Assembly (NCBI GenBank): GCA_013823945.1
Contig: PNMZ01000006.1
Coordinates: 62,001 to 126,000, forward strand
DNA: 64,000 bases
Reading direction: 5' to 3'
DNA from: a bacterium
GTDB lineage: Bacteria > Armatimonadota > Fimbriimonadia > Fimbriimonadales > Fimbriimonadaceae
The first letter of the stretch is position 1. Each line of letters begins with the position of its first letter. This document shows, piece by piece, positions 1 through 64,000 of this stretch. The translations under genes were made by a program, and so were the position numbers. The notes under the pieces are model-generated. The model had not been told where the DNA came from, made no database searches, and saw only the letters and a list, made by a program, of their open reading frames with translations.

Positions 1-1980
1 GACGTCGACATGTCGTATGAGGCGACACAGGTCGTCTATAGATACTTGGAAGACACATATGGCGCGGACAAGGTCTCACAGATCGGGACATACGGCACAT
101 TGGCCGCGAAGTCGGCGATCCGTGACATCGGGAAAGCACTTGGATACGAGAAGGCGGTCATAGACCGATTCACAAAACAGGTCCCATCAAAACCAGGGAC
201 AAAATTAAATAAACTGGACCTGAGCGACTCTTCATTGTCACGGCTCGCACAATACGTGCAGGAGTACCCGCATTGGTGGGCGATGGCGTTGGCCGCGGAA
301 GGAAACCCGAAATCGATGGGATCCCATGCGGGTGGTGTTGTAATCTCCCCGGAGCCAATCTGGGAGCGTGTACCGGTCTTCAAAGACAAGAAGCACGGCC
401 GCCTGACTACGATGTTCGACATGAAGTGGGTCGAGAACTATTTGGTCAAATATGACCTGCTCAAACTCGAGACACTCGACTTGATCGAGATGACGATGAA
501 GCTCGCCGGTCTAGATATGGACCCGTACGATATCCCGTTGGACGATCCGAACGTGTATCAGACGGTCTATCAGAGCGGCCGACTAGACGGAGTGTTCCAA
601 GTTGAGGGAGCTGGTATGAAGAAGACCGTCATCGAGATGGAGGCGTCAAGCCTTGCAGACATCAACGCCGCCGTGGCGCTGTACCGTCCAGGCCCGTTGC
701 AGTTCATCCCGAACTACATCAACCGTAAGAAGGGTAAGGAGGCGGTCTTCTATCGGTTCCCAGTCATGGAAGAGGACCTGAAGGAGACTTACGGGATTGT
801 AGTGTATCAGGAGCAAATGATGACACTCTCGCGGAAAATCGGCGGGTTCTCGATGGGTCAGGCCGACATGCTGCGCAAGGGGATGGCCAAGAAGATTCAA
901 GAGGTCATGGACAAGATGTTGCACTCGCTCGTCTATGGAGACGAGGAAATGAACATTCCAGGTGGCATTAAACTCGGTTACGACGAGCAAGAGCTGCTGA
1001 AAATGGCCGACGAGTGGCGGGCGTTCGGTGATTATGGGTTCAACCGTTCACATAGCCTCTGCTACGCGGTCATCTCGATTTGGACGGCATGGCTCAAATG
1101 CTATTACCCGACAGAGTTCATGGCATCATTACTAACCCTTGCTGCAGGTAAGAAGAAAGAAGGAGTCGGGACGAACATCGGATACATGAAAGAGCTCCGT
1201 GAGTGGGGTATCCAGATCGTGAAGCCCGACATCCGATACTCGGCCGCAGAATGGCTGCCGAATGCAGAGGAGAAGACGATCCGTTACGGGTTATCCTCGA
1301 TCGCGGGGATCTCGGACGATGACATGACGTTGATTAAACTGGTTCGCTCTCGCATCCCGGCAACGTTGACGCAACCGTTGCAGTACTTGCTTCAGTTCAT
1401 GAAGACGGCGGCCAATGCGGTAGTTGAGTCGGAAGGCGAGCTCAAGATGTTAAACAAGACGAAGATGATGAACCTGATCAAGGCGGGCGCGTTTGACATC
1501 GGGGATGAGCCAAAGGCACGCTATGCCGTATTGAAGGCTTATGGCGAGCTCATGGAGACAGAAGTTGACCTTCCGGAGAAGAAGACCGTAGAGAAGATTG
1601 TCGATTGGGAGATCGCTTTGATGGGCCGTTCGGTGGCGTATGCCTCAATTTGGGAGAATGTCGAGCAAGAGGCACGAACGACTGTCACAGGGACCATCAT
1701 AGAAGTGACCGAGTTCACCTCGAAGAAAGAGAACACGATGTGCAGAGGTGTGCTCAAAGCGAAACGGGACATGATCCAGTTCCTTTTGTTCCCTTCAGAG
1801 TACGAGCAGTGGAAGGATCACCTCGTCGAGGGAAGCAAATGGACCATGTCCGGGAAGAAAGACAAGGAGACGCTCGTGTCGGGCAGTGCAAGGCCGGCAG
1901 ACGAGGAAATCATCCAACAAGTCGAAGAGCAGAGACGAGCGGCCGCACCGGTGTTCCAGCCGTTCACGATGGCTCTCTAA
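1..1980 (+). CDS. dnaE: DNA polymerase III alpha subunit (DnaE-type), 5' end outside window
   Basis: Catalytic subunit of a family C replicative DNA polymerase, cut by the window edge. The frame is open from base 1 and begins D-V-D-M, the place of the first two catalytic aspartates (family motif PDxDxDF), so the PHP domain and first palm half lie upstream. The third catalytic Asp is residue 152 of the visible part (VKYDLL). GSHAGGVVIS (about residue 107), FQVEGAGM, RPGPLQF and YQEQMMTLS are standard DnaE motifs. An OB-fold-like stretch lies at about residues 560-630. No epsilon exonuclease or loader subunits are seen here. First gene of a plus-strand operon; the next start is 12 bases after its stop. 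Family is certain; DnaE rather than PolC because no internal exonuclease domain is visible. Confidence 0.95.
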   Translation, partial: DVDMSYEATQVVYRYLEDTYGADKVSQIGTYGTLAAKSAIRDIGKALGYEKAVIDRFTKQVPSKPGTKLNKLDLSDSSLSRLAQYVQEYPHWWAMALAAEGNPKSMGSHAGGVVISPEPIWERVPVFKDKKHGRLTTMFDMKWVENYLVKYDLLKLETLDLIEMTMKLAGLDMDPYDIPLDDPNVYQTVYQSGRLDGVFQVEGAGMKKTVIEMEASSLADINAAVALYRPGPLQFIPNYINRKKGKEAVFYRFPVMEEDLKETYGIVVYQEQMMTLSRKIGGFSMGQADMLRKGMAKKIQEVMDKMLHSLVYGDEEMNIPGGIKLGYDEQELLKMADEWRAFGDYGFNRSHSLCYAVISIWTAWLKCYYPTEFMASLLTLAAGKKKEGVGTNIGYMKELREWGIQIVKPDIRYSAAEWLPNAEEKTIRYGLSSIAGISDDDMTLIKLVRSRIPATLTQPLQYLLQFMKTAANAVVESEGELKMLNKTKMMNLIKAGAFDIGDEPKARYAVLKAYGELMETEVDLPEKKTVEKIVDWEIALMGRSVAYASIWENVEQEARTTVTGTIIEVTEFTSKKENTMCRGVLKAKRDMIQFLLFPSEYEQWKDHLVEGSKWTMSGKKDKETLVSGSARPADEEIIQQVEEQRRAAAPVFQPFTMAL

Positions 1981-1992
1981 GGAGGAGCAGGT

Positions 1993-2373
1993 ATGGCACG
2001 TATCGATGTGCTGTTGAAGAACGGAAAGAGATTGAGTGCAGAAGGGTGTGTGGGTCAGGTCGTTCAGTGGAGAAGTCTATTGGGGGCAGGCGAGACCGTA
2101 CAGATCCCGACATGGAACGGGACGATGCGAGTGGATGGCCGTGCTGTGAAAGGGATCGCCTGCGAGACAGGCGACCTCGACACGGGAGAGGCATCAGCGG
2201 CCATGATGGCGGAGCCTTATACGCATTATAAAAATGAGGGCAAGACGTACCAATATAGCGAGATGTCGAAGCAGTTCGAAGTGGCCAGCAAGCGATTGGG
2301 CGTAATCGTCTGGGACATCTCGGCATTGCCTGAGGGCACATATGAACGAATCGGGAAAGACAGTTTGATCTGA
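1993..2373 (+). CDS. Hypothetical protein, 126 aa
   Basis: Unrecognised. A start ATG follows GGAGGAGCAGGT directly behind the polymerase stop, so it is co-transcribed with dnaE. The protein begins with a short basic stretch and has no membrane segment, cysteine cluster or known motif that I can see. The predicted mix of strands suggests a small globular domain. Position next to the polymerase makes a replication accessory role possible, but this is context only. Confidence 0.75.
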   Translation: MARIDVLLKNGKRLSAEGCVGQVVQWRSLLGAGETVQIPTWNGTMRVDGRAVKGIACETGDLDTGEASAAMMAEPYTHYKNEGKTYQYSEMSKQFEVASKRLGVIVWDISALPEGTYERIGKDSLI

Positions 2374-2385
2374 GGAGGAAGAGAG

Positions 2386-2496
2386 ATGCGGGCAGTATAT
2401 TTGAGAAAGATAGAGGAGCGAGCGAACTCGCGCATGGGTTGGCGGTCGAAGTTGAAGGCGATGCTCGGTAGCCTGAGAGGGGTGTCGCTGCGATGA
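2386..2496 (+). CDS. Small basic protein, 36 aa
   Basis: A 36-codon reading frame below the usual length cut-off. It has a near-perfect ribosome site (GAGGAGGAAGAG, 5 bases before ATG) and its stop overlaps the next start as ATGA, the same coupling used by its neighbours. The product is rich in Arg and Lys (MRAVYLRKIEERANSR at its start). No family recognised. The coupling and ribosome site are the only support. Confidence 0.55.
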   Translation: MRAVYLRKIEERANSRMGWRSKLKAMLGSLRGVSLR

Positions 2497-2651
2497 GCGA
2501 GAACATCGTCAACATGTTGATCTACGTGATCGCATCCATCGTGATTGGGGTCCTCGTCCACTTGCAATACTATGGGATCGCTTCAGGAGCGGCCATGCTT
2601 GTGATTATCGACTTGATGACCGGTTTGCAAAGAGAGGAGGACCTACGATGA
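2493..2651 (+). CDS. Small single-pass membrane protein, 52 aa
   Basis: Short reading frame whose ATG overlaps the preceding stop and whose own stop overlaps the next ATG (2648), so it sits in a chain of translationally coupled genes. Residues about 7-23 (MLIYVIASIVIGVLVHL) form a clear hydrophobic segment, and a second weaker one follows around residues 28-43. Probably an inner-membrane peptide. Function unknown. Confidence 0.6.
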   Translation: MSENIVNMLIYVIASIVIGVLVHLQYYGIASGAAMLVIIDLMTGLQREEDLR

Positions 2652-2902
2652 CAGAGAATGAGAAGATGCAGGCGAAACAGGGGCTTGAGACGTTTGCTGC
2701 CATGAACTACGGGATGTTGAGCGTGATCGAGGCGGGAATTCCTGAAGAGCAGCGGATCCTTATGGGCGAGCTCGTCTCCGAGCTTGCAGAGGCCGTGGTG
2801 GATAATGCAGAACGTTTCGATGACCAGCGGCTCATGATCTATCAGACATTATTGCTGCAGGGAGCAATTCTTGAAGTGATGACAAGCGGTGGAGGCGAAT
2901 GA
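2648..2902 (+). CDS. Hypothetical protein, 84 aa
   Basis: Unrecognised acidic, probably all-helical protein. Start ATG overlaps the stop of the membrane peptide before it and is preceded by GAGAGGAGGACC. Its own stop overlaps the start of the kinase gene by four bases (2899-2902). No motif seen. Part of the dnaE operon. Confidence 0.75.
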   Translation: MTENEKMQAKQGLETFAAMNYGMLSVIEAGIPEEQRILMGELVSELAEAVVDNAERFDDQRLMIYQTLLLQGAILEVMTSGGGE

Positions 2903-3477
2903 GTCGCATGCTGATCGTCTGCATCCTTGGGGCGTCTGGGTCCGGAAAGAGTAGTATCGCAAGAGAATTGATGAAACGGAAGATCCCGTCACTCGTGAGT
3001 CATCGGACAAGACCCATCCGCGAGAAGGAGGAGCATGGTGTCGACGGCTACTTCGTCACGAGGGAGAGGTTCCTGGAATACGCCGCGCAGGGGACATTCT
3101 GTGCCACGACAGAGTATCACGGCAATCTTTACGGACTGTCTCTCGGAGAGCTATCTCACTTCAAGGCTATGGGAAAAGAGGCTGTGAGTTACGTGGTCGA
3201 TGTCAACGGGCTCGTCGAATTGCGTGAGGGGCTCAAGGACAGCGACGAGTATGACGTCATTGCCATCGGTCTCTGTTCGCCATCGACGTCGCTCAAAGAG
3301 CGCATGCTATATCGAGGAGATGACCCTGAAAAGATTGAGGGTAGAATGGCAGGGCACAAGGAAGAGAGCAAGAGCGTATTCAGTGAAGCTGATTATGTGA
3401 TCGGGAATGCAGATGGAAAGATTCAGCTCGCGGTGCGAGACATCTTGGAAATTATAAAGAGAGAGAAGGATATTTGA
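2899..3477 (+). CDS. gmk: Guanylate kinase-like nucleotide kinase
   Basis: Nucleoside monophosphate kinase of the guanylate kinase family, converting GMP/dGMP to the diphosphate with ATP; phage relatives can also take other dNMPs. Evidence: Walker A GASGSGKSS at residues 11-19, the family motif SHRTRPIREKEEHGVDGYF for nucleotide binding, and EYHGNLYG further on. Length 192 aa is close to the usual 190-210. It would feed the ribonucleotide reductase/polymerase pathway encoded elsewhere in the window. The C-terminal third is less conserved, so dGMP specificity is inferred. Confidence 0.85.
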   Translation: MSRMLIVCILGASGSGKSSIARELMKRKIPSLVSHRTRPIREKEEHGVDGYFVTRERFLEYAAQGTFCATTEYHGNLYGLSLGELSHFKAMGKEAVSYVVDVNGLVELREGLKDSDEYDVIAIGLCSPSTSLKERMLYRGDDPEKIEGRMAGHKEESKSVFSEADYVIGNADGKIQLAVRDILEIIKREKDI

Positions 3478-3770
3478 TGGAACGAGACAACGAGAAAGGG
3501 ATGCGTCTACGAAACGAAGAGAAGAAGCGCATGCTCGAAGAGGTGAAAGAGCCGGTATTGATTGGCAAGTACGAGGACTATTACATGGCAGAGAACGTGC
3601 GGGAGTATTTCGCACACATCAGCCAGAAGGTTGAGAACCGGGTGAAGACGGTATCCGGCAAGCGCGTGTATCATGTGGTCATGCCATATCTCGAGAACAA
3701 GGTAGCCTGGATGAAGTTCATCTCGGCCGTGATCGATCGCAAGATGCGATGGTCAATATGGGAAAATTAA
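3477..3770 (+). CDS. Hypothetical charged protein, 97 aa
   Basis: Unrecognised. I chose the ATG at 3477, which overlaps the kinase stop (TGATG) and has GAGAAGGA upstream; a TTG one codon earlier is the alternative. The N-terminal 30 residues are highly charged and helical; no cysteine cluster or membrane segment. Downstream gene begins inside its 3' end. Confidence 0.65.
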   Translation: MERDNEKGMRLRNEEKKRMLEEVKEPVLIGKYEDYYMAENVREYFAHISQKVENRVKTVSGKRVYHVVMPYLENKVAWMKFISAVIDRKMRWSIWEN

Positions 3771-3946
3771 AAATCGAGTACGCCGGCGTGATCTTCGAGT
3801 CGGTAGAAGATTTTGCTGAAACGCTTGAGATCAAAGAGCGTTTCGTGACCAAGAGACTCGAGGAAGGGCTGACAGGATCGGAAATCGTGGAGCGATGGGC
3901 CGAGCGTCAGAGGAAACTCGAAGCCTGCAAGTACATCGGTATGTAA
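3749..3946 (+). CDS. Small NUMOD/helix-turn-helix-like protein, 65 aa
   Basis: Last gene of the plus operon. The stretch YAGVIFESVEDFAETL... ERFVTKRLEEGLTGSEIV has the shape of the short helix-turn-helix units (NUMOD type) found in phage and homing-endonuclease proteins, in which a residue pattern for a reader helix is followed by a leucine/glycine turn. No nuclease is attached. Start is uncertain: ATG at 3749 or ATG at 3758; neither has a strong ribosome site, so coupling to the overlapping upstream gene is likely. DNA binding is an inference. Confidence 0.55.
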   Translation: MVNMGKLKIEYAGVIFESVEDFAETLEIKERFVTKRLEEGLTGSEIVERWAERQRKLEACKYIGM

Positions 3947-3973
3947 AAAAAGGGGAGGCTTAGGCCTCCCTTT
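3947..3973. terminator. Two-way intrinsic terminator between convergent operons
   Basis: Stem GGGAGGC (3953-3959) and GCCTCCC (3964-3970) with loop TTAG, flanked by an A tract on the left and TTT on the right. It closes the plus-strand dnaE operon and lies at the stop codon of the first minus-strand gene. Confidence 0.85.
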
Positions 3974-4313
3974 GTGGTGTGGACAAATATTCTATGAAGT
4001 CGGAGCAACTGAGGGGGACATACTTACTGTCGACCTCCATGAACCGCTCACCCGCTTGAATAAGATGACGTGTCCAATCCATACTGTGATCTGGGTCAAT
4101 GGGGTAGTCTCGAGCGATGGTGTCCTCGAGTTGAAAAACATAGGTCTCATAAAAATCGTGGCGTGGTTTGTAGAAGCCAACAAACTGCCCGTGGCTCTTC
4201 CCGAAAAGGATGGCGAAGGAACCATCCTTCGCCTCATAGGCGAGTCGTCTCTCGGCAAGATATGTATAAAATAAATCGCCAGGCGGCTCGGTCACATTCG
4301 TGAATCGAAACAT
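3960..4313 (-). CDS. Hypothetical protein, 117 aa
   Basis: Unrecognised cytoplasmic protein rich in aromatic residues. ATG at 4313 gives a proper distance to AGAGAGG; the longer GTG start at 4322 would leave almost no spacing. The stop codon sits inside the terminator loop shared with the plus operon. A competing plus-strand frame over the same bases lacks a ribosome site and has a poorer composition. Confidence 0.65.
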   Translation of the reverse strand: MFRFTNVTEPPGDLFYTYLAERRLAYEAKDGSFAILFGKSHGQFVGFYKPRHDFYETYVFQLEDTIARDYPIDPDHSMDWTRHLIQAGERFMEVDSKYVPLSCSDFIEYLSTPQREA

Positions 4314-4317
4314 AAAA

Positions 4318-4359
4318 GGCACATCCTCTCTGACTTGATGTCGTCAAGAGAAGTGTGCC
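4318..4359 (-). promoter_or_regulatory. Candidate leader hairpin over a ribosome site
   Basis: Imperfect inverted repeat: outer arms GGCACA (4318-4323) and TGTGCC (4354-4359), inner arms CTTGA and TCAAG. In the minus transcript it covers the AGAGAGG ribosome site of the 117-aa gene, so it could mask translation or act as a processing site. There is no T tract. Structure is seen by eye only. Confidence 0.3.
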
Positions 4360-4369
4360 TGTTTTCGGT

Positions 4370-4636
4370 TCAGTTTGTCAACGGTTCTCCTTGTGCGAGT
4401 TCCTCGAGATAGGCGATGGCAGCATCATGGCCACGCTTGTCTGTCGGAAGCTCGTGCCAGGAGTAGATGACCTTCTTGCGGTCCACGCAATAGAGCAGGA
4501 CTACATGCTGGTAGTGCATGAGGATGAGCACCGGGAAAGGGTACTCTTTCAAGTTCAAAATCTGCGCGCGCCACTTACGTCGCAGCGGGGGGAGTTTTTT
4601 ATAAGCACGGTCGATGCATTCGCGGATCTGCTTCAT
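4370..4636 (-). CDS. Hypothetical protein, 88 aa
   Basis: Unrecognised, basic N-terminus followed by a hydrophobic central strand region (FPVLILMHYQHVVLLY) that reads more like beta strands than a membrane helix. The start overlaps the stop of the DUF2325 gene by four bases (ATGA), implying coupled translation. Confidence 0.65.
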   Translation of the reverse strand: MKQIRECIDRAYKKLPPLRRKWRAQILNLKEYPFPVLILMHYQHVVLLYCVDRKKVIYSWHELPTDKRGHDAAIAYLEELAQGEPLTN

Positions 4637-5772
4637 CCTGCCCGCTCCTTGACACGCTGATCGAGTTCGACAAGTTTGAGGAGGACCTGCTTCGGCCCGT
4701 CATACTTGCTGAACGTATAGTCCACCTTCGTCTTCTTGGCCGCGTCCTTGAAGCTCTCTGTCGCGTCATGCCCCACCACGGAAGGACAAGCGATCGCATA
4801 GTCAGGCCCGTTCTCGATGCTCTGGACCATCTGAGGCAGCTCTCGGTCTATGTTGAATTGAAGCAAGTTCATGCCAAGGTCTTTCTGGAACACTTGCTCA
4901 TAACGAGGAACGAGATGCTCTCCTGCGATAAGAACCAATGTCTTCCCCTCAAATGACTTGAGGTCATATTCAATCCCGTCATAGAGACCCGACTCTTCAT
5001 CTGAGGAGTCCTGAACGGATGCTTCCTTCTTCGCTTTCTTCGTTTTCGAACTAGAGTCGGTCAGTTCTTCCTGCTTGTGGTTGAACGAGACGCAAGTATA
5101 CCCGCTCTGTTGGTCTACAGCGATGTCGACGAGTGAACCTTTATGGATCCCGTAACGTCGCTCGTCATTGATTGAAATCCGGAACTGTAGCATGTCACCA
5201 TCATCGTTCTTAGCAAAACCGCCAGAAGCATATTTGGCCGCGTAGAGCTCACCGAATCCATTGCGCTCGACCAGCAAATGGGCATAGGTCACAAAAGGCG
5301 CAGTCTCGACGTGCGGTTCGACTTGGCTGATGACCTGATGGATTCGATTTGTGTATTTCCCTGGAGTGTTCTCATAAACGGATGCTTCGACGATATCACC
5401 CGTGACCAGTCCGAAATCACGCACAGAACTTTCAGGAACGTACACCTGGTCCATATAAAGAGATTCGTTATTCAGGTTGATCAGTTCGCCTCCACGAACA
5501 AGGCGCTTGAATCTAAAGTGGTCGTCGGGATAAACGGCTTTGGTAGGGATATCAATTTCAACCGGCTCTGATGTGGGTTGTTCCTCTATCGGCAATTGTC
5601 TATCAAAGTAATGGGCGATCGGCCCGACCTTCTTGAAAGTTTCGACCTCTAAAAAGATTGATTGAAAGACTTCAGGAACAACGTCTCCTTCAAGAACGTC
5701 CTGATAAGTAAGGGATTCAATTTTGGCCATCCAGGCCTTCTTTGCAACATCAAATACATGATTGATACTCAT
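4633..5772 (-). CDS. DUF2325-containing protein, 379 aa
   Basis: The C-terminal ~110 residues match the DUF2325 pattern: a Rossmann-like strand KTLVLIAGEH, a conserved RYEQVFQ helix, and PSVVGHDATESFKDAAKK followed by a predicted final helix. DUF2325 occurs widely in Bacillota genomes and plasmids, with no established activity. The N-terminal ~270 residues are unrelated to anything I recognise and carry a lysine-rich linker near residues 240-250. Start ATG at 5772 follows GGAGGAATAGATT. Lies downstream of a terminator, so it needs readthrough or a weak promoter not seen. Confidence 0.7.
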   Translation of the reverse strand: MSINHVFDVAKKAWMAKIESLTYQDVLEGDVVPEVFQSIFLEVETFKKVGPIAHYFDRQLPIEEQPTSEPVEIDIPTKAVYPDDHFRFKRLVRGGELINLNNESLYMDQVYVPESSVRDFGLVTGDIVEASVYENTPGKYTNRIHQVISQVEPHVETAPFVTYAHLLVERNGFGELYAAKYASGGFAKNDDGDMLQFRISINDERRYGIHKGSLVDIAVDQQSGYTCVSFNHKQEELTDSSSKTKKAKKEASVQDSSDEESGLYDGIEYDLKSFEGKTLVLIAGEHLVPRYEQVFQKDLGMNLLQFNIDRELPQMVQSIENGPDYAIACPSVVGHDATESFKDAAKKTKVDYTFSKYDGPKQVLLKLVELDQRVKERAG

Positions 5773-5802
5773 AATCTATTCCTCCAAGTGGTTTGTCATA
5801 AT

Positions 5803-5835
5803 AAAACGAGGGCGTGGGTTGCCCCGACCCTCGTT
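5803..5835 (-). terminator. Intrinsic terminator
   Basis: Stem arms AACGAGGG and CCCTCGTT (5805-5812 and 5828-5835) with a 15-base GC-rich loop; the minus transcript then runs into TTATTATG. Lies 12 bases after the stop of the 128-aa gene. Confidence 0.7.
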
Positions 5836-5846
5836 GGCAGAGATTC

Positions 5847-6233
5847 TCAAAGATTGACGGTTCCTGCGAACCGGTCGATGATGTCGTCGAGCTCACTTTG
5901 CGTGAGGGACGGGATGATCTTGTTGACCTTCTCTCGACTCTGAGCGAGCAACTCTTTACGGCGTACATGCTCCTCATATGCCCCCATGTCATCGAAGACG
6001 CGGCGCGAGACGAAAGACATGACGGTCTCGACGATTTCGAGAGAGCCTTGTCGAATGCGAATCTCACTGCGTTGAGGGTTACGCATATCATTGACATTGA
6101 TTGCATAGGCTGAGGTACCATTCGTCCGGAGGATCTCGTACTCCCTCGCCCATTCACGATGGCGCAGGTGGTCACTGAAGGCGATCACGATGCGATCTCC
6201 CTTCGATAGACGGCGATTTTCTTTCTTCTTCAT
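5847..6233 (-). CDS. Hypothetical protein, 128 aa
   Basis: Unrecognised basic protein, mostly helical. A longer frame exists to 6404, but GGGAGGAATACAA directly before ATG 6233 decides the start, and the extra upstream codons fall in the hairpin region. N-terminus is very basic (MKKKENRRLSKG), and the C-terminal half is a predicted helical bundle. Flanked by terminators on both sides, so it is probably its own transcription unit. Confidence 0.7.
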   Translation of the reverse strand: MKKKENRRLSKGDRIVIAFSDHLRHREWAREYEILRTNGTSAYAINVNDMRNPQRSEIRIRQGSLEIVETVMSFVSRRVFDDMGAYEEHVRRKELLAQSREKVNKIIPSLTQSELDDIIDRFAGTVNL

Positions 6234-6252
6234 TTGTATTCCTCCCATGAGC

Positions 6253-6300
6253 AAGGTAAGAGGCATGCCCATATATACAGGCATGCCTCCATTGTACCTT
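6253..6300 (-). promoter_or_regulatory. Leader inverted repeat upstream of the 128-aa gene
   Basis: Perfect arms AGGCATGCC (6261-6269) and GGCATGCCT (6280-6288), with outer arms AGGTA/TACCT extending the stem to 6253-6300. It lies between the Doc terminator and the ribosome site of the 128-aa gene, so it could be an operator or a structured 5' leader. No T tract follows on either strand. Confidence 0.45.
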
Positions 6301-6349
6301 GATTTCGAATTACAGGATAGTGAAATCCTTACTTTTTTATTTCGTTCCA

Positions 6350-6376
6350 CAAAAAAATAACGGACAAATTGTCCGC
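6350..6376 (-). terminator. Intrinsic terminator after doc
   Basis: Arms CGGACAA (6361-6367) and TTGTCCG (6369-6375); in the minus direction they are followed by TTATTTTTTT. Directly behind the doc stop codon, overlapping its last codons by a few bases upstream. Confidence 0.8.
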
Positions 6377-6378
6377 TG

Positions 6379-6780
6379 TTACAACTTACGCATCCGATCT
6401 TCAATCCACTTTACGGCGTGTTTGAAATCTGGGCGTGTATTATGGTCTGCAATCATACGAGTCCATTCATAGAGGTCATCAGATTCTGCTATAAGATCGT
6501 AACCGTTGAAGTCGAGAAATAAAACCATGGCTGTGTAGGACGTTCTCTTATTCGCATCGAAGAAACAATGTCCACTTGCCAGATGATAATGATAGACGGC
6601 AGCTTTTTCACCGAGTGTCGGGTAAAATTCTATACCACCATATCCAGACATAGGAAGAGCCAGTTTCGCTTCTAGCTTCCCTGGCTCCCTGCCTGGAAGT
6701 CCGCCGTCCCGCTCAAGGTTTTCCTTGTGCAGGTCTTCGACGTCCTCCAAGTCTAAATATACAATTTTTTCTTCGCTCAA
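6379..6780 (-). CDS. doc: Doc/Fic-family toxin (death on curing)
   Basis: Fic-fold protein of the Doc branch. The catalytic loop reads H71-C-F-F-D75-A-N77-K-R79, the Doc form (HxFxDANKR) of the Fic motif. Phage P1 Doc phosphorylates EF-Tu and halts translation; members of the branch act in addiction modules. 133 aa is a normal Doc length. The start is TTG (6780-6778), overlapping the TGA of the upstream antitoxin (TTGA), so toxin synthesis should depend on antitoxin translation and be low. A strong terminator follows. Activity and target are inferred from the family. Confidence 0.88.
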   Translation of the reverse strand: MSEEKIVYLDLEDVEDLHKENLERDGGLPGREPGKLEAKLALPMSGYGGIEFYPTLGEKAAVYHYHLASGHCFFDANKRTSYTAMVLFLDFNGYDLIAESDDLYEWTRMIADHNTRPDFKHAVKWIEDRMRKL

Positions 6781-6902
6781 TTTTTGCTCAATTTCGTGAG
6801 CGCATCTCCATTACGCTCGACAATTCGGTTATAAACAAGTTTGCGGCGAGCGGCACGCTCTTCACGAGTCATGTCTTTGACTTTTTTCTCTGCGAGTTTC
6901 AT
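6777..6902 (-). CDS. Candidate antitoxin of Doc, 41 aa
   Basis: A 41-codon frame, missed by usual length limits, directly upstream of doc. ATG 6902 has AAAGGGG nine bases before it. The product is very basic and helical (MTREERAARRKLVYNRIV centrally) and ends in SKN. Its TGA overlaps the TTG start of doc. Small proteins in this place are antitoxins for Doc toxins, but I see no clear Phd/AbrB fold, so the role rests on context. Confidence 0.65.
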   Translation of the reverse strand: MKLAEKKVKDMTREERAARRKLVYNRIVERNGDALTKLSKN

Positions 6903-6924
6903 ATTGGATCAGCCCCTTTAATGG

Positions 6925-6945
6925 ATACGGTCGATGCGCCCGTAT
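6925..6945 (-). promoter_or_regulatory. Candidate operator of the toxin-antitoxin operon
   Basis: Inverted repeat ATACGG (6925-6930) and CCGTAT (6940-6945), nine bases apart, between the promoter and the antitoxin ribosome site. Toxin-antitoxin operons are normally self-repressed at such sites. Inference from position. Confidence 0.4.
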
Positions 6946-6960
6946 AGTTATAGTTACCCC

Positions 6961-6989
6961 ATCTTACTACAAAACATTCATTCCATCAA
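6961..6989 (-). promoter_or_regulatory. Sigma-A-type promoter of the doc operon
   Basis: On the minus strand TTGATG and TAAGAT are separated by exactly 17 bases (-35 at 6984-6989, -10 at 6961-6966), about 60 bases ahead of the antitoxin start. Confidence 0.6.
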
Positions 6990-7011
6990 CTGCCGGTTAT
7001 GAAAACGCGGG

Positions 7012-7296
7012 TTACTGGACGACGGCCAGAATGTCAGCCTCTCGAACGATGAGATAGGACTTCTCGTCATGCGTCACTTCCGTGCCAGCATACTTCGAGA
7101 AGATCACGAGATCTCCTTGCGCCACATCAAGTGGGATGTGTTCTCCTGCGTTGTTGAGACGGCCCTTGCCGACAGAGACGACCGTCCCGACCGATTCCTT
7201 TTGTACAGCAGAGTCGAGCAAGACGACGCCGCCAGACGTTGTATCATTCTTTTCTTTTACTTCAATGACCACGCGGTCTCCTTGAGGTTGTAACAT
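7012..7296 (-). CDS. groES: GroES co-chaperonin
   Basis: Cpn10 lid protein that caps GroEL and helps ATP-driven folding. N-terminal PQGDRVVIEV, SVGKGR and KYAGTEV are family hallmarks; the mobile loop region (TSGGVVLLDSA) is present. 94 aa is the standard size. Start at 7296 follows TTAGGAGGAATTGTT. No groEL is seen here, so it would work with the host GroEL, as phage T4 Gp31 does to fold its capsid protein. That analogy is an inference. Confidence 0.93.
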   Translation of the reverse strand: MLQPQGDRVVIEVKEKNDTTSGGVVLLDSAVQKESVGTVVSVGKGRLNNAGEHIPLDVAQGDLVIFSKYAGTEVTHDEKSYLIVREADILAVVQ

Positions 7297-7317
7297 AACA
7301 ATTCCTCCTAATGTTTA

Positions 7318-7614
7318 TTATGATGGTCGAGCATGTTCGATCGGCTCAGACATATGATGAAGTTGATCTTCATGATCGAATAGGTAGCGCAAGCAATCAT
7401 CAAGACTATCACAAGCATTATAGTCTTCAACATGATCTCCAGACAAAATGTAATAGACGTCTCGATTTCCATTGTCTACTCTTACCACTAGAGCAGTTGT
7501 ATCAACACCATAGTCACGGGCTGATGGGTTGTAGCTCACATAGTATCCTTCGCCTTTTTTTGGAATAGAATTGGGCACGAAGATAGGCACTCCATTAAAA
7601 TACTTGACCGGCAT
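7318..7614 (-). CDS. Hypothetical protein, 98 aa
   Basis: Unrecognised. Start ATG 7614 has AAAGGTG upstream. Predominantly beta, acidic C-terminal half with a helical tail. Lies between groES and the nrd operon, behind a hairpin that follows nrdF. Cotranscribed with groES judging by the 20-base gap. Confidence 0.65.
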   Translation of the reverse strand: MPVKYFNGVPIFVPNSIPKKGEGYYVSYNPSARDYGVDTTALVVRVDNGNRDVYYILSGDHVEDYNACDSLDDCLRYLFDHEDQLHHMSEPIEHARPS

Positions 7615-7642
7615 AAATATTCACACCTTTCCGCATGAGATA

Positions 7643-7664
7643 AGAGGCAATAGAGATTGCCTCT
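7643..7664 (-). terminator. Hairpin after the beta subunit gene
   Basis: Perfect arms AGAGGCAA and TTGCCTCT with a six-base loop just downstream of the nrdF stop. The following minus sequence (TATCTCATG) lacks a full T tract, so this may be a partial terminator or an RNA processing hairpin. Confidence 0.4.
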
Positions 7665-7671
7665 CTAGATG

Positions 7672-8706
7672 TTATAAATCGTCGAATCCATTTGAATCTG
7701 TGACCTTCGCATATGAACGGCTCTTCTGCTCGAAGAAGTCGCTCTTCGTGGCGTTCATGGACTCATCTGAATAGGCACGGATCCACGGCATGACATCCTC
7801 GTCAAATCCAGGATAGAGATCATCCATACCAAGCATGCGAACACGCTTGTTGGCCAAGTACTTGATGTAGTCCTTCAACTCGAAAAGGTCGATGCCATTG
7901 ATACCTTCAAGTACATGCTCGCACCATTCCGTCTCGAGTCGAACGGCCTCGCGCATCGTCTCTTCCACCCAGAGAGTGAACTGGCCGTCAAGATCGATCG
8001 ACGGGTTCTCCTCGATGAGGGACCGAAGCAATTGGCTGATGAAGTAAGCGTGCTGCATCTCATCACGATGGATATACTGAATCATCGTAGACGTGCCGAC
8101 CATCTTCTGATTACGGGCCAAGTTGTAGAAGAACGCGAAGCCGGAATAGAAGTTGATGCCCTCAAGAATGATTGATGCGACCAACGCCTGAGCGAGTGTC
8201 TCAGGGCTAGGGGAGTCCTTGAAGTTCTGATAGATGTCCATGATAAGTTGATTTCGCTTCATGACCATCGGATCGTCTTTGGCCATATCAAAGATACGGT
8301 TCTGCTCCTCGAGAGGGACGATTGAAGACAGGACATACGAATAAGACTGGTTATGGACGACCTCTTGTTGGCTGATGACCGACATGATCGCATGGACCGA
8401 CGTGTCGCTCGAATGGAGTGCCGTATCCAAGGTGAACCGGGTCTGGACAGAGTCGAGGATTGAAAGCAGTCCGATGATCCGTTTGTATGCCTCTTGCTCG
8501 TCCTTCTCGAGGGCTCCCCATTGTTGGATGTCCTTCGACATGGAAATCTCATCCGGGATCCAGAAGTTCGAGAGGAGCTGCTTATAAATGGTATAGAAAT
8601 GTGGATACGTCGTGTCGTTCCAGTTGAGGATTCCTGACGTCTTCCCGAAGAAGAGTTTCTCCGAGCGATTGTTCTTGTCTGCTGTTAAATACTTGATATG
8701 GTTCAT
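7672..8706 (-). CDS. nrdF: Ribonucleotide reductase beta subunit (class I)
   Basis: Radical-generating small subunit of aerobic ribonucleotide reductase; it holds a dimetal site and passes a radical to the alpha subunit. Metal ligands visible: D85, E115, H118, E182, E216 and H219, with the radical tyrosine Y122 in EVVHNQSY. Length 344 aa is typical. ATG 8706 has AAGGG ten bases ahead, which decides it over the ATG at 8724. The E-x-x-H-N-x-S-Y-S-Y pattern resembles NrdF of class Ib, but subclass Ia cannot be excluded. The alpha gene is 3 kb upstream in the same operon, with four other genes in between. Confidence 0.93.
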   Translation of the reverse strand: MNHIKYLTADKNNRSEKLFFGKTSGILNWNDTTYPHFYTIYKQLLSNFWIPDEISMSKDIQQWGALEKDEQEAYKRIIGLLSILDSVQTRFTLDTALHSSDTSVHAIMSVISQQEVVHNQSYSYVLSSIVPLEEQNRIFDMAKDDPMVMKRNQLIMDIYQNFKDSPSPETLAQALVASIILEGINFYSGFAFFYNLARNQKMVGTSTMIQYIHRDEMQHAYFISQLLRSLIEENPSIDLDGQFTLWVEETMREAVRLETEWCEHVLEGINGIDLFELKDYIKYLANKRVRMLGMDDLYPGFDEDVMPWIRAYSDESMNATKSDFFEQKSRSYAKVTDSNGFDDL

Positions 8707-8737
8707 TACAATGGTTCCCTTCATGTGTGCATTGTCG

Positions 8738-9217
8738 TCATTGGAGGTTCTCCCATGACCCAGATATGAATGTCTTGATGGTGTCTCCTTGCTTTACAAG
8801 AAACTTCTTGACTGCTTGCATTTCACCAGTGAGGATGACGTTCCTAAACTCAACAGCGTCTCGATCATATGCTGTCGCATTCAAATCAAGTCGAAAATGT
8901 TTGAACGCGGGCAATCCGGCGGGCAAATTATAGACATAATTACCTTCAAAAGAAGAGAAGTATGCACCTGTGTAGAGAAGAGTGAAATTGATGCCGTCAT
9001 TCGAGCCATATAACTGGGGAGTCATTGTCCGAGCATAAGACCCGCCACCGTTGATCTGCATCTTTGACACGACGTGAGGTTTCTTCGGGTTGAAAAATAA
9101 GGAGGCTGGCATTTGAGATAACTTATAGACCGTCGTCGTGTTCTTGTCACAGAGTAAAGGAACGTTTGTATCTGTAGTCTCAAATCCATTCACGCCGATA
9201 GTATTAAAGTCAAACAC
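8738..9217 (-). CDS. F5/8 type C-like (discoidin) domain protein
   Basis: 159 aa. The central region PQLYGSNDGINFTLLYTG, followed by a strand ending FKHFRLDL, is the usual core of a galactose-binding-like F5/8C jelly roll, which often binds carbohydrates. Starts with GTG 9217 after GTGAGGTATAACTA. No signal peptide. On a phage this could be a tail, baseplate or capsid decoration protein, unexpected inside a reductase operon. Function inferred from the fold signature only. Confidence 0.55.
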   Translation of the reverse strand: MFDFNTIGVNGFETTDTNVPLLCDKNTTTVYKLSQMPASLFFNPKKPHVVSKMQINGGGSYARTMTPQLYGSNDGINFTLLYTGAYFSSFEGNYVYNLPAGLPAFKHFRLDLNATAYDRDAVEFRNVILTGEMQAVKKFLVKQGDTIKTFISGSWENLQ

Positions 9218-9250
9218 TAGTTATACCTCACCATTCAATTAATCTGACAT

Positions 9251-9784
9251 TTATTCAAATTCGATCCCTAAACCGCTGGAACTAGGTCCAGCAAGTTCGA
9301 AGGCCCGAATACGGATGTCGTTATTCACTTTGAGACGAAGTTCGTCATCATAAGCTGTCATATAGTAAGCGAGCTTCTCTCTCAAATTGAGGGGCGGGTT
9401 GACGATCATCTCGCTCTCAGCAAGTTGAGGGGATTCAATATAGACGGAGAGCGTCTGGTCTCCCTTATCAATCGCCTGACGGACATGGCGCATGAATAAA
9501 TCTTTATTAGACTCCTTCGGGTCGACCATCTTCATCTCTGTCGAGTCGGGACGTGCCTTCCGGAGCTCATGCAAGATGAGGTGATAACCGGAATGGAGGC
9601 GAAGCGAGGCGAGCGCCTCATTCGTCTTGTCTGTCGCCTCGACGCTACGAAGTGGCGCATTCTGTGTGATCGTCTCTAGATGCGAGATGACATCCGCGAG
9701 CGAGAGTTGTTGGCGTTTAGAGAAGAGAGGCGGATGAATGACGTGAATCTCTGACTGGTTGATTTTGCCGTCTAGTTTGCTCAT
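9251..9784 (-). CDS. Hypothetical protein, 177 aa
   Basis: Unrecognised. ATG 9784 overlaps the stop of the upstream coiled-coil gene (ATGA) and has AAAGGTG before it. Contains HPPLFSKRQQLSLADVI near the start and PPLNLREKLAYYM later, with a predicted helix-strand alternation. Lies between the small coiled-coil protein and the F5/8C protein, so a structural role in the particle is conceivable but unsupported. Confidence 0.65.
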   Translation of the reverse strand: MSKLDGKINQSEIHVIHPPLFSKRQQLSLADVISHLETITQNAPLRSVEATDKTNEALASLRLHSGYHLILHELRKARPDSTEMKMVDPKESNKDLFMRHVRQAIDKGDQTLSVYIESPQLAESEMIVNPPLNLREKLAYYMTAYDDELRLKVNNDIRIRAFELAGPSSSGLGIEFE

Positions 9785-9969
9785 GCTTCACCTTTTGAAA
9801 GGAGAACGATTGCGGCCTTGTACTCCTCAATGCGTTGATCAAATTCCTCAACTTTACCCTCATCGTGTGCAAGCTCTTCTTTTGTGCGTGCGATGCGATC
9901 TAAGCGACGTTCTTTGGATTCTTTGAGTGATTGAATTTGTTCTTGAATGGCTTCAATAGCGTACTTCAT
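9781..9969 (-). CDS. Coiled-coil protein, 62 aa
   Basis: Almost entirely one amphipathic helix with heptad spacing (EQIQSLKESKERRLDR, DEGKVEEFDQRIEEYK). Start ATG 9969 preceded by TTAGGAGGAATTTTT, right behind the endolysin terminator. Function unknown. Confidence 0.65.
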   Translation of the reverse strand: MKYAIEAIQEQIQSLKESKERRLDRIARTKEELAHDEGKVEEFDQRIEEYKAAIVLLSKGEA

Positions 9970-9982
9970 AAAAATTCCTCCT

Positions 9983-10007
9983 AAAAAGAGGGAGGGGTGA
10001 CCCTCCC
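9983..10007 (-). terminator. Strong terminator after the endolysin gene
   Basis: Arms GGGAGGG (9990-9996) and CCCTCCC (10001-10007), four-base loop, then TCTTTTT in the minus transcript. It splits the nrd cluster: downstream genes, including nrdF, need readthrough, antitermination or another promoter. Confidence 0.8.
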
Positions 10008-10012
10008 ATGAT

Positions 10013-11143
10013 TTATTGTTTTGTGATGCGTACGTCTTTTGCGCCGCTCTTTAGTGATTCACGCGCCTGATTGAGCGCGTTCGCCTCGTCACGGAATGCA
10101 TTGACTTGTTTCCCGTCTGCAGAGACCCGGTGAAGGGGTTTCTGTTCGACTGGTTTGGCTGCCGGTTTAGCCGGTTTAGGTGATGGAGGCTTAGGTGCCA
10201 CCGGTTTCGGTGCAGGTTTTGGCGTCTCTTTCTTCGGATGTGGCGTGTATTCCATATAGTTCTTCGCAGAACCGATGGAGGCCCAGCCTACGCTTGAGAG
10301 CTTGTACCACATGCCGTCGATTTCATAGACGTTGTACTCGTTGCCAGCGTGCAACTCCCGGATCACCTTCCCAGAAAGGTCAGGTTTGTCACGGAGGTTC
10401 AACTTGTCAGCCAAAATCTTGACACGTCCGATGCCTTTGACCTCTGCAGGAGCAGAAGGTTTTGCTGAAGGTGCGACAGGTATTCCAGTTGCGGCCTTCA
10501 AGCCGGCATACTTGGCAATCCCATCTGCGATCGCCTTGCCTTGTGCATCCAATTTCTTAGCGTCACGCAATGCCTTGATGTCAATAGACCCGTCCATGAA
10601 GCCGCCCTCGACGAGAATTGCCGGGCAGTTCGGCTCACGTACCATGTGAAGATTGCCTCGCTTGATGCCACGGTCGCGGAGGCCCATCGCTTTCACGACA
10701 CCAGGGTGCACGGCCTCTGCGAGTTTCTTCGATGCGTTGATGCGTGACGTCTCCACATTTCGGCCGCCTAAATTTACCTGGTAGTTAAGACGCGTCTGAT
10801 CGATATAGAACGTCTCGACACCCGTAGCGGTCGTATACTTACCAGTAGATCCTGCTGCATTATGGTGTGAAGACACAAGGATTGCTCGTGTTCCGCCATC
10901 AGCGAGATGTTTTCGAATGAGGGCATTCGCTCGATTTGTGCGGTTAATGAGGAGTGGGTCTGTTTTTCCTGTAGAATCATCCAAGCGGACGATACGATAG
11001 CCCTTGTACTTCTTTAACCCGTTTACGATACCGAGCACGACCTTGTTGTTGAACGTCCATTCTTTCTCGCCATCAGGTGTCTGCTTGCCTGATGTCCCGA
11101 GACCGTGACCGCCATCAACAAGTACCAATAATTCTTCTGACAT
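10013..11143 (-). CDS. N-acetylmuramoyl-L-alanine amidase, probable endolysin
   Basis: Cleaves the amide bond between muramic acid and the stem peptide of peptidoglycan. Amidase_3 domain at about residues 5-215: VDGGHG (zinc His), E in KEWTF (second ligand), SSHHNA (third ligand) and the catalytic VEGGFM. An SH3b wall-binding domain follows at about 235-298, then a Pro/Lys-rich linker and a SPOR-like tail of about 40 residues. There is no signal peptide, which fits a phage endolysin released through a holin rather than a host autolysin; no holin is seen nearby. ATG 11143 has GGAGAAGC upstream. Confidence 0.87.
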   Translation of the reverse strand: MSEELLVLVDGGHGLGTSGKQTPDGEKEWTFNNKVVLGIVNGLKKYKGYRIVRLDDSTGKTDPLLINRTNRANALIRKHLADGGTRAILVSSHHNAAGSTGKYTTATGVETFYIDQTRLNYQVNLGGRNVETSRINASKKLAEAVHPGVVKAMGLRDRGIKRGNLHMVREPNCPAILVEGGFMDGSIDIKALRDAKKLDAQGKAIADGIAKYAGLKAATGIPVAPSAKPSAPAEVKGIGRVKILADKLNLRDKPDLSGKVIRELHAGNEYNVYEIDGMWYKLSSVGWASIGSAKNYMEYTPHPKKETPKPAPKPVAPKPPSPKPAKPAAKPVEQKPLHRVSADGKQVNAFRDEANALNQARESLKSGAKDVRITKQ

Positions 11144-11157
11144 GCTTCTCCATCCCC

Positions 11158-11616
11158 TTACAAAATAGGTTGATGGTGTCGGGCAATGTCATGGACCGTC
11201 TCGGCCCAGGCACGGACTTCCTCCTTCTTGTTTCGCGGGGATTGCTCGATCTTCAGGCTTGGCCCGATGACCGTTAGGCCGTGACGAACGGTGTGATGCT
11301 CCATCTCGTCGACGGCCCGACAATACAAGGGGAACATCTTGTCTCCGGTACCGAAACAGGCGACGTCGGAAGGGGAGATCCCTTCTTCCTTGTAGAGACG
11401 GCGCAATGTCTTGCGCATCTCGGCCGGTAATTTCCCGTCACCCCATGTATATGCCCCTAAGAAAAGAAGGCTGTCCTCGTAAGGTAGGTTCTTCGGGGCT
11501 TCTGAGACATGATGCATATGAACACGGCAACGGTCAGAGAGCGCCTCCTTGATGAGCGCTGCCACCTCTTCCGTGTTCCCACCAAGGGAGCAATAGAGTA
11601 CGATAGCGTCATTCAT
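11158..11616 (-). CDS. Flavodoxin (possible NrdI-type partner)
   Basis: Small FMN electron carrier. YCSLGGNTEEVA gives the phosphate-binding loop and GAYTWGDGKLP the second FMN loop. 152 aa fits short-chain flavodoxins (YkuN/YkuP type in Bacillus). In class Ib reductases the flavodoxin-like NrdI supplies superoxide to build the Mn-tyrosyl radical; placement between alpha and beta genes fits that job, although the sequence looks more like an ordinary flavodoxin. ATG 11616 has AAAGG eight bases upstream; an earlier ATG at 11625 is too close to it. Confidence 0.8.
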   Translation of the reverse strand: MNDAIVLYCSLGGNTEEVAALIKEALSDRCRVHMHHVSEAPKNLPYEDSLLFLGAYTWGDGKLPAEMRKTLRRLYKEEGISPSDVACFGTGDKMFPLYCRAVDEMEHHTVRHGLTVIGPSLKIEQSPRNKKEEVRAWAETVHDIARHHQPIL

Positions 11617-11621
11617 CTGAA

Positions 11622-12041
11622 TCATCCTTTCGATATGGGCGGGCGACGCATAGAGAGCGGTGCAGAGAGCCGCGTCCTCAAGCGATTGACTTCCTGCTTA
11701 AGGCGCGTGTTCTCCTGGCGAGAGGAACGAAGGAAGGCGTGCTCCTTCTCAAAGATGCCGCAGACGCCGGAGAGTGCCAAGCGCATCTCTTCCGGTGTCA
11801 TAGCATCCATCTCCTCGTCTGTGTAGCGCCACTTTAAATCGACGCCGCATTCTTTGAACACCGTGGGTACGACGTCATCCTTGAAGTGCTCACGCACGTC
11901 CCTGACGCCGCTCTTACGCAACGCATCGATGACATCCTCTCGTGAGAGGTTATGCGACTTGGCGAGCGTGGTCACAGAGATGTTCAAGAGATATTCATTG
12001 AATAGGATACGGCGAACCTTACGTGTGACTGGTTTGTTCAA
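11622..12041 (-). CDS. Helix-turn-helix protein with C-terminal coiled coil
   Basis: 139 aa. The N-terminus YLLNISVTTLAKSHNLSRED reads as a helix-turn-helix of the kind used to recognise DNA (TLAKSHNLSREDVIDALRKSG). A coiled-coil-like stretch rich in Arg/Glu/Leu lies near residues 100-125. Sits between nrd alpha and the flavodoxin; it could be a phage regulator or a transposase-like HTH remnant. Function not known. Confidence 0.6.
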   Translation of the reverse strand: MNKPVTRKVRRILFNEYLLNISVTTLAKSHNLSREDVIDALRKSGVRDVREHFKDDVVPTVFKECGVDLKWRYTDEEMDAMTPEEMRLALSGVCGIFEKEHAFLRSSRQENTRLKQEVNRLRTRLSAPLSMRRPPISKG

Positions 12042-12059
12042 GATGCGGTCATCCCTTTC

Positions 12060-14330
12060 TTAAGATGCACACGACTCGCACTCTTCGATCTCGACGGCGG
12101 TCGAGCGCGTGTAGTAAATCGTCTTCATGCCGGCCTTCCAGGCCTCCATATGGAGTTCGAGGAGGCGGCTCGCCTGCACGTCGTTCTTCACATATAGGTT
12201 AAAGCTGATTGCCTGGTCGATGTGGCGCTGGCGCTTGCCGTTCTGACGGATGCTCCAGAGCTGATCGATGTCGAATCCTGACTTGTAGAGCCACTTCGTC
12301 GTGAAGTTCAAATCAGGAACGGCGACCGGGATCTTGTAGTTCTTCTTCTCTTCCGAGTAGAAAGTCTTGTAAACAGGATCGATAGAGGCCGTCGAACCGG
12401 CGATGATGGCAGTCGATGAATTCGGTGCGACCGCCATCATGTAGGCATTGCGAACCCCAAAGGTCGCAACAGCCTTCTTGAGTAGACCCCAACGTTGACC
12501 CTCATAGCCACGGCGTTTGAAATATTCACCCGTGTGCCATTCTGAGCCGCGGAAGACCGGATAGGCTTCCTTCTCGCGTGCAAGGTTCATCGAGGCTTGA
12601 ATCGTATGGTAGGCGATATCTTCATAGAGCGTATCAGCAAACTCGACGGCCTCATCAGACTCCCAACGAATGCCTTGTGTGGCTAAGAGATGGTGCCACC
12701 CGAATGTGCCAAGACCGACGGCGCGATATTTTTGGTTCGTGATGCCGGCCTGTGGGACCTCGATCGTGTTGAGATCAATCACGTTGTCGAGCATCCGGAC
12801 CTGGATGTCGATGACGCGAGGAATCACACCTGCATTGTAAGCAGCAGCGAGCGAGATAGAAGAGAGGTTGCAGACCACGAAGTCGCCAGGAGTTTTCGTG
12901 ATAATGATCTTCCCATCTTTCGTAATCTCTTCCTCGACTGTCGTGGCCGACATGTTCTGGGCAATCTCTGAGCAGAGGTTCGAAGCATAGATCATGCCCT
13001 CATGCTTGTTCGGGTTTGCACGGTTGACTGTATCACGGAAGAAGACGTATGGCGTACCTGTCTCCAGTTGACTCTTGAGCATACGCTTGACGATGTCTAC
13101 TGCAGGGAATGTCTTGCGAGCAAGGAGCGGGTGAGCAACACAAGCCTCATAGTGGGCTGTGAAGGCACGGTCGTCCTCCTCGTCGTAAAGGTCCTCGAGG
13201 GCTTGGCCCGTCAATTTTTTGACCTCGTGTGGGTCGAAGAGATGCCATTCGCCTCGTGCCTCGACCGTCTGCATAAACAAGTCAGGGATGCAGAGCCCTG
13301 TGAAGAGATCATGGGTGCGGAGTCGCTCGTCTCCGTTGTTCAGCTTCGCATCGAGAAACTCGAGCACGTCGCTATGCCAGATATCGAGATAGACGGCAAT
13401 CGAACCCTGGCGCATGCCTAATTGATCGACCGATACGGCCGTATTGTTGAGCTGCTTCATCCATGGCAATGTTCCAGAGGCGACGCCCTTGAATCCTTTG
13501 ATATCGCTGCCGCGTGAACGGATTTTACCGAGATAAACGCCGATGCCGCCGCCGCCTTTCGAGAGCGTGGCTACGTCCGTGTTCGAGTCATAGATGCCTC
13601 GAAGTGAATCGTCGACCGTGTCAATGAAGCACGAAGAGAGTTGACCGTGTGTCTTACCTGCGTTCGAGAGGGTAGGCGTGGCCACCGTCATGTACAGGTT
13701 CGACATCGCCCAGTAGGCTTCTTTGACGAGGTCCATGCGTTTCTCCTTCGGCTCGTTCACCATGAGAGTGAGGGCGATCGTCAGGAAGCGATGTTGCGGG
13801 AGCTCATAAAGTTCCTTGTCATGTCCTCGCGTCAGGTAACGGTCAGAGAGAGTCCGCAAGCCGATATACGTGAAGAGGTCGTCTCGAGCAGGCTCGACGA
13901 ACGTACCGGCACGCTCGAGCTCCATGTCACTATAGGAATCAAAGATCGCAGCCTTGAACAATCCTTTAGATACAAGATTGCGTGCAAGTTGTCGGTATGA
14001 GGGATGGAACTCTGTAGACTTCATACCCAATGTGTTGACCGATACCTTGAGGTAGAGCCAATATTTGAGGAAGTAAGATGCGATTTTATCCCATCCTGTC
14101 TCCTCAGCACTCATCTGATCGAGAGCGATACGAGCCATTTTTTCAAGCCCGTCCTCGGTCATCGTATAGTTGGCGCCACGGAGGGTATGATTTCCTTCAA
14201 AGTGGCGAAGGAATCGCTCGACGCTCTTAAGCGGTTGTTCACCCTTCTTGATGTATTTGTCGAACAGTTCATCGAGTTTTCTCTTCTCGACGAAGATGAG
14301 GGAAGGACCCTCGATTGCAACTCCTGTCAT
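12060..14330 (-). CDS. nrdE: Ribonucleoside-diphosphate reductase alpha subunit (class I)
   Basis: Catalytic large subunit that reduces NDPs to dNDPs. All key residues are present: active-site cysteine pair C234 and C487, radical C453 in N-L-C-S-E (N451, E455), radical-transfer tyrosines Y739-Y740, and the C-terminal redox pair C751-x-x-C754. 756 aa. I see no clear ATP-cone at the N-terminus, so dATP inhibition may be absent. ATG 14330 follows CAGGAGGAGATCAAA. Operon with a flavodoxin and the beta subunit. Subclass Ia or Ib is not settled; the nrdE name is provisional. Confidence 0.95.
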   Translation of the reverse strand: MTGVAIEGPSLIFVEKRKLDELFDKYIKKGEQPLKSVERFLRHFEGNHTLRGANYTMTEDGLEKMARIALDQMSAEETGWDKIASYFLKYWLYLKVSVNTLGMKSTEFHPSYRQLARNLVSKGLFKAAIFDSYSDMELERAGTFVEPARDDLFTYIGLRTLSDRYLTRGHDKELYELPQHRFLTIALTLMVNEPKEKRMDLVKEAYWAMSNLYMTVATPTLSNAGKTHGQLSSCFIDTVDDSLRGIYDSNTDVATLSKGGGGIGVYLGKIRSRGSDIKGFKGVASGTLPWMKQLNNTAVSVDQLGMRQGSIAVYLDIWHSDVLEFLDAKLNNGDERLRTHDLFTGLCIPDLFMQTVEARGEWHLFDPHEVKKLTGQALEDLYDEEDDRAFTAHYEACVAHPLLARKTFPAVDIVKRMLKSQLETGTPYVFFRDTVNRANPNKHEGMIYASNLCSEIAQNMSATTVEEEITKDGKIIITKTPGDFVVCNLSSISLAAAYNAGVIPRVIDIQVRMLDNVIDLNTIEVPQAGITNQKYRAVGLGTFGWHHLLATQGIRWESDEAVEFADTLYEDIAYHTIQASMNLAREKEAYPVFRGSEWHTGEYFKRRGYEGQRWGLLKKAVATFGVRNAYMMAVAPNSSTAIIAGSTASIDPVYKTFYSEEKKNYKIPVAVPDLNFTTKWLYKSGFDIDQLWSIRQNGKRQRHIDQAISFNLYVKNDVQASRLLELHMEAWKAGMKTIYYTRSTAVEIEECESCAS

Positions 14331-14370
14331 TTTGATCTCCTCCTGGATTTAAAATGGCGACATGACAAAA

Positions 14371-14673
14371 TTAAGCCCGTTCTGAAACGGGTTCGAGATC
14401 GCGCGCCCACACGTCCCCGATGAGTCGAGGAACATGGAATCGACCGTCCCATTTATCAGGCACATCCAGTGTCGCGCGTAGCCGTTTGACACTGGGCTCG
14501 TGCGGCTCAAGGATGAAAACAGAGAGCCCGAGCCAAGAGATGTAGCCAGTGAAGTCAGGGACGTGGACCCCGTCGATGAAGAGCATCTGACATACCGGAC
14601 GGCGAAGATAATACGAGATATGACAACATATCGTCAGGTCGAGCGCTTCGTCATACCAGATGTAGGCCTCCAT
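14371..14673 (-). CDS. Hypothetical protein, 100 aa
   Basis: Unrecognised first gene of the nrd operon. Strong ribosome site AGGGAGGT before ATG 14673. The last codons form CCCGTT...AACGGG, a small hairpin that leads into TTAATTTT; this could attenuate transcription into nrdE, which has no promoter of its own in the 40-base gap. Confidence 0.65.
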   Translation of the reverse strand: MEAYIWYDEALDLTICCHISYYLRRPVCQMLFIDGVHVPDFTGYISWLGLSVFILEPHEPSVKRLRATLDVPDKWDGRFHVPRLIGDVWARDLEPVSERA

Positions 14674-14714
14674 CTCGGGGCACCTCCCTTCGTTTTTTTC
14701 GTCTGTGCCTATTC

Positions 14715-14723
14715 ATCATAACA
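14715..14723 (-). promoter_or_regulatory. Extended -10 promoter of the nrd operon
   Basis: Minus strand TGT-TATGAT, an extended -10, about 40 bases ahead of the 14673 start; the -35 region is poor (ATGCAC). Candidate only. Confidence 0.4.
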
Positions 14724-14751
14724 AATCAGGGGCGTATGTGCATGGGTTTTG

Positions 14752-14780
14752 TTGCAAGGTGAGCGAGGTTCGTTTATAAT
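14752..14780 (+). promoter_or_regulatory. Strong sigma-A promoter without an obvious gene
   Basis: Plus strand TTGCAA (14752-14757), spacer of exactly 17, consensus TATAAT (14775-14780). The predicted transcript start at about 14787 is only some 15 bases ahead of the terminator stem at 14801. Confidence 0.7.
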
Positions 14781-14786
14781 AAAAAT

Positions 14787-14836
14787 ATGAATCGCCATAG
14801 AAAAGGGATGCCCTAGTTACAGGGGCATCCCTTTTT
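14787..14836 (+). ncRNA. Candidate very short RNA or leaderless mini-ORF
   Basis: The region between the strong plus promoter and the terminator would give an RNA of about 50 bases, half of it hairpin. At its start an ATG (14787) opens a leaderless nine-codon frame, MNRHRKGMP, whose stop lies inside the hairpin. Could be a small RNA, a terminated leader or a promoter decoy. No expression evidence. Confidence 0.3.
14801..14835. terminator. Two-way intrinsic terminator
   Basis: AAAAGGGATGCCC and GGGCATCCCTTTTT form a long stem with an A tract on one side and a T tract on the other. It ends the HNH-repeat gene on the minus strand and would also stop the plus-strand transcript from 14787. Confidence 0.85.
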
Positions 14837-14837
14837 G

Positions 14838-15599
14838 CTATTTAGCGGAAATTTCAGTGTAAAGGTAGCCACCAAACGGTGATGCCACGAGCTGCCCGTC
14901 TTCAAGCGAGAACTCGATACGAACCTCTTTCGACTTGACGCGCTTACGGGTCGCTGGGTCGATGCCCATATGAGCAAGCACATCCGTCCATGAGGGGCCA
15001 AAGGCATTGAGCAACGCGGTAGTGGAGGACGGGGCCTCTGAGAGAGGCGAACGCGACTCGATGACGTTCTTACGCCATGCCTTATAGGCAGTGGAAGAAT
15101 AAATAGCGCTCTGTTCTAAGAATGAGGCGAGCGAGTTCTCACAGCGTTCGACCTCAGGCTCACGAGAACGGTCCACGCCGCCAAGACCGGCCTGTTCTAA
15201 GACATCTGCCCATCGGACACCACGAGTGTCCAAGGACGGTGCAGGATGTGTCTCACCGTATTCTTCGAGACGGATCTTGCGCCAATGATTATAGTCACGG
15301 ATACGCTTCGAGCCGGTCATTTCGTAAAATCGTTTGACTGCTTCGCAGAGGGAAGTGACTCTGCTTTGTTTGCTGGTGCGTGACGACTCATCCGAAAGTC
15401 GATCAAACAAAGTTCCGACGCCAGGTTGTGTGCTCTCGAGCGAGTGATAAGAGGGCAACAGCGGGTCATCGGCTTGCGCGCGCCAGATATCATAAGACTT
15501 GCGTGACACCCGTCCCCCCTCTGGAACATCAGAGAGGTAACTGGTAAGGGCCACGCGGGCGATGGGGGACAGGTCAGCATTGTCTAATAATTGAATCAT
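14838..15599 (-). CDS. Protein with three HNH-repeat-like units
   Basis: 253 aa from ATG 15599 (AAGGATG upstream); a longer frame to 15716 has no ribosome site. Three units of about 65-70 residues share the pattern [SY]-x-x-WR ... P-S-x ... W-x-D-V-L-x-x-x-G: around KSYDIWRAQADD, NHWRKIRLEEYG ... RWADVLEQAGLG and YKAWRKNVIES ... SWTDVLAHMGID. This matches the homing-endonuclease-associated repeat (HNH_repeat), a small DNA-binding helix unit. The nuclease domain is missing. Likely a DNA-binding regulator or a decayed homing endonuclease. Ends at a strong terminator. Confidence 0.6.
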   Translation of the reverse strand: MIQLLDNADLSPIARVALTSYLSDVPEGGRVSRKSYDIWRAQADDPLLPSYHSLESTQPGVGTLFDRLSDESSRTSKQSRVTSLCEAVKRFYEMTGSKRIRDYNHWRKIRLEEYGETHPAPSLDTRGVRWADVLEQAGLGGVDRSREPEVERCENSLASFLEQSAIYSSTAYKAWRKNVIESRSPLSEAPSSTTALLNAFGPSWTDVLAHMGIDPATRKRVKSKEVRIEFSLEDGQLVASPFGGYLYTEISAK

Positions 15600-15660
15600 G
15601 GTCTCATCCTTCCGGTGTGGGCGAGGGGTTCCTTCCCCTCGTTCAGTTTTCGTTACCGCT

Positions 15661-15689
15661 AGTGTAGCAGAAAACGAAAGCCAGTGAAA
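15661..15689 (-). promoter_or_regulatory. Promoter of the HNH-repeat gene
   Basis: Minus strand TTTCAC, 17 bases, TACACT with TGC just before the -10 (extended form). About 60 bases before ATG 15599. Confidence 0.5.
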
Positions 15690-15702
15690 ACTACTTTGAT
15701 GT

Positions 15703-16026
15703 TTAAGTTGTGACAAGTGTCATATGATAGGCACGAATCTTGTTCAGCAGGCTGCCCCGCTTGCATTCGCCGGTCCAGGCATACGGGTACGTGTTGGGGC
15801 GATCCCCGAACTTAGAATCCAAGAAGTCATTGAATGCATTCAAATCTGATCGGTTCCAGAAAAAAATCTTTGTCGACTCCGGATGGTCCTCGAAAGGGCG
15901 GCCATACATGTCTTCCTCGTAGGCATCACTGCAGGTGTCGATCGTGCCTCCTACAATCTGAAAGGACTCGTGTGGGTGAGTCAGGCTCACCCACGTCTGT
16001 CCGACATGAAACTCTTTTTTACGCAT
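15703..16026 (-). CDS. Hypothetical protein, 107 aa
   Basis: Unrecognised; aromatic-rich, no membrane segment. Begins MRKKEFHVGQTWVSL, a possible SH3-like strand start. Three bases after the previous stop, thus cotranscribed. Its 3' end overlaps the promoter of the next gene. Confidence 0.65.
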   Translation of the reverse strand: MRKKEFHVGQTWVSLTHPHESFQIVGGTIDTCSDAYEEDMYGRPFEDHPESTKIFFWNRSDLNAFNDFLDSKFGDRPNTYPYAWTGECKRGSLLNKIRAYHMTLVTT

Positions 16027-16029
16027 GGC

Positions 16030-16302
16030 TCACACCGTGAATTCCAATTGCCCCGCAGAGAGGACGAATTCGAGCACGATCGGTAGGTCCACAGTGTGTT
16101 CCTGCGGGTCGATCACAGGGTCATCATGATAGAGTGAAGCGCGGACATAATCTTCGCCATCCTTGGTGATGACCTCAAGACCCTGACAACGATACTCTTC
16201 CGTGAGGCGTAGGTGTCTGCGGCCGATCGTTGTAGCCTCGGCCATGTTATAGCTGACACTCTTCTTCACAACAGTCATCTCTTCTTTGATCATTGTTTCC
16301 AT
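16030..16302 (-). CDS. Hypothetical protein, 90 aa
   Basis: Unrecognised, acidic, beta-rich. GGAGGG eight bases before ATG 16302 decides this start. A longer frame from 16392 would overlap the upstream stop as ATGA and add a polyproline stretch (PPPPPQKP), which looks non-coding. Both are possible. Confidence 0.6.
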   Translation of the reverse strand: METMIKEEMTVVKKSVSYNMAEATTIGRRHLRLTEEYRCQGLEVITKDGEDYVRASLYHDDPVIDPQEHTVDLPIVLEFVLSAGQLEFTV

Positions 16303-16388
16303 AGTAAAAATCCCTCCGATTGGTTTTTGTGGTGGTGGCGGCGGTGACCGCTTCGTAGTCGGCTTGCTTTTAACAAATAAGCTGCCTG

Positions 16389-17162
16389 TCATGAGACAAT
16401 CGAACCTTTCTTGATGAAGACAGAAACGATATCTTCAACAACCTCCCCGTCGATCTCCATCCATGTCATCAATTCGTCCGTATTCGGATAATCTGGGTTG
16501 CCATGGTCCTCTACCAGTCGAACAATATATTTTACTTCTTTGCCATCGATCACCTTTGAAGTGGTAGCAATATCAAGTAGGGTGCTTTTCTTGTCAAATT
16601 GAGAGTTGAGAAGGTAGTTCGGGCTCGCGAGATTCGTATAATACATGGCGAGTCTGTTCGCATCTGAGATAGGGATAAGGGTTGTGAGAAACTCATAGAA
16701 CTTATCATAGATCTCCTCTTTGGTTAAACCGGCAACATATTCACCGAAAGACAAGTACTCTGCTACGAGAGACTTGTATCCGGCCTGTCTCAAGAAACTT
16801 GGGTTTTTGAGCAGTTTGCCGATGAACATGTCGACCTCCTGGACCGGCGGATCATCTATCTGCAGACCGAACACGAGCCCGAAGAAAAGGTAATGTGTGG
16901 ACGTCAGCGCTGACTCTAAGATAGGATCAGACAAAGAAGGAAGATCGCGTTCCTCTCGCATCGAGCTGCACATATGTGGCGTTAAAGCGAAATGCTCATC
17001 ATAGCCTTCGCAGATGAAGAGTTCATTCTGTTCGTCGTAGGAATGGATCTTGAACCATTCTCCGGCATATACGGAAGGATTCTTTTTCGGGTAGTCAAGA
17101 GACGAAAGATACGACATCCCGACGTGTTTTAGATTCGAGTCTTCAATCGATTGAACATTCAT
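16389..17162 (-). CDS. Hypothetical protein, 257 aa
   Basis: Unrecognised. Largely helical middle part (residues 80-180) and a beta-rich C-terminus with many acidic residues. Starts within the stop of the next gene upstream (ATGA at 17159). One of a run of unknowns in the 15.6-28 kb accessory stretch; no homologue recalled. Confidence 0.65.
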   Translation of the reverse strand: MNVQSIEDSNLKHVGMSYLSSLDYPKKNPSVYAGEWFKIHSYDEQNELFICEGYDEHFALTPHMCSSMREERDLPSLSDPILESALTSTHYLFFGLVFGLQIDDPPVQEVDMFIGKLLKNPSFLRQAGYKSLVAEYLSFGEYVAGLTKEEIYDKFYEFLTTLIPISDANRLAMYYTNLASPNYLLNSQFDKKSTLLDIATTSKVIDGKEVKYIVRLVEDHGNPDYPNTDELMTWMEIDGEVVEDIVSVFIKKGSIVS

Positions 17163-17512
17163 GAGGTTGCCTCCTTGGCGTTTTGTAGGAATTCGAACCG
17201 GCCATCAAAGAACTCGCTGCATGGTCGGTTATGACGGACATGATTGTGCGGCCGGACCACAAAGAAGTCGGCGTGCTCTGATACGACAGAGACGGGGACA
17301 TAGTTCACGGCGAGCTCGGCCTTATTCTGGTGGTTCAGGATCGAGGTGTGGCTTATTTGATAGATGTATCTATTTTTTTTGTGGACAAAATACTTACCTG
17401 CAATCGAGTCGTCGTGGCTCTTGAGAAGGTCTTCAATCGCATGGTGTGAGAGACGAGTCGTCAGCAGGAAGTCTTCTGGTGTTGCTGTAAAGTAATCATC
17501 GATCGGGATCAT
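17159..17512 (-). CDS. Hypothetical protein, 117 aa
   Basis: Unrecognised; histidine-rich C-terminal half (VVRPHNHVRHNR). Overlaps both neighbours by four bases (ATGA), so translation is coupled in a three-gene chain. Ribosome site is not conspicuous, as expected for coupled genes. Confidence 0.65.
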   Translation of the reverse strand: MIPIDDYFTATPEDFLLTTRLSHHAIEDLLKSHDDSIAGKYFVHKKNRYIYQISHTSILNHQNKAELAVNYVPVSVVSEHADFFVVRPHNHVRHNRPCSEFFDGRFEFLQNAKEATS

Positions 17513-18030
17513 ACAGTCTCACCTAGCCGATCTGCCCACGAAGAGTCATCCATCAAAAGGTCATAGGCATGGTCTTGATCACGCACGATATCACCCAATA
17601 CAGAGATAAGCTCTCTCAGGAGCGATTCTGGGTCACGAACCTGCTCAAAGATATACTCGGTCACACCAAGCGAACCGGTAGCCTTGTTCTTCAGGACGCA
17701 TAGCTCACGGTCATGTCGCACAATATCAGAGGGATTTGATGCGTAGGAGAAAGCACCCTCGATATTCTGTGTGATTGTGACGGCAGTGGTGGCATCGACA
17801 GAGAAGATGAAGTGCTCATTGAATGCGGCCAACTTGCGTGAATGTTCTTCAATTTCACGGTCCAAATAACGGACGACGTCATAGCTCTGCAGTGGCCAAC
17901 TGCCGGTCTCTAGCGCGACGTCCGCTTGTCGTAGTTCGAGGTCGTTGCCCTCCTCGTCATAGTGCAATACAGCCTCAATATTCTCGACAAAACCTTTCTT
18001 TTTGACGATTACGCGTTCCCTGCTGCTCAT
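17509..18030 (-). CDS. Hypothetical protein, 173 aa
   Basis: Unrecognised. ATG 18030 follows AAGGAGGATTTTATT; the open frame upstream to 18189 lacks a ribosome site and covers another gene. Begins MSSRERVIVKKKGFVENIEA. Mixed alpha/beta, acidic at the C-terminus. Confidence 0.65.
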   Translation of the reverse strand: MSSRERVIVKKKGFVENIEAVLHYDEEGNDLELRQADVALETGSWPLQSYDVVRYLDREIEEHSRKLAAFNEHFIFSVDATTAVTITQNIEGAFSYASNPSDIVRHDRELCVLKNKATGSLGVTEYIFEQVRDPESLLRELISVLGDIVRDQDHAYDLLMDDSSWADRLGETV

Positions 18031-18053
18031 AATAAAATCCTCCTTGTTTTCTC

Positions 18054-18227
18054 TTAGTATTTTTTCGTGATACGAAGCGTATCTTCGCCCTGACGGTAAC
18101 ATTCCACCTCGATCGGTGAGACGATGATCTTCTTGAACGTGTCTTCTAATGGAGTGCTGCTTACTGTGACGGTCGCCCCTGAGATCCACTCCCGATACTG
18201 TTCTTCATTTGCAAAATAGACCAGCAT
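18054..18227 (-). CDS. Small protein, 57 aa
   Basis: A 57-codon frame too short for common cut-offs. It starts four bases after the preceding stop, suggesting reinitiation, and fills the gap between two strong genes. Product begins MLVYFANEEQYREWI and reads like a folded beta-rich peptide. Unknown function. Confidence 0.55.
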   Translation of the reverse strand: MLVYFANEEQYREWISGATVTVSSTPLEDTFKKIIVSPIEVECYRQGEDTLRITKKY

Positions 18228-18231
18228 AGTC

Positions 18232-18447
18232 TCACGACCAATCCATTTCGCTGTCTAACACGTCGCCGCTCTCGAGCGAGAGGATGTAGCGATAAGAGGC
18301 GACGTCCGTCTTATGAATATAGAGAGCGGCGTCCTCGTCACAGTGGACAACCTCACCGATCCACTCGGTGGATAAAGTGGTCTCTCCGGGGAAATCGATC
18401 TCGTGTTGGCGTTCGATCGAGCGCTCAGGTTTCGTTTTTGTAATCAT
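18232..18447 (-). CDS. Hypothetical protein, 71 aa
   Basis: Unrecognised, acidic, beta-rich. Excellent ribosome site (AAGGAGGAATTATC). Immediately downstream of the probable ADP-ribosyltransferase; it could be a partner or immunity-like protein, but nothing in the sequence says so. Confidence 0.65.
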   Translation of the reverse strand: MITKTKPERSIERQHEIDFPGETTLSTEWIGEVVHCDEDAALYIHKTDVASYRYILSLESGDVLDSEMDWS

Positions 18448-18465
18448 GATAATTCCTCCTTAAGT

Positions 18466-19014
18466 TTAATGAGAACGTGTTACAGGCTGTGCGGTTTGAA
18501 GCATCTCTTCTGTCAGTGGAGCCAAAACTTCACTCTCCCAGGCTCGATCATCAATCAGCATAAGAAGCGGGAAGTTGCTCGTAAGTGGCTTGAGCTTCTC
18601 AAGGAAGTCAATAAAGTGGAAAGCCTGGTCATGCCTTGCAGAAATAAAAGTCCTGTTCGGCCTACCGGCTCTGAAGTTTTCCCCATATATCTCACTGTCT
18701 CCAGCAAAGAATAGAGCGACCTCATCGTATGAGGAGAAACTCGCTAGGTTACGAGGAGTCATCTTTTCGTCAATGGGAAGCTGTGTACCGCGATATAGTT
18801 CACCTGTATACGGGAAATGTGCGACAAACGCTTGATGCAATGCTTCCATTGAGAGAAGAAGATCTTCTTCATCGTAGTACAAGCCATTCAACCATTTATA
18901 AATGACCTCTTCCCAATAGGAGATGCTCCAATTGTCATTAGGAAAAGGATCTCCCTTTAGAAAATGTTCTACAAAAATATCAAGAGAAGTCTGAAAGTCG
19001 GTTTTTGTTTTCAT
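18466..19014 (-). CDS. Probable mono-ADP-ribosyltransferase
   Basis: 182 aa with the three motifs of the R-S-E class of ADP-ribosyltransferases in the right order: Y74-R75-G76 after a strand, S92-F-S-S95 in LASFSSYDEVALFF (the S-T-S region, with the typical helix behind it), and E160-S-E162 in WESEVLAP (the E-x-E catalytic pair). The family moves ADP-ribose from NAD to proteins; phage members such as T4 Alt and ModA modify host RNA polymerase and ribosomal proteins. E-x-E suggests arginine as target. No secretion signal. Located among likely early genes, so host takeover is the best guess. I found no other family fitting as well. Confidence 0.65.
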   Translation of the reverse strand: MKTKTDFQTSLDIFVEHFLKGDPFPNDNWSISYWEEVIYKWLNGLYYDEEDLLLSMEALHQAFVAHFPYTGELYRGTQLPIDEKMTPRNLASFSSYDEVALFFAGDSEIYGENFRAGRPNRTFISARHDQAFHFIDFLEKLKPLTSNFPLLMLIDDRAWESEVLAPLTEEMLQTAQPVTRSH

Positions 19015-19328
19015 ATAGACATGTCCTTCGAAGGATTCAAGCGACCGACTATTTCATTTGAAAGACTCAACTCAATACCACTCGATGACATGGGCACACC
19101 ATGGTGCCAGATGTACTTATTGGTGAAGGGGGTACCTTTATCGTACAGCTCTCGAATTGATGAACCTGACACCTCGACATGGCCCTCGAGCTGATACATA
19201 CGTTTAGAGATTGCCTCCTCGATTGCCTTTTGTGGGTTACGACCAAATTCGACAGGATCGATTTGAAAAGAGATGTCGATTGAAGCATTTAATGTTTCGA
19301 TTGGTTCAAAATCATTAACGAATTCCAT
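19011..19328 (-). CDS. Hypothetical protein, 105 aa
   Basis: Unrecognised; ATG 19328 with GGAGGAAGTATC before it. The stop overlaps the ADP-ribosyltransferase start (ATGA), so the two are translated together. N-terminal half is beta-rich. Confidence 0.65.
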   Translation of the reverse strand: MEFVNDFEPIETLNASIDISFQIDPVEFGRNPQKAIEEAISKRMYQLEGHVEVSGSSIRELYDKGTPFTNKYIWHHGVPMSSSGIELSLSNEIVGRLNPSKDMSI

Positions 19329-19354
19329 GATACTTCCTCCTTCGGGGACTATTT

Positions 19355-19597
19355 CTATAAGTGGTCTTTAAAATGACGGATATAATCTTCGTCTAGCTTG
19401 CGCTGTTCCATATTAACGAAGGGCTCTGCTATGATGCGAGGGGATAGCGATATGAGACAAAAAGAATCAATATCTCGATTGATTGAACAGCCCTCATCAT
19501 ACTCGCCTTCCTCTCCCGAGCGGCCGGCATAGTAAGCAGGGCATGAAGCGCAACGTGAGAGTCCAATTTCCTCGATCTTATTCAAGAGCATTTTCAT
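19355..19597 (-). CDS. Small cysteine-containing protein, 80 aa
   Basis: Unrecognised. CASC at residues 16-19 with further Cys in EGCSIN and SFCLIS could bind a metal, though spacing is not that of a classic zinc finger. Start ATG 19597. Confidence 0.6.
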   Translation of the reverse strand: MKMLLNKIEEIGLSRCASCPAYYAGRSGEEGEYDEGCSINRDIDSFCLISLSPRIIAEPFVNMEQRKLDEDYIRHFKDHL

Positions 19598-19618
19598 GAG
19601 TAGATTCCTCCCTTATAT

Positions 19619-19903
19619 TCAAACAGCATACTGACAGGTCTTGTAGTGCGAACGGATATGGTAGCCTTTATTCGAGTAAACAACCTCGCAACGTTGAAGG
19701 CTGGCATAGAGGCCAGCAATCTCCTTGAGTGGATGGCCGTGCATCTTGATGTGTTCCTCGAATACACGGTCGACATCCTTTTGGACGGTGTGAATACCAT
19801 AGAGAGGATGCTCGCCGCGTGCTTCAGAGAGCACTATCGACGCATCGCAGATCGCTTTCAGCTTCTTGGCGAGGTCGCATACGTTTCGTGTTAAAAGGTC
19901 CAT
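19619..19903 (-). CDS. Hypothetical protein, 94 aa
   Basis: Unrecognised, mostly helical, several Cys and His scattered without clear pairs. Strong ribosome site AAAGGAGGGGC directly before ATG 19903. First gene after a non-coding stretch, so its promoter should lie there. Confidence 0.65.
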   Translation of the reverse strand: MDLLTRNVCDLAKKLKAICDASIVLSEARGEHPLYGIHTVQKDVDRVFEEHIKMHGHPLKEIAGLYASLQRCEVVYSNKGYHIRSHYKTCQYAV

Positions 19904-20274
19904 GATGCCCCTCCTTTAAAATAGGTTGATTTTTGGTTCGTATGTTTGCGCGAAATGATAATTTCACGCAATGTTCGTAACGAGCAAAGAACGGATTCGC
20001 TCTGAGGTGCGATGAATTAACTCTCAATGCATGGTTATACGGGTTTATCCAAGATAAAACGGTTTACATAATTAAGTTATGGTCAACTGATAAAATATAA
20101 TATTTATGAATATGAGTAGTACGTATGATTAATTATTCCATTTGATAAATTCACCGTCTGATGATTTTGTTAATATAAACATTTCACCAGACGATAAATT
20201 CACTCGTTGAAGCACAGGGCGTCAAAACGATTACACCGAAAAGAGGAAGCGTTGACGAAAAGGTAGAGCAAGGG
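19904..20274. other. AT-rich non-coding stretch with repeats
   Basis: 370 bases without a convincing gene, much richer in AT than its surroundings. Contains an inverted repeat TTGCGCGAAAT/ATTTCACGCAA (19946-19971), two direct copies of GATAAATTCAC (20144-20154 and 20193-20203), and an inverted CGTCTG/CAGACG pair between them. A short open plus-strand frame (about 20200-20275) has no start and is probably chance. Likely a regulatory region or a recombination scar. Confidence 0.5.
19946..19971. promoter_or_regulatory. Inverted repeat, candidate operator
   Basis: Eleven-base arms with one mismatch around GATA, about 45 bases upstream of ATG 19903 on the minus strand. Fits an operator for a dimeric regulator. 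Confidence 0.4.
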
Positions 20275-20541
20275 TTAGGAACTCTTGCCTTCCATGAGCA
20301 TGAAGGTGCTATCGGTAAAATTTCGCACATGAGAACCCCAAAAGGGAATGGTGAACGTGCTAAACGCGTGTTTAATAAGCGCGTCGTGCTTTTTCTTCAA
20401 AACGGGGTCTTTCAAAACCGATTCCTCGCTCACGTTAAGTTCGCGGGCGATGGTGTTCACAATATGTGGAGAAAAATCCGCTACCGTGAGGCTAAAGATT
20501 ACCGTATCGGCCTGGATCTCACTGATCAAGTTATTGTCCAT
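20275..20541 (-). CDS. Hypothetical protein, 88 aa
   Basis: Unrecognised. ATG 20541 with AAGGAG further upstream than usual (about 11 bases). The segment VNTIARELNVSEESVLKD looks like a small helical domain. No membrane helix. Confidence 0.6.
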   Translation of the reverse strand: MDNNLISEIQADTVIFSLTVADFSPHIVNTIARELNVSEESVLKDPVLKKKHDALIKHAFSTFTIPFWGSHVRNFTDSTFMLMEGKSS

Positions 20542-20574
20542 AGGGCAGGGCTCCTTCTTAAAATAATGGATTGA

Positions 20575-20955
20575 TTATAGACGAATGAATGAACAGACGT
20601 TCGGATCATCGATTAAGTGGACCAATGCATCCGATAAGTCCTCTGGATGCACATTGTAGAGATTGCGAACGAGATGATTGTAAACCTCGTCCTCGAAGGT
20701 TAGCAGGGTCACCTGATATGAATATTCTGCTTGGAGCTTCGGGCCGAGCATCCATACCTGCGGGCCATCCGTGTCAGGGATCAGGGTACGGCGACGGATA
20801 GTGTTCTTCTGATCGTAGAGGAGGCGACGATGGCCGGTCACAACCTCTGAGAGCTTATATTTTTCCTCGAAACTTCGATACATATCGCGATTGAGCTCGA
20901 TCGAGGCGATGCGGTCTCGTTCGTCGTCGATGCGGAAACGATCTTCTTGATTCAT
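20575..20955 (-). CDS. Hypothetical protein, 126 aa
   Basis: Unrecognised acidic protein with a helical N-terminus (DDERDRIASIELNR). Start overlaps the stop of the previous gene (ATGA), coupled chain with the next two genes upstream. Confidence 0.65.
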   Translation of the reverse strand: MNQEDRFRIDDERDRIASIELNRDMYRSFEEKYKLSEVVTGHRRLLYDQKNTIRRRTLIPDTDGPQVWMLGPKLQAEYSYQVTLLTFEDEVYNHLVRNLYNVHPEDLSDALVHLIDDPNVCSFIRL

Positions 20956-21473
20956 TTAAGGGCCTCCTCCTCAGAATCATCGAAATTGATACTCTTTTGG
21001 ATGTTCATGAGCCGCTCCGTGATGCGGAGAATGATGTTTGATATTTCTTCAGCGGTCTCTTCCCCGAGCTCAGCTACAAAATACATATACATGACAAGGA
21101 AGCCTTCAGCAGACAGGTTATTGGACTTCACGATCGGATTATTGATATCCGTGAAGTCGACTGAAAGTTCCATCGAGACATCATTCTTTCGCAGATGTTC
21201 TAAATCCACGTTCTCTCGGTAATTCCCCATCTTCTCGATAGCATCTAGGAACGCTTCTCCCTTGTCCTCCGAGAGATAGAGGGCGGCAGCTACGAAGAAT
21301 TCGGTCACGACCTCAGGGCCAGTGAACTTGAGGTCGGCACCGAGCTTGTTTTCATCAGGCCCTCGGTCTTTTAATTCAAGTTCAAATTCTAGTTCGGAGG
21401 GGACGACTCCACCCATCTCGACGATAGAGCTAAGAATCCATGGCATCAATGCCTCGCGTTTTATCGTCTTCAT
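20952..21473 (-). CDS. Hypothetical protein, 173 aa
   Basis: Unrecognised, acidic, alternating strands and helices (EFELELKDRGPDENKL near residue 30). Four-base overlaps with both neighbours put it in a coupled operon. No known motif. Confidence 0.65.
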   Translation of the reverse strand: MKTIKREALMPWILSSIVEMGGVVPSELEFELELKDRGPDENKLGADLKFTGPEVVTEFFVAAALYLSEDKGEAFLDAIEKMGNYRENVDLEHLRKNDVSMELSVDFTDINNPIVKSNNLSAEGFLVMYMYFVAELGEETAEEISNIILRITERLMNIQKSINFDDSEEEALK

Positions 21474-22174
21474 GTGCTCTTACCTTCTTTCTTTGAGGCA
21501 AATTTTTTAGGTGCTTCTGCCTTGAAGAGGTCGATATCATAGTCGAGCTCTTTGAGATAAGAGGCAACCTCAGGAAGTACATTGTTCTCATCTAAGTTTT
21601 CGAGACAGAGCTCGAAGCCATCCTCGCGGTCAGAGATATAGATATATTGTGTATCGCCATATACATCCGCAGAATCGTATTGGAATTCATCGCCGTCTTC
21701 ATCGTAAGAGAGACGTTGAGCGGACAAAGAATGGGCCTCGATTCGAAAATGTTTAAAGAGGACTTCCAAAGGATTGATGAACGAGATGTTGGCAATGATA
21801 TTCTCAGAATCGTCTTGCCCGTCCTGTTCTGTATATGTCACGGAGCGGACACCTTTATCCGAATCACGCTCCAAGCGGATAATCTCCTCGAAGTCGCCGC
21901 GCGTAAGCTCCCGCATGATTGAAACGCGGGGATAATCGACATCACCGCCAACCTCGAGGATCAATTTCTCATCAGGAAGGACACGTTGACTCGGGATAGG
22001 GATTGAGTATTCTTTCTGGTCCGTTGAGACCACCATTTGCACGCTCATGCCGCTCTGCTCAAGCCAGCCTAACTCATTCTCTACCCATTCGGTTTCTCGG
22101 ACAGCCTTGCCACCGGGATTGTTTTCCTTGAGCTTCTCATCATCAACGTTCAATAAGATCATAAATTGTGCCAT
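21470..22174 (-). CDS. Hypothetical protein, 234 aa (paralogue of next gene)
   Basis: Unrecognised. N-terminal ~130 residues resemble the 105-aa protein at 22193-22510: MAQFMILLNVDD against MPQYMVLFDVKE, YSIPIPSQ against YILPLPHQ, EKLILEVGG against ENLFIEVGN. So the pair comes from a tandem duplication; this copy has an added acidic C-terminal domain (GDTQYIYISDREDG). GGAGGAAGCTAAC before ATG 22174. Function unknown. Confidence 0.7.
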   Translation of the reverse strand: MAQFMILLNVDDEKLKENNPGGKAVRETEWVENELGWLEQSGMSVQMVVSTDQKEYSIPIPSQRVLPDEKLILEVGGDVDYPRVSIMRELTRGDFEEIIRLERDSDKGVRSVTYTEQDGQDDSENIIANISFINPLEVLFKHFRIEAHSLSAQRLSYDEDGDEFQYDSADVYGDTQYIYISDREDGFELCLENLDENNVLPEVASYLKELDYDIDLFKAEAPKKFASKKEGKST

Positions 22175-22192
22175 GTTAGCTTCCTCCTCAAA

Positions 22193-22510
22193 TTAAATAT
22201 TGCTTTCGATGATATTTTTATTGTTGACATTACAGGTCAAGCCTCGTTCTGGATGTCGCTTCAGGCTTACAAGATCCTTGTCGTCGTGGATGCCTGCTCT
22301 GATGAGCGTGGCCTCATAATTACCGACTTCGATGAACAAGTTCTCCTCAACCAGGCTCTGGTGTGGGAGGGGAAGTATATACTTACCGATGTCGAGTCGG
22401 GTAATGGTCTTAGAGACCGCACCCTTCTCCGAAAGTTTTCCTAAATGGGAAAGGAAAGAGGACTCCGGGAGCGTCTCCTTCACGTCGAACAGGACCATAT
22501 ATTGGGGCAT
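22193..22510 (-). CDS. Hypothetical protein, 105 aa (paralogue of previous gene)
   Basis: ATG 22510 with AAGGAGGACAAACAC. Short version of the 234-aa neighbour, matching its first half over the whole length; lacks the acidic C-terminal domain. Tandem duplicates of short unknown proteins are common in phage early regions. Confidence 0.65.
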   Translation of the reverse strand: MPQYMVLFDVKETLPESSFLSHLGKLSEKGAVSKTITRLDIGKYILPLPHQSLVEENLFIEVGNYEATLIRAGIHDDKDLVSLKRHPERGLTCNVNNKNIIESNI

Positions 22511-22611
22511 GTGTTTGTCCTCCTTGTTTATTTGTATCCATCTTTTTATGCTGCAAGGTATATAACCTGTTTGCATTATCCATTTTTGAACGGCTCATCG
22601 CTCGTGGCATG

Positions 22612-22956
22612 TCAGCATGGCCAATGGATGTCGTTATCATTCGCGAGGCGATAAGGGAAGTCGTCTGAGCGCAATTTCTCAATCGCGTCTGAAGGGTCGA
22701 CGTCATGTAGAGCATTAACCAATTCGATCATGAACTCATCCGTGTCCTTGACACTCGAGAACGATACCTTTTCGTCTTCAATAAAGACATAACAATGGGC
22801 TCGTGAAGAGGGCTCGAAGTCGTCTGAGGCCCCTAGTTCTGTCTGTCCATTAGCGTTGAGGGCCAATGCGGCTGTACCGTAAATTTCAACAGATACGCTG
22901 TAGTTCTCGTCGAACGCCATGATCTGCTCCTCGGTTGGTAAGATTTTCTCTGTCAT
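22612..22956 (-). CDS. Hypothetical protein, 114 aa
   Basis: Unrecognised, acidic. AAAGGAGCGG before ATG 22956 decides the start over the ATG at 22980. Ends in NDIHWPC. The ~100 bases downstream before the next gene hold a small palindrome AGGTTATATACCT but no clear promoter. Confidence 0.65.
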   Translation of the reverse strand: MTEKILPTEEQIMAFDENYSVSVEIYGTAALALNANGQTELGASDDFEPSSRAHCYVFIEDEKVSFSSVKDTDEFMIELVNALHDVDPSDAIEKLRSDDFPYRLANDNDIHWPC

Positions 22957-22987
22957 ATAAACCGCTCCTTTGCTGTTCAAGTGATGG

Positions 22988-23341
22988 TTAATCTAAATGA
23001 TCGAATTGACGCTCAATCTCGGTCTGGACATCCTCGACCGAACATAAGGCCATGCTGGAGACCGCGCCTGTGATCTTTTCCAGCTGACTACCATCTACCT
23101 TCAATCCTTCCTTATTTGCATGGTTCTCGACCATCTGACGCACGGCGACTTCATCGATGAGCTCTTCTTTCGTCGAGAGTTTTGCATACGGGTTGAGTTT
23201 TTGATAGAGGCACTCTTCGTCATGGAACAGGCCTCTCTCGTTGATGTTGCCTTCAAAGACGTTGTATTCGGTGTTCCGATAGGTGCCCAATAACTCAAGG
23301 GCAGTGGTAGCTGTGTCAATTTCTTGTTCAGTCAATTTCAT
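22988..23341 (-). CDS. Hypothetical protein, 117 aa
   Basis: Unrecognised, acidic and helical. Begins MKLTEQEIDTATTALELLG; ATG 23341 preceded by AAGGAGGCCACACCT. No motif. Confidence 0.65.
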   Translation of the reverse strand: MKLTEQEIDTATTALELLGTYRNTEYNVFEGNINERGLFHDEECLYQKLNPYAKLSTKEELIDEVAVRQMVENHANKEGLKVDGSQLEKITGAVSSMALCSVEDVQTEIERQFDHLD

Positions 23342-23377
23342 AGGTGTGGCCTCCTTTATTTCAATTGTGAAACAGGG

Positions 23378-23638
23378 TCAGATATCAATGTCGCGTAATA
23401 AGATTTGGTTTACTGCATCGTGAAAGACGCCCATATCTTCTGCGCTCGGATTCTCGCCAAGTGTGTCGAGTGCCTTTTTGATTTCATTTAGTCGAGATAT
23501 GCCATCTTCGGCAAACTCCAAGATGTTATCGATATCCAGTGCTGCCGTGACATTTTCGAGTGGGTCGTAAGTGAACACGAGGATATGCTTCGTGGCAAGC
23601 CGCTCACGCAGTGACATCAGGCTTCGAATTGAGGGCAT
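23378..23638 (-). CDS. Hypothetical protein, 86 aa
   Basis: Unrecognised. ATG 23638 has GAAGGAGCAACAAG upstream and lies inside the 3' end of the preceding gene (35-base overlap, different frame). A longer frame to 23854 reads as a shadow (serine-rich). Product is acidic and helical. Confidence 0.65.
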   Translation of the reverse strand: MPSIRSLMSLRERLATKHILVFTYDPLENVTAALDIDNILEFAEDGISRLNEIKKALDTLGENPSAEDMGVFHDAVNQILLRDIDI

Positions 23639-24185
23639 CTTGTTGCTCCTTCTCTTTGATTTCATCCCCGATGAGGACAATCGATTCATAGAACTCTTCA
23701 TCGCAATTACATTCGACGACATATGTTTCTCCGACCGGAGCACAGTCACATGCAGTGAGATGCTCGACGATATCGCAGTCATCCGAGAGGTCGAGCAGCT
23801 GGCGAGGAGAGAGCGTTCCTTCGACGACACGATGGCTCGTCTCGCTCGTAACACGGACAGGGATCCTGAGAGGCTCTGCGCTCATGAGCAGCAAGGCTTC
23901 AATGTCCATCGGCTCGTCCTTCCATTGGATAAATTGATATTTGCCATATGAGGTGTTCTTACAACGGGACAATTCTTCCAGAGTGAGAGGAGTCGCTGTT
24001 TCGATCCACGTATTATAGCCGCCTCGGTCTTTGCCGAAAGGATAGTAGTTGACCTCCTTGTCTCGGTGAGGCTTGATTTTATAGACTTCTACTGATCCGA
24101 TCTCATGGCGGACGAGCCATTTGAATCCGAGCATCAGTAAGTATGAGAGTTCGATCCGTTCATTTTTAGTGAGGGTAATAGTCAT
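23604..24185 (-). CDS. Hypothetical protein, 193 aa
   Basis: Unrecognised. Contains ACDCAPVGETYVVECNCDEE near residue 145-165, a C-x-C and C-x-C arrangement that might bind a metal. C-terminal tail is charged and overlaps the next gene. ATG 24185 follows AAGGAGCTGTCCCC. Confidence 0.65.
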   Translation of the reverse strand: MTITLTKNERIELSYLLMLGFKWLVRHEIGSVEVYKIKPHRDKEVNYYPFGKDRGGYNTWIETATPLTLEELSRCKNTSYGKYQFIQWKDEPMDIEALLLMSAEPLRIPVRVTSETSHRVVEGTLSPRQLLDLSDDCDIVEHLTACDCAPVGETYVVECNCDEEFYESIVLIGDEIKEKEQQDALNSKPDVTA

Positions 24186-24203
24186 GGGGACAGCTCCTTC
24201 AAA

Positions 24204-24449
24204 TTAAAGTTTGCGGGTGGGTGGTGAATGAATTTCGAAGCCGTTACCTATAAAATGAGACAGCTTCGTATTGGCCGAGAATTCTTCAGTACCGTTCACG
24301 AAACGGAAATACCATTTGCTATCGGACTTATATCGAGTGACGATAAAGTCTTGTCCGAAGAAACGAGAATGGAAGCGACGGCCGACGAAGCCGGGAACGT
24401 CTTTCCAAAAGAACCGGTCTATGAAATGCTTGCAGATAAACTTGAGCAA
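24204..24449 (-). CDS. Small basic protein, 81 aa
   Basis: Begins with TTG 24449, eight bases after AAGGAGGGC. Basic and rich in Phe (FICKHFIDRFFWKD). A plus-strand frame over the same bases has no ribosome site. Function unknown. Confidence 0.55.
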   Translation of the reverse strand: MLKFICKHFIDRFFWKDVPGFVGRRFHSRFFGQDFIVTRYKSDSKWYFRFVNGTEEFSANTKLSHFIGNGFEIHSPPTRKL

Positions 24450-24472
24450 TGATGTGCCCTCCTTTGAGGCAA

Positions 24473-25426
24473 TCAGATTGAATAGGTGACGGAGACGGCC
24501 TCTTGATCCGCAAAAGGATACAGGTGACGGATGAGCGGGTCGTCATCATAGGTCACGATTAAATGGGATGCCCCGGCAGTCGTGTTCAGCCCATTGAGGA
24601 GTTGCGCCAATCGTACATGATCGTCCTCAGCATATGAGTTCGTGTACAATTGGGTACCCTTCTGGACATATGGAGGATCGACGAACAGCGTCCCGTCTTG
24701 CCAGTAGGCCTCTTCGATAAGTGAAAGGGCATCCTCTTGCGTGACGGTGATACGGTCACGCATGGAATGAATCCATTGGATGCGACTGATGATCGAAGAC
24801 TTGTCAAAGCGGGCGGTGAGCTTCTCCAATGTGCCATTCTTGCCTCCTAAGGGATTCGAGGTGAATAATCCCGAATAGGAGAGACGATTCGCCACGAGGG
24901 AGAAGAAGGCCGCCTCATGGCGTTCCTTCCCGGCATGCCCCTCTTTGTGCGATTCACGCGCCTGATAGAACAGGTCGTGATCGAATGATGTGTTCTCGAT
25001 CAAGCGCACCAGGCGTGAAGGATCATCGACACTTTCTGCAAAGACACCGTAGACGCCGTAGTCTACATCGTTCAAATGGATTCTCGTGAACTCGTTCGCC
25101 TCGAGCATAGCCAGTTCGAACGATCCGCCCCCGGTGAAGGGTGACGTCAGGACATCGCGATAATATGGATGCAGATAACCCGAGATGCGGGGAATCATGC
25201 GACTCTTGCCTCCAGGGTAGCGGAACGGTGACAACTGACGTCGATATTTGTTCCGGATCTTCAATCCCTCTCCCTTGTTCTCGAGTAGCACATAGAACTG
25301 AGGGGCCGTCATGTCGAGGGCGTTGAAGGTATCGCACCATTCACACCAATAGCCGGAGCCATTGTAATTCAGGTCGGGTGCTTCCTGCGTCTCTGCACAG
25401 TTGCGACACTCAAGAATGGCGGCCAC
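24473..25426 (-). CDS. DNA adenine-N6 methyltransferase (D12 class) with N-terminal zinc ribbon
   Basis: Transfers a methyl group from SAM to adenine N6. D12/Dam family motifs: SPFRYPGGKSR (SAM binding), TSPFTGGGSFE, and catalytic DPPY in LFVDPPYVQKG. Unusual is an N-terminal zinc-ribbon-like segment with C7-x2-C10 and C28-x2-C31. I favour GTG 25426; upstream codons overlap the membrane protein and have no ribosome site. No restriction enzyme lies next to it, so it is an orphan methylase, perhaps for evading host restriction or for regulation. Site specificity (GATC or other) cannot be read from sequence. Confidence 0.85.
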   Translation of the reverse strand: MAAILECRNCAETQEAPDLNYNGSGYWCEWCDTFNALDMTAPQFYVLLENKGEGLKIRNKYRRQLSPFRYPGGKSRMIPRISGYLHPYYRDVLTSPFTGGGSFELAMLEANEFTRIHLNDVDYGVYGVFAESVDDPSRLVRLIENTSFDHDLFYQARESHKEGHAGKERHEAAFFSLVANRLSYSGLFTSNPLGGKNGTLEKLTARFDKSSIISRIQWIHSMRDRITVTQEDALSLIEEAYWQDGTLFVDPPYVQKGTQLYTNSYAEDDHVRLAQLLNGLNTTAGASHLIVTYDDDPLIRHLYPFADQEAVSVTYSI

Positions 25427-25601
25427 GTCTTTGACGAACCTTCCGGACAAGAGTTTGGAGAGTGGTGAGCGTATAGACGATGATCTGATAGATGCCGACC
25501 ATGAGTAAATAGATAATTGCAATCGTCAAGAAGATAGCGAATCCTCCGGTGAAGGTAATCGAATAGTTTTGCAGCATATCGATAAATTGAGTCCAATACA
25601 T
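25410..25601 (-). CDS. Small membrane protein, 63 aa
   Basis: One long hydrophobic stretch (residues about 18-50, FAIFLTIAIIYLLMVG included) that could form one or two membrane helices, then a basic tail RKVRQRRGRHS. ATG 25601 preceded by AGAAGGGCGGCAACC. 3' end overlaps the methylase start. A holin role is conceivable from size alone, but it is far from the endolysin. Confidence 0.6.
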   Translation of the reverse strand: MYWTQFIDMLQNYSITFTGGFAIFLTIAIIYLLMVGIYQIIVYTLTTLQTLVRKVRQRRGRHS

Positions 25602-25620
25602 ATGGTTGCCGCCCTTCTGA

Positions 25621-26352
25621 TTATTCTTTTGATTCTTTCACGAGCTCATCGATATTCTCTTTGAGATGCTCGGTTACCTTGATATAGCCATCAGTGTTGC
25701 TCTTTTCAGAGAAGCCGCGGAATCGAACGCGGGCAGGGTAGGCATGACGGATGTTGCCATCTCCATCAGCCTCTACGACAATGGACCAGCCGAACATATG
25801 GAGTGTCGTATTGATCATCCAAAGAAGGCCATTCTCACGAAACTCTTTCCAGGTTCTCTTTTTCACCATGTCATTTTCACCTTCAGGTTGTTCTTGCTCA
25901 GGCTTATCGTCGATGACATCACGCTGAAAAATCTCATGACTCCATGCGGTGATGACTTCTCCGTTCCCGAGGCGGATCTTGTAAGAGTTTTGTGGACCCT
26001 CTGAATCCTCAAGGATCTCAAATGGGAGTCCGTTGTATTCCTCATACTTCGCTTCTGTAGATGTAAAGTGGGGACGTTTCTGAAGATGGGTCACTGGTGC
26101 AAATCGACTTTCTGCATCACCCAAGACCTCGAGCGCTGTAACCGAAGAGCTGTAGTTTAACTTACCGGTATGAATGGCATCCAAGGCGTTACGATACATA
26201 TCGGCTTTCTTGGCTTCCTGGACAAGGAACGTGATCGTATCGATGTCCTTAGAGGAGACGGTCAGCTCGCCCTCGTTCTCATCTAATGCATGTCGTGTAT
26301 CAAGCAAGAGGCTTGTGGCCCGTTCAATATTTCTCTCATAATTGTTCGACAT
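25621..26352 (-). CDS. Conserved phage protein, 243 aa
   Basis: C-terminal ~75 residues (GLLWMINTTLHMFGW, then AYPARVRFRGFSEK) recall a domain seen in many phage and prophage proteins, of unknown function. The N-terminal two thirds are different: acidic, with a possible small beta domain around GLPFEILEDSEGPQNSY. The two parts are joined by a charged linker near residue 155. ATG 26352 follows AAGGAGGGC. Confidence 0.65.
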   Translation of the reverse strand: MSNNYERNIERATSLLLDTRHALDENEGELTVSSKDIDTITFLVQEAKKADMYRNALDAIHTGKLNYSSSVTALEVLGDAESRFAPVTHLQKRPHFTSTEAKYEEYNGLPFEILEDSEGPQNSYKIRLGNGEVITAWSHEIFQRDVIDDKPEQEQPEGENDMVKKRTWKEFRENGLLWMINTTLHMFGWSIVVEADGDGNIRHAYPARVRFRGFSEKSNTDGYIKVTEHLKENIDELVKESKE

Positions 26353-26363
26353 AAAAGCCCTCC

Positions 26364-26672
26364 TTATTTTGGTTGAAACCCTTTTTCTTCAACTTCTTTC
26401 AGCTTCGCAGTGACCGACTTCTCAAAGGCTTTGGAAAACTCCTCTTGAATTTTTTTCTGACGGTCTGGTCCGATGCCCTTAGTCTCTTCGCAGGCGACAC
26501 GTAAAGATTCTGAATTGAATGATTGCATCATGACAAAAGCCTGAGTCATCGTCCGCTCGATCGCTTGCTGTAACTCTTCACCGGTATAGGTGCGGGCCAT
26601 GGCGCGGTCGATTTTTTTCTGTTTGGTGCGTTCTTGTTGACGGCGTTGTTGCCGTGTGAGCAGTTTGTTCAT
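26364..26672 (-). CDS. Hypothetical basic helical protein, 102 aa
   Basis: Unrecognised. N-terminus extremely basic (RQQRRQQERTKQKK), rest helical. Could contact nucleic acid. ATG 26672 preceded by GGAGGACCACAATC. Confidence 0.65.
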   Translation of the reverse strand: MNKLLTRQQRRQQERTKQKKIDRAMARTYTGEELQQAIERTMTQAFVMMQSFNSESLRVACEETKGIGPDRQKKIQEEFSKAFEKSVTAKLKEVEEKGFQPK

Positions 26673-26692
26673 GATTGTGGTCCTCCATGTCG

Positions 26693-27166
26693 TCAGTCAA
26701 GATCGATCACGATGATCTTCGGATCGTCTTTTCGTGCTTTGTTTTGATTGGTTTTGATGATTGGTTCTGCATTTTGATCTAATTGCGTACTGTTATCGGG
26801 CTCTCGTCTAGGGTCGGTTCCAGAGTTTGATGTCAGATAATCATGCGCGACTTGATATAGCCCCAACATGACATCGTCGAGACGGTCGTCAGGTATGCCA
26901 CCGAGAAGATTGGCAAGATTGTTCGCTCCGTTATAAGAGGTCGTAAAGGACATCTCATAGACTTGGCTCCTTTGAAACATGACAGGATGTCGAGAGCCTC
27001 CAGCATAAATGGGTTCCGATTCACGTTGAGTCGAGATGTTATAGATGCTGCCACTCATCAAAGCGGTAATCATCTGGAGTCTTGCTGCGATCTCATAACG
27101 TTGTTCTACGGTATGTGAAACTCGCTGGGTGCGTATATTGTTCGTTCTGTTTGGCAATGTGGGCAC
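26693..27166 (-). CDS. Hypothetical protein, 157 aa, ending IDLD
   Basis: Unrecognised. Ends IIVIDLD after a disordered Lys/Asp stretch, and the neighbour at 27172 ends IEIDLD after a similar linker. Both also begin with a helix and a central strand region, so they may be distant paralogues. The shared acidic tail might be a partner-docking tag. Confidence 0.65.
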   Translation of the reverse strand: MPTLPNRTNNIRTQRVSHTVEQRYEIAARLQMITALMSGSIYNISTQRESEPIYAGGSRHPVMFQRSQVYEMSFTTSYNGANNLANLLGGIPDDRLDDVMLGLYQVAHDYLTSNSGTDPRREPDNSTQLDQNAEPIIKTNQNKARKDDPKIIVIDLD

Positions 27167-27171
27167 ATCCT

Positions 27172-27786
27172 TTAATCAAGATCGATTTCGATCTCATTCG
27201 ACTTGCGTTTCGTCGGCTCGGGCTTATCAGGTGCAGGCCTATGGCTATCCTCGTGCGCATAATAATCAGCTTGGATGACGCCTCCGGCAGCTGCAATGTC
27301 AGTCAATGTATCGACAAAGGATTGCATCGCACGGAGCACCGCCTCGTGACGTTCTCTCGTTGGAATGAGTTCGACGATGGGCTCCAATCCTAAGGTGGAT
27401 GTCATACCATCGTTCCGAGTATCGATGAAAATGCCGACACGTTGAGTCATCGCACTCCTTGGAGGTGCATTCAAATAAGACTGCTCTAACATCCTCGGGT
27501 CTGAGGTAAAATTGATTTCGGCCACGTCTGAGCGGACGAGACCTTCGATGATGCGAAGTTTGTTCATGAAGGGATCTCCCTGCATCCGGGAGACCGGCTG
27601 ATCGAGGCCTCTAATCCTCATTTCATTGTCGAGTTGTTGAAGATGCTCACTGATAGTGTTCCAAGTATCTCGCGTGTCGGGCATACCGGCATAGCTTTGA
27701 AGGACCCTATCGATTTCAAATGAAGACAAGTTGAACGTATCTGGGTCGATGCGTAGGATGTTCCGCATATCATTCGGGTTCATCAT
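27172..27786 (-). CDS. Hypothetical protein, 204 aa, ending IDLD
   Basis: Unrecognised; starts MMNPNDMRNILRIDPD. Ends in EIEIDLD like its neighbour. A Pro/Lys-rich linker (DKPEPTKRKSNE) precedes the tail. Sits one gene from the clamp operon. Confidence 0.65.
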   Translation of the reverse strand: MMNPNDMRNILRIDPDTFNLSSFEIDRVLQSYAGMPDTRDTWNTISEHLQQLDNEMRIRGLDQPVSRMQGDPFMNKLRIIEGLVRSDVAEINFTSDPRMLEQSYLNAPPRSAMTQRVGIFIDTRNDGMTSTLGLEPIVELIPTRERHEAVLRAMQSFVDTLTDIAAAGGVIQADYYAHEDSHRPAPDKPEPTKRKSNEIEIDLD

Positions 27787-27792
27787 TACAGG

Positions 27793-28122
27793 TCATCCTT
27801 TCTTGGCGAATAATGGGATGGTACCGTCGCCACGTTCAGCGAGACCGAGATAGGCGCGCAAGGCGTCTGTGAATTCTGGTGCCTCGGCGACACCCTTGAT
27901 CAAGATGACACGCTCGTCGATGGCCTCTCCTTGGACGAGCAATTGCTGCTCATCCATCGAGAAGTCCATCTGTCGAATCGCCCGGCAGGCGATCATGGAG
28001 CGGGGGACGCCTGACTGGTCAATGAAGGACTCGCTGAGGACCAGTTCGACATCATCGGGTCGAATCGTGAGGAGCGTGGAAACTGGATAACGCTCCCCCT
28101 CAATCCGTGTATGGTACCTCAT
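27793..28122 (-). CDS. Hypothetical protein, 109 aa, coupled to the clamp gene
   Basis: ATG 28122 overlaps the dnaN stop (CAATGAGG); the longer frame to 28218 lies within dnaN and is not needed. Beta-rich, no cysteine cluster. The tight overlap with the clamp suggests a replication role, which is inference. Confidence 0.6.
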   Translation of the reverse strand: MRYHTRIEGERYPVSTLLTIRPDDVELVLSESFIDQSGVPRSMIACRAIRQMDFSMDEQQLLVQGEAIDERVILIKGVAEAPEFTDALRAYLGLAERGDGTIPLFAKKG

Positions 28123-29681
28123 TGGGTTACTCCACGGAATGCATTGATAGTCTCGCGCGCGTTGTTCGCGGCGATTCGTGCATCGGTATGATAATCTGTG
28201 CCGAAGTCCGGCATCCATACATCCTCCAAGTCGAGGATCTTCTCCATGCGGAAGATGAATTCTTCATCCGTGCCAGGGTCGAGCGAGTCGATCACAGAGA
28301 TGGCGTCATCGATGTCTTGATCCACACCCTCATCCGGAAGAAGGTTCGAGAACTGGGCGTCGAGCGCTGCGTGAGCCTCACCGATTGAAGGCGTCACTCC
28401 CTGGTTAGAGGCTTCTGGTTCTGCGATGCGCTCGCCTGAAGAAGGCTCGAACACAAGCGGTTCTTCCTCTAAAGCGACATCAGGTTCGTCGCCCCACTCG
28501 ATGTTGATGGTCTCGTTAAGACGAATCGGAAGCACAAGCCCAAGGCCTTCTGTCCGGTCTTCGATCGACTCGAAAAAGATAGGGCGGTCCTTGTTCATCA
28601 CATGGATGCCGATCGCGTCCTCAGAGAACGACTTGACCGCCGTCTGCAGGAAGTTCGTGTTGAACGAAGCAAGGAACTGCTCATCTGAAGAGTAACCCGA
28701 TTCGAGCGAGAAACTCTCGACTGATGGGAACTGACCTTTGGTCAAGAGTTTCCCTTTCGTCCCTTTGAAAGCGAGGACCACATGATCTGATGCATCCGAA
28801 GTCGCCTGGATTCGCGACAAGAGCTCGAGAATCGTCTGCTTCGAGACCTGCACCCGCTTATATCCATCACCGATTGCAGTAAGGCGAGCGGTATCAGGGT
28901 AAGCGCCGTCGATGACGCGCGTGTAGATGGTGTACGACGTGCGGACAGCATCTACATCCCATTCATAAGCAGCAGCATTTGAACCGACACGGAACTTGAT
29001 CGAGCAGTCCTCACGTTTCGAGAGCAGGCGGTGCACCTGGTTCGTGAACACGATTGGAAGCGACATCGAAAGACCTGCATCCAATGTAGAGATCTGAGAA
29101 GCATCTGCATCGAGCGGGAGAGAAGTCTCTCGGAGGATGCGCGAATCAGTCGCGATCAACTTGAGTGTGTCGAAGCTGAACATGTGATTTACACCCTGAA
29201 GCACCGGCCGCGATTCTTCTTTCATCGTGAAACCGGCCGTAGAATGATACGCACGCGTGATCTCTTCGGCATGGATTTCGGCCACCGTGCTCGTGAGCAC
29301 GATCATCTGACGGAAGCTCGGATAATCCGATGCATTCAGTGCAGAGACTCGGTATTTAGAGCCGGCAGAGAGGACATCGATTACCTCACGCTCCGTGTCA
29401 TACTTGAGCGTGGTGTATGTGTCGTTGAGCTTCTTGAGGAGCGAGACGAGCTTCGGATGTGAAAGGACGACATCGAATGGCGTCACGTTCAACGGTTCGT
29501 CTAGCTCGCGCTGGATGCGGATCGCCACCGTGCCATTAAAGGCGACGGCGGTGACCACATCTTTATCGAAATGGACATAGATCCCTTTAAGGATCTCTTG
29601 GGCTGTAAGCGTAGGGACGACCGGCCCAAGGTCATGGGCCAATTGTGTGAGGATTTCAGTCGGTAATTTGAATTTGATCAT
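28119..29681 (-). CDS. dnaN: Sliding clamp (DnaN) with long acidic C-terminal tail
   Basis: Beta clamp that rings DNA and tethers polymerases. The first ~395 residues have the three-domain clamp pattern (MIKFKLPTEILTQL at the start, IATDSRILR in the middle, ending GLVLPIRL at the place where normal clamps stop with PxR/PMR). About 125 further residues follow, acidic and rich in Pro, Glu and Asp, then a helical end (IFRMEKILDLEDVW). Normal bacterial clamps have ~370 residues, so the extension is an addition, possibly a docking arm. Ribosome site AAAGGAGTG before ATG 29681. Directly downstream of the SNF2 helicase. Confidence 0.82.
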   Translation of the reverse strand: MIKFKLPTEILTQLAHDLGPVVPTLTAQEILKGIYVHFDKDVVTAVAFNGTVAIRIQRELDEPLNVTPFDVVLSHPKLVSLLKKLNDTYTTLKYDTEREVIDVLSAGSKYRVSALNASDYPSFRQMIVLTSTVAEIHAEEITRAYHSTAGFTMKEESRPVLQGVNHMFSFDTLKLIATDSRILRETSLPLDADASQISTLDAGLSMSLPIVFTNQVHRLLSKREDCSIKFRVGSNAAAYEWDVDAVRTSYTIYTRVIDGAYPDTARLTAIGDGYKRVQVSKQTILELLSRIQATSDASDHVVLAFKGTKGKLLTKGQFPSVESFSLESGYSSDEQFLASFNTNFLQTAVKSFSEDAIGIHVMNKDRPIFFESIEDRTEGLGLVLPIRLNETINIEWGDEPDVALEEEPLVFEPSSGERIAEPEASNQGVTPSIGEAHAALDAQFSNLLPDEGVDQDIDDAISVIDSLDPGTDEEFIFRMEKILDLEDVWMPDFGTDYHTDARIAANNARETINAFRGVTQ

Positions 29682-29709
29682 GAGAGTACACTCCTTTTTT
29701 ATGGTGGGG

Positions 29710-32700
29710 TTAGAACAACGGCAATTCGAACTGGTTTACCTCGACGACTTGCTTCGTCACTTTACGTTTCACCTTGACGGTGGACGTCTCGAACATGAGG
29801 TCTGGGTCAAAGAGCGACGGGTCTACGAAATCAGATACTGGTTCGACGACTTCTGCGACAGGTTGAGGTGCGTCTTCCGGAAGGAAAATCTCCTCCTCGA
29901 CCGGTTCAGGCTCAACAGGCGCGACAGCTTCTTCGACGACTTCTGTGAAGTCAGCCTCGACTGCGCCGGCGAATGGGTCAAAGAGTCCCTCCTTGATGAG
30001 ATGTACGGTCTCAGCACCACCCTCGATCGGGTTCTGCTCGTAGTCCTTGTATAACTCCTCGTCATGGATGGTCCCTTCTTTGGCCATACGGTTGATACGC
30101 TTGAAGCGCTCATGCACGGTCTCTACGTTGGAGAGGGCGTCACCCTCCATGATGCTCTTGGCGAGCTGTGCAAGGTCAGAGGTCGACTCTGAGAGGTTGC
30201 GCAGGCCGTCCTCTGTGAGCTTACCTTGAATGGTGAGCGCGGCATCGATCTTCGAGGCGAGCATCTCGAGATAGTTCTGTTGCGGAGTCGACTCATAGGC
30301 GTAAGTGATGACCTTGACGTCCTTCAGCTGACCGATGCGCCATGAGCGACGAGCCGCCTGCATGTACTCGAACGAGCTCATGCCATACTGGTAGAAGATG
30401 ATCGTCGGATAGTCGTAGAGATCAAGTCCGACCTTGACGAGTGACGGGTTCGTGATGAGGATATCCCAGTCATGGGCGTCCTGCATCGTACGGAGCCACT
30501 TCTCACGGTTCTCAGGGGCAGGGTATTTGCCGCCGTAAGGAGATGTCCCGTTCGAACGAAGCAGCCCTACTTTATAGCCCATCTCCTGGAGCTTCGCATG
30601 GATATGAATATCCAAGCCCATCTCAGGGTTGTTCGTATCGACGTCCTTCACATACAGTAGAACCTTGCGACCGGCTTGAAGCTCTGAGTCGAGGTCTTCA
30701 GTGAGCTGTTCGATCTTGTTGTTAACCGGGTCCGAGAGCCACTCGGGGATCTGATAGACCGTATGGTAGACTCCAAAGCGGTCACGCAACCCGATACGAT
30801 CTGTCCGATATGGCCGGTCGAGCCATCCGTTGATCTGCTGGACCAATTGGGTGGCATTATAGTCAGGGAAGCGGAGGAGCGACCTATCCTCGGCATCGTC
30901 CCGTTCATTCTCGCGCTGACGGTGGAAGTCGGCCGCCGCGGTAAACATGTCTTCATAGATAGCGCGCATATTCGGGTCGAGATCGACGAATCGAGCCTCT
31001 TCCTCATATGGCGGGAGAGCGAAACCTAGGTCTGCGATCTCAAGGAACACAGCATTCGGCATCAAGTGCATCGGATAGAGAGTCGGGTTGATACCAGGAC
31101 GACGTTTGACCCGCGAATGGGTTTTCTCTGTGACCTGAGAGAAGGTCGTAACTTTCTCCGTGATACCGTAGTTCTTGTGGAAAGTACCCTCGCTATGATA
31201 CGTCATACGCTCCGCTTTCAACTTCTTAGGGTTGAGTCGGGCGATGAGATAGAAGAGGTCGGTCGCATTCCCACCGAACAGCGTGCCCGTCATCATGACC
31301 TTATACTCACAATGGTTGATCAGTTGGCCAAGCGCACGGCCGATCTCCGTCGCACCCGATTTATATTCGTGGGCCTCGTCGACGAGCAAGTATTCAAAGA
31401 ATCCACGAGGGAAGCGCTTATTGATATACCAGGCGGGCGACACCTTGCGCATCTTCGAGTTTGCCGGTAGCTTCTTGGCGGTCCAAAGAGATTCGCCACA
31501 TTGAGAACATGTCTTGTTGGAAGGGCTCATCTTCGCATTGTGGATATTGTTTCCTCCGTGAAAATACTCTGCAGGGTGGAGCTTGTTACAAGAAGGGCAG
31601 CGGTAACGATCTGCTTCGAAGCGGAACGCACCCATCTTCGTCGAATTCTGAAGTTCCAACGCCTTATAGGCCGGCGTGAGCTCTTCTTGACGTGCAAAAT
31701 CAATGAGTCTAGTGCTTTCATGGACTGCTGGACGACGTTCGACGGCTAGCTCGACCGGATAGTTCGTCTTGAATGCAGTCTGTGAAAGGATATAATACTC
31801 AGGCCCTTGAGGGCGTTTTGGTTCACCCTTGAGCCGCAAGAGGTCTTCGTACTTCTCGATTTGAAAGACCTTTGCCCCTGGGACACGTAGTTTGAGCTCT
31901 CGCTCCCATTTCTTCAGCAAGATTTTAGGGGAGAGTACGATGGCTCGATAGCCTTGTCGACCATGCTTGCTCGCATGGACATAAGGGATCACGCCACCCA
32001 TTAGCGTCTTACCGACGCCCATCTCACCCGAGAGGAAACTGAACGACTGGTTGTCCAGGGTCTCGACAGTCGCCATGACCGTGTCCGCCTGTGGCGCGAA
32101 CATTCCGGTAAGGCCGTTCTGGTTCGCGAACAGGTTCAAATCACGGATCGATGGGTCATGGTCATCGCGTGATGCATCAAACAAGATGTTGACGCGCTCT
32201 TGGACCGAACGTGCAAGGTCGGGTGCAAACCGCTCGATATAGCCTGTGAGGCCACCGATCTGATCGAACTGAGACGAGTCATGCATGGCATCCAACGCGA
32301 AAGGGATCTCATAATCACGAATCATGTCAGTGATCGTGTTTTCGAGCGTCTTTTCACTAAATCGGAGCACACATGCTCGAAACTCGCCTTTTATCGCTTG
32401 TTGTGACCCGTCGCGGTAATTGAAATAAGAAACAGGTAGGTCCACGATATAGTTTTCTTCTCGTAAACGTTCGATCAAGACTTCCTTCCAATCCAATAAC
32501 ATCGGAGTGTTGAACCGCTGCAACATATCCCAGAGACGGTCTTCCAATTGAGAGTCATGCGAGAACACGACAGGACTCAGCTCATCAGGGCGAAACTTCG
32601 AACGCAACTCGACAGACAAATTTCGCTGGTCCTGTTCCCAAGCCTCGATATCACCAAAGTTGGCATTGAGTAGCTGGTGATAGGCGAAGAGATGGACGAC

Positions 32701-32985
32701 ATCGCCATGCTCCTCCTCGTGATAGATGAACTGGTTCTTCCGATCGTTGAGGAGCTCGAAACGATAGTTGTATGAGAATGGGGCACGGAAGTCTGAACGA
32801 AGGAAGAAGTCTTTGCCTTCCTTCAAGGCGTCCTTGAGTTCGTTTACCGCCTCTTTCGTGCCATATGCTTCGAAGGCATATGGGGTATCTCGGTTGAGCC
32901 AAGAGCTCGTTGATAAATGATCTTTACTGATGATCATTGTCGCGATGAGGGACGCGGCCCCGTCTACTGGGCGAATGTTTGGCAT
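29710..32985 (-). CDS. SNF2-like SF2 helicase/translocase, 1091 aa
   Basis: DNA-dependent ATPase of superfamily 2. Walker A GEMGVGKT (320-327), DEAH box (536-539) in LLVDEAHEYKSG, motif III-like MTGTLFGG, and C-terminal helicase motif SWRIGQLKDVKV. A zinc-finger-like insertion C463/C466 and C493/C496 sits between motifs I and II. The protein ends VNQFELPLF, matching the bacterial clamp-binding pattern QxxLxLF, next to the element's own clamp gene. N-terminal ~300 residues are of unknown fold. Likely remodels or unwinds replication intermediates; the direct role is inferred. ATG 32985 has AGGAGG. Confidence 0.82.
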   Translation of the reverse strand: MPNIRPVDGAASLIATMIISKDHLSTSSWLNRDTPYAFEAYGTKEAVNELKDALKEGKDFFLRSDFRAPFSYNYRFELLNDRKNQFIYHEEEHGDVVHLFAYHQLLNANFGDIEAWEQDQRNLSVELRSKFRPDELSPVVFSHDSQLEDRLWDMLQRFNTPMLLDWKEVLIERLREENYIVDLPVSYFNYRDGSQQAIKGEFRACVLRFSEKTLENTITDMIRDYEIPFALDAMHDSSQFDQIGGLTGYIERFAPDLARSVQERVNILFDASRDDHDPSIRDLNLFANQNGLTGMFAPQADTVMATVETLDNQSFSFLSGEMGVGKTLMGGVIPYVHASKHGRQGYRAIVLSPKILLKKWERELKLRVPGAKVFQIEKYEDLLRLKGEPKRPQGPEYYILSQTAFKTNYPVELAVERRPAVHESTRLIDFARQEELTPAYKALELQNSTKMGAFRFEADRYRCPSCNKLHPAEYFHGGNNIHNAKMSPSNKTCSQCGESLWTAKKLPANSKMRKVSPAWYINKRFPRGFFEYLLVDEAHEYKSGATEIGRALGQLINHCEYKVMMTGTLFGGNATDLFYLIARLNPKKLKAERMTYHSEGTFHKNYGITEKVTTFSQVTEKTHSRVKRRPGINPTLYPMHLMPNAVFLEIADLGFALPPYEEEARFVDLDPNMRAIYEDMFTAAADFHRQRENERDDAEDRSLLRFPDYNATQLVQQINGWLDRPYRTDRIGLRDRFGVYHTVYQIPEWLSDPVNNKIEQLTEDLDSELQAGRKVLLYVKDVDTNNPEMGLDIHIHAKLQEMGYKVGLLRSNGTSPYGGKYPAPENREKWLRTMQDAHDWDILITNPSLVKVGLDLYDYPTIIFYQYGMSSFEYMQAARRSWRIGQLKDVKVITYAYESTPQQNYLEMLASKIDAALTIQGKLTEDGLRNLSESTSDLAQLAKSIMEGDALSNVETVHERFKRINRMAKEGTIHDEELYKDYEQNPIEGGAETVHLIKEGLFDPFAGAVEADFTEVVEEAVAPVEPEPVEEEIFLPEDAPQPVAEVVEPVSDFVDPSLFDPDLMFETSTVKVKRKVTKQVVEVNQFELPLF

Positions 32986-33003
32986 GGTGGTTCCTCCTTT
33001 TAT

Positions 33004-34248
33004 TTAATTGATTCGAAGGAAGCTCCCGTCTGGAAGGAGGAGCTTCAGGTTTACGGTGTAATAATCACGTATCGTCGTCGTCTCCTCCTCGGACATGTTT
33101 TCGACGACCGTGTTGGCCATCCTGACGCTCGACCCCTTGACGAGGTGCTGTTGGGAGCCCTCGCCGATGTAGGAGTCGATCATCCCGCTCGTCAAGAGCT
33201 GAACGAGATGTCCTTTATGAAGTGGTGCCGGGGCGACCGGCTCATATACAGGCAGACGCATCTCTTCTCCGATGATGCGCGATACCAGGCTACTCTTCTC
33301 ATGAAGAGCCAAGACCTCTTTCTCTGTGATCGGGCCGATGCGGAATTGGAACAGTTGCTCGACCGGCACGGCAGGGACGTGATAGACCGTGTTTGAGAGA
33401 CCGAGATCTGGCATAGGCTCGTCGTTCGTCCCATATCGATGCTGGAGCCACTGGTTGACGACCGTTGCGTCATACTCGGCCTTTCGTTGACGGCGTGTAC
33501 CGGTGATGAGAATCCGGTTGTTTTCATCGTCCGGGATGTTGTGGAAGACGACACGCTCGAACGAGGTATACAGGTAATGCAAGAACGGCTTATCCATCAG
33601 CTGTCGATTCGTGAGGAACAAGAGGATGCCCTCAGGAGCGAGCAACTTGTACGTCTGTTGGAGATAAGAAAGCTCCAATCGTTGAAGCGATGTCTCAAGG
33701 TCATGCTCGTTGATTCGTTTCTTCTCGGCGCGGGCGAGCTTGGCGATCTCTTTCTCCAACTCCTCGGCCTCGAGCTTGATCCGGGCCTCTTTCTCTTCCG
33801 CGCTCTCCTCGATACCAAGGTCGATACCGATTGTATCGTCTATATCAAGGTTCTCGGTGTTCTTTAGAAGGAGCTGACGCTTTGCACGTGATTCGAAATC
33901 AGGGAGCCGGATATGTGTATCGGTAAGACGATACTCATCATAGACATACTCACTGACCTCGGGGGAGACGAATGCGAGCGGGAACGATGCAAGCGTGATC
34001 TTCGCCTGCGTCGAGATGATCGTATGGCCGCTGACAACTCTCTCATAGCGTTTCTCTTCCGTAACCTCATCTCCGACCATATATCGCAAAATATGCTCAT
34101 CGTTGGCCGTGAGGCGGAGCAAGGGCTCGCCATGGCCAGTGCGGAAAGAGCGAGAAGCGATGTCGAGCATGTTGAGCGGCTCCTCCGGAATACGGAGCAT
34201 CCGACGCAACAGCGGATAAAAGTCTTCGGGAAGTCTCGTCATCTTCAT
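33004..34248 (-). CDS. DUF6094-like protein (degenerate methyltransferase fold?)
   Basis: 414 aa. The C-terminal third (APLHKGHLVQLLTSGMIDSYIG, HLVKGSSVR, YYTVNLKLLLPDGS) resembles DUF6094 proteins of Bacillota plasmids, thought to be SAM-dependent methyltransferases. Here a charged coiled coil (about residues 150-190) occupies the middle and I see no NPPY-type catalytic motif, so the enzyme may be inactive or redirected. Overlaps the preceding gene by one base; ends 18 bases before the SNF2 gene. Confidence 0.55.
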   Translation of the reverse strand: MKMTRLPEDFYPLLRRMLRIPEEPLNMLDIASRSFRTGHGEPLLRLTANDEHILRYMVGDEVTEEKRYERVVSGHTIISTQAKITLASFPLAFVSPEVSEYVYDEYRLTDTHIRLPDFESRAKRQLLLKNTENLDIDDTIGIDLGIEESAEEKEARIKLEAEELEKEIAKLARAEKKRINEHDLETSLQRLELSYLQQTYKLLAPEGILLFLTNRQLMDKPFLHYLYTSFERVVFHNIPDDENNRILITGTRRQRKAEYDATVVNQWLQHRYGTNDEPMPDLGLSNTVYHVPAVPVEQLFQFRIGPITEKEVLALHEKSSLVSRIIGEEMRLPVYEPVAPAPLHKGHLVQLLTSGMIDSYIGEGSQQHLVKGSSVRMANTVVENMSEEETTTIRDYYTVNLKLLLPDGSFLRIN

Positions 34249-34655
34249 CAGAGATCACCTCGTCTCAGGCTAGAATGGATTGAAATGTACCCCCAGGCGG
34301 CGCGACATGCACGCATGTACCGCTCACCCTCGACTTCAGTGAAAAGCCCAGAAGGGCGATCTTTATAGAGCGTGACGCTCTTCTTGGGCGCTTCTACTTC
34401 ATTGTCGTAGAGGTAGACGGCCACTGGGGCAGGGAGAAGGAACCCTAAATTCTGTTCACTGACTCTCCCTCTGATCTTCAACATGACCTCCCCTTGCTCA
34501 TCCTTGTGGCGATAGGTCAAGATGAACTCTCTCCCTTTGCGGGCACTCTGAATCGAGTGCCCTTGACGGTTCTGCTCCACGAAATTGCGTAGCGTCATCG
34601 GGTCGACCGGTGAGTCGGGGAAGACTGCCAGGTCAAGAAATAGATTTTGTGACAT
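34248..34655 (-). CDS. Hypothetical protein, 135 aa
   Basis: Unrecognised; ATG 34655 with GAGGAACCCTT. Beta-rich, ends RRGDL just at the next start. Between the ERF-type annealing protein and the DUF6094-like protein. Confidence 0.65.
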   Translation of the reverse strand: MSQNLFLDLAVFPDSPVDPMTLRNFVEQNRQGHSIQSARKGREFILTYRHKDEQGEVMLKIRGRVSEQNLGFLLPAPVAVYLYDNEVEAPKKSVTLYKDRPSGLFTEVEGERYMRACRAAWGYISIHSSLRRGDL

Positions 34656-34681
34656 AAGGGTTCCTCCTCAATATGTGGTTG

Positions 34682-35605
34682 TTAAGCTGGTGTCGCGGCA
34701 TTCTGAGCTTGGGCCGCAGCAGCATTCTGATAAGGCGCCAGAATCTTGACAAGATTTTCATTGATAGTGTGCAAGACTTCCCGCTCGATTAATTCCGGAC
34801 GATTGAAGTCGAGTGGGTTGGATGGGTTCAACTGAGTGTTCAAGTAGTTAAACAATGAATCGTTAGGAATATTGCATTTGCTGAGTTCTTCGACGAGACC
34901 CTTGAAACGTGACGCCTCAGGAGACTCCTGTACGACAGGCTCTGGCTGTTGCATATATGCATGTTGCGGCTGCTGATATTGTGGCGCCTGTTGGTACGGC
35001 GCGACCGGCGCTTGCTGTGGTACTTGTTGTGGTACTTGTTGCGTCTGCCCCATGTGAGGTGGTGGGGTCATCTGATTGGCGTTATAGACCTTATCCATTG
35101 AATGAATCGCTTCAGGATCTTCATTCTCCGCCATCAAACCGAACATACGCATATAGAGATACTTGATTGCGTTGGTCGAGGCAGCGTTGATGCCCTTGTC
35201 CGCCATGTCGAATCCTTGTCCGGATGCATGCGCGAGGATTTCCTCTGCAGGGTTATCGATGTTCACGAATCGATAGGCTTGGCGCTGTGTCGTGAGGCGG
35301 CCATTCACCTGATAATCGATATCTCCAGGGATTTTGAAAATCCCGACCTGTTCAAGGAGCTTCTCGATCGGTGTGATGATGTCCGCCGCGGCGACGCCCT
35401 TGTATCGATCAGAGTTGTCCTCTGATACGACGTTCAAGCTCTTGTGGATGGGACCGATGTTCTTGCGAACGTACATCATCTTCTGATAGATATTCATCTT
35501 CGTGAAATCGATTGAGGCTGCAGCCGACTTTTCTTTATTGACCTCCTTGACGTGCGTCATGTCGTTTGGTTGTTGGTCAACTGGTGAATTGGTTGTTGTA
35601 GCCAT
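34682..35605 (-). CDS. ERF-family single-strand annealing protein
   Basis: Anneals complementary DNA strands in phage recombination. The N-terminal domain has the ERF signature: YKGVAAADIITPIEKLLEQ and a second motif, DMADKGINAASTNAIKYLYM, where ERF proteins read D-x-x-D-K-x-x-x-A-x-T-x-A-x-K-Y. A Gln/Pro-rich linker (about residues 185-225) with a duplicated QQVPQ unit precedes a short C-terminal domain. ATG 35605 has AAAGGGG; an inner ATG at 35560 overlaps the primase stop. Starts within the primase 3' end. Confidence 0.75.
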   Translation of the reverse strand: MATTTNSPVDQQPNDMTHVKEVNKEKSAAASIDFTKMNIYQKMMYVRKNIGPIHKSLNVVSEDNSDRYKGVAAADIITPIEKLLEQVGIFKIPGDIDYQVNGRLTTQRQAYRFVNIDNPAEEILAHASGQGFDMADKGINAASTNAIKYLYMRMFGLMAENEDPEAIHSMDKVYNANQMTPPPHMGQTQQVPQQVPQQAPVAPYQQAPQYQQPQHAYMQQPEPVVQESPEASRFKGLVEELSKCNIPNDSLFNYLNTQLNPSNPLDFNRPELIEREVLHTINENLVKILAPYQNAAAAQAQNAATPA

Positions 35606-36849
35606 GAGTAAGTTCCCCTTTCAGCATTTAGTCTGTGGTCTGCGTGTTCTTTTGATATGATTCTTAAATTAGGGTCCTCGATGCCATCGATTGCAAGGCG
35701 AACAGCCTCGGCCTGACGGATACGAGCCGACGTATAAAGGGAGAGATAGTGATCCACATCGCCCTGCGACTGGCGAATGGCCGCTTCCACCGGATATACA
35801 TGGGCGGGGTAGGTCCGCTCGAGGAAGTAGTTATACAATCGGAAGGGATCATACTCGAGGAGACGACAGGCATCGTCGGCGTCCATCCCTTGGTCCAGGA
35901 GGACGACAGAGACATCAAAACCCTTTGCTTGGGCTCGCTTGATGTCCCTCAGCATTGCCTTCATGCCCGCCTCGTCGCCATCTCGAATGAGTACCAGCCG
36001 TTTGGCTCCGGATGAGCGAAGCATATCTAACTGGCGTTCTGAAAGACCCAACCCCATGCTCGATACGGATTGATGCACACCTGCTCGATGAAGCGAGATG
36101 ACATCAGTCCACCCTTCTGTGATGTAGGCCTCTTTCGTCGAACGTATGGCGATGGTGGCCCGGTCAATCCCGAAAAGATAGTCGTTCTTGATGAAATTCT
36201 TTACCCGATCAAGGTACTTTGGTGGCGGACGCTCGCCTCGGGAGCGAAAGTCCTGTTGCAGTCCTTTCAATTCGTCCGAGGTCAAGGCAAGACGTCCTGT
36301 AAAGGAGACCAAGCGACCACGCTCATCCTTTAACGGGAAGACGATACGGTCATTCAAGTAGGCATAACGCTTTTCCTTGCTGTCACCGAGTCCCAGGCGC
36401 CACGTCTCGATTTCATGGAGTGTGATTCCTCTTGCAAGAAGATAGGAGATCTTTCCGTGGTCAGAGAGAAGATTCTGATGGAACCTCTCTTCTGCGATCA
36501 AGATTCCATCCAAGAATGGATCGAGCTTCACCGGCTTTTTATTATGCGATTGTGGAGGTGTGATCCCATACCAGGAACACATCTCGTCAACGGCCTGCGG
36601 GAACGAGTAGTTACCGAGACCCATGACTGCCGAGATTGCACTCGGAGATTTAATTGTATCATGGTCGGCAGAGCCGGCAAAGCACGTATGGCAAAAAAAA
36701 GTATTTTCTTTGATCTGCATGCTAGGAACCTTGTCTCCATGGAAGGGGCATGCATATGTGCCGTCCGTACCGATAGAGTGTCCATAACGAGAAAAAACGT
36801 CGGCGATGGGCTTTGCATTCAATTCATCGATCAGCTCTTGAGGCACCAT
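35557..36849 (-). CDS. DnaG-type DNA primase
   Basis: Lays RNA primers. Zinc-binding domain with C34/H37 in CPFHGDK and C53/C56 in FFCHTCFAG; RNA polymerase/TOPRIM part with EGWTDVISLHRAG and the metal-binding IRDGDEAGMKA. 430 aa, shorter than cellular DnaG (~600), with no helicase-binding C-terminal domain clearly visible. No DnaB helicase in the window. ATG 36849 follows AAAGGAGTGCCTGGT. Preceded by the first copy of the 35-bp repeat and a terminator. Confidence 0.9.
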   Translation of the reverse strand: MVPQELIDELNAKPIADVFSRYGHSIGTDGTYACPFHGDKVPSMQIKENTFFCHTCFAGSADHDTIKSPSAISAVMGLGNYSFPQAVDEMCSWYGITPPQSHNKKPVKLDPFLDGILIAEERFHQNLLSDHGKISYLLARGITLHEIETWRLGLGDSKEKRYAYLNDRIVFPLKDERGRLVSFTGRLALTSDELKGLQQDFRSRGERPPPKYLDRVKNFIKNDYLFGIDRATIAIRSTKEAYITEGWTDVISLHRAGVHQSVSSMGLGLSERQLDMLRSSGAKRLVLIRDGDEAGMKAMLRDIKRAQAKGFDVSVVLLDQGMDADDACRLLEYDPFRLYNYFLERTYPAHVYPVEAAIRQSQGDVDHYLSLYTSARIRQAEAVRLAIDGIEDPNLRIISKEHADHRLNAERGTYSWLQQPIHQLTNNQTT

Positions 36850-36872
36850 ACCAGGCACTCCTTTCATTTGAT

Positions 36873-36907
36873 AAATTCATGACATCCCGGCGGCAGCCGG
36901 AAGAAGA
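36873..36907. repeat. 35-bp dispersed repeat, copy 1
   Basis: Identical over 35 bases to 59470-59504. Contains CCGGC-GGCA-GCCGG, a five-base GC stem with a four-base loop. Placed between a terminator and the primase start. Confidence 0.7.
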
Positions 36908-36910
36908 CAT

Positions 36911-36937
36911 AAAAAAAACCGCATCCTGAGATGCGGT
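36911..36937 (-). terminator. Intrinsic terminator after the Rep-like gene
   Basis: Arms ACCGCAT (36918-36924) and ATGCGGT (36931-36937), followed by eight T on the minus strand. Nine bases after the Rep-like stop. Confidence 0.88.
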
Positions 36938-36945
36938 GCCTAAGA

Positions 36946-38325
36946 TTATTTGATATTTCTCGAGAGATTCATGAGCTCTTGGAAAGTGTTTTGAAGCACG
37001 TCCTCGATCTGCTTCGCATACTTCTTGCGGTTATGGTACATCTCTTGAGGTGGTAGGTTGAAGAATGTCTCGAACATCGTATACGCATCGAGCTGTGAGC
37101 GGCGCAAGTTCTCAGGACGTAGTGTTTGTTGTACAGTCTTCAATTGGTTACGGAGCTGTTCGTTCTCTTTACGGAGCTGTTCGTTCTCGCGTTCGATCCC
37201 ATCCTTCATGTCGATGAGCGCAGTGAGTTGGTCCTTCATCTTGTGAGCTGAGAGCATCTGTGAGAGCTCTTGCAGCCATTTCATATTTGTGCTCAACGTC
37301 TCGGTAATCAAGGCGAGTACCTTAGAATCATCTTCCTTAGCAATATAGTCGAATGCACGGTCTTCGATGTGAATCGAACCCAGACGATAATCGTCTGCAG
37401 GAGCCTCGTGAAGCGGGCTCTGTGACCATGATGGGTGTGGCCCTTCCGGATAGTCTTGTAAAGGCTCTGGGCGCACAGGAGGCGCGACAGGAGCGCTTTG
37501 GGTAGGCTGTTCAATCGTGTCGATTGTGACCTGCTCCCGTTCCTGTACAGGCTTCAACGACCACGGATAGAAAATATTCAATTCAGGGCGCTCTAGACGT
37601 TGGGCTTCGACCGGCTTCAAGTCGACGATTTTTGCTTCTTCCGTTGGATTCGCATCTGGATAATCTTTCTTCGCTTTGTCGATGACAAGTGTTAGCGACT
37701 TGATGTATCGATCAGGGGCATCCACTTCTTTTGCGATGCGCAAGAGACGCTCTTCATAGGCAACAGGGTTAGGGATGTCGAGATATTCGACCATCGGGAC
37801 ATCATTCGCCTCGATCAACGGCCAGCGTTTAGAGTCAGCGATTTTTCGTTCTGCAGATTCAGGGAGTAGCTGGACTTGAATCGGCATGTTCACGAGGTGA
37901 TTCTCCAGCGTTTTTTTCACCTCGCTGCTTTTTCCCCGCAGGCGTTCCTTCATCGCTTCGAAGTCAGCTGAGGACTGTCCTGGGCCTAATACAACAAGGT
38001 CAGGTTGTACGCTATGGAAAGCGAACAAGATACGTTCGAGGGCAGCGTCTAAGAACTTGAAGAAGCGAGCACGCCCTTGCTTGTAGTTCTGATCCTGGAT
38101 AAGTACTCGACTGATCAAACCTTTCGCCTCGTAGAAGTCAATCTTACGGTCGATCGTAGCACGAGAGCAATTCATGCGGTCGGAAGCCGTTTTCGAGATG
38201 TAGCGGAAGTAACCGTTCGGTTGAACGTCGACCGCGGTCTGAATCATGTGGTAGATGAGGTGTTCATCTGCGAAAGTATGTGGTGTGTCTCGGTAAATCT
38301 GCGTTGGTTTTGTTAGGGCAGACAT
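36946..38325 (-). CDS. Winged-helix Rep-like/regulatory protein, 459 aa
   Basis: N-terminal winged helix-turn-helix (FRYISKTASDRMNCSRATID ... FYEAKGLISRV), the kind found in plasmid and phage initiators. Middle part unknown; a proline-rich linker around residues 280-310; then a coiled coil (IERENEQLRKENEQLRNQ) and a helical end. ATG 38325 has GGAGGCCACACTT. The upstream region carries five 12-bp iterons, so it is either a replication initiator or a self-regulating repressor. Possible phage/plasmid replication protein; enzymatic activity is not suggested. Confidence 0.6.
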   Translation of the reverse strand: MSALTKPTQIYRDTPHTFADEHLIYHMIQTAVDVQPNGYFRYISKTASDRMNCSRATIDRKIDFYEAKGLISRVLIQDQNYKQGRARFFKFLDAALERILFAFHSVQPDLVVLGPGQSSADFEAMKERLRGKSSEVKKTLENHLVNMPIQVQLLPESAERKIADSKRWPLIEANDVPMVEYLDIPNPVAYEERLLRIAKEVDAPDRYIKSLTLVIDKAKKDYPDANPTEEAKIVDLKPVEAQRLERPELNIFYPWSLKPVQEREQVTIDTIEQPTQSAPVAPPVRPEPLQDYPEGPHPSWSQSPLHEAPADDYRLGSIHIEDRAFDYIAKEDDSKVLALITETLSTNMKWLQELSQMLSAHKMKDQLTALIDMKDGIERENEQLRKENEQLRNQLKTVQQTLRPENLRRSQLDAYTMFETFFNLPPQEMYHNRKKYAKQIEDVLQNTFQELMNLSRNIK

Positions 38326-38372
38326 AAGTGTGGCCTCCATGGTTTCTAGGTTGAGGTATAGCTCAATACGAT

Positions 38373-38460
38373 TTTAGTACAAGTTTTGGTCCTGAACACG
38401 GTACGAAACTTGATACCAAACTTAGTACCAAACTTAGTACTAAATATTGCACTAATATGT
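38373..38460. repeat. Iteron-like tandem repeats upstream of the Rep-like gene
   Basis: Five head-to-tail 12-bp units start at 38401, 38413, 38425, 38437 and 38449, consensus GTACCAAACTTA, decaying to the right. An inverted related copy lies at 38373-38391 (TTTTAGTACAAGTTTTGGT). Such units are binding sites for initiators or repressors. Confidence 0.75.
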
Positions 38461-38554
38461 TTATACCCTAATCCTAAACCCTAAAACCGAACTATTGCAA
38501 CTTCTTTGTTTTGTTTAAAACACCACGAACACCCCAAAAACCGTAACAAAAGCA

Positions 38555-38584
38555 GAACGAACGGCGTTATAGCGCCGTTCGTTC
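38555..38584. terminator. Perfect 12-bp hairpin
   Basis: Arms GAACGAACGGCG and CGCCGTTCGTTC with loop TTATAG. In the minus direction it is followed by TGCTTTTG, so it may end the UvrD transcript 70 bases after its stop; it could equally be an origin structure. Confidence 0.5.
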
Positions 38585-38655
38585 AATATAGCGTACAAGG
38601 GAATATTTTTATAATTAATACTACGTATTAAAATAATGACATACCCTTGTTCTCC

Positions 38656-40572
38656 TTATTCACGATGATAGTTCTTTAAATGATCAGGAATCTCATCTAA
38701 GAATCGTGATTCTTCATACACTCGCGCCCCGCCACGACCGCTGCGTTTATCACAAAAAGTGAGAGTTAGACTATCTTGAGCACGGGTCGCGGCCACATAA
38801 AATAGGCGCCTTTCTTCTTCGATTTGCTCCCTTGTGACCGAGCGAGCCGATGGAAGAATCCCATCGTTCATGCCTACCACGAACACATGCGGTGATTCAA
38901 GGCCTTTCGAGGCGTGCACGGTCATCATCTGAACACCGAACATGGGTTCGCCTTGTTCATGGAACAAGGCTGAATCTTCGACAAAAGTTTCCAAGGTTGC
39001 TTCCGGGTTTTCAGAGAGATATGAGCGGATGATGTTCGCCAACTCTTGGATGTTTTCCAGTCGATCACTGCCTTCCTTCTCATCGATCGCTTTGTAGTGG
39101 TCCCAAAGACCACTGCGCTCTGCAATCATGTATACGGCGCGGTCAGGCGAGATAAGCGGGATATCTGCTGCGACCATATTGCGAAGCGCCACAAACCCTT
39201 GAACGGCTTTCTTAGCCCTTGCTTTAAGGGGTGTATCATCTAGGTGGGTTAAGACATAAGAGATACTCACTTGATGAGACTTAGCATGGTCTCTAATCTC
39301 TTCTATCGTCTTCTCTCCAATCCCTCGAGAAGGTTTGTTGATGACACGGAGAAGCGCCTCGACGTCATCTGGGCGATAAAGCATCCGCAACCAATACAGG
39401 ATGTCCTTGATCTCCTCACGGTCCTTAAAGGCAGTGCCCTTATGAATGTGATAAGGGAGGTTTAATTTTTGGAAGGCCATCTCTAAACCGGCCGAAAGAT
39501 ATCCCGCCCGATAGAGGATGTAATGGTCTTCCAAAGGAATGCCATGCTTCACGTGGTTGATATGAATCCGTGATGCGACATAAGCCGCCTCCTCGATATC
39601 TGTGTCTGCATGATAGACCGTTATGGGCTCACCAGCCTCACGTGGCGTCGAACAAATCTTATCGAGTCTGTCCTCGTTGTTCGAGACGATATGGTTTCCT
39701 GCCTCGACGATTGTCGATGTCGATCGGTAGTTCTGTTCCAATCGAATCGTACGAAGTTCCGGAAATAGTTCATGAAGATTGAGCATGATTTGCATGTCGG
39801 CATATCGGAATGAATAGATCGACTGCTGATCATCACCGACGGCATAGAAATTTCGGTTAGTGGCCAAGAGCTCAAGCAATCGAAGCTGTGCCGGGTTGGT
39901 GTCTTGAAACTCGTCCGTCATGCAATGGTCAAAGCGATGGCGCCAACGCTGCCCCTGTGGGAGCTCGAGAAAACGGACCGCATTGACGATGATGTCATCA
40001 AAGTCCATCATGTTCTCAGACAGCAAGTATTGTTGATAGCGGGCATACATGTCTGAGTAGACCTGCACAGAGGCCTGGTTTCTAGATGCCTCAGGCGTGA
40101 TCAATTTTGACTTACTATAAGACAAGAAGCGATCGAAATCATCGAGGTCGCTCTCACGGAAGTTGAACTCCTTAAGAATTTGGACCTTGATGTTGCGAGC
40201 CTCATCTTGATCGATGACCACAAAATTGGAACGATGATCCTTCACACCGTAACCGAGGAAACCTGCACCCGCTCGGAGTATACGTATGCAGAGACTATGG
40301 AAAGTGCCCATCCATACCTTCGCCGCATTCGTTTCACCGATTGCAAGGGCGAGCCGCTCACGCATCTCACGACTTGCTTTGTTCGTAAAGGTGGAGACAA
40401 AGATTCTAGAAGGGTCGATTCCAATCTCTACAAGATAGGAGATGCGGATTGTAAGGACTCGCGTTTTTCCTGACCCTGCCCCTGCGATAACAAGACAGGG
40501 ACCGAAGAGATGAAGAGCAGCCTGGTGTTGGTTTGGATTCAATGTGGAAGCAAGTTCCGTTGTCGATTGCAT
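38656..40572 (-). CDS. UvrD/PcrA-type superfamily 1 DNA helicase
   Basis: 3'-5' helicase. Walker A AGAGSGKTRV, TFTNKASREMRER (motif Ia), DEFQDTNPAQLRL (motif II), GDDQQSIYSFRYAD, QNYRSTSTIVEAGN (motif IV) and VAATRAQDSLTLTF. 638 aa, about 90 shorter than PcrA, missing the tail that binds RNA polymerase. ATG 40572 follows AGGAGGACCACCT. Could serve rolling-circle or repair functions of the element. Confidence 0.92.
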   Translation of the reverse strand: MQSTTELASTLNPNQHQAALHLFGPCLVIAGAGSGKTRVLTIRISYLVEIGIDPSRIFVSTFTNKASREMRERLALAIGETNAAKVWMGTFHSLCIRILRAGAGFLGYGVKDHRSNFVVIDQDEARNIKVQILKEFNFRESDLDDFDRFLSYSKSKLITPEASRNQASVQVYSDMYARYQQYLLSENMMDFDDIIVNAVRFLELPQGQRWRHRFDHCMTDEFQDTNPAQLRLLELLATNRNFYAVGDDQQSIYSFRYADMQIMLNLHELFPELRTIRLEQNYRSTSTIVEAGNHIVSNNEDRLDKICSTPREAGEPITVYHADTDIEEAAYVASRIHINHVKHGIPLEDHYILYRAGYLSAGLEMAFQKLNLPYHIHKGTAFKDREEIKDILYWLRMLYRPDDVEALLRVINKPSRGIGEKTIEEIRDHAKSHQVSISYVLTHLDDTPLKARAKKAVQGFVALRNMVAADIPLISPDRAVYMIAERSGLWDHYKAIDEKEGSDRLENIQELANIIRSYLSENPEATLETFVEDSALFHEQGEPMFGVQMMTVHASKGLESPHVFVVGMNDGILPSARSVTREQIEEERRLFYVAATRAQDSLTLTFCDKRSGRGGARVYEESRFLDEIPDHLKNYHRE

Positions 40573-40586
40573 AGGTGGTCCTCCTC

Positions 40587-40898
40587 TCAAGAAAATGGTG
40601 TCAACAAATGAATGCAGTGGTCTTGAATGATTTTCTCTTGTTCTTCTAACTCAGAGAAGCTCGCGAGCGGACCAAGCAAGGGAAGATCAAGGCGCTCAAG
40701 AAATGTATTCGCGTTATTGATTCGCGCCTTACGTTCAGCGCAAAGCCGTGAATGTTGACGACTGGACTCGATTGTCCTCGCCCCAAGTTTGCCCCTTGCG
40801 GTAGCCAATTCTGCGCGTTGTTTTTCTACAAGTTGAATCAATTCGTCATGGGATAAATGGCCAAAGCGTTCTTGAGCCTCGTTGATTAAAGTTGTCAT
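40587..40898 (-). CDS. Coiled-coil protein, 103 aa
   Basis: Helical, heptads at residues 15-35 and 80-95. ATG 40898 follows GAGGAGAATGAC; it sits between the ThyX terminator and the UvrD gene, 14 bases apart. Function unknown. Confidence 0.65.
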   Translation of the reverse strand: MTTLINEAQERFGHLSHDELIQLVEKQRAELATARGKLGARTIESSRQHSRLCAERKARINNANTFLERLDLPLLGPLASFSELEEQEKIIQDHCIHLLTPFS

Positions 40899-40910
40899 GT
40901 CATTCTCCTC

Positions 40911-40937
40911 AAAAGAAAGCCCGCCATCATGGCGGGC
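40911..40937 (-). terminator. Intrinsic terminator after the ThyX-like gene
   Basis: GCCCGCC and GGCGGGC arms (40919-40937), then TTTCTTTTG in the minus direction. Right behind the ThyX-like stop. Confidence 0.85.
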
Positions 40938-40942
40938 CTTAT

Positions 40943-42430
40943 TTAATTGCGTCGCTTCATATAAGGCGCGAATGCAGGGTGTTCCGTCTCGAGATGGCGG
41001 AACAGCTGATTGAACACCTCACGGATTTCCCACTGTGCCTCTGAAGAGGTACGGAGATTGACGAGGTGGAACAACTGGCTCAAGTCGAACTGTGCATTGA
41101 CGATGCGAATGTTCATATTGAGCACCGCATACGAGATCAGTTCAGGCGCTTCTTGCTCAAGCATCGCCGTGAAGACGTTGCTCAACAACTGAGCCGACTG
41201 ATAGAGTTCCGTCAGGCCGGCCTCAATGACAGCTGGAGGTGTGACGACCCCGAGCTTAGTCGATGGCGGGCTCGCAATGAAGTTAGTGCGACGGTTGTGA
41301 CGAAGCAATTGATGCCAGCAGGCTTCCGAAATGAAGAACTCGGCACGGAACGTCGTGAACTCACCATAAGCGCCAAGCTGATCATGTGACCGAATCCCTT
41401 TGAGGAATGATTCGACAGATGCTTGACGTTTGTAGCCGCCCTGAATCATGTGATCGACATGTTGGAACGGTACAGGCATATTGCTCAGAATACGATTCTC
41501 TTCAAAGTCGCGTGTCATGCGAGCAGTAGAGGCACTCTTGAGGAAATGGGCCTTCGGCGCTTTAATGTCGATATCGTAATGGGAAGAGCGATCAACCTCT
41601 GACGTGTATTGCTTCTGATATGGAGTCGCCTCGACATGGCGGATAAGCGTCGGCAATACCTTCTGTGCCTCCACCTGGATCATCTTCGCGAGCTCACGGA
41701 CTTCTTTGTCTGCAGAAGCGTTCATATTCTGTAACGTCTCGGATAGGGCACGACCGTTGATCTTGGCGCCTAGCTGTGAATGCATCGCTAGTGGGAGCAC
41801 GTAGCGAGCATCCTCGTAGGCCACCTTTTCAGCAGGGGATTTTGCCATGCCTTTAGAGACATGATAGGCCGTCAGTTTTTCAACAAGCTCCTCGTAGATC
41901 TTGAACAGACGTGAGAAGTAGTCCTCGAATCGCGCCTGGAGTTCTTTCTCTTCTGCAGGGTTGTGCCATCCTCCACGTTGTGGTTTTTGATAGCGTTGAC
42001 TGAACTCAGTAAGAGAGATGAATCGTGAGCCTAGTTCAAATTGCTCTGTGGCTAAACGAGATACCTTCTCTAGGCAAAGGTTTACAGAGGCAAGCTCAGA
42101 GACAGACGAATGCCCATACCCCACGGTCCATTTCTCATGGAACTCGCGTGCTTTTTCCGTAAGGCCCTCAAAGAGAGGCAGTTGCTGTAAGAGTACATCG
42201 GCGTCTTCTTGTAAAGCCCGCTCAAGCTCGTCTCGGAAAGACTTTGGCGAGCGAGATACTTTGGCGAAGAGTACGGCTAAGTATTCCTCCGGGATGTTGG
42301 TCACGCAATAAACATTGCCTTCACTTGTAATGAATGGACTCATATCGATGGCCTTCGTGGCCGGCTCCTTCTTTGGAGGTGCCTTCTTCTTAGGCGTTGA
42401 CTTCGTATCGAGTTTTAATTGTTCTGACAC
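40943..42430 (-). CDS. thyX: ThyX-like protein, long two-domain form
   Basis: Flavin-dependent thymidylate synthase makes dTMP from dUMP with methylenetetrahydrofolate and NADPH. Here 495 aa instead of ~220, apparently two ThyX-type halves. The first has YGHSSVSELASVN and SRFISLTEFSQRY, matching the fold but lacking the RHR of the catalytic motif (RHRxxSxNExSxRY). The second has CWHQLLRHNRRTNFIASPPS. An N-terminal Lys/Pro-rich extension precedes them. The start is GTG 42430 with AAGGAAG. Whether it still makes dTMP, or another pyrimidine product, is open. Confidence 0.7.
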   Translation of the reverse strand: MSEQLKLDTKSTPKKKAPPKKEPATKAIDMSPFITSEGNVYCVTNIPEEYLAVLFAKVSRSPKSFRDELERALQEDADVLLQQLPLFEGLTEKAREFHEKWTVGYGHSSVSELASVNLCLEKVSRLATEQFELGSRFISLTEFSQRYQKPQRGGWHNPAEEKELQARFEDYFSRLFKIYEELVEKLTAYHVSKGMAKSPAEKVAYEDARYVLPLAMHSQLGAKINGRALSETLQNMNASADKEVRELAKMIQVEAQKVLPTLIRHVEATPYQKQYTSEVDRSSHYDIDIKAPKAHFLKSASTARMTRDFEENRILSNMPVPFQHVDHMIQGGYKRQASVESFLKGIRSHDQLGAYGEFTTFRAEFFISEACWHQLLRHNRRTNFIASPPSTKLGVVTPPAVIEAGLTELYQSAQLLSNVFTAMLEQEAPELISYAVLNMNIRIVNAQFDLSQLFHLVNLRTSSEAQWEIREVFNQLFRHLETEHPAFAPYMKRRN

Positions 42431-42450
42431 GCAGACACTTCCTTCCTTGG

Positions 42451-42497
42451 CTTTTTGTCGGATACAGCAGTCCAATTATACCATACCCGACAAAAAG
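42451..42497 (-). promoter_or_regulatory. Promoter with flanking operator arms for the ThyX-like gene
   Basis: Extended -10 TGG-TATAAT on the minus strand (42475-42480) lies between perfect 11-base arms CTTTTTGTCGG (42451-42461) and CCGACAAAAAG (42487-42497). The -35 is weak. The arms could bind a repressor or, as RNA, form a leader stem. Confidence 0.55.
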
Positions 42498-42562
42498 AGG
42501 AAGGGGTCGTATACCCCTTGCTCAATGTTTATGGACTTGCTTAATGAAAACGATTTCTTACC

Positions 42563-42574
42563 ATGTGCTACAAT
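42563..42574 (+). promoter_or_regulatory. Extended -10 promoter of the lone plus gene
   Basis: TGC-TACAAT at 42566-42574 on the plus strand, about 30 bases before GTG 42605. No good -35. Confidence 0.4.
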
Positions 42575-42604
42575 GAATGTAACAACAGAAATGGGGTGGG
42601 TGCT

Positions 42605-42817
42605 GTGGAAGATACGCTTCACGTCGGAGAAATCGTAGAGTTTCGTTATGCCGGTACGACCATGCGAGGATTGGTCGAAAAGATCGAGCCGCTAGGCGTC
42701 TTGATCGCGCTGAAAGATTATCGAGCCTTCAAACGGTCCATTCGAAACCGATGGCATCCACCAGATCATACAAGGGTCGGGCTGAAAGACATTCTACGAA
42801 TCGAGAAAAGGGCCTAG
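42605..42817 (+). CDS. Small plus-strand protein, 70 aa
   Basis: The only plus-strand gene between 4 and 64 kb. GTG 42605 has GGGGTGGG upstream; a longer frame from 42563 starts before the likely transcript start. Begins MEDTLHVGEIVEFRYAG, a barrel-like strand pattern as in KOW/DUF2187 small proteins. Its stop is in the terminator. Divergent to the ThyX gene. Confidence 0.6.
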   Translation: MEDTLHVGEIVEFRYAGTTMRGLVEKIEPLGVLIALKDYRAFKRSIRNRWHPPDHTRVGLKDILRIEKRA

Positions 42818-42826
42818 GCCCTTTTT
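42806..42826. terminator. Two-way terminator
   Basis: AAAAGGGCC and GGCCCTTTTT around TA, shared by the plus gene and the DUF2997 gene on the minus strand; the plus stop codon TAG lies in the loop. Confidence 0.85.
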
Positions 42827-42827
42827 C

Positions 42828-43025
42828 TTATGAGCGTGTGCTGATATTCGTGCTGCCCTTGGTCATATCATATTCTGGTTTCTTGCCTGAACCGGTAACA
42901 GTAGCTTTAGACTGGAGGATTTTTTCAAGTCCTGCAGTCCAGCTTTCACACTCTTTCCCGACAGCGCCGAGCGCCTCCATTTTGATTTCACCATTCTTAT
43001 CGATCGTTACTTTGACTTGTTCCAT
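42828..43025 (-). CDS. DUF2997 family protein, 65 aa
   Basis: Start of the product MEQVKVTIDKNGEIKMEALG, followed by GKECES, is the DUF2997 signature (a small beta protein). In cyanobacteria and some phages this family sits beside DUF1257/Ycf35, as it does here. ATG 43025 has GGAGGGATTTAAT. No activity is known. Confidence 0.75.
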   Translation of the reverse strand: MEQVKVTIDKNGEIKMEALGAVGKECESWTAGLEKILQSKATVTGSGKKPEYDMTKGSTNISTRS

Positions 43026-43026
43026 A

Positions 43027-43314
43027 TTAAATCCCTCCAAGTGGTTTGTTTTTGTAGTGAAGCCATACCGTCATCGCAAGTAGAATCGTGCCTCCTACAA
43101 AGAAGGCTCCTGCAAGCGAGAAGAACGCCGTCATGTAAGTACCGTTGATGATGTAGTTGTAGGCGTCGCCGCCGACATAGGCGTTGACGGAGAGGTCGGA
43201 GAGGATGTCGTCCTCCGAGTTGTAGTAGTTGGCATACTTATCGATCCCCATCGCCACCATAAAAGCGGCGGCGATATAGGAAAGGATAGACAGAATAGAG
43301 AGGACGATCTTCAT
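43027..43314 (-). CDS. Two-helix membrane protein, 95 aa
   Basis: Hydrophobic helices at about residues 3-22 and 62-85 with an acidic external loop containing NAYVGGDAYNYIING, a motif that recurs in small Bacillota proteins of unknown role. Overlaps the DUF1257 gene by one base. Sits in the Ycf46-like operon, so the AAA protein may act at the membrane; that link is inference. Confidence 0.7.
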   Translation of the reverse strand: MKIVLSILSILSYIAAAFMVAMGIDKYANYYNSEDDILSDLSVNAYVGGDAYNYIINGTYMTAFFSLAGAFFVGGTILLAMTVWLHYKNKPLGGI

Positions 43315-43673
43315 TAGGCGCGTTGTCCCACGAGAACGATCTCACCATTCTCTTCAGTGACAGACTTCAATGTGAAGCGAGACTTCGCTAACGCGTCCAT
43401 GACCTCATGTTTCGAATAGTGCTGCTGGATGCGTTGACGCTCGCCACCAGGGATGTACATCCAGTCTGCGACAGCAGCATAATTGCCTTCTTCTTGATTG
43501 AAGCCGATATGTTGCTTCTTGCCGATCTTAGCAGCGATTTCAACCTTACGCTTCTGTCCAGCGTAACCATTGATCTCAGTGTTGCGTGAGACATCATACT
43601 TCAAATCCTGGAGCGCTTTGATGAGGTTCTTTTCATCCTTCAATTGCATCTGATAGTTAACGAAATGTGACAT
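43314..43673 (-). CDS. DUF1257 (Ycf35-like) protein, 119 aa
   Basis: Begins MSHFVNYQMQLKDEKNLIKA, a close match to the DUF1257/Ycf35 start MSHFS-x-x-x-T-x-x-x-D, and has the inner NGYAGQKRKVEIAA. Ycf35 proteins occur in plastids, cyanobacteria and mobile elements, function unknown. ATG 43673 with GGAGGAATTACAC. Genomic neighbours DUF2997 and an AAA ATPase reproduce the plastid/cyanobacterial association. Confidence 0.75.
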   Translation of the reverse strand: MSHFVNYQMQLKDEKNLIKALQDLKYDVSRNTEINGYAGQKRKVEIAAKIGKKQHIGFNQEEGNYAAVADWMYIPGGERQRIQQHYSKHEVMDALAKSRFTLKSVTEENGEIVLVGQRA

Positions 43674-43704
43674 GTGTAATTCCTCCTGGTTTTTGTTTTG
43701 TGAT

Positions 43705-43929
43705 TTATCGATTGAATTGGGTGTACGCCTTTTGCAAGCGTTCAGGTTGTGGCTCCGTCATCTCTTGAGAGGGGACATACGCAGCCATTCCCTCAAACTG
43801 GACCTGTCCCTCTGGGAGGATCCCATCGACATCATGGTCGACAATCAATACCTGACATGGTTGTTCTGTGATGACACTCGTGACCGTGCCGCCTTGCACG
43901 ATGATGAGGATTCGGTCATCTTGTTTCAT
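43705..43929 (-). CDS. Hypothetical protein, 74 aa
   Basis: Small beta-rich protein (DDRILIIVQGGTVTSVI, QVLIVDHDVDGI). Similar short proteins accompany DUF1257 genes in other mobile elements, as far as I recall. ATG 43929 with GAGGTGAACC. Function unknown. Confidence 0.65.
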   Translation of the reverse strand: MKQDDRILIIVQGGTVTSVITEQPCQVLIVDHDVDGILPEGQVQFEGMAAYVPSQEMTEPQPERLQKAYTQFNR

Positions 43930-43942
43930 GGTTCACCTCCTC

Positions 43943-44320
43943 TCAATGTTTGCCGTGGCGATCGATCAAGGCGTGAAGGTATGCATGTCTGTCACGCAAG
44001 GCGCGCTCCATGTCCCCTTGCGCATTCTTAGGCAGGTTTTCAAACTCTTCTTTCGTGTATTCACGAGAGATGAGGTGTCGATAGCGACGTAAAGCAGACA
44101 TGCATTCCTTCTTCAGGTCTGCCATGATCGGTTGAGAGGACAGCACGAGCGTGGATGAGGCACTGAACATATCCTGCATCAGATGCTCTAGCTCATCCAC
44201 TTCTGAAAGCCCAAGACTTTTCGCCCGGATGACAAGCTCGCGGGATGTCGGCTCACGGCTCTCCTTGTCAAGGAACTCCTTCAACCATTTCTTTTCTTGT
44301 TCGACTAAGTCTGGTCTCAT
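43943..44320 (-). CDS. Hypothetical protein, 125 aa
   Basis: Helical, with a DELEHLMQDMF segment. ATG 44320 has AAGGTGAAGAC; an upstream GTG adds five residues. Overlaps the preceding gene stop (44317). No motif. Confidence 0.65.
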   Translation of the reverse strand: MRPDLVEQEKKWLKEFLDKESREPTSRELVIRAKSLGLSEVDELEHLMQDMFSASSTLVLSSQPIMADLKKECMSALRRYRHLISREYTKEEFENLPKNAQGDMERALRDRHAYLHALIDRHGKH

Positions 44321-44520
44321 GTCTTCACCTTCCACTTCTCTTCGAGTATGAGATCGATGACCGCTTCTTCATGCACCTTCTCTGTAAGATATTTAAGTGA
44401 CTTGTCTTTGCGAATCGCATCAGCGATCAGAAGGATATCACTGATATGGTAGTAGCCACTATGTTTCATGAGAGCCTTTCCTTCAGGAGAGCTATTGAAG
44501 AACATCGTAGGACTGCTCAT
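44317..44520 (-). CDS. Hypothetical protein, 67 aa
   Basis: Small helical protein. Four-base overlaps with the AAA gene upstream and the 125-aa gene downstream, so it is translated together with them. Probably a partner of the AAA protein, on context only. Confidence 0.6.
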   Translation of the reverse strand: MSSPTMFFNSSPEGKALMKHSGYYHISDILLIADAIRKDKSLKYLTEKVHEEAVIDLILEEKWKVKT

Positions 44521-46157
44521 TGAAAGAGGTCTCCGTCAAAGAGTGATGAAGGTTTTGCGCTGCCCTGGGTTGCCGCCTTCGGTGGGAAGAGATGGGCGTG
44601 TTCTTGAGAAGAAACACAACGCGCTGATTGTTTCGCCCATTGACGAAGTTCAGTCAACAAGTGAGGGTTCTTGCGAGAGAGCGGGGTGATTTCTCCAGCA
44701 ATCGCCTCGACATATGAGTACTTGAGCTCCATTGAAGTCTCACCTTTATCAATCATGTCTAGGTATGCCTCACGAACAGCCTCTTTGACAACCTGTTCGA
44801 TCTCAGCACCGGTGAAGCCTTCAAGGGTTTGAGCTGCCCGACGAATATCACCATCGTGCAACGTGACACCTGCCTTGTTCAACTGAATCTTCATGATGTC
44901 ATAGCGCTCTTCCTCATAAGGGGTCGATACGAAGAAGAGGTCATCGAAGCGGCCGGCTCGCGTGAGCTCATCCGAGACGTTCTTCAATGAGTTTGATGTC
45001 GCCACGACGAATACAGACGCTTCACGGTCAGAGAGCCATGTCAACAGCTCCTGCATGACACGCTGAGAAGTCCCTGAATCGGAGCTCTGCCCGTTCATAC
45101 CTGCAAAGGCCTTCTCCATCTCGTCAATCCACAAGATGCAAGGGGAGACATCCTCGGCAATCGAGAGCGCACGTCGGATGTTACGCTCTGAGGAACCGAC
45201 GAGCGAATCCATGATCGAGCTCATCGAGAGTCGCAAGAGCGGAAGGTTCCACTCATGGGCAATCCCTTTGGCTAGGGCGGATTTACCTGTACCAGGGAAC
45301 CCATTGAGCACGATACCTTTTGCAGGAGAATTGATATAAGAGCGTGCTTCTGGTCGCATAGTGACCTCGGCGCGCTTGAGCCAATGACGAATGTTGTCGA
45401 TGCCGCCGATGCTATCGAGCGGAATCAAGTTCGTGATTAACTGCAAAAGACCACTCTTCTTGATGGCAGCAGCCTTTTCCGATGTGATCTCGCGAATATC
45501 GAGTCGGCGATGTTTCGCAATCGTCTTTTTCATGATGTTATCGGCCTCTGCGAAAGTCAAACCGGTCACCGCATTAAGAATCGATTCGTACTCTTTATCG
45601 TCCGGCACCGGTAATTTTTTCTGGACGAGGAATTGAACCATCGCATCCAACTGCTCCTTCAGAGCATCCCGGTTTGGGAGTTGGAACTCTGTGATGGCCG
45701 TCAATTTTTCGATCTCCATAGGCACCTGTGCGTAAGGAGAAACAAAGATGAGCGGGCGATACTGAACCGGCGAGAAATGCTCGATATGGTCACGGATCTC
45801 CCGTTTGACGCGAGGGTCATTCCAAAGGTCCTGGATATCAAAGATGACGAGATAAGACTGCCCTTGAGCAGAGCTACCATTGAGCGTCTCGATTGCTGTC
45901 GGGATGTCATAAACATCCATCGACGTGTAACGCTCATCACTGTCGACGTCGTTTACCTTGTAAAGGCCTTTAGCTAGAGAGAAGAAGTAGATAGAAGCGC
46001 CTCGTTCAGCCGAGATGAGCTCTAATTCCTGTAAGAATCGATTCTCCTCATAGGTCTGGACCAAGATCGCCGAACGGCGCGCAGCCAAATAGGCTACAAG
46101 GTCTTCGTGTTGTCGATGGGTTGATTTGAAATTCTGATTTTCTGCTTGAGTTGTCAT
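44517..46157 (-). CDS. Ycf46-like AAA+ ATPase
   Basis: ATP-driven remodelling protein, 546 aa. An N-terminal ~240-residue domain (SAILVQTYEENRFLQEL is typical of Ycf46 openings) is followed by an AAA module: Walker A GFPGTGKS (287-294), Walker B ILWIDEMEKAF (341-351), sensor 1 VVATSNS, arginine finger region LTRAGRFD. Ycf46 homologues in cyanobacteria are linked to inorganic carbon or photosynthesis regulation, but plasmid and phage versions have no known role. ATG 46157 follows GGAGGCCATCCAT. The end DGDLFQ is acidic. Confidence 0.8.
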   Translation of the reverse strand: MTTQAENQNFKSTHRQHEDLVAYLAARRSAILVQTYEENRFLQELELISAERGASIYFFSLAKGLYKVNDVDSDERYTSMDVYDIPTAIETLNGSSAQGQSYLVIFDIQDLWNDPRVKREIRDHIEHFSPVQYRPLIFVSPYAQVPMEIEKLTAITEFQLPNRDALKEQLDAMVQFLVQKKLPVPDDKEYESILNAVTGLTFAEADNIMKKTIAKHRRLDIREITSEKAAAIKKSGLLQLITNLIPLDSIGGIDNIRHWLKRAEVTMRPEARSYINSPAKGIVLNGFPGTGKSALAKGIAHEWNLPLLRLSMSSIMDSLVGSSERNIRRALSIAEDVSPCILWIDEMEKAFAGMNGQSSDSGTSQRVMQELLTWLSDREASVFVVATSNSLKNVSDELTRAGRFDDLFFVSTPYEEERYDIMKIQLNKAGVTLHDGDIRRAAQTLEGFTGAEIEQVVKEAVREAYLDMIDKGETSMELKYSYVEAIAGEITPLSRKNPHLLTELRQWAKQSARCVSSQEHAHLFPPKAATQGSAKPSSLFDGDLFQ

Positions 46158-46176
46158 ATGGATGGCCTCCTGAAAG

Positions 46177-46995
46177 TTAAATTAAGTCGATATCAATGCC
46201 GCGCTTGTGAGCTGTGCGGATACGGACGGCATCCGATTCTCGGGTGCTCGCAATCAATTCGAGTAGATCCGTTCTCGATGGGAGAACATAATCTCGGAAC
46301 TGCATGTCGTGAGGAATACGCAATAGCTTCTTGGCTGCCTCTGTGCGTTCCTCATTCTCTACCAAGAAAGAATCGTCGACCGTGAATCCGGTCGAAAGTC
46401 CGTGGAAACGGAAAAAGTTGAAGTCGTCTAATTGACGGACCGTTGATTGTTGAATACCTTGTGCCTTCTGGAAGTAGCTACGAGCACCATTCAGATAAAC
46501 AGAGATATTCTCAAGGTTGCCCATCGAGTCTTCACTATCAGTGAGAGGAACGATAGAGGAAGCCTGCATATGAATGCCTTCAAGGGATGCCGTCAGGCGT
46601 GTACGGGTGAGCGTATGACGCTTACCATTGACCGTGATATCCCCACCGAAGATATCGATGAAACGATGGATGCCGGGGATGTCGGGGACGGCCGCGCGAA
46701 TTAGGCAATCAAGCGGGGCGACCTGGACATCAAGAGGGCCAAGTTTCTTGAGATGCTTCTCAATCCGCTGATTGAGTTCAGCGAACAGGGTCTCTCGATC
46801 TAAGATACGATCATCGATAGTGATATCTTCTTCGCTCCTCGCCCCGAATCGATGACCTTCCATCTTGACACGGACCATGTCAGCCTCATTGAAGAACGAA
46901 AATTTGACATGGACGATATTCAGCAAGTCATCGAGATAATAGGCCTCCTTTTGGATAAAAGGTTTTTTTGTGACGACTTCAGCGTTATCACTCAT
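46177..46995 (-). CDS. Hypothetical protein, 272 aa
   Basis: Unrecognised. Alternating strands, C-terminus DIDLI. Overlaps the upstream HTH gene start by four bases, 19 bases before the AAA gene. A substrate or partner of the AAA protein is possible. Confidence 0.65.
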   Translation of the reverse strand: MSDNAEVVTKKPFIQKEAYYLDDLLNIVHVKFSFFNEADMVRVKMEGHRFGARSEEDITIDDRILDRETLFAELNQRIEKHLKKLGPLDVQVAPLDCLIRAAVPDIPGIHRFIDIFGGDITVNGKRHTLTRTRLTASLEGIHMQASSIVPLTDSEDSMGNLENISVYLNGARSYFQKAQGIQQSTVRQLDDFNFFRFHGLSTGFTVDDSFLVENEERTEAAKKLLRIPHDMQFRDYVLPSRTDLLELIASTRESDAVRIRTAHKRGIDIDLI

Positions 46996-47237
46996 ATTGA
47001 GCCCTCCTTTTGGAATCGATCGATGAGGAAGAGGTGTACTTCTTCATCGTGTGTGACACTGTATGCTTTGCGCATCCGAGAAGTGAAATCTTCTGGGATA
47101 CGTCGTTTACCATGCTCAATAGAAGACAATTCAGCCACGCCCAATGAAAGCGTATCTGCCATGTCCTTGAGGATCAATCCTCGATTGAAGCGGAATTTGC
47201 GTAAGAAATAATGCAAAACAAGATTCTGTGTGGTCAT
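46992..47237 (-). CDS. XRE-like helix-turn-helix protein, 81 aa
   Basis: ILKDMADTLSLGVAELSSIE then HGKRRIP is a standard HTH_3/XRE motif (two helices and the turn, then E-x-G). Could repress this operon; no operator assigned. Overlaps both neighbours as ATGA. Confidence 0.7.
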   Translation of the reverse strand: MTTQNLVLHYFLRKFRFNRGLILKDMADTLSLGVAELSSIEHGKRRIPEDFTSRMRKAYSVTHDEEVHLFLIDRFQKEGSI

Positions 47238-48223
47238 GACGAAACGACTTCCTCCTCAGTTGGTTTTACATCGATGGAGCGGCAATGGGCGTATAAGACT
47301 TCCATATCAAATCCAGAAGCAATGAATTCATCGGAGAGTTCCCGATTGACGCCGTTCCCAGTGAAACGATAGACGACCTCCATCTGTTCTCCGTCGAAAT
47401 CGGTTCCGAGGATGTCATTCAAAAGAGCGAGGTATCGGGCCTGCCGCTTGGGCTTGACCCCCTTGACCGAATAGTACGAGAGCGAAGAAAGAATTTTACG
47501 TTTTAAGTCAGCAATCGTCTTCGCATCTCTCGTGCCGAAGTAAACGTTCCACTTCTTGTCGAGAATGACCTCCGAATTGTAGTTCATAAACGATTCGAAC
47601 CCGGCCTGCCTCGACTTTAGCATGGCGTCGCGGATTAAGAGATCAAACTCTTCCTTCTCCTTGAGCGACTCAAAATCAAACTGGTGAAGGAGACGATAGA
47701 CGTCGAAAGTTCCTGGAGAGCGCCATGCGGTCATAGCGTAGGTATGTGCCTTCTTAGTGTAATGGTGACGATTGCCTTCGAGATGGCGCTTGGCCGCATC
47801 TTTTGTGAGGAAGAAAGAATTCTCTGAGAGGAACGACTCCTCTTTCAAGAACAATTCCTTGAACTCATCGTCCTCGTTCAGATTTTCTAGGGCATATTGG
47901 ACAAGCTCGTCATATGACTTTTCTTCTGCGTCGTAGATCTCCTGCAGTTCAGAAGGGACTTCTTTCTCCTCATCGTCAAAGAAATATTCCTGAATGAAGG
48001 TTTCAAGTTGTTCGAACGAATTAAATTCTGTATGGTCCCCGTTGTCATGAACGAAGACAGTCCGTCCATCATTGTAGTCCTCATTCCCGACGACCTCACG
48101 ATAATCCATGATCATCCAGAAGCGAGGAGATGCCTGACAGTCATTATCGTGCTCGTCCTCATGTCGCATCTGTTTCTGAAGGGCGATAAGGGTATCAATA
48201 TCATATTTCTGTTTCAAGTCCAT
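47234..48223 (-). CDS. Hypothetical protein, 329 aa
   Basis: Unrecognised, though the segment FLTKDAAKRHLEGNRHHY and TAWRSPGTFDVYRLLHQ recur in plasmid/phage proteins of Bacillota. Acidic N-terminal half. ATG 48223 with AGGAGGCCACTCAA. Confidence 0.65.
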   Translation of the reverse strand: MDLKQKYDIDTLIALQKQMRHEDEHDNDCQASPRFWMIMDYREVVGNEDYNDGRTVFVHDNGDHTEFNSFEQLETFIQEYFFDDEEKEVPSELQEIYDAEEKSYDELVQYALENLNEDDEFKELFLKEESFLSENSFFLTKDAAKRHLEGNRHHYTKKAHTYAMTAWRSPGTFDVYRLLHQFDFESLKEKEEFDLLIRDAMLKSRQAGFESFMNYNSEVILDKKWNVYFGTRDAKTIADLKRKILSSLSYYSVKGVKPKRQARYLALLNDILGTDFDGEQMEVVYRFTGNGVNRELSDEFIASGFDMEVLYAHCRSIDVKPTEEEVVSS

Positions 48224-48240
48224 TTGAGTGGCCTCCTTGT

Positions 48241-48612
48241 TTATGATTCGTATTTTGCTTTGAGTTCTTCGAGCAGGGCCTTCTCACGTTCGATCGTCCG
48301 CTGCTCACGTGTTCGTTCCTCTTCTTTGCGCTTTTCAGCGACCTCTCTCTCAATCGCCTCGATGTCGTGGCATCCATGTTCTTTGAAGAACTCACGGGCA
48401 TAAGCATCGGCCATAAGAAAAGCGTGTGTCTCACCAGGTTTCAGGAAGCCGACCTCTTCCTCATAGACGGAATCTTCTTCGGCAATGGAGGCAGAAAGGA
48501 TGCCGAAACGCTTATCCTCCAAGGTAAGCAGAATATGGCCACGATAGGACGTCATCGCCTTGATCGTGGCGCCTTCCAATTTATTCGGGTATTTGATTAA
48601 GTTCTCATACAT
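48241..48612 (-). CDS. Hypothetical protein, 123 aa
   Basis: N-terminal half is beta-rich; C-terminal 45 residues form a long charged helix (EREVAEKRKEEERTREQR), probably a coiled coil. ATG 48612 after TTAGGAGTGATTCAA; the alternative ATG at 48621 is too close to the SD. Confidence 0.65.
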   Translation of the reverse strand: MYENLIKYPNKLEGATIKAMTSYRGHILLTLEDKRFGILSASIAEEDSVYEEEVGFLKPGETHAFLMADAYAREFFKEHGCHDIEAIEREVAEKRKEEERTREQRTIEREKALLEELKAKYES

Positions 48613-48633
48613 TTGAATCACTCCTAACTTGAA

Positions 48634-49305
48634 TTATTTGAGCATGGCTTCCTTGATGCGCTCAGGCTCGTCATAAACAAATCTACCGAGCATGGCAGTT
48701 GTTTTCGTGTCGATCAGACGTTGATTCGACGAGCCGACGAACCAACCTTCTTCCATGGTGTCGGATTGGGTCAATCGCTTGGTCGGCTGGTAATCCCCAT
48801 CGACAAGCAGATCGATAAGACTGAACAGTTCCTCCATCATCTCTGGCGTCGCAATTCGGAAAACGACCGAACCATCAGCCTTCACCTGATAGGAGACGGC
48901 GTATTGCATGAGTCGTTCGCGCATGGCTTCTTCCATGCCCTCGCGCCATGTGAATGCAAGCCCGCCCTTAAGGAGTTTCTCTGCGTCATAAGCCGTGTAC
49001 ATGGTCGTGTGGAACCCATCCTTGCTCAACTTACGTAACAAGGGGAGGAGGGCCTTGACCTGAAGCATAGGCTCGCCACCGCAGACCGTGAAACGTCGAT
49101 GATGGGCCTCGTTCAATAAGATGGAGTGCAATTCTTCGGCAGAAATCTCGCGAGACTCGCCGGCGAACGTCCATGAAGATTCATTAAAGCATCCTGGACA
49201 TGGGTTGATGAGACCTCGAATACATCCTTTCAAGAAAATCTCAAACCGCTCGCCACCAGGGCCCGCTGTCAAAGAATTTTTATTCACGCCGAGTAAGTTG
49301 AGCAT
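48634..49305 (-). CDS. NrdG-like radical SAM protein
   Basis: Radical SAM activating enzyme family. GPGGERFEIFLKGC and SSNQRLID are characteristic of NrdG, which makes the glycyl radical on anaerobic reductase NrdD. The cluster cysteines are C28-x7-C36-x2-C39, longer than the usual C-x3-C-x2-C. GGEPM gives the SAM-binding motif. No NrdD gene is in the window; it may act on a host enzyme or another substrate of this operon. ATG 49305 has AAAGGATGATACCC. Confidence 0.75.
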   Translation of the reverse strand: MLNLLGVNKNSLTAGPGGERFEIFLKGCIRGLINPCPGCFNESSWTFAGESREISAEELHSILLNEAHHRRFTVCGGEPMLQVKALLPLLRKLSKDGFHTTMYTAYDAEKLLKGGLAFTWREGMEEAMRERLMQYAVSYQVKADGSVVFRIATPEMMEELFSLIDLLVDGDYQPTKRLTQSDTMEEGWFVGSSNQRLIDTKTTAMLGRFVYDEPERIKEAMLK

Positions 49306-49349
49306 GGGTATCATCCTTTCAAAATTTTATAAGCCCATCCACAAAATCG

Positions 49350-49385
49350 TACACAAAAAGAAGACCCATGTACAGGGGCTTTTTT
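49350..49385 (-). terminator. Intrinsic terminator
   Basis: AAGCCCCTGTACAT and ATGTACAGGGGCTT-like arms in the minus direction, followed by TCTTCTTTTTG. Follows the zinc-ribbon gene. Confidence 0.6.
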
Positions 49386-49587
49386 AAGAGTTTGGGGGAG
49401 TGAGCGCAATGATTGCTTGTTCGACAAATTGTGACAGGCAAGTTTCACACAAACGCAATACCATATCGTCTCTGCCCATGTTGATCCTCGTTTGATATAA
49501 CTGAACACCATGTTCATCCTTCGATTTTCCGCATGACACACATCTTGTCAGTCGATCGTGATGAGCTTCTACCGTAACATTTGCCAC
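49384..49587 (-). CDS. Small zinc-ribbon protein, 67 aa
   Basis: CVSC near residue 16 and CETC near residue 47 form a two-pair zinc ribbon. ATG 49587 has AAGGAGGAATTATTTTC. No DNA-binding motif beyond the ribbon. Confidence 0.7.
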   Translation of the reverse strand: MANVTVEAHHDRLTRCVSCGKSKDEHGVQLYQTRINMGRDDMVLRLCETCLSQFVEQAIIALTPPNS

Positions 49588-49605
49588 GAAAATAATTCCT
49601 CCTTA

Positions 49606-49631
49606 ATAAAAAAGACGCCCTTATGGGCGCC
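49606..49631 (-). terminator. Intrinsic terminator after the parR-like gene
   Basis: GGCGCCC and GGGCGTC arms around ATAA, then six T on the minus strand. Confidence 0.85.
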
Positions 49632-49634
49632 TGC

Positions 49635-50054
49635 TTAATCTGTCTGATACTGACGGAATGTATCGAGCACATCTCCGCCGACCTTGACGTCTTGGCGGCG
49701 TTTGCGTTCGATTTGTGGTTTTCTTCGAGTGCTTGCTTGTGGCTCAGGTTCAGGCTCGACTACTGGTTGAAGAATCGGTTCAGGGACCGGTTCGGTCTGA
49801 CGAACTTGCGCGACTGGCTCAGTTGAAGGGCCTTTCGCACGCCGCTCGAGCAGATGATTGAGCTCTTCTGTCGTCACGATAGCGATTCGGCTCTTCTGGC
49901 CGGTCACATCTAGTGTCGAGATACCGGTCTGAATCAGGTGATTCAGAAGACGGTTCGCTGAAAGCCCGCTGACCGCGAGAAGACGGTTGAAATCTTCCGT
50001 CCACGTCGCGTCGCGCAGCACCCGGAGGTTATGTTGCTTCCCCGGTTCGATCAT
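49635..50054 (-). CDS. ParR-like DNA-binding adaptor
   Basis: 139 aa, immediately downstream of the actin-like gene. The start of the protein (WTEDFNRLLAVSGLSANRLLNHLIQTGI, given here in part as SGLSANRLLNHL) reads as a ribbon-helix-helix-type helix, the ParR fold that binds centromere repeats. A Glu/Pro/Gln-rich linker and a basic C-terminal end follow. Overlaps the parM stop by four bases. Role is from context plus helix pattern. Confidence 0.6.
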   Translation of the reverse strand: MIEPGKQHNLRVLRDATWTEDFNRLLAVSGLSANRLLNHLIQTGISTLDVTGQKSRIAIVTTEELNHLLERRAKGPSTEPVAQVRQTEPVPEPILQPVVEPEPEPQASTRRKPQIERKRRQDVKVGGDVLDTFRQYQTD

Positions 50055-51340
50055 GCTTCTACCTCCTCTGCGTCAAGGGCCTCCTGTTGCGAGATGATAT
50101 TCGCAATGAGGTAAGCACGAGACGTGACGAACGGGCTCTTGAAGACGATATCGTCTGGGAGGAAGTCATAGCCTTCAGCCTGTTTGAAGACCTCATAACC
50201 AAAGAGCGTTCCGCCTCCGACGAGGTAGATACGTTCTGCATCAGATGCTTTTGATGACCAGTACTCGTCGAGGAATGCAACGACCTCGTTCCCGTAGTCT
50301 CCGACCTGATCAATAATCGCATCAGTCACGTCGACGTTCTTTGTCGGGCCCCATGAAGCGAGGTACGAGATGTCTTTGCCCGTCTTGATACGTTCATTCG
50401 TAGTCTTTTCAAGGTACCGTAGGATGAACTCTTCACGAGTGCGGGAGATCCGGGCTTCCGGGTTCTTTTGGCGACGTGCGTCGAATTCAGGCAAGAGAGA
50501 AATTTCTTCGATCAGTTTATCCATATATCCGTTCGTACCAAGGTTGTGGGAGAGAGACAAGTGTTTCGAGACGCCTCCAGCCGTGTAGTAGGCAACATCA
50601 AGCGTCTCAGCGCCGAGGTCCGAGATGATGAATGAGCGGTCCTGTTTAATCTGCTCGTAGAGTGGAGTGTGCTTCAATACACCGTTCTCTACGGTGAATA
50701 TCAAACCGTATACGGAACTGACACCTTCAGCAAGGATCTTCCCATCATAGATGTCTACTTCAATCTTCTTGCCTTTATGTTTCCCGTCAACGAACGTGAT
50801 TTCGTGTGAGCCGAGCAGTTGCTTCATGAGACGTTGGCTATACATTTTGTATTCGTTGATCGGAAGCCCGCCATGATAGTTCACGCGTGCTTTTGTCTCG
50901 CCTGACTCTGCAGCAGCCAATGCAAGTCCTACCAATGTGACGATGAGGTGGAGTTGTGAGTCATGCTTCTCTTCGCCGCTAGGCTCTTGTGGCTCGCTTT
51001 CGTCTTGGCGGTAGGCCGAGGCGCCGACATAGAAGTAGGCGTGGCGCAGGTCGTTCGTCAGCGCATCTGATTCGAGCATGACATGAAGATTCTCTGTCGG
51101 GTTGATCTCGGCGTCATATAACGCCGAACCGAGTTCGATCGTTGATGTCGAGGCTTTAGCGATGACCGTAGGGATTGCCAAATCGACCATGTTGCCCTCT
51201 TCGGATAAGTAAGAGATTTTCGTCTTCGTGTTGCCGCCATCGCAACCTGTGACGAGTTCGAACACTTCTTCTTCAGTAGATACTGACGTTGCCTTTGCGT
51301 TGCTTCTGGATTGAACGCGTGGGCTTCTTGCTTGAGACAT
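50051..51340 (-). CDS. ParM/Alp-type actin-like segregation protein
   Basis: 429 aa. Phosphate-1 motif GCDGGNTKTK, phosphate-2 ISDLGAETLDVA and adenosine motif YLVGGGTLF are actin-like ATPase hallmarks. Forms filaments that push sister plasmids apart. Relatives such as Alp7A/AlfA and ParM serve Bacillus plasmids; a few phages carry such genes. ATG 51340 follows AGAGAGGATGGTCCAC. With the ParR-like partner this is a type II partition cassette. Confidence 0.85.
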   Translation of the reverse strand: MSQARSPRVQSRSNAKATSVSTEEEVFELVTGCDGGNTKTKISYLSEEGNMVDLAIPTVIAKASTSTIELGSALYDAEINPTENLHVMLESDALTNDLRHAYFYVGASAYRQDESEPQEPSGEEKHDSQLHLIVTLVGLALAAAESGETKARVNYHGGLPINEYKMYSQRLMKQLLGSHEITFVDGKHKGKKIEVDIYDGKILAEGVSSVYGLIFTVENGVLKHTPLYEQIKQDRSFIISDLGAETLDVAYYTAGGVSKHLSLSHNLGTNGYMDKLIEEISLLPEFDARRQKNPEARISRTREEFILRYLEKTTNERIKTGKDISYLASWGPTKNVDVTDAIIDQVGDYGNEVVAFLDEYWSSKASDAERIYLVGGGTLFGYEVFKQAEGYDFLPDDIVFKSPFVTSRAYLIANIISQQEALDAEEVEA

Positions 51341-51392
51341 GTGGACCATCCTCTCTGACTTTGTGGTGTGCCCTCGATTAAGGGCCTGATTT

Positions 51393-51461
51393 CAAGTTAG
51401 CACACCGAAGTCCGAAAAGGAAGGGGTTTCACAAATTTTGTAACCGTTTGTTGCACAAATG
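51393..51461. promoter_or_regulatory. Region upstream of parM, promoter and parC-like repeats
   Basis: An extended -10 TGC-TAACTT on the minus strand (around 51393-51401), and repeats TTTCACAAAT, TTTGTAACC and CACAAATG (51427-51461). The last two match words in the 55-kb repeat cluster, suggesting common binding by ParR. Candidate parC. Confidence 0.4.
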
Positions 51462-51500
51462 GGACCACTTTCAAGAAACGGAAGGAGAACATATGGAAAG

Positions 51501-51524
51501 GTATGGCTCAACCAAGCCATACCC
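51501..51524 (-). terminator. Hairpin at the end of the 126-aa gene
   Basis: GGTATGGCT and AGCCATACC arms around six bases, then TTTCC. Overlaps the stop codon; a weak terminator separating the recombination operon from parM. Confidence 0.55.
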
Positions 51525-51888
51525 TAGGAGTGTGCTGTCCGTCCGAAATGGACACTTTTCTGTTCTCCGGAAAGACATCTTCGATAAAAGAACGTTGTTC
51601 ATCGTTCAGACGCTCATATTCGTCCACGATCTGCCGGTAGGTCATCGGCCGTCTGGTGGAATGCTGGAAAGATTGTAGCTCATCAAGCGGAGTACAAGAG
51701 ATTTCAGCCGCCTTCAGCATCCCCTTATAACACGTTCGAGCAAAAGAAGAAGAGATCTTCATTAAGTCGGGACGCACCCGATGCAGCCCACTAGAGGGAT
51801 CAATCCCTAAAGAGAGGGTCGCATCGAATCGTTCCGTCCTGTAATCATAGGCCAGCCATAGGAGGTGAGCCTGTTCTTGTAGCGTCAT
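51508..51888 (-). CDS. Hypothetical protein, 126 aa
   Basis: Unrecognised. Starts in the preceding stop (ATGA at 51885). Contains TRRPMTYRQIVDEYER, a helical segment. Last gene of the recombination operon. Confidence 0.65.
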   Translation of the reverse strand: MTLQEQAHLLWLAYDYRTERFDATLSLGIDPSSGLHRVRPDLMKISSSFARTCYKGMLKAAEISCTPLDELQSFQHSTRRPMTYRQIVDEYERLNDEQRSFIEDVFPENRKVSISDGQHTPRVWLG

Positions 51889-52472
51889 TTCATTCGGTTC
51901 GTGAAACGCATACTAGCGGCAGTATCGACTTCTTTGACCCCAACGTTATAGCCTTCAGGAATCGTGCCATGCTCGTCATAATGTTCCTTCACTTCTTTGA
52001 AGAGACGTTCCGCATCAAAGGTAGTCGTAGTCACTTGATAATTGGCCACCTTGCCGAGCATGAAGGCATCGACCTCAAGATTCTGAGGAGATGTGAGCTC
52101 GAGTTTTTTTCCTCCCTCTATATAAGAGATCGTCCCGATATCGAGCTTCACGTTCTTGAATGAATTGCTCTCTTCCTTGCGCTTAGAGAGCTCATGCTTC
52201 ACGATCGCCTTGATCTTGTCGGCTTCCGTTGTCGTCTTCTTGATCATACCGTCCCATTGCGCGACGACGGCCTTCTTGGCCTCTTTCAATTTAGCGGCCT
52301 CGCCTTCGATCTTGTTCGCCGCGAGCATATAACGGCGTAATTGCATATCGTCAAGGCGCATATCGGAGACTTTGGAATCATCTTCGTCCACCATGATTGA
52401 ATTCATCAACGCCTCGATATCGAGTTGTTCCTGTTCCATACGGATTGCTTCTTTAAAATCGATTGTGCTCAT
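51885..52472 (-). CDS. Gp157/Gam-like phage protein, 195 aa
   Basis: Central coiled coil (residues 45-100, KIEGEAAKLKEAKKAVV) then KNVKLDIGTISYIEGGKKLE, a pattern of Gp157-like or Gam-like phage proteins that accompany recombination genes. Activity not known. Overlaps both neighbours. Low certainty of family. Confidence 0.5.
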   Translation of the reverse strand: MSTIDFKEAIRMEQEQLDIEALMNSIMVDEDDSKVSDMRLDDMQLRRYMLAANKIEGEAAKLKEAKKAVVAQWDGMIKKTTTEADKIKAIVKHELSKRKEESNSFKNVKLDIGTISYIEGGKKLELTSPQNLEVDAFMLGKVANYQVTTTTFDAERLFKEVKEHYDEHGTIPEGYNVGVKEVDTAASMRFTNRMK

Positions 52473-52738
52473 TTGTCTTCCTCCTTGAGTTCATCTTGTT
52501 TCATTTTCTTCTCGTAATCGAGAATTTCTTCATAAGTCAGCCATTCGGGCTTTTCATCTTCGCTGAATTGCTCCCATAAGGACTTCATCTCCGCGATCTG
52601 CCCATCAACAGAGCCGGCCCAAAGACTACGCTCTGAGCGGTTCCCGTTACCAAGGAAGTAGTTGCAATCCTGTTTCAGTCGACTGAGCATCTGATAATTG
52701 AAGCTGTTGTCCTTCTTTCCGAAGATATCCTCATCCAT
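52469..52738 (-). CDS. LPD11-like protein, 89 aa
   Basis: SRLKQDCNYFLGNGNRSERSL, LWAG, and EKPEWLTYEEILDYEKKM match LPD11, a short domain seen in large polyvalent phage/plasmid proteins, here alone. ATG 52738 has AAAGGGGGTG. Molecular role unknown. Confidence 0.7.
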   Translation of the reverse strand: MDEDIFGKKDNSFNYQMLSRLKQDCNYFLGNGNRSERSLWAGSVDGQIAEMKSLWEQFSEDEKPEWLTYEEILDYEKKMKQDELKEEDK

Positions 52739-52764
52739 CTTATTCACCCCCTTTAAATGTGACG

Positions 52765-53412
52765 TTAAATGGCCTCTCCTCGAAGGGCGTAGCTCATCCG
52801 GTATTCTTCCGACATATCGGTGAACTGATGTCGATGGGTCACGAGATAAGGGACGATTTCTTCGACGTCGATCGATGCAGTCTCAGGATTGATATCATCA
52901 CCGATGTCATAGTCTTCAGAGAATGTCGTATAAAGCCCATGGGCGAGCGTCTGTTTGTTAATGTCGATCCGGATAGTGCTCGTCTCGTTCCCTTCGGTCG
53001 AGACGATCTCTTCTTCGAGTTCCACTTCGAAGAGCAACATATCGCCGCTTTCTACCACAAAGGTCACGTCAATATTGTCCTTGTTGTGGTCGTAGGCCTT
53101 GCCTGAGTAAAGACGTTTGATGCCGTGAATCTCCATGGATGTCGCTTTCGTCCCCATACGGTAATCGCCAAAGAACTCATTTGTCTTCGCTTCTGTGAGG
53201 AGATGGATCTCGTCTGGAGTCTCTCCAAGCACATAGAGTTTCAATTGCAACTCATAGCAATTTTCGTGTTCCAAAATCTTGTATTCTTCGATATTTGATA
53301 AAGGGTAGTGATGGCGGCAAGCATAGTAGCTTTGATACATGTCTTGTCGAGAGACGCCTTCCTTAGAAAAATTGACTGATAGGTCGACCTGGTGTGCGTG
53401 GATACGTGTCAT
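52765..53412 (-). CDS. Hypothetical protein, 215 aa
   Basis: Unrecognised. Beta-rich in the middle (VTFVVESGDMLLFEVE). ATG 53412 has AAGGAACGGTTACCC. No cysteine cluster. Probably soluble. Confidence 0.65.
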   Translation of the reverse strand: MTRIHAHQVDLSVNFSKEGVSRQDMYQSYYACRHHYPLSNIEEYKILEHENCYELQLKLYVLGETPDEIHLLTEAKTNEFFGDYRMGTKATSMEIHGIKRLYSGKAYDHNKDNIDVTFVVESGDMLLFEVELEEEIVSTEGNETSTIRIDINKQTLAHGLYTTFSEDYDIGDDINPETASIDVEEIVPYLVTHRHQFTDMSEEYRMSYALRGEAI

Positions 53413-53429
53413 GGGTAACCGTTCCTTTC

Positions 53430-53963
53430 TTAGTAGGGGATTGTGGTTTGAATAGATTCAATTCGTAAAGATGTGTCTATGATGATTGATTCGCCCTCAC
53501 GGACAAGCTCTTCGTTATAGAGGAGCATGCCATTACGGATGGTTTCCATTCCCGTCGCGTAACGAGCGTAAGACTCAATGAGATTACGTTTGTGGAGACG
53601 TTCAGCCTCGGTGACGGTCCTTGTGTCTCGAAGTCGACCGATCAGTTGATCGAGAGTGCGAATCGCATCGGTCGTACCCTCGCGGAATGCTTCCTCTTCT
53701 AAAAAGGCAGGGTTCTGTTGGCCTTGGATAATCAGAGAAGCATAGACTTCAGCGACCTGATTGGCATCTTGGATCGTCGGCTCGGCGATATCAAGATAAT
53801 CCGTATCCTCGACGTGGACGATCTCTTCTTCTGTCACTGCATGAGTCGAAGCCCCGGCGACGATACCCACAAAAAGGGCGAGAGCGATCGCCACGCCCTT
53901 GAATCGATTCATCTTCTTTTTATGTCCGATCCGTAACGTACGGGGTGATTGTTGATTGATCAT
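53430..53963 (-). CDS. Membrane-anchored helical protein, 177 aa
   Basis: Basic N-terminus (RIGHKKKMNRFKG) then one hydrophobic helix at about residues 23-42, so it is anchored with the C-terminal helical part outside the membrane. No lipobox. Start overlaps the next gene (ATGA). Function unknown. Confidence 0.7.
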   Translation of the reverse strand: MINQQSPRTLRIGHKKKMNRFKGVAIALALFVGIVAGASTHAVTEEEIVHVEDTDYLDIAEPTIQDANQVAEVYASLIIQGQQNPAFLEEEAFREGTTDAIRTLDQLIGRLRDTRTVTEAERLHKRNLIESYARYATGMETIRNGMLLYNEELVREGESIIIDTSLRIESIQTTIPY

Positions 53964-54499
53964 AATTCACCTCTTAAGCGTTTGTTGTCCTCATGCAAGG
54001 TATGGATGGTCTCGATGTAGCCCATGAGCATCTCATACTCGATGACGAGATAGTCCTTATCCTCGCCAGTAAAACGGAAGGGGAGGAAATAGTAATCCCT
54101 GTTCATCCTTGCAGCCTCTTGTTCGAGCTTGTCGAGCCATTCTTTTTTAATGGATATCGATTTGGCTCCGCTTTTGGTGATGCTGCCGCGCTCCTTGAAC
54201 TCGGCAATGGCGGCAGTCAGTTCTTCAGAGGTAATGACATCCCCCAGCGCATGGGCGAGAGCCCCTGACCCTGGTTGGCGTCTGGCAGCATCCTGTCCGG
54301 AGCGAACAGCAGAGGAATATCGGTTTGCCCCGTCTTGCTCGAATTGCATGCCACCTTTCGTTGTCTTGAGTTTACGGGACGTGTTCTTTGCACGCAGCCC
54401 CTGGATTTGCTTCGGGGGCTTATATAAAGAGAAGTCATAGCATTTGAAGCAGACCTTCCCTGCGTTAGCGCATTCTGAATATCGGTCACAATCTGACAT
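53960..54499 (-). CDS. Zinc-finger and PD-(D/E)XK-like nuclease candidate, 179 aa
   Basis: N-terminal Cys pattern (CDRYSEC ... CFKC) may bind zinc. Then ARRQPGSGALAHALGDVI, AAIAEFKERG and KKEWLDKLEQEA follow the R-x-G-S-G / GD / E-x-K spacing of phage Holliday-junction-resolvase-like nucleases (E-F-K as the E-x-K). Would process recombination intermediates with RecA and ERF. Family inferred by eye. Confidence 0.5.
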   Translation of the reverse strand: MSDCDRYSECANAGKVCFKCYDFSLYKPPKQIQGLRAKNTSRKLKTTKGGMQFEQDGANRYSSAVRSGQDAARRQPGSGALAHALGDVITSEELTAAIAEFKERGSITKSGAKSISIKKEWLDKLEQEAARMNRDYYFLPFRFTGEDKDYLVIEYEMLMGYIETIHTLHEDNKRLRGEL

Positions 54500-54514
54500 A
54501 CCCGGTGGCCTCCT

Positions 54515-54922
54515 TCAATAGTTTGAGATTATCCCTTTCGGACGTCTTGGTTTTTGACGACCATCCTCAGTAGGTGGATAACGTAGTGGGGGAGAGTCCA
54601 ATGACATCTGATAACAGACGACTTTTGTGATTTCAAGTTTTTTGCGATCGATGTAACAAGTCATGAAAAGGTTGGCCTCAGGATTAGAGGAAAGCATCAT
54701 CGAGGCCTGAGACTCGACATCTGTCGTACAGGTTAAAGGGACGTGGAGTCCAGCTTCAAGAGCGATGACTCCCCTCTGAAAAGAATGGTCGGTGATTCCT
54801 ACCACGAGTACTCGATCAGGCTCTTTCCAGAGATACCGGACCTTGTCACTTTTAAGAAACGTGGTCAGGCATAAAACAGTAAGCGGGATGAAGCCAATGA
54901 TGACGGCAATTTTTTCAAACAT
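54515..54922 (-). CDS. Membrane-anchored protein, 135 aa
   Basis: Hydrophobic helix at residues 4-22 (IAVIIGFIPLTVLCLTT), then a soluble part ending in basic/proline residues. ATG 54922 has AAAGGGGTTAACTATC. First gene downstream of the repeat cluster. Confidence 0.65.
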   Translation of the reverse strand: MFEKIAVIIGFIPLTVLCLTTFLKSDKVRYLWKEPDRVLVVGITDHSFQRGVIALEAGLHVPLTCTTDVESQASMMLSSNPEANLFMTCYIDRKKLEITKVVCYQMSLDSPPLRYPPTEDGRQKPRRPKGIISNY

Positions 54923-54959
54923 GATAGTTAACCCCTTTAGGATGCAATGTGTATCAAAA

Positions 54960-55420
54960 GAACACAAATAGATTCAAAATGTTTAATCATTGACAAGAGT
55001 CACAAAAGAACACAAACGTGTACATTAGGACACAATAGGACACAAATTATTATGAAATGGCTCAAACAAAGGGTTTTATTGTGTCCGGACACAATAGATA
55101 CCAAAAGAACACATTAGGATACAATAGGAGTCTTTGTGTCCTAATTGATTAAATGTATAATAGCAACCAAATGTCTCCTTTTGTGACCAAAATGGTTCCG
55201 TTTGATATTTTAAATGGCTATAAGTATTGATATAGAGCCATTTATTTGTGTCCGGAGTCAATCGGTTACATACGGTCACAAAGAATAACAACCGGTCACA
55301 TAAGGGTGCATATCAACTGGGTCTATTTGAACACAACAGGTTCCGTTTGTACCCATTTCCTGAGCGTATTTTTTATGATGTCACATATTCTTTATTTGAA
55401 TTGGTTACAAACGAACACAA
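54960..55420. repeat. Cluster of GRACACAA-type repeats
   Basis: Some 14 copies in both orientations of an eight-base word with consensus G-[GA]-[AT]-CACAA, for example at 54960, 55008, 55028, 55038, 55107 (GAACACAT), 55117 (GGATACAA), 55134 (inverted), 55246 (inverted), 55274, 55329 and 55413. Local sequence is AT-rich. Typical of binding-site arrays at origins or centromeres. Confidence 0.75.
55077..55096. promoter_or_regulatory. Perfect 20-bp palindrome in the repeat cluster
   Basis: TATTGTGTCC joined to GGACACAATA: two inverted copies of the repeat without spacer. A natural dimer or initiator site. Confidence 0.6.
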
Positions 55421-55445
55421 ATGCACCTTCATCTGATTTAAAGGA

Positions 55446-55472
55446 AAGGGTGCCTTATGGCACCCCTTTTTA
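55446..55472 (-). terminator. Intrinsic terminator after the Nudix gene
   Basis: GGGTGCC and GGCACCC arms around ATAA, A and T tracts on both sides. Follows the Nudix stop at 55470. Confidence 0.85.
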
Positions 55473-56315
55473 GACTGACGTCTCTGCCAAATCAAGAGAG
55501 TCGATATACATGCGAGACCAACTCTCGAGTTTGTCTCGATTCTCGGAGAGCCATTCTTTTGACACGAAGCTGCCTTCGAGCGAGTCGGTCTCTCGTACTT
55601 GTACATCGTCGGATGAAAGCTCTGCGAATAAGATGACACCGATATGGACCTTACCGACATCTTCCTTGTCGTCGTTCAAGATCTTCATGTCATCCCACTT
55701 AATATCGACCTTCACGTCTTGCCCGATGATGAGCTCTTCGTTGAGCTCTCGAAGGGATTCCTGTGCGATGACTTCTAAAAGACCTGCATGATCGCGGTCG
55801 TCGGAGCGATAGTTCATGTGGCCGCCGACACCGATCGAGATGCTGTCGACGAGTCGTTTTTCTCCCGAGCCAGACAAACGCTTGTAAGCGAAGTAATCAT
55901 CTTTATGCTTCAGCATGACGTAAGGGATGATTTGCTTGAGTGAGGTGTCCTTCTCACAATCTCCACGACGGGCCGACACCAGTTCCTCAGAGAGCTGCTC
56001 AAGAATAAGTTTCGATTGCTCTGAAGAATAGATGCGTTGTTCCGGTTCGTCTAAGGGTGCGAGCGAAAGATTTGCTCGTGGCGCTGCGGTGACGACCTCG
56101 TTGTTCTTATTCACTTTCGAAGAAGGGATAAGAGGGCCGTGGTCGCTCAATTCCTGTTGTAAGTGGCTCAATGGATCGATGTCAGAATACATCGCCCCAA
56201 AAGTACGTTCTAATTCTGTTTTGTAAAGAACCGCTGCCTGTTCAGCTGTGTCACCTTTGACCATAAGTGGGAACGAGATTGTATCGTCCTCAAAATGAAA
56301 TAGATAGATATTCAA
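55470..56315 (-). CDS. Nudix hydrolase-like protein, 281 aa
   Basis: Hydrolyses nucleoside-diphosphate-linked substrates. The stretch EVIAQESLRELNEEL matches E-x7-R-E-L-x-E-E-L of the Nudix box; the usual G-x5 in front is stretched by an insertion (GGHMNYRSDDRDHAGLL). N-terminal ~130 residues are a separate, unknown domain. ATG 56315. Possible dNTP house-cleaning or NAD/cap-related role. Confidence 0.65.
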   Translation of the reverse strand: MNIYLFHFEDDTISFPLMVKGDTAEQAAVLYKTELERTFGAMYSDIDPLSHLQQELSDHGPLIPSSKVNKNNEVVTAAPRANLSLAPLDEPEQRIYSSEQSKLILEQLSEELVSARRGDCEKDTSLKQIIPYVMLKHKDDYFAYKRLSGSGEKRLVDSISIGVGGHMNYRSDDRDHAGLLEVIAQESLRELNEELIIGQDVKVDIKWDDMKILNDDKEDVGKVHIGVILFAELSSDDVQVRETDSLEGSFVSKEWLSENRDKLESWSRMYIDSLDLAETSV

Positions 56316-56331
56316 AATGTAATGCTCCTTA

Positions 56332-56796
56332 TCACATGAGATTTCGCTCCAAATTGAGGAGAGAGTTGTTCGTAATCTTAGCGTCCGACTTGAAGCGGAT
56401 AGACCTCACTATGGCATCAAGCTGTTCGAAATAGAAGGCCCAATCATCTTGGAGATCAAAGAGATTGCATACGTATTCGCTATTCGGGTAATGGACCACA
56501 TATTCACGACATAGCTGGATGCCGCCGCTACGTCGAGCGGCCTCGTTCTTGCCTTCGTTGTAACCTTTGATGGTGCGATCGATGAGACGTTCTAACGCAT
56601 CCTTGTAGGCCCGAGCCTTGCCATGATAAGGCATGACACGGTCATAAAGGTTAGCGAGCGCGACATTGAGCTCATGGAGCGTTTCTGTGCTGTTTTCCCG
56701 TTGGACACGTGCCTGCATATTTTGTGACTGAAAGAGGACGAGCATCTCGTCCCATTCAGCCCTGTTCTCGGCGAGGATGCGCTGGATCATACTCAT
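56332..56796 (-). CDS. Hypothetical helical protein, 154 aa
   Basis: Unrecognised, mostly helical. Coupled to recA (four-base overlap at 56793). Its place beside RecA suggests a mediator, unproven. Confidence 0.65.
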   Translation of the reverse strand: MSMIQRILAENRAEWDEMLVLFQSQNMQARVQRENSTETLHELNVALANLYDRVMPYHGKARAYKDALERLIDRTIKGYNEGKNEAARRSGGIQLCREYVVHYPNSEYVCNLFDLQDDWAFYFEQLDAIVRSIRFKSDAKITNNSLLNLERNLM

Positions 56797-57890
56797 AGCA
56801 AGGTTGCCTCCTCAGAAGGTTCTTCTTCCTCATTTTCCGGCGCAGCATCCAAGATGGTCTTCGGTTTGAGCGCTTCTTGGACATGGTTATTCACCATGAA
56901 GAACAGTTCCTGATTCATGCGGAAGGCGAATGCGAGGTCGGCCTTACCGTTGAATTTCACCTTTAATCCGTTTGATAATTCCATCGGGTTCTTGGTAGAT
57001 TCCCCGAGGTAGTACCAGGAGCCGGCCTTGTTGAAAATTTCTAAACGGTCGGCCATCTCGGCAATATCCGTGTAGATGTCGACACCAGAGTCATACATAT
57101 AGTTGAACGTTGTCTTGCCATATGGAGCGCCGACCTTGTTCTTGATAAACTCGACGGTGATCTCCTGACCTATCGGCCCTTGCTTCGATTGAATGATTTT
57201 ACGGCTGACACGGCCTCGAATTGAGGCGTAGAACTTCAACGACTGTCCTCCAGGTGTTGTCTCCGGGTTTCCGAACATCTGTCCAGCGTTTGTTCGCGTC
57301 TGGTTGATGAAAACGACCAATGTGTTCGAGCGCTTAGCGATCCCTTTTAGCTTACGCAACCCTTTCGACATCATACGGGCCTGGAGCCCGACCGGATTAT
57401 ACGTGTTGTCATTCTCGCCCTCTGCCTTAGGGGAGAGTGCGGCGACCGAGTCGACGATGATGACAGAGAACTCTTCAGATGCGCACATGGACTCGAGCAT
57501 GTCGAATGCGGTTTCTCCACTCTCAGGCTCGACGAGCATGAGCCCGTCTTCATCGTTGAGATCAATGCCGATACTGACCATATGATCCCGGCTGGCACTG
57601 AACTCGGCGTCAACGAATGCGCCTCGACGTCCGAAGAATCGACTCGTCTTGTCTCGCTGTAGCGTCTGAGCAGTCTTCAACAACATGAGACACAAGGTCG
57701 TCTTACCTGAAGACTCACCTCCATATAACTCGACGAGGCGTCCAGAAGGTAATCCATTGATGTTCGTCACGTAGTCTAGTGAAGGGACGCCAAAAGGGAT
57801 TGGGGTGATCGGATCAGAGTTCGGGTCAGCAAAGCTGAACACCGAATCTTCCCCAAACTGCTTCTTGAACTTCTTCATAAAATCACTCAT
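56793..57890 (-). CDS. recA: RecA recombinase
   Basis: Forms filaments on single-stranded DNA and exchanges strands with ATP. Walker A GGESSGKT (57-64), Walker B VIIVDSVAAL, and the L2 region NQTRTNAGQMFGNPETTPGG. 365 aa. Acidic end (NEEEEPSEEATLL). ATG 57890 follows GGAGGAAAAGAAAC; a longer frame to 57929 lacks support. Diverged from chromosomal RecA but motif-complete. Confidence 0.95.
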   Translation of the reverse strand: MSDFMKKFKKQFGEDSVFSFADPNSDPITPIPFGVPSLDYVTNINGLPSGRLVELYGGESSGKTTLCLMLLKTAQTLQRDKTSRFFGRRGAFVDAEFSASRDHMVSIGIDLNDEDGLMLVEPESGETAFDMLESMCASEEFSVIIVDSVAALSPKAEGENDNTYNPVGLQARMMSKGLRKLKGIAKRSNTLVVFINQTRTNAGQMFGNPETTPGGQSLKFYASIRGRVSRKIIQSKQGPIGQEITVEFIKNKVGAPYGKTTFNYMYDSGVDIYTDIAEMADRLEIFNKAGSWYYLGESTKNPMELSNGLKVKFNGKADLAFAFRMNQELFFMVNNHVQEALKPKTILDAAPENEEEEPSEEATLL

Positions 57891-58188
57891 GTTTCTTTTC
57901 CTCCATTTCAAGCACTTCGACCAGAGCAAGGCGCAAGCCCTTGAGCACGGTGATGCGTTCGACGTTCTTTGTGACCGATTCTTTATGAAGGCGACGACCT
58001 TCCTGATCGACTAAGGCAAACAAGGACCGGGCATGGTCTTCGAGAGTGAACCCGTTGAACTCTTCGATGGCCTGCAGCCAATCCTTCTTTGCTTGCCCAA
58101 GTGCTTCAGACGGGAGTAACCCGGAGCGAAGCAGGCCGCCATAATGCTCAAGGAAGAGCGCATTTGCGCTCTTCTTGAGATCAACCAC
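57883..58188 (-). CDS. Hypothetical protein, 101 aa
   Basis: Likely GTG 58188, overlapping the ssb stop in the next frame; no strong SD, so it is coupled to ssb. Helical. A much longer frame runs through ssb and is a shadow (Asn/His-rich). Overlaps recA's start by eight bases. Confidence 0.6.
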   Translation of the reverse strand: MVDLKKSANALFLEHYGGLLRSGLLPSEALGQAKKDWLQAIEEFNGFTLEDHARSLFALVDQEGRRLHKESVTKNVERITVLKGLRLALVEVLEMEEKKHE

Positions 58189-58780
58189 GTGTTGCGAACG
58201 GGTTTTGTGGTGGTGCACCAAACGGCTGTTGTTGTGGCATGCCATGCGGTGGGGCGAACCCTTGTTGCTGTTGAGCCATAGGCTGGCCCTGTGGCGCATA
58301 TTGTTGCTGAGGCGTGCCGAAAGGCTGTTGCGGTTGGCCCTGTGGTGCATACTGTTGTTGCTGTTGCCCTTGTGGAGCATACTGCTGTTGTTGACCTTGC
58401 GGTGCATACTGTTGTTGCTGAGGTTGACCTTGAGCCTGGCCTTGACCTTGACCTTGAGAAGCCTGGTCCGTGTCTAAGAACATGATTTGCTCGGGGCGAA
58501 TCGAGACATAACTTCCTGTTTTGCCTTCACCCTTCGGCTTGATCTGTTGGATACCGCTCACAAGGATGAGACGTCCCTTTTTAAGGAACTGGACCTTAGA
58601 CATCAAGAAACTATTGTTCTTGTTGACAGAAAGGTCGATGAACGACGTCTCACCGTTCTGATGGTTCACAGCGATACAGAAGTCATGGAAGTCACCACGG
58701 AGCTCCGGGTCGCGCGTGAGGCGGCCTACTGCAGTTGAATGAAGGTACGTATAAAAGTGCTTGTTGTTTTGTTCTGACAT
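58181..58780 (-). CDS. ssb: Single-stranded DNA-binding protein
   Basis: OB-fold at residues 8-105 (AVGRLTRDPELRGDFHDFCIA, ILVSGIQ). The tail is Gln/Pro/Gly-rich with four imperfect YAPQGQ repeats and ends PQNPFATRG. The usual acidic tip DDDIPF is missing, so partner recruitment may differ. ATG 58780 with AAGGAGGAAATCATC. Part of the recA operon. Confidence 0.85.
   Translation of the reverse strand: MSEQNNKHFYTYLHSTAVGRLTRDPELRGDFHDFCIAVNHQNGETSFIDLSVNKNNSFLMSKVQFLKKGRLILVSGIQQIKPKGEGKTGSYVSIRPEQIMFLDTDQASQGQGQGQAQGQPQQQQYAPQGQQQQYAPQGQQQQQYAPQGQPQQPFGTPQQQYAPQGQPMAQQQQGFAPPHGMPQQQPFGAPPQNPFATRG
58280..58440 (-). repeat. Tandem repeats coding for the SSB tail
   Basis: Short units of about 27-30 bases coding QQQYAPQGQ or similar, four times; built from CAG/CAA (Gln) and GGT/CCT codons. 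Expansion by slippage is likely. Confidence 0.6.
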
Positions 58781-58793
58781 GATGATTTCCTCC

Positions 58794-59132
58794 TTAGTTG
58801 TGTGTGAGATGTGGTTGTTTTTCGAAATCGAATACGAATAGAACATGCTCTCCGAAGAAGTCATATTGGTATGCCTGAATCGTCAGGAGCTCACCTTTAT
58901 GAATCATCGTGTCGCAAGCGAACAGAAAGTCCTCGCGGACCAACATGTCACGCTCTTCAATACCGTCATCCACGACGATCCGATAAAAATCCTTGTCGTG
59001 AAAACGTTGTGGTACAGGCACACTGGCAACACGTCCTTTCATATAGGCGATCGGGCTGTTGCGATCGATCGCACTAAAGAAGTCGCCTGGAAGCGGCTCG
59101 AGAAGACGGTATAGGGAATGGTTCTCCCCCAT
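58794..59132 (-). CDS. Hypothetical protein, possible OB-fold, 112 aa
   Basis: AYMKGRVASVPVPQRF then FYRIVVDDG gives an OB-like strand order. ATG 59132 has AAGGAGTG eight bases upstream. Just ahead of ssb. Confidence 0.6.
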   Translation of the reverse strand: MGENHSLYRLLEPLPGDFFSAIDRNSPIAYMKGRVASVPVPQRFHDKDFYRIVVDDGIEERDMLVREDFLFACDTMIHKGELLTIQAYQYDFFGEHVLFVFDFEKQPHLTHN

Positions 59133-59137
59133 GTTCA

Positions 59138-59449
59138 TCACTCCTTCTGTGGGCGAGGACCCTTGTCCAATAGTTCCTCGAAGCATTTTTTTAGTTCAGG
59201 CTCTGTAAAGATGCCCTTTTCAATCAAAAGGTCGGCCATCGCATTGAGCAGGGCTTCTTGAATAAACAAGGCGCCCATACTACGATGGAGAAGCTCTGCG
59301 ACCTCTTCTTGAGACATGCCTCTTGTATCAGGGACCATGACCGCATAGACGCCTTCAGAATTCTCTGAAGGGGGCATGACCTTCGAAATTCCAGTAGCCT
59401 TTGCGCCGTCCCCTTGCTCGAACAGGTCTTCTAACGAAAAATAGCTCAC
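59138..59449 (-). CDS. Hypothetical protein, 103 aa
   Basis: Starts GTG 59449 after GGGAGCTGAAAATA. Helical C-terminal half (ALLNAMADLLIEKG). Its leader contains copy 2 of the 35-bp repeat. Confidence 0.6.
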   Translation of the reverse strand: MSYFSLEDLFEQGDGAKATGISKVMPPSENSEGVYAVMVPDTRGMSQEEVAELLHRSMGALFIQEALLNAMADLLIEKGIFTEPELKKCFEELLDKGPRPQKE

Positions 59450-59469
59450 TATTTTCAGCTCCCTTCATA

Positions 59470-59504
59470 AAATTCATGACATCCCGGCGGCAGCCGGAAG
59501 AAGA
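59470..59504. repeat. 35-bp dispersed repeat, copy 2
   Basis: Identical to 36873-36907. Lies about 20 bases upstream of GTG 59449 on the minus strand, the same placement as before primase. Confidence 0.7.
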
Positions 59505-59625
59505 ACAAGGAAAGAGACAATGAAGAGCTGTGCCTTTGCGACGTGAAGGCTCTTCCGAATCAATACCCTCGACCTCAAGTGTACCTCAAGTAAAAGGGTA
59601 GAGGAAGGGCTTGCTCACATATAAT

Positions 59626-59868
59626 TTACCTTGTTCTCATCCCATGATCACGTCTGGCGTGGTTGAGCTGTTCGTTCAAGTAGCGAGTCGAACCGATACG
59701 TTCACGAATCTTCGCCTCTTCCGGATAGAGCCCATTCTCGTCGGTACGAGCATTCTCCAGATTCAATTGAATACGATGTTGTCCTAGCTCATAAAGCGCA
59801 TCGTAGATGGTATTTTGTTCCTCCGCCAATGATTGGCGAAGCGTGTCTTGATTCATGTGATTTTCCAT
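59626..59868 (-). CDS. Small helical protein, 80 aa
   Basis: MENHMNQDTLRQSLAEEQNT is the likely start, ATG 59868 with AAAGAGGTACC. A longer frame to 59937 overlaps helicase end without SD. Basic end RRDHGMRTR. Confidence 0.6.
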   Translation of the reverse strand: MENHMNQDTLRQSLAEEQNTIYDALYELGQHRIQLNLENARTDENGLYPEEAKIRERIGSTRYLNEQLNHARRDHGMRTR

Positions 59869-59936
59869 ATGAGGTACCTCTTTCATCTTTGAAAAGGAGA
59901 GAAGTGACGGTTGCAAACATCCCGAAGGGACGCCCA

Positions 59937-61772
59937 TCAGGACGTCCGCATCTGGATATTGAGGTCTTCCGATCCACCAGTCAGCACATCAGAGCGTAGC
60001 GTGTTCTTACGGTCATGGTTCCGCAAGACATCTTCATCATGAGAATCATCATGAATCAGATACATGATAGTGATGTTTCGGTTCGGGTTTCCGGTCCGGT
60101 CGATGCGACCATTCCGTTGTTCCATGATAGTAGGGTCGAAGTTCATATCGATATGGACCATATAGCGAGCGCACTGCAGGTTCATACCTGTGGAGGCCGC
60201 CTCTGTGCCCATAAAGACCCGAATGGAAGGGTCGTCCCAGAATCGGTCACGGGCGAGTTCGCGGGCATTATCATTGTCTTTCCCCGTGAAGGTAACGACG
60301 CAGTCCCCATATTTATCGACGATCGCCTGCTTCGTCAATTGAACCATCCGTTCGAATCGACTGAAGAGGATGACCTTCGTAGAAGAAGATTCAGCGAAGA
60401 CTTGACCCAAGAATTCGACGATATAATCGATTTTCGGTGAGGTCTTCTTCTTGGGATAGACATTGGAATCTGCTTTGACTTTCTCGGCGATCGGAGACTC
60501 ACTCATGTTGAGCAGATAAGGTGCGTCTGTGATCGCGGCGAGGAATGCCGTATAGCCTTGGACCATGTCGTCGAGACGTTTTTTCGCCTGATCCTCGTTG
60601 AGGAGTTCTGCCCCGACCAATTTAGGCCCCTTGATTTTCTTCGATTCTTCTTTCAAATCCTCGATGACACCACGCAAATGAGCGGTTAGCTTCTTCTGTT
60701 CATCTGTCATCTCGAGACGAACCTGTTCATGAGAGACAGCGGGGAGCTGCTGTTGAATCTCCGGCATCTCCTTCGTCCGACGGATGAAATGAGGGGCGAT
60801 GCGTTCGTACACGAGATGCGTATCATGGTAGCCCATGATACCGTACCGATCATGCATATCGCAGAAACTTTCACGGAAGAAATTCCAATCGCCGAGGATT
60901 GCTGGGTCGATGAAGTAAAAGAGGGAGAAGAGCTCCTCAAGTTTCCCTTGCATCGGAGTGGCGGTTGCAATGAACCGATGCTTGACCGTTTTCGCAAGCT
61001 GATACGCCCCCATGGCGACCTGTGAAGGCTCAATTTTGAACCGCTTGTCCGTGACACCGGACTTGATCCGCTGACCTTCATCAAGGATGGCGACATCAAA
61101 TTTGATGGACTGAAGACGCTTCAAATAATCCTTGTCGCGTAACATCTCATAGTTGACGATGAGATAGTCAAGGTCATCCCGTGTTTTAAACTCATCGATG
61201 ATGGCGAGCCGTTTCTTTTTCTCGCCTTGAGCGGGAACCGCAGTGTAGGGGGTGAACTTCTCGACCTCTTTGGCCCATTGTCGCTTGATCGCGTTAAGCG
61301 TGACGACGATGGTCTTGAAGCGAGTCGCACCTTCTTTAATAGCTGTAGCACGAAGCAGGTGGGACGCCCCGATCGTTTGAGGGGTCTTCCCTAGTCCGAC
61401 GCCATCGAATATCATAGCGTTACCTCGATTCGCGAGGAACTTAGCACCGATGACCTGGTAAGGATAAGGCTTCAGCTTAAAGGAATCGAATTCTTTATCC
61501 TTGGCCATGGCAAGGTATTGGTTGATATAAGGCGTTCGTGTGATGTTGAACGTCTTGACGAGGTCCCTGAGCGGGGTCATCCAGACAATATGATTCGAAT
61601 ATAGACGGATCAATTCTGACACATACTCCGGATCCACCATGAATTCCCCAGTGTTCGCCTTATAGGTGACCCCGCGGATTTCTCGAATCGTTCTGTATGT
61701 CTGCATGAACATCTCATTATCGGAGATGATTCGTACATAGATCACGCCATACTCTTCACGAATTTGAATCAT
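59937..61772 (-). CDS. SNF2-like SF2 helicase, 611 aa
   Basis: Second helicase of the SNF2 type. Walker A DGVGLGKTPQTIG, a DEGQ in place of DEAH (VAILDEGQRIKSG), TATPMQGKLEEL, and C-terminal IMEQRNGRIDRTGN (motif VI). Could remodel protein-DNA complexes or replicating forks. ATG 61772 follows AAAAGGAGGCCAACTCAAAC; its own promoter is seen at 61811-61839. Confidence 0.88.
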   Translation of the reverse strand: MIQIREEYGVIYVRIISDNEMFMQTYRTIREIRGVTYKANTGEFMVDPEYVSELIRLYSNHIVWMTPLRDLVKTFNITRTPYINQYLAMAKDKEFDSFKLKPYPYQVIGAKFLANRGNAMIFDGVGLGKTPQTIGASHLLRATAIKEGATRFKTIVVTLNAIKRQWAKEVEKFTPYTAVPAQGEKKKRLAIIDEFKTRDDLDYLIVNYEMLRDKDYLKRLQSIKFDVAILDEGQRIKSGVTDKRFKIEPSQVAMGAYQLAKTVKHRFIATATPMQGKLEELFSLFYFIDPAILGDWNFFRESFCDMHDRYGIMGYHDTHLVYERIAPHFIRRTKEMPEIQQQLPAVSHEQVRLEMTDEQKKLTAHLRGVIEDLKEESKKIKGPKLVGAELLNEDQAKKRLDDMVQGYTAFLAAITDAPYLLNMSESPIAEKVKADSNVYPKKKTSPKIDYIVEFLGQVFAESSSTKVILFSRFERMVQLTKQAIVDKYGDCVVTFTGKDNDNARELARDRFWDDPSIRVFMGTEAASTGMNLQCARYMVHIDMNFDPTIMEQRNGRIDRTGNPNRNITIMYLIHDDSHDEDVLRNHDRKNTLRSDVLTGGSEDLNIQMRTS

Positions 61773-61810
61773 GTTTGAGTTGGCCTCCTTTTATAGTGAG
61801 TCTACCTTCC

Positions 61811-61839
61811 ATTATCCCACTTCCCTAGAAAGGCCGCAA
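61811..61839 (-). promoter_or_regulatory. Promoter of the 611-aa helicase gene
   Basis: Minus strand TTGCGG, 17-base spacer, GATAAT, with TGG before the -10. About 40 bases from ATG 61772. Confidence 0.6.
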
Positions 61840-61859
61840 CCGAACAAGGGATGCTTCGA

Positions 61860-62408
61860 TTAATAATCTGATGTGAAAGTAAACCTACCATTGTGCTGCT
61901 TGGCGAGTGGGAGCCAAACCTGCTCATAAAGCTGTTGATTCAGTCGAAGGAGTTCATCTCCCCGATACGGCTGATTAAAGGCACCTTCACTCACCCACAA
62001 GTCAGTCAAAAAGAAGGCATGTGGATTCCCATGTGAATGATAGACAGCGGCCCCGATGCAGCACATCGGATTGAAATCGAATTCACCTTGCCGTCCACAG
62101 AATACGTGATCGATCGGGCATCGGTCATGGTCATGCCCCAAGACCTGTCCTTCTTCGACGATCATGGACGGGTTCAAAGAGGCAAGAGACTCGATGAAGA
62201 TTTCACGGGTGACGGTCGAAGGAAACTCAATGTTCAGTAAAGTCCTTGACCCCTCCATCTGAATGGAAGTGAGACCGAGTGTACGGATATCAGAATAAGA
62301 AACGAATTCCTTCAACATGTCGGTAAATTCCAAGTTCCCGATACGCTTCGCATGAGGCATCAATGAATCGAGAGGTAGCGGATAAACTGTCTGATCGAGC
62401 TGGGTCAT
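61860..62408 (-). CDS. Hypothetical protein, 182 aa
   Basis: His/Cys-rich middle: HDHDRCPIDHVFC, MCCIGAAVYHSHGNPH. This may bind a metal. ATG 62408 has AAGGAGGATTACCC. No family recognised. Confidence 0.65.
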   Translation of the reverse strand: MTQLDQTVYPLPLDSLMPHAKRIGNLEFTDMLKEFVSYSDIRTLGLTSIQMEGSRTLLNIEFPSTVTREIFIESLASLNPSMIVEEGQVLGHDHDRCPIDHVFCGRQGEFDFNPMCCIGAAVYHSHGNPHAFFLTDLWVSEGAFNQPYRGDELLRLNQQLYEQVWLPLAKQHNGRFTFTSDY

Positions 62409-62420
62409 GGGTAATCCTCC

Positions 62421-62804
62421 TTATATTAAGAAAAGCGGAAAAATCAATTCTTCATTCATCTGTTCCTCGCATGAGTTGCAGATGAAATATTGAAACGGCT
62501 CCTCGCTATGGAACATCTCCAAAGGAAGCCTCATGTCGCCGCCGCATCGTGCGCAACCTGTCATCGAGTCGATATATTTTTCAGAGCGAGGGAAGAAGAC
62601 TCGCTCAGCCGGTGTCATATCGACGATACTGCGAAACGTCTCCAATCCGAAGAAAGGGTTTCTCAAGTCACGTATCTTCGAATCAGCGACATATCGATTC
62701 CCGCGAGGGACCCAAAAAAGGGGAGAGGCATCAAGATTAGGGTCGACCGGCCTTTCAAGAAAGTCACCCGTGAAGGTGAGGTCGATATTCATAGGAAGGA
62801 TCAT
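62421..62804 (-). CDS. Protein with zinc-finger pair, 127 aa
   Basis: CARC then CNSC (C-x2-C twice) near the C-terminus form a zinc ribbon. ATG 62804 with AAAGGAATGG decides against the GTG/ATG farther upstream. Unknown function. Confidence 0.65.
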   Translation of the reverse strand: MILPMNIDLTFTGDFLERPVDPNLDASPLFWVPRGNRYVADSKIRDLRNPFFGLETFRSIVDMTPAERVFFPRSEKYIDSMTGCARCGGDMRLPLEMFHSEEPFQYFICNSCEEQMNEELIFPLFLI

Positions 62805-63592
62805 GTAAACCATTCCTTTATACGCTGGCGCCATGTCTTGCGCTCAGAATCCTCAATGGGGAGGTCGAGTCCATCATCAGTGACCTTCAAGATGAGCCGT
62901 GGGGCCTCGATGGACACCTCGTCTCGCTGGGTCTGATAGCGGCCACTGTTGTTGCGGATTCTGTCCAGTTCTGCCTGAATCGAATCCATATCGTTTGCGA
63001 ACTTCATGGTCACCGTTGGGTCTTTTCCTGTGAGAGCCTTCGATTCAGCGATGAAGCGGTCAAAAGTCAGGTCACAGAACTCATCGACCCAGTCCCCAAG
63101 GAAGTAGAATCGATTCGAGATATGACGTTTCTTCTGATTTTTGAATGCTCCGAAGAGGATCGGGTCTTTATCCCGGCGATGGGCTTCAACCTTACGTTCC
63201 GCTTCGCCTGTGTAGTCCGTGAATACGACATAATAGTCGTCGAACAAATGGCTCGTGAGCTCGATATTGAGGGCGATATCCGTGGGGATATCTCGTTCAT
63301 ACGATTCGAGGTCCGTGATCTTGATGACACGGTCCTTCACCGATGACAAGAAGGACGTCACGTCATCCTCATAAACATAGCGGTCAAAACCGAGCCGGAT
63401 GAGTTCGCGCTCTTTCGGGACGTTTTCAATATAGAATGCGAGCTTTTCCATGGCACGGGTTTGACCCGTCATCTGATACTTCCCGAACAGCTCCAATGCA
63501 TTGTCATAAAATGCTGTGAGCTCCTCGTCTGTGATCGTATGGCGATTCGCTTTGACCTGGTCAAAGTATTCTGTCGGTGTCATTGAAGACAT
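62801..63592 (-). CDS. Hypothetical protein, 263 aa
   Basis: Unrecognised. Start ATG 63592 after GGAAGGGAACGATCTC. Charged throughout, last residues basic and aromatic (RKTWRQRIKEWFT), suggesting membrane or DNA contact. Four-base overlap with the next gene. Confidence 0.65.
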   Translation of the reverse strand: MSSMTPTEYFDQVKANRHTITDEELTAFYDNALELFGKYQMTGQTRAMEKLAFYIENVPKERELIRLGFDRYVYEDDVTSFLSSVKDRVIKITDLESYERDIPTDIALNIELTSHLFDDYYVVFTDYTGEAERKVEAHRRDKDPILFGAFKNQKKRHISNRFYFLGDWVDEFCDLTFDRFIAESKALTGKDPTVTMKFANDMDSIQAELDRIRNNSGRYQTQRDEVSIEAPRLILKVTDDGLDLPIEDSERKTWRQRIKEWFT

Positions 63593-63613
63593 GAGATCGT
63601 TCCCTTCCATCTA

Positions 63614-63629
63614 TGTTTCACGTGAATCA
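63614..63629. promoter_or_regulatory. parS-like site (15/16)
   Basis: TGTTTCACGTGAATCA differs from the Bacillus consensus TGTTTCACGTGAAACA at one base. parS is the loading site of ParB/Spo0J. No parB gene is in the window, so it would rely on a host or outside ParB. It overlaps the stop codon of the 107-aa gene. Confidence 0.65.
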
Positions 63630-63950
63630 TTTTTTTGTAGGATATGCAGTAGTAAGGTCTACCTTCTTCTCAGGGCGAGTCAATTTCATCTCGGTCCCAT
63701 AAGTTTCATTGACCATCTTCAGGTAAGTATCGAATTCGTCATAAGCCTCATTCATTTGAATATCGCTCGTGATAGGTACGAAATTGACCTTGGTGCCCTT
63801 CTTCGTCGATTTGAGCCATTTTACTGGACGCATTCCATCATTGATCAGATTGACCCAGATACGCGCCTTCAAAAGATGATGGTTCTTGTCCTCAGGTGAA
63901 ACAAGTAGACGATATTCCATCTGACCGCTAACTACGCTGACGTTTTCCAT
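63627..63950 (-). CDS. Hypothetical protein, 107 aa
   Basis: Unrecognised. ATG 63950 has CAGGAGGGTTCAGCA. Basic C-terminus. The stop codon lies inside the parS-like site. Upstream to the window end only the ribosome site and a few bases are seen. Confidence 0.7.
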   Translation of the reverse strand: MENVSVVSGQMEYRLLVSPEDKNHHLLKARIWVNLINDGMRPVKWLKSTKKGTKVNFVPITSDIQMNEAYDEFDTYLKMVNETYGTEMKLTRPEKKVDLTTAYPTKK

Positions 63951-64000
63951 TGCTGAACCCTCCTGGTAGATTGATGTGTGTCACAAATAACCGATCTCTG

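Follow-up and report, generated by a model that had tools for sequence, protein, structure and literature searches.

Two helically phased repeat arrays distant from the parM operon of an apparent phage-plasmid are probable ParR-bound centromeres

In the present study, we describe two arrays of a short, helically phased repeat on a 194,812-bp contig (C6) which, judging from their sequence, are probably the ParR-bound, parC-like centromeres of a type II ParM/ParR system, which have become separated from the operon and duplicated, while a small operator remains at parM. One array lies in the window (the whole stretch of 64,000 nucleotides that was analyzed, corresponding to bases 62001-126000 of C6, from a genome of 3.16 Mb in 19 contigs). 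The two arrays lie 3.6 kb and ~20 kb from parM, and only a small cluster of units is found immediately upstream of that gene. Because of this arrangement, we regard the system as a variant rather than as a classic member of the ParMRC family. The features are listed in Table 1; coordinates without a prefix are those of the window.

RESULTS

C6 carries a number of phage genes, including those for a terminase large subunit, a portal protein, and a protein with a head-protease-like match, and the window contains a gene for RecA and (as judged by eye from the translations) a replisome-like gene set. At its right end, the contig has an open frame that resumes at the left end; the resulting protein of 1754 aa can be aligned over the junction with homologues of ~2,080 to 2,310 aa in relatives. 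Since the frame and the alignment both span the junction, C6 probably represents a circle that has been cut. Plasmids of 200 to 240 kb from Bacillus, Paenibacillus, and Cytobacillus encode the closest portal proteins, and the replication module is largely common, in order, to C6 and the four such plasmids compared. On these two grounds, C6 is apparently a 195-kb virus maintained in the bacterium as a plasmid (a phage-plasmid), for which we infer plasmid replication. The third-codon-position GC and AT skews keep one sign on the plus strand across C6, whatever the strand of the gene, with no switch in 195 kb; this suggests that replication is one-directional. No tRNA was found at the gathering score in the whole of C6, and no Rfam family was found at that score in its first 140 kb. 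Some 660 bp without a convincing gene (C6:134120-134780; L016:14120-14780) fold better than shuffles on the plus strand (z -2.7) and match GEBRO RNA weakly and in part (E 0.001, far under gathering); a weak ctRNA match adjoins the stretch, which possibly is a large structured RNA.

Table 1. Features of the ParM/ParR system and its repeat arrays on C6
Feature	Coordinates	Strand	Remarks
Candidate ParR, 139 aa	49635..50054	-	Overlaps parM end
parM-like actin-like protein, 432 aa	50051..51349	-	Sole ALP_N protein in genome
parM-promoter cluster (GGTTACAAAA, TTTCACAAAT, GGTCCCATTT, TTGCACAAAT)	51425..51466	.	Proposed ParR operator
Array 1	54940..55422	both	Candidate ParR-binding, centromere-like array; ~28 GGNCACAAAN units
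10-bp-phased runs of array 1	54940-54979, 54998-55047, 55087-55126, 55159-55188 (-), 55254-55313, 55403-55422		
Perfect palindrome TATTGTGTCCGGACACAATA	55077..55096	.	20 bp (10+10), two units head to head, no spacer
Imperfect head-to-head dyad ATTTGTGTCC/GGAGTCAATC	55244..55263	.	167 bp from perfect palindrome
Terminator-like hairpin GGGTGCC-TTAT-GGCACCC	55448..55465	+	Edge of gene-free gap
Array 2	C6:133235-133544 (window coordinates 71235-71544; L016:13235-13544)		Outside window; 17 units, 10-bp phased

A two-strand motif search of 54940-55440 recovered the units of array 1 (weight-matrix score, >5), 20 on the plus strand and 8 on the minus strand. The units are short, degenerate, nonpalindromic, and G/C containing. 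An earlier note on this DNA had described a dense array in two orientations with a perfect 20-bp palindrome, and both descriptions are borne out. Its tally of about 14 copies of GRACACAA is reached approximately only if one mismatch is allowed (13 matches to GGACACAA with ≤1 mismatch; the best 8-mer in shuffles had a mean of 6.9 and a maximum of 12); exact copies number 10 within 54960-55420 (7 on the plus strand, 3 on the minus strand), out of 11 in the window, for which 4.26 are expected and where 0 of 100 shuffles attained 11. The array occupies the AT-rich, gene-free region that the note had reported (54923-55469), which is 64.5% AT versus ~50% in the contig and measures 547 bp provided that the left-edge ORF begins at its ATG (54922).

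Two properties were absent from the earlier note, namely, the 10-bp helical phasing and the existence of array 2. The self-identity of array 1 at lags of 10, 20, and 30 is 0.38, 0.37, and 0.34, versus a background of ~0.27, and none of 300 dinucleotide shuffles came near this signal. In a motif-free periodicity scan of C6, period 10 appeared among the leading windows only at array 1 and at C6:133221-133540, and the ten best chains of units in 10-bp register in the whole 194.8-kb contig all fall in array 1 or array 2. The latter was found with the motif learned from array 1, from which it is 16 kb distant; 14 of its units are on one strand, and its consensus (GGNNNCAAAN) is looser. Both arrays sit inside a replication/recombination gene block, and the neighbors of array 1 comprise a Nudix-like gene (PHROG 8902, with BLAST hits annotated as Nudix), genes for a 154-aa protein of no assigned function, RecA, and a 150-aa protein of no assigned function, and a gene with a match to a Holliday-junction-resolvase PHROG. 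DNA similarity searches with array 1 gave no match in phage records and only weak, unrelated matches in plasmid records.

The parM product scores 36.9 bits against Pfam ALP_N (cutoff, 26.3), and its nearest solved structures are 4xe7/4xe8 and 4xhp (phmmer E=1e-65 for 4xe8 and E=7e-128 for 4xhp). Across 113 genomes of the same order, ParM was found in this genome only, and no close relatives of ParM and RecA were found in viral contigs. The gene directly after parM encodes the candidate ParR, which comprises a conserved N-terminal DNA-binding-like segment, a variable proline-rich linker, and a short C-terminal helix. This layout fits that of known ParR proteins, in which DNA is bound by an N-terminal domain and ParM by a C-terminal tail (PMC5016525). 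With a probability of 96.6% and a supporting alignment, hhalign also matched the candidate to the genes that follow parM at related loci. It matched no Pfam (including RHH) or NCBIfam DNA-binding family, and searching by sequence found no solved structure for its family. In an AlphaFold2 model, helices were placed at residues 18-29, 33-49, and 128-138, the first two of them confidently and after a possible strand. Since the overall confidence of the model is low, no beta-strand is shown, and Foldseek returned no useful match, an N-terminal ribbon-helix-helix is only suggested.

The 158-bp region upstream of parM carries a cluster of array-1-type units, and the two words that the earlier note had placed there, GGTTACAAA and CACAAATG, are indeed present within the promoter cluster. 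When the array 1 motif was applied to the 51 intergenic regions, the parM promoter was the best window outside the arrays; its score was matched by only 3 of 5221 random 158-bp stretches outside the arrays, and none of 300 column-permuted motifs equalled this result. In the reverse test, a motif learned blindly from the 158-bp promoter was run in 300-bp windows over the 194.8-kb contig, and its three best windows were the promoter, array 1, and array 2. This held at widths of 8, 9, and 10; the lead of array 2 over the next window was slim at the last of these widths (39.9 versus 39.3). These reciprocal tests, the phasing at 10 bp (a typical property of ParR sites), and the detached arrays at related loci (below) support the suggestion, raised in the note, that ParR may bind in both places.

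Related ParM proteins (32 to 41% identity) were taken from 18 contigs of bacterial genomes plus four plasmid records, and 18 loci were each tested with a motif learned from the parM promoter and with control motifs drawn from random stretches of that locus. Seven of the 18 (L021, L023, L098, L099, L100, L105, and L110) have a promoter cluster together with a single detached cluster 2.3 to 5 kb away; equally good control motifs numbered 0 of 40 in five of these loci and 1 of 40 and 2 of 40 in the other two. The flanks examined at the remaining 11 revealed no convincing detached array, and several other related loci have a second cluster no more than ~300 bp from the first. In the Paenibacillus loci, the detached cluster immediately precedes a Replic_Relax gene. 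These Bacillales plasmid loci (L021-L024 and L096-L112) thus resemble C6 in their ParM lineage (4xe7/4xe8/4xhp type), in having a partner gene of the same kind and a motif cluster in the parM promoter, and, in the seven, in having a second, detached cluster. They differ in their unit words, which are AT-rich and partly palindromic (GTTAA, CTAGTTTA, and the like) versus GGNCACAAAN in C6, and in having one detached cluster, within 5 kb in the stretches examined, whereas C6, a phage genome, has two larger arrays. ParR/parC words are known to vary by lineage (PMC9426499).

Of eight relatives (phage-plasmids and phages), seven (NZ_CP118109.1, NZ_CP048288.1, NZ_CP114067.1, NZ_CP021670.1, NZ_CP065512.1, NZ_AP024502.1, and OR602862.1) carry an actin-like gene of a divergent lineage, and it seems that the C6 phage exchanged its actin-like gene. 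In the first four records, the gene stands just before the homologue of the first gene of the late block (C6:155324), a site that differs from that of parM in C6. No ParA-type or tubulin-type motors were found in the eight relatives, which leaves the actin-like genes as their segregation candidates. Five relatives that have replication genes in common with C6 but a different actin-like protein were searched in full, and none contained a C6-like array: the best 300-bp window for the array motif scored 31, versus 107 and 61 in the C6 arrays. Motifs learned from the relatives' own actin-like gene upstream regions also gave no clear detached array. Since relatives with another actin-like protein lack the arrays, these accompany this particular ParM/ParR pair and not the common replication genes.

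A period scan of five relatives did find repeats of other kinds in two Bacillus phage-plasmids. Arrays of ~23-bp units (CTGAAAGAATTTTTCATACCCC-like) lie beside a 332-aa gene (NZ_CP114067.1:86600-87430 and NZ_CP021670.1:193860-194480), and a short array of TCAAAA words ~10 bp apart (NZ_CP114067.1:126160-126290 and NZ_CP021670.1:25740-25800) follows recA, where it is flanked by two HTH-like genes and occupies a place comparable to that of array 1. Both are unlike the GGNCACAAAN motif, and we rejected them as its counterparts.

DISCUSSION

The anatomy of the C6 system fits the ParMRC mechanism, save that the centromere would lie away from the operon. As in the plasmids R1, pB171, pSK41, and pCW3, an actin-like ParM is followed directly by a small ParR-like gene, tandem direct repeats recur with a 10- to 11-bp period (10-bp repeats are bound by the ParR of pB171, and 11-bp repeats are bound by that of R1), and a related sequence is found in the parM promoter (PMC5016525, PMC9426499). 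In the known systems, the wrapping of DNA by ParR dimers on helically phased repeats yields a ring or solenoid, which caps the ParM filament, and ParR at the promoter represses the operon (PMC5016525). By analogy, the candidate ParR would bind cooperatively to the 10-bp units, in step with the helical turn, so that every phased run would be wrapped into a partition complex. These complexes, and thereby the phage DNA, would be moved by ParM filaments to daughter cells or replication sites, while ParR on the parM-promoter units would repress its own operon. We infer all four elements of this scheme (ParR binding, ParM coupling, segregation, and repression). Some findings are not readily reconciled with it. 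The candidate ParR has no match to a known DNA-binding family; classic type II parC is one locus upstream of the parM operon (PMC5016525), whereas C6 has two large, distant arrays and a small promoter cluster; the C6 units differ in character from the words of related loci; and 11 of the 18 related loci lack a convincing detached array in the flanks examined.

Other phage-borne systems offer partial parallels. In the excerpted account of Corynebacterium prophage CGP3, an actin-like protein (AlpC), an adaptor (AlpA), and a repeat array (24 alpS repeats, TTAAnnG) are likewise described, but alpS is within the alpAC promoter region and that account mentions no detached array (PMC4446434). Plasmid prophages of the Bacillus phage B83 type also combine a plasmid-kept phage with ParM and a small adaptor, in their case a ribbon-helix-helix protein, and iterons have been proposed as the centromere (PMC6669507, PMC8026635); unlike the detached C6 arrays, the B83 iterons form a 165-bp region adjoining the genes (PMC6669507). 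A detached two-array layout was not found in a limited search of the open-access literature.

The earlier note had left open whether array 1 was an origin or a centromere. One could indeed read the arrays as iterons of replication origins, with the phased units serving as binding sites for a phage initiator that opens adjacent DNA; the word at parM would then reflect coordination by the initiator or simply chance. The AT-rich, gene-free setting of array 1 near recA would suit an origin, as would the position of array 2, which adjoins ssb at ~0.5 kb from a perfect DnaA box (C6:134013), and that of the detached array of the related Paenibacillus plasmids just upstream of Replic_Relax. However, array 1 contains no perfect DnaA box (TTATNCACA) and has no recognizable initiator gene beside it (an initiator of unrecognized type may be present), relatives with replication genes in common lack the arrays, and the same units occur in the parM promoter. 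The GC-skew check that the note had proposed for an origin revealed no sign switch at either array or anywhere else in C6. A unidirectional origin need not show such a switch, and we discarded skew as an origin marker here, since its single sign throughout C6 is uninformative as to position. An origin is less likely than a centromere and, in our estimation, improbable; of the note's two proposals, it is the centromere that the motif tests and the phasing favor.

It is a little less probable again that some other phage regulator (e.g., a lysogeny repressor or a nucleoid-like protein) uses the units as operators, coating the arrays and controlling parM. Sites in both orientations and head-to-head dyads are compatible with such a protein, and each array lies on the 5′ side of a small gene of no assigned function (54515-54922 for array 1; C6:132886-133146 for array 2, which separates this gene from ssb). 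Yet array 1 yielded no sigma-70-like promoter, the ten best phased chains are confined to the two arrays, and beyond them the parM promoter alone stands out among the 51 intergenic regions; a global regulator should mark more promoters, so this single marked promoter counts against the idea. As for a functionless old tandem duplication or an artifact of composition, the short and degenerate units might invite that explanation, but the phasing, the two orientations, and the reciprocal recovery of three separate places all exceed what shuffles and permuted motifs produce, and we give it very little credence.

Returning to the centromere interpretation, one tentative extension, which we would put at somewhat short of an even chance, is that in this ParM/ParR lineage the operon often retains no more than an operator, with the centromere array or arrays elsewhere beside replication genes, and that C6 has two of them, perhaps for two-site capture or for positioning or bridging replicating phage DNA. 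Two arrays could provide two capture sites per genome, or capture near the replication proteins. If the C6 arrays are indeed detached and duplicated centromeres, the centromere and the operon can evolve apart in actin-based segregation, a question on which the Bacillales plasmid relatives with a detached array near the Replic_Relax gene also bear. The C6 system would then serve as a test of why the repeats need helical phasing and of how two centromeres per DNA affect filament capture, and it bears on the inheritance of 200-kb phage-plasmids.
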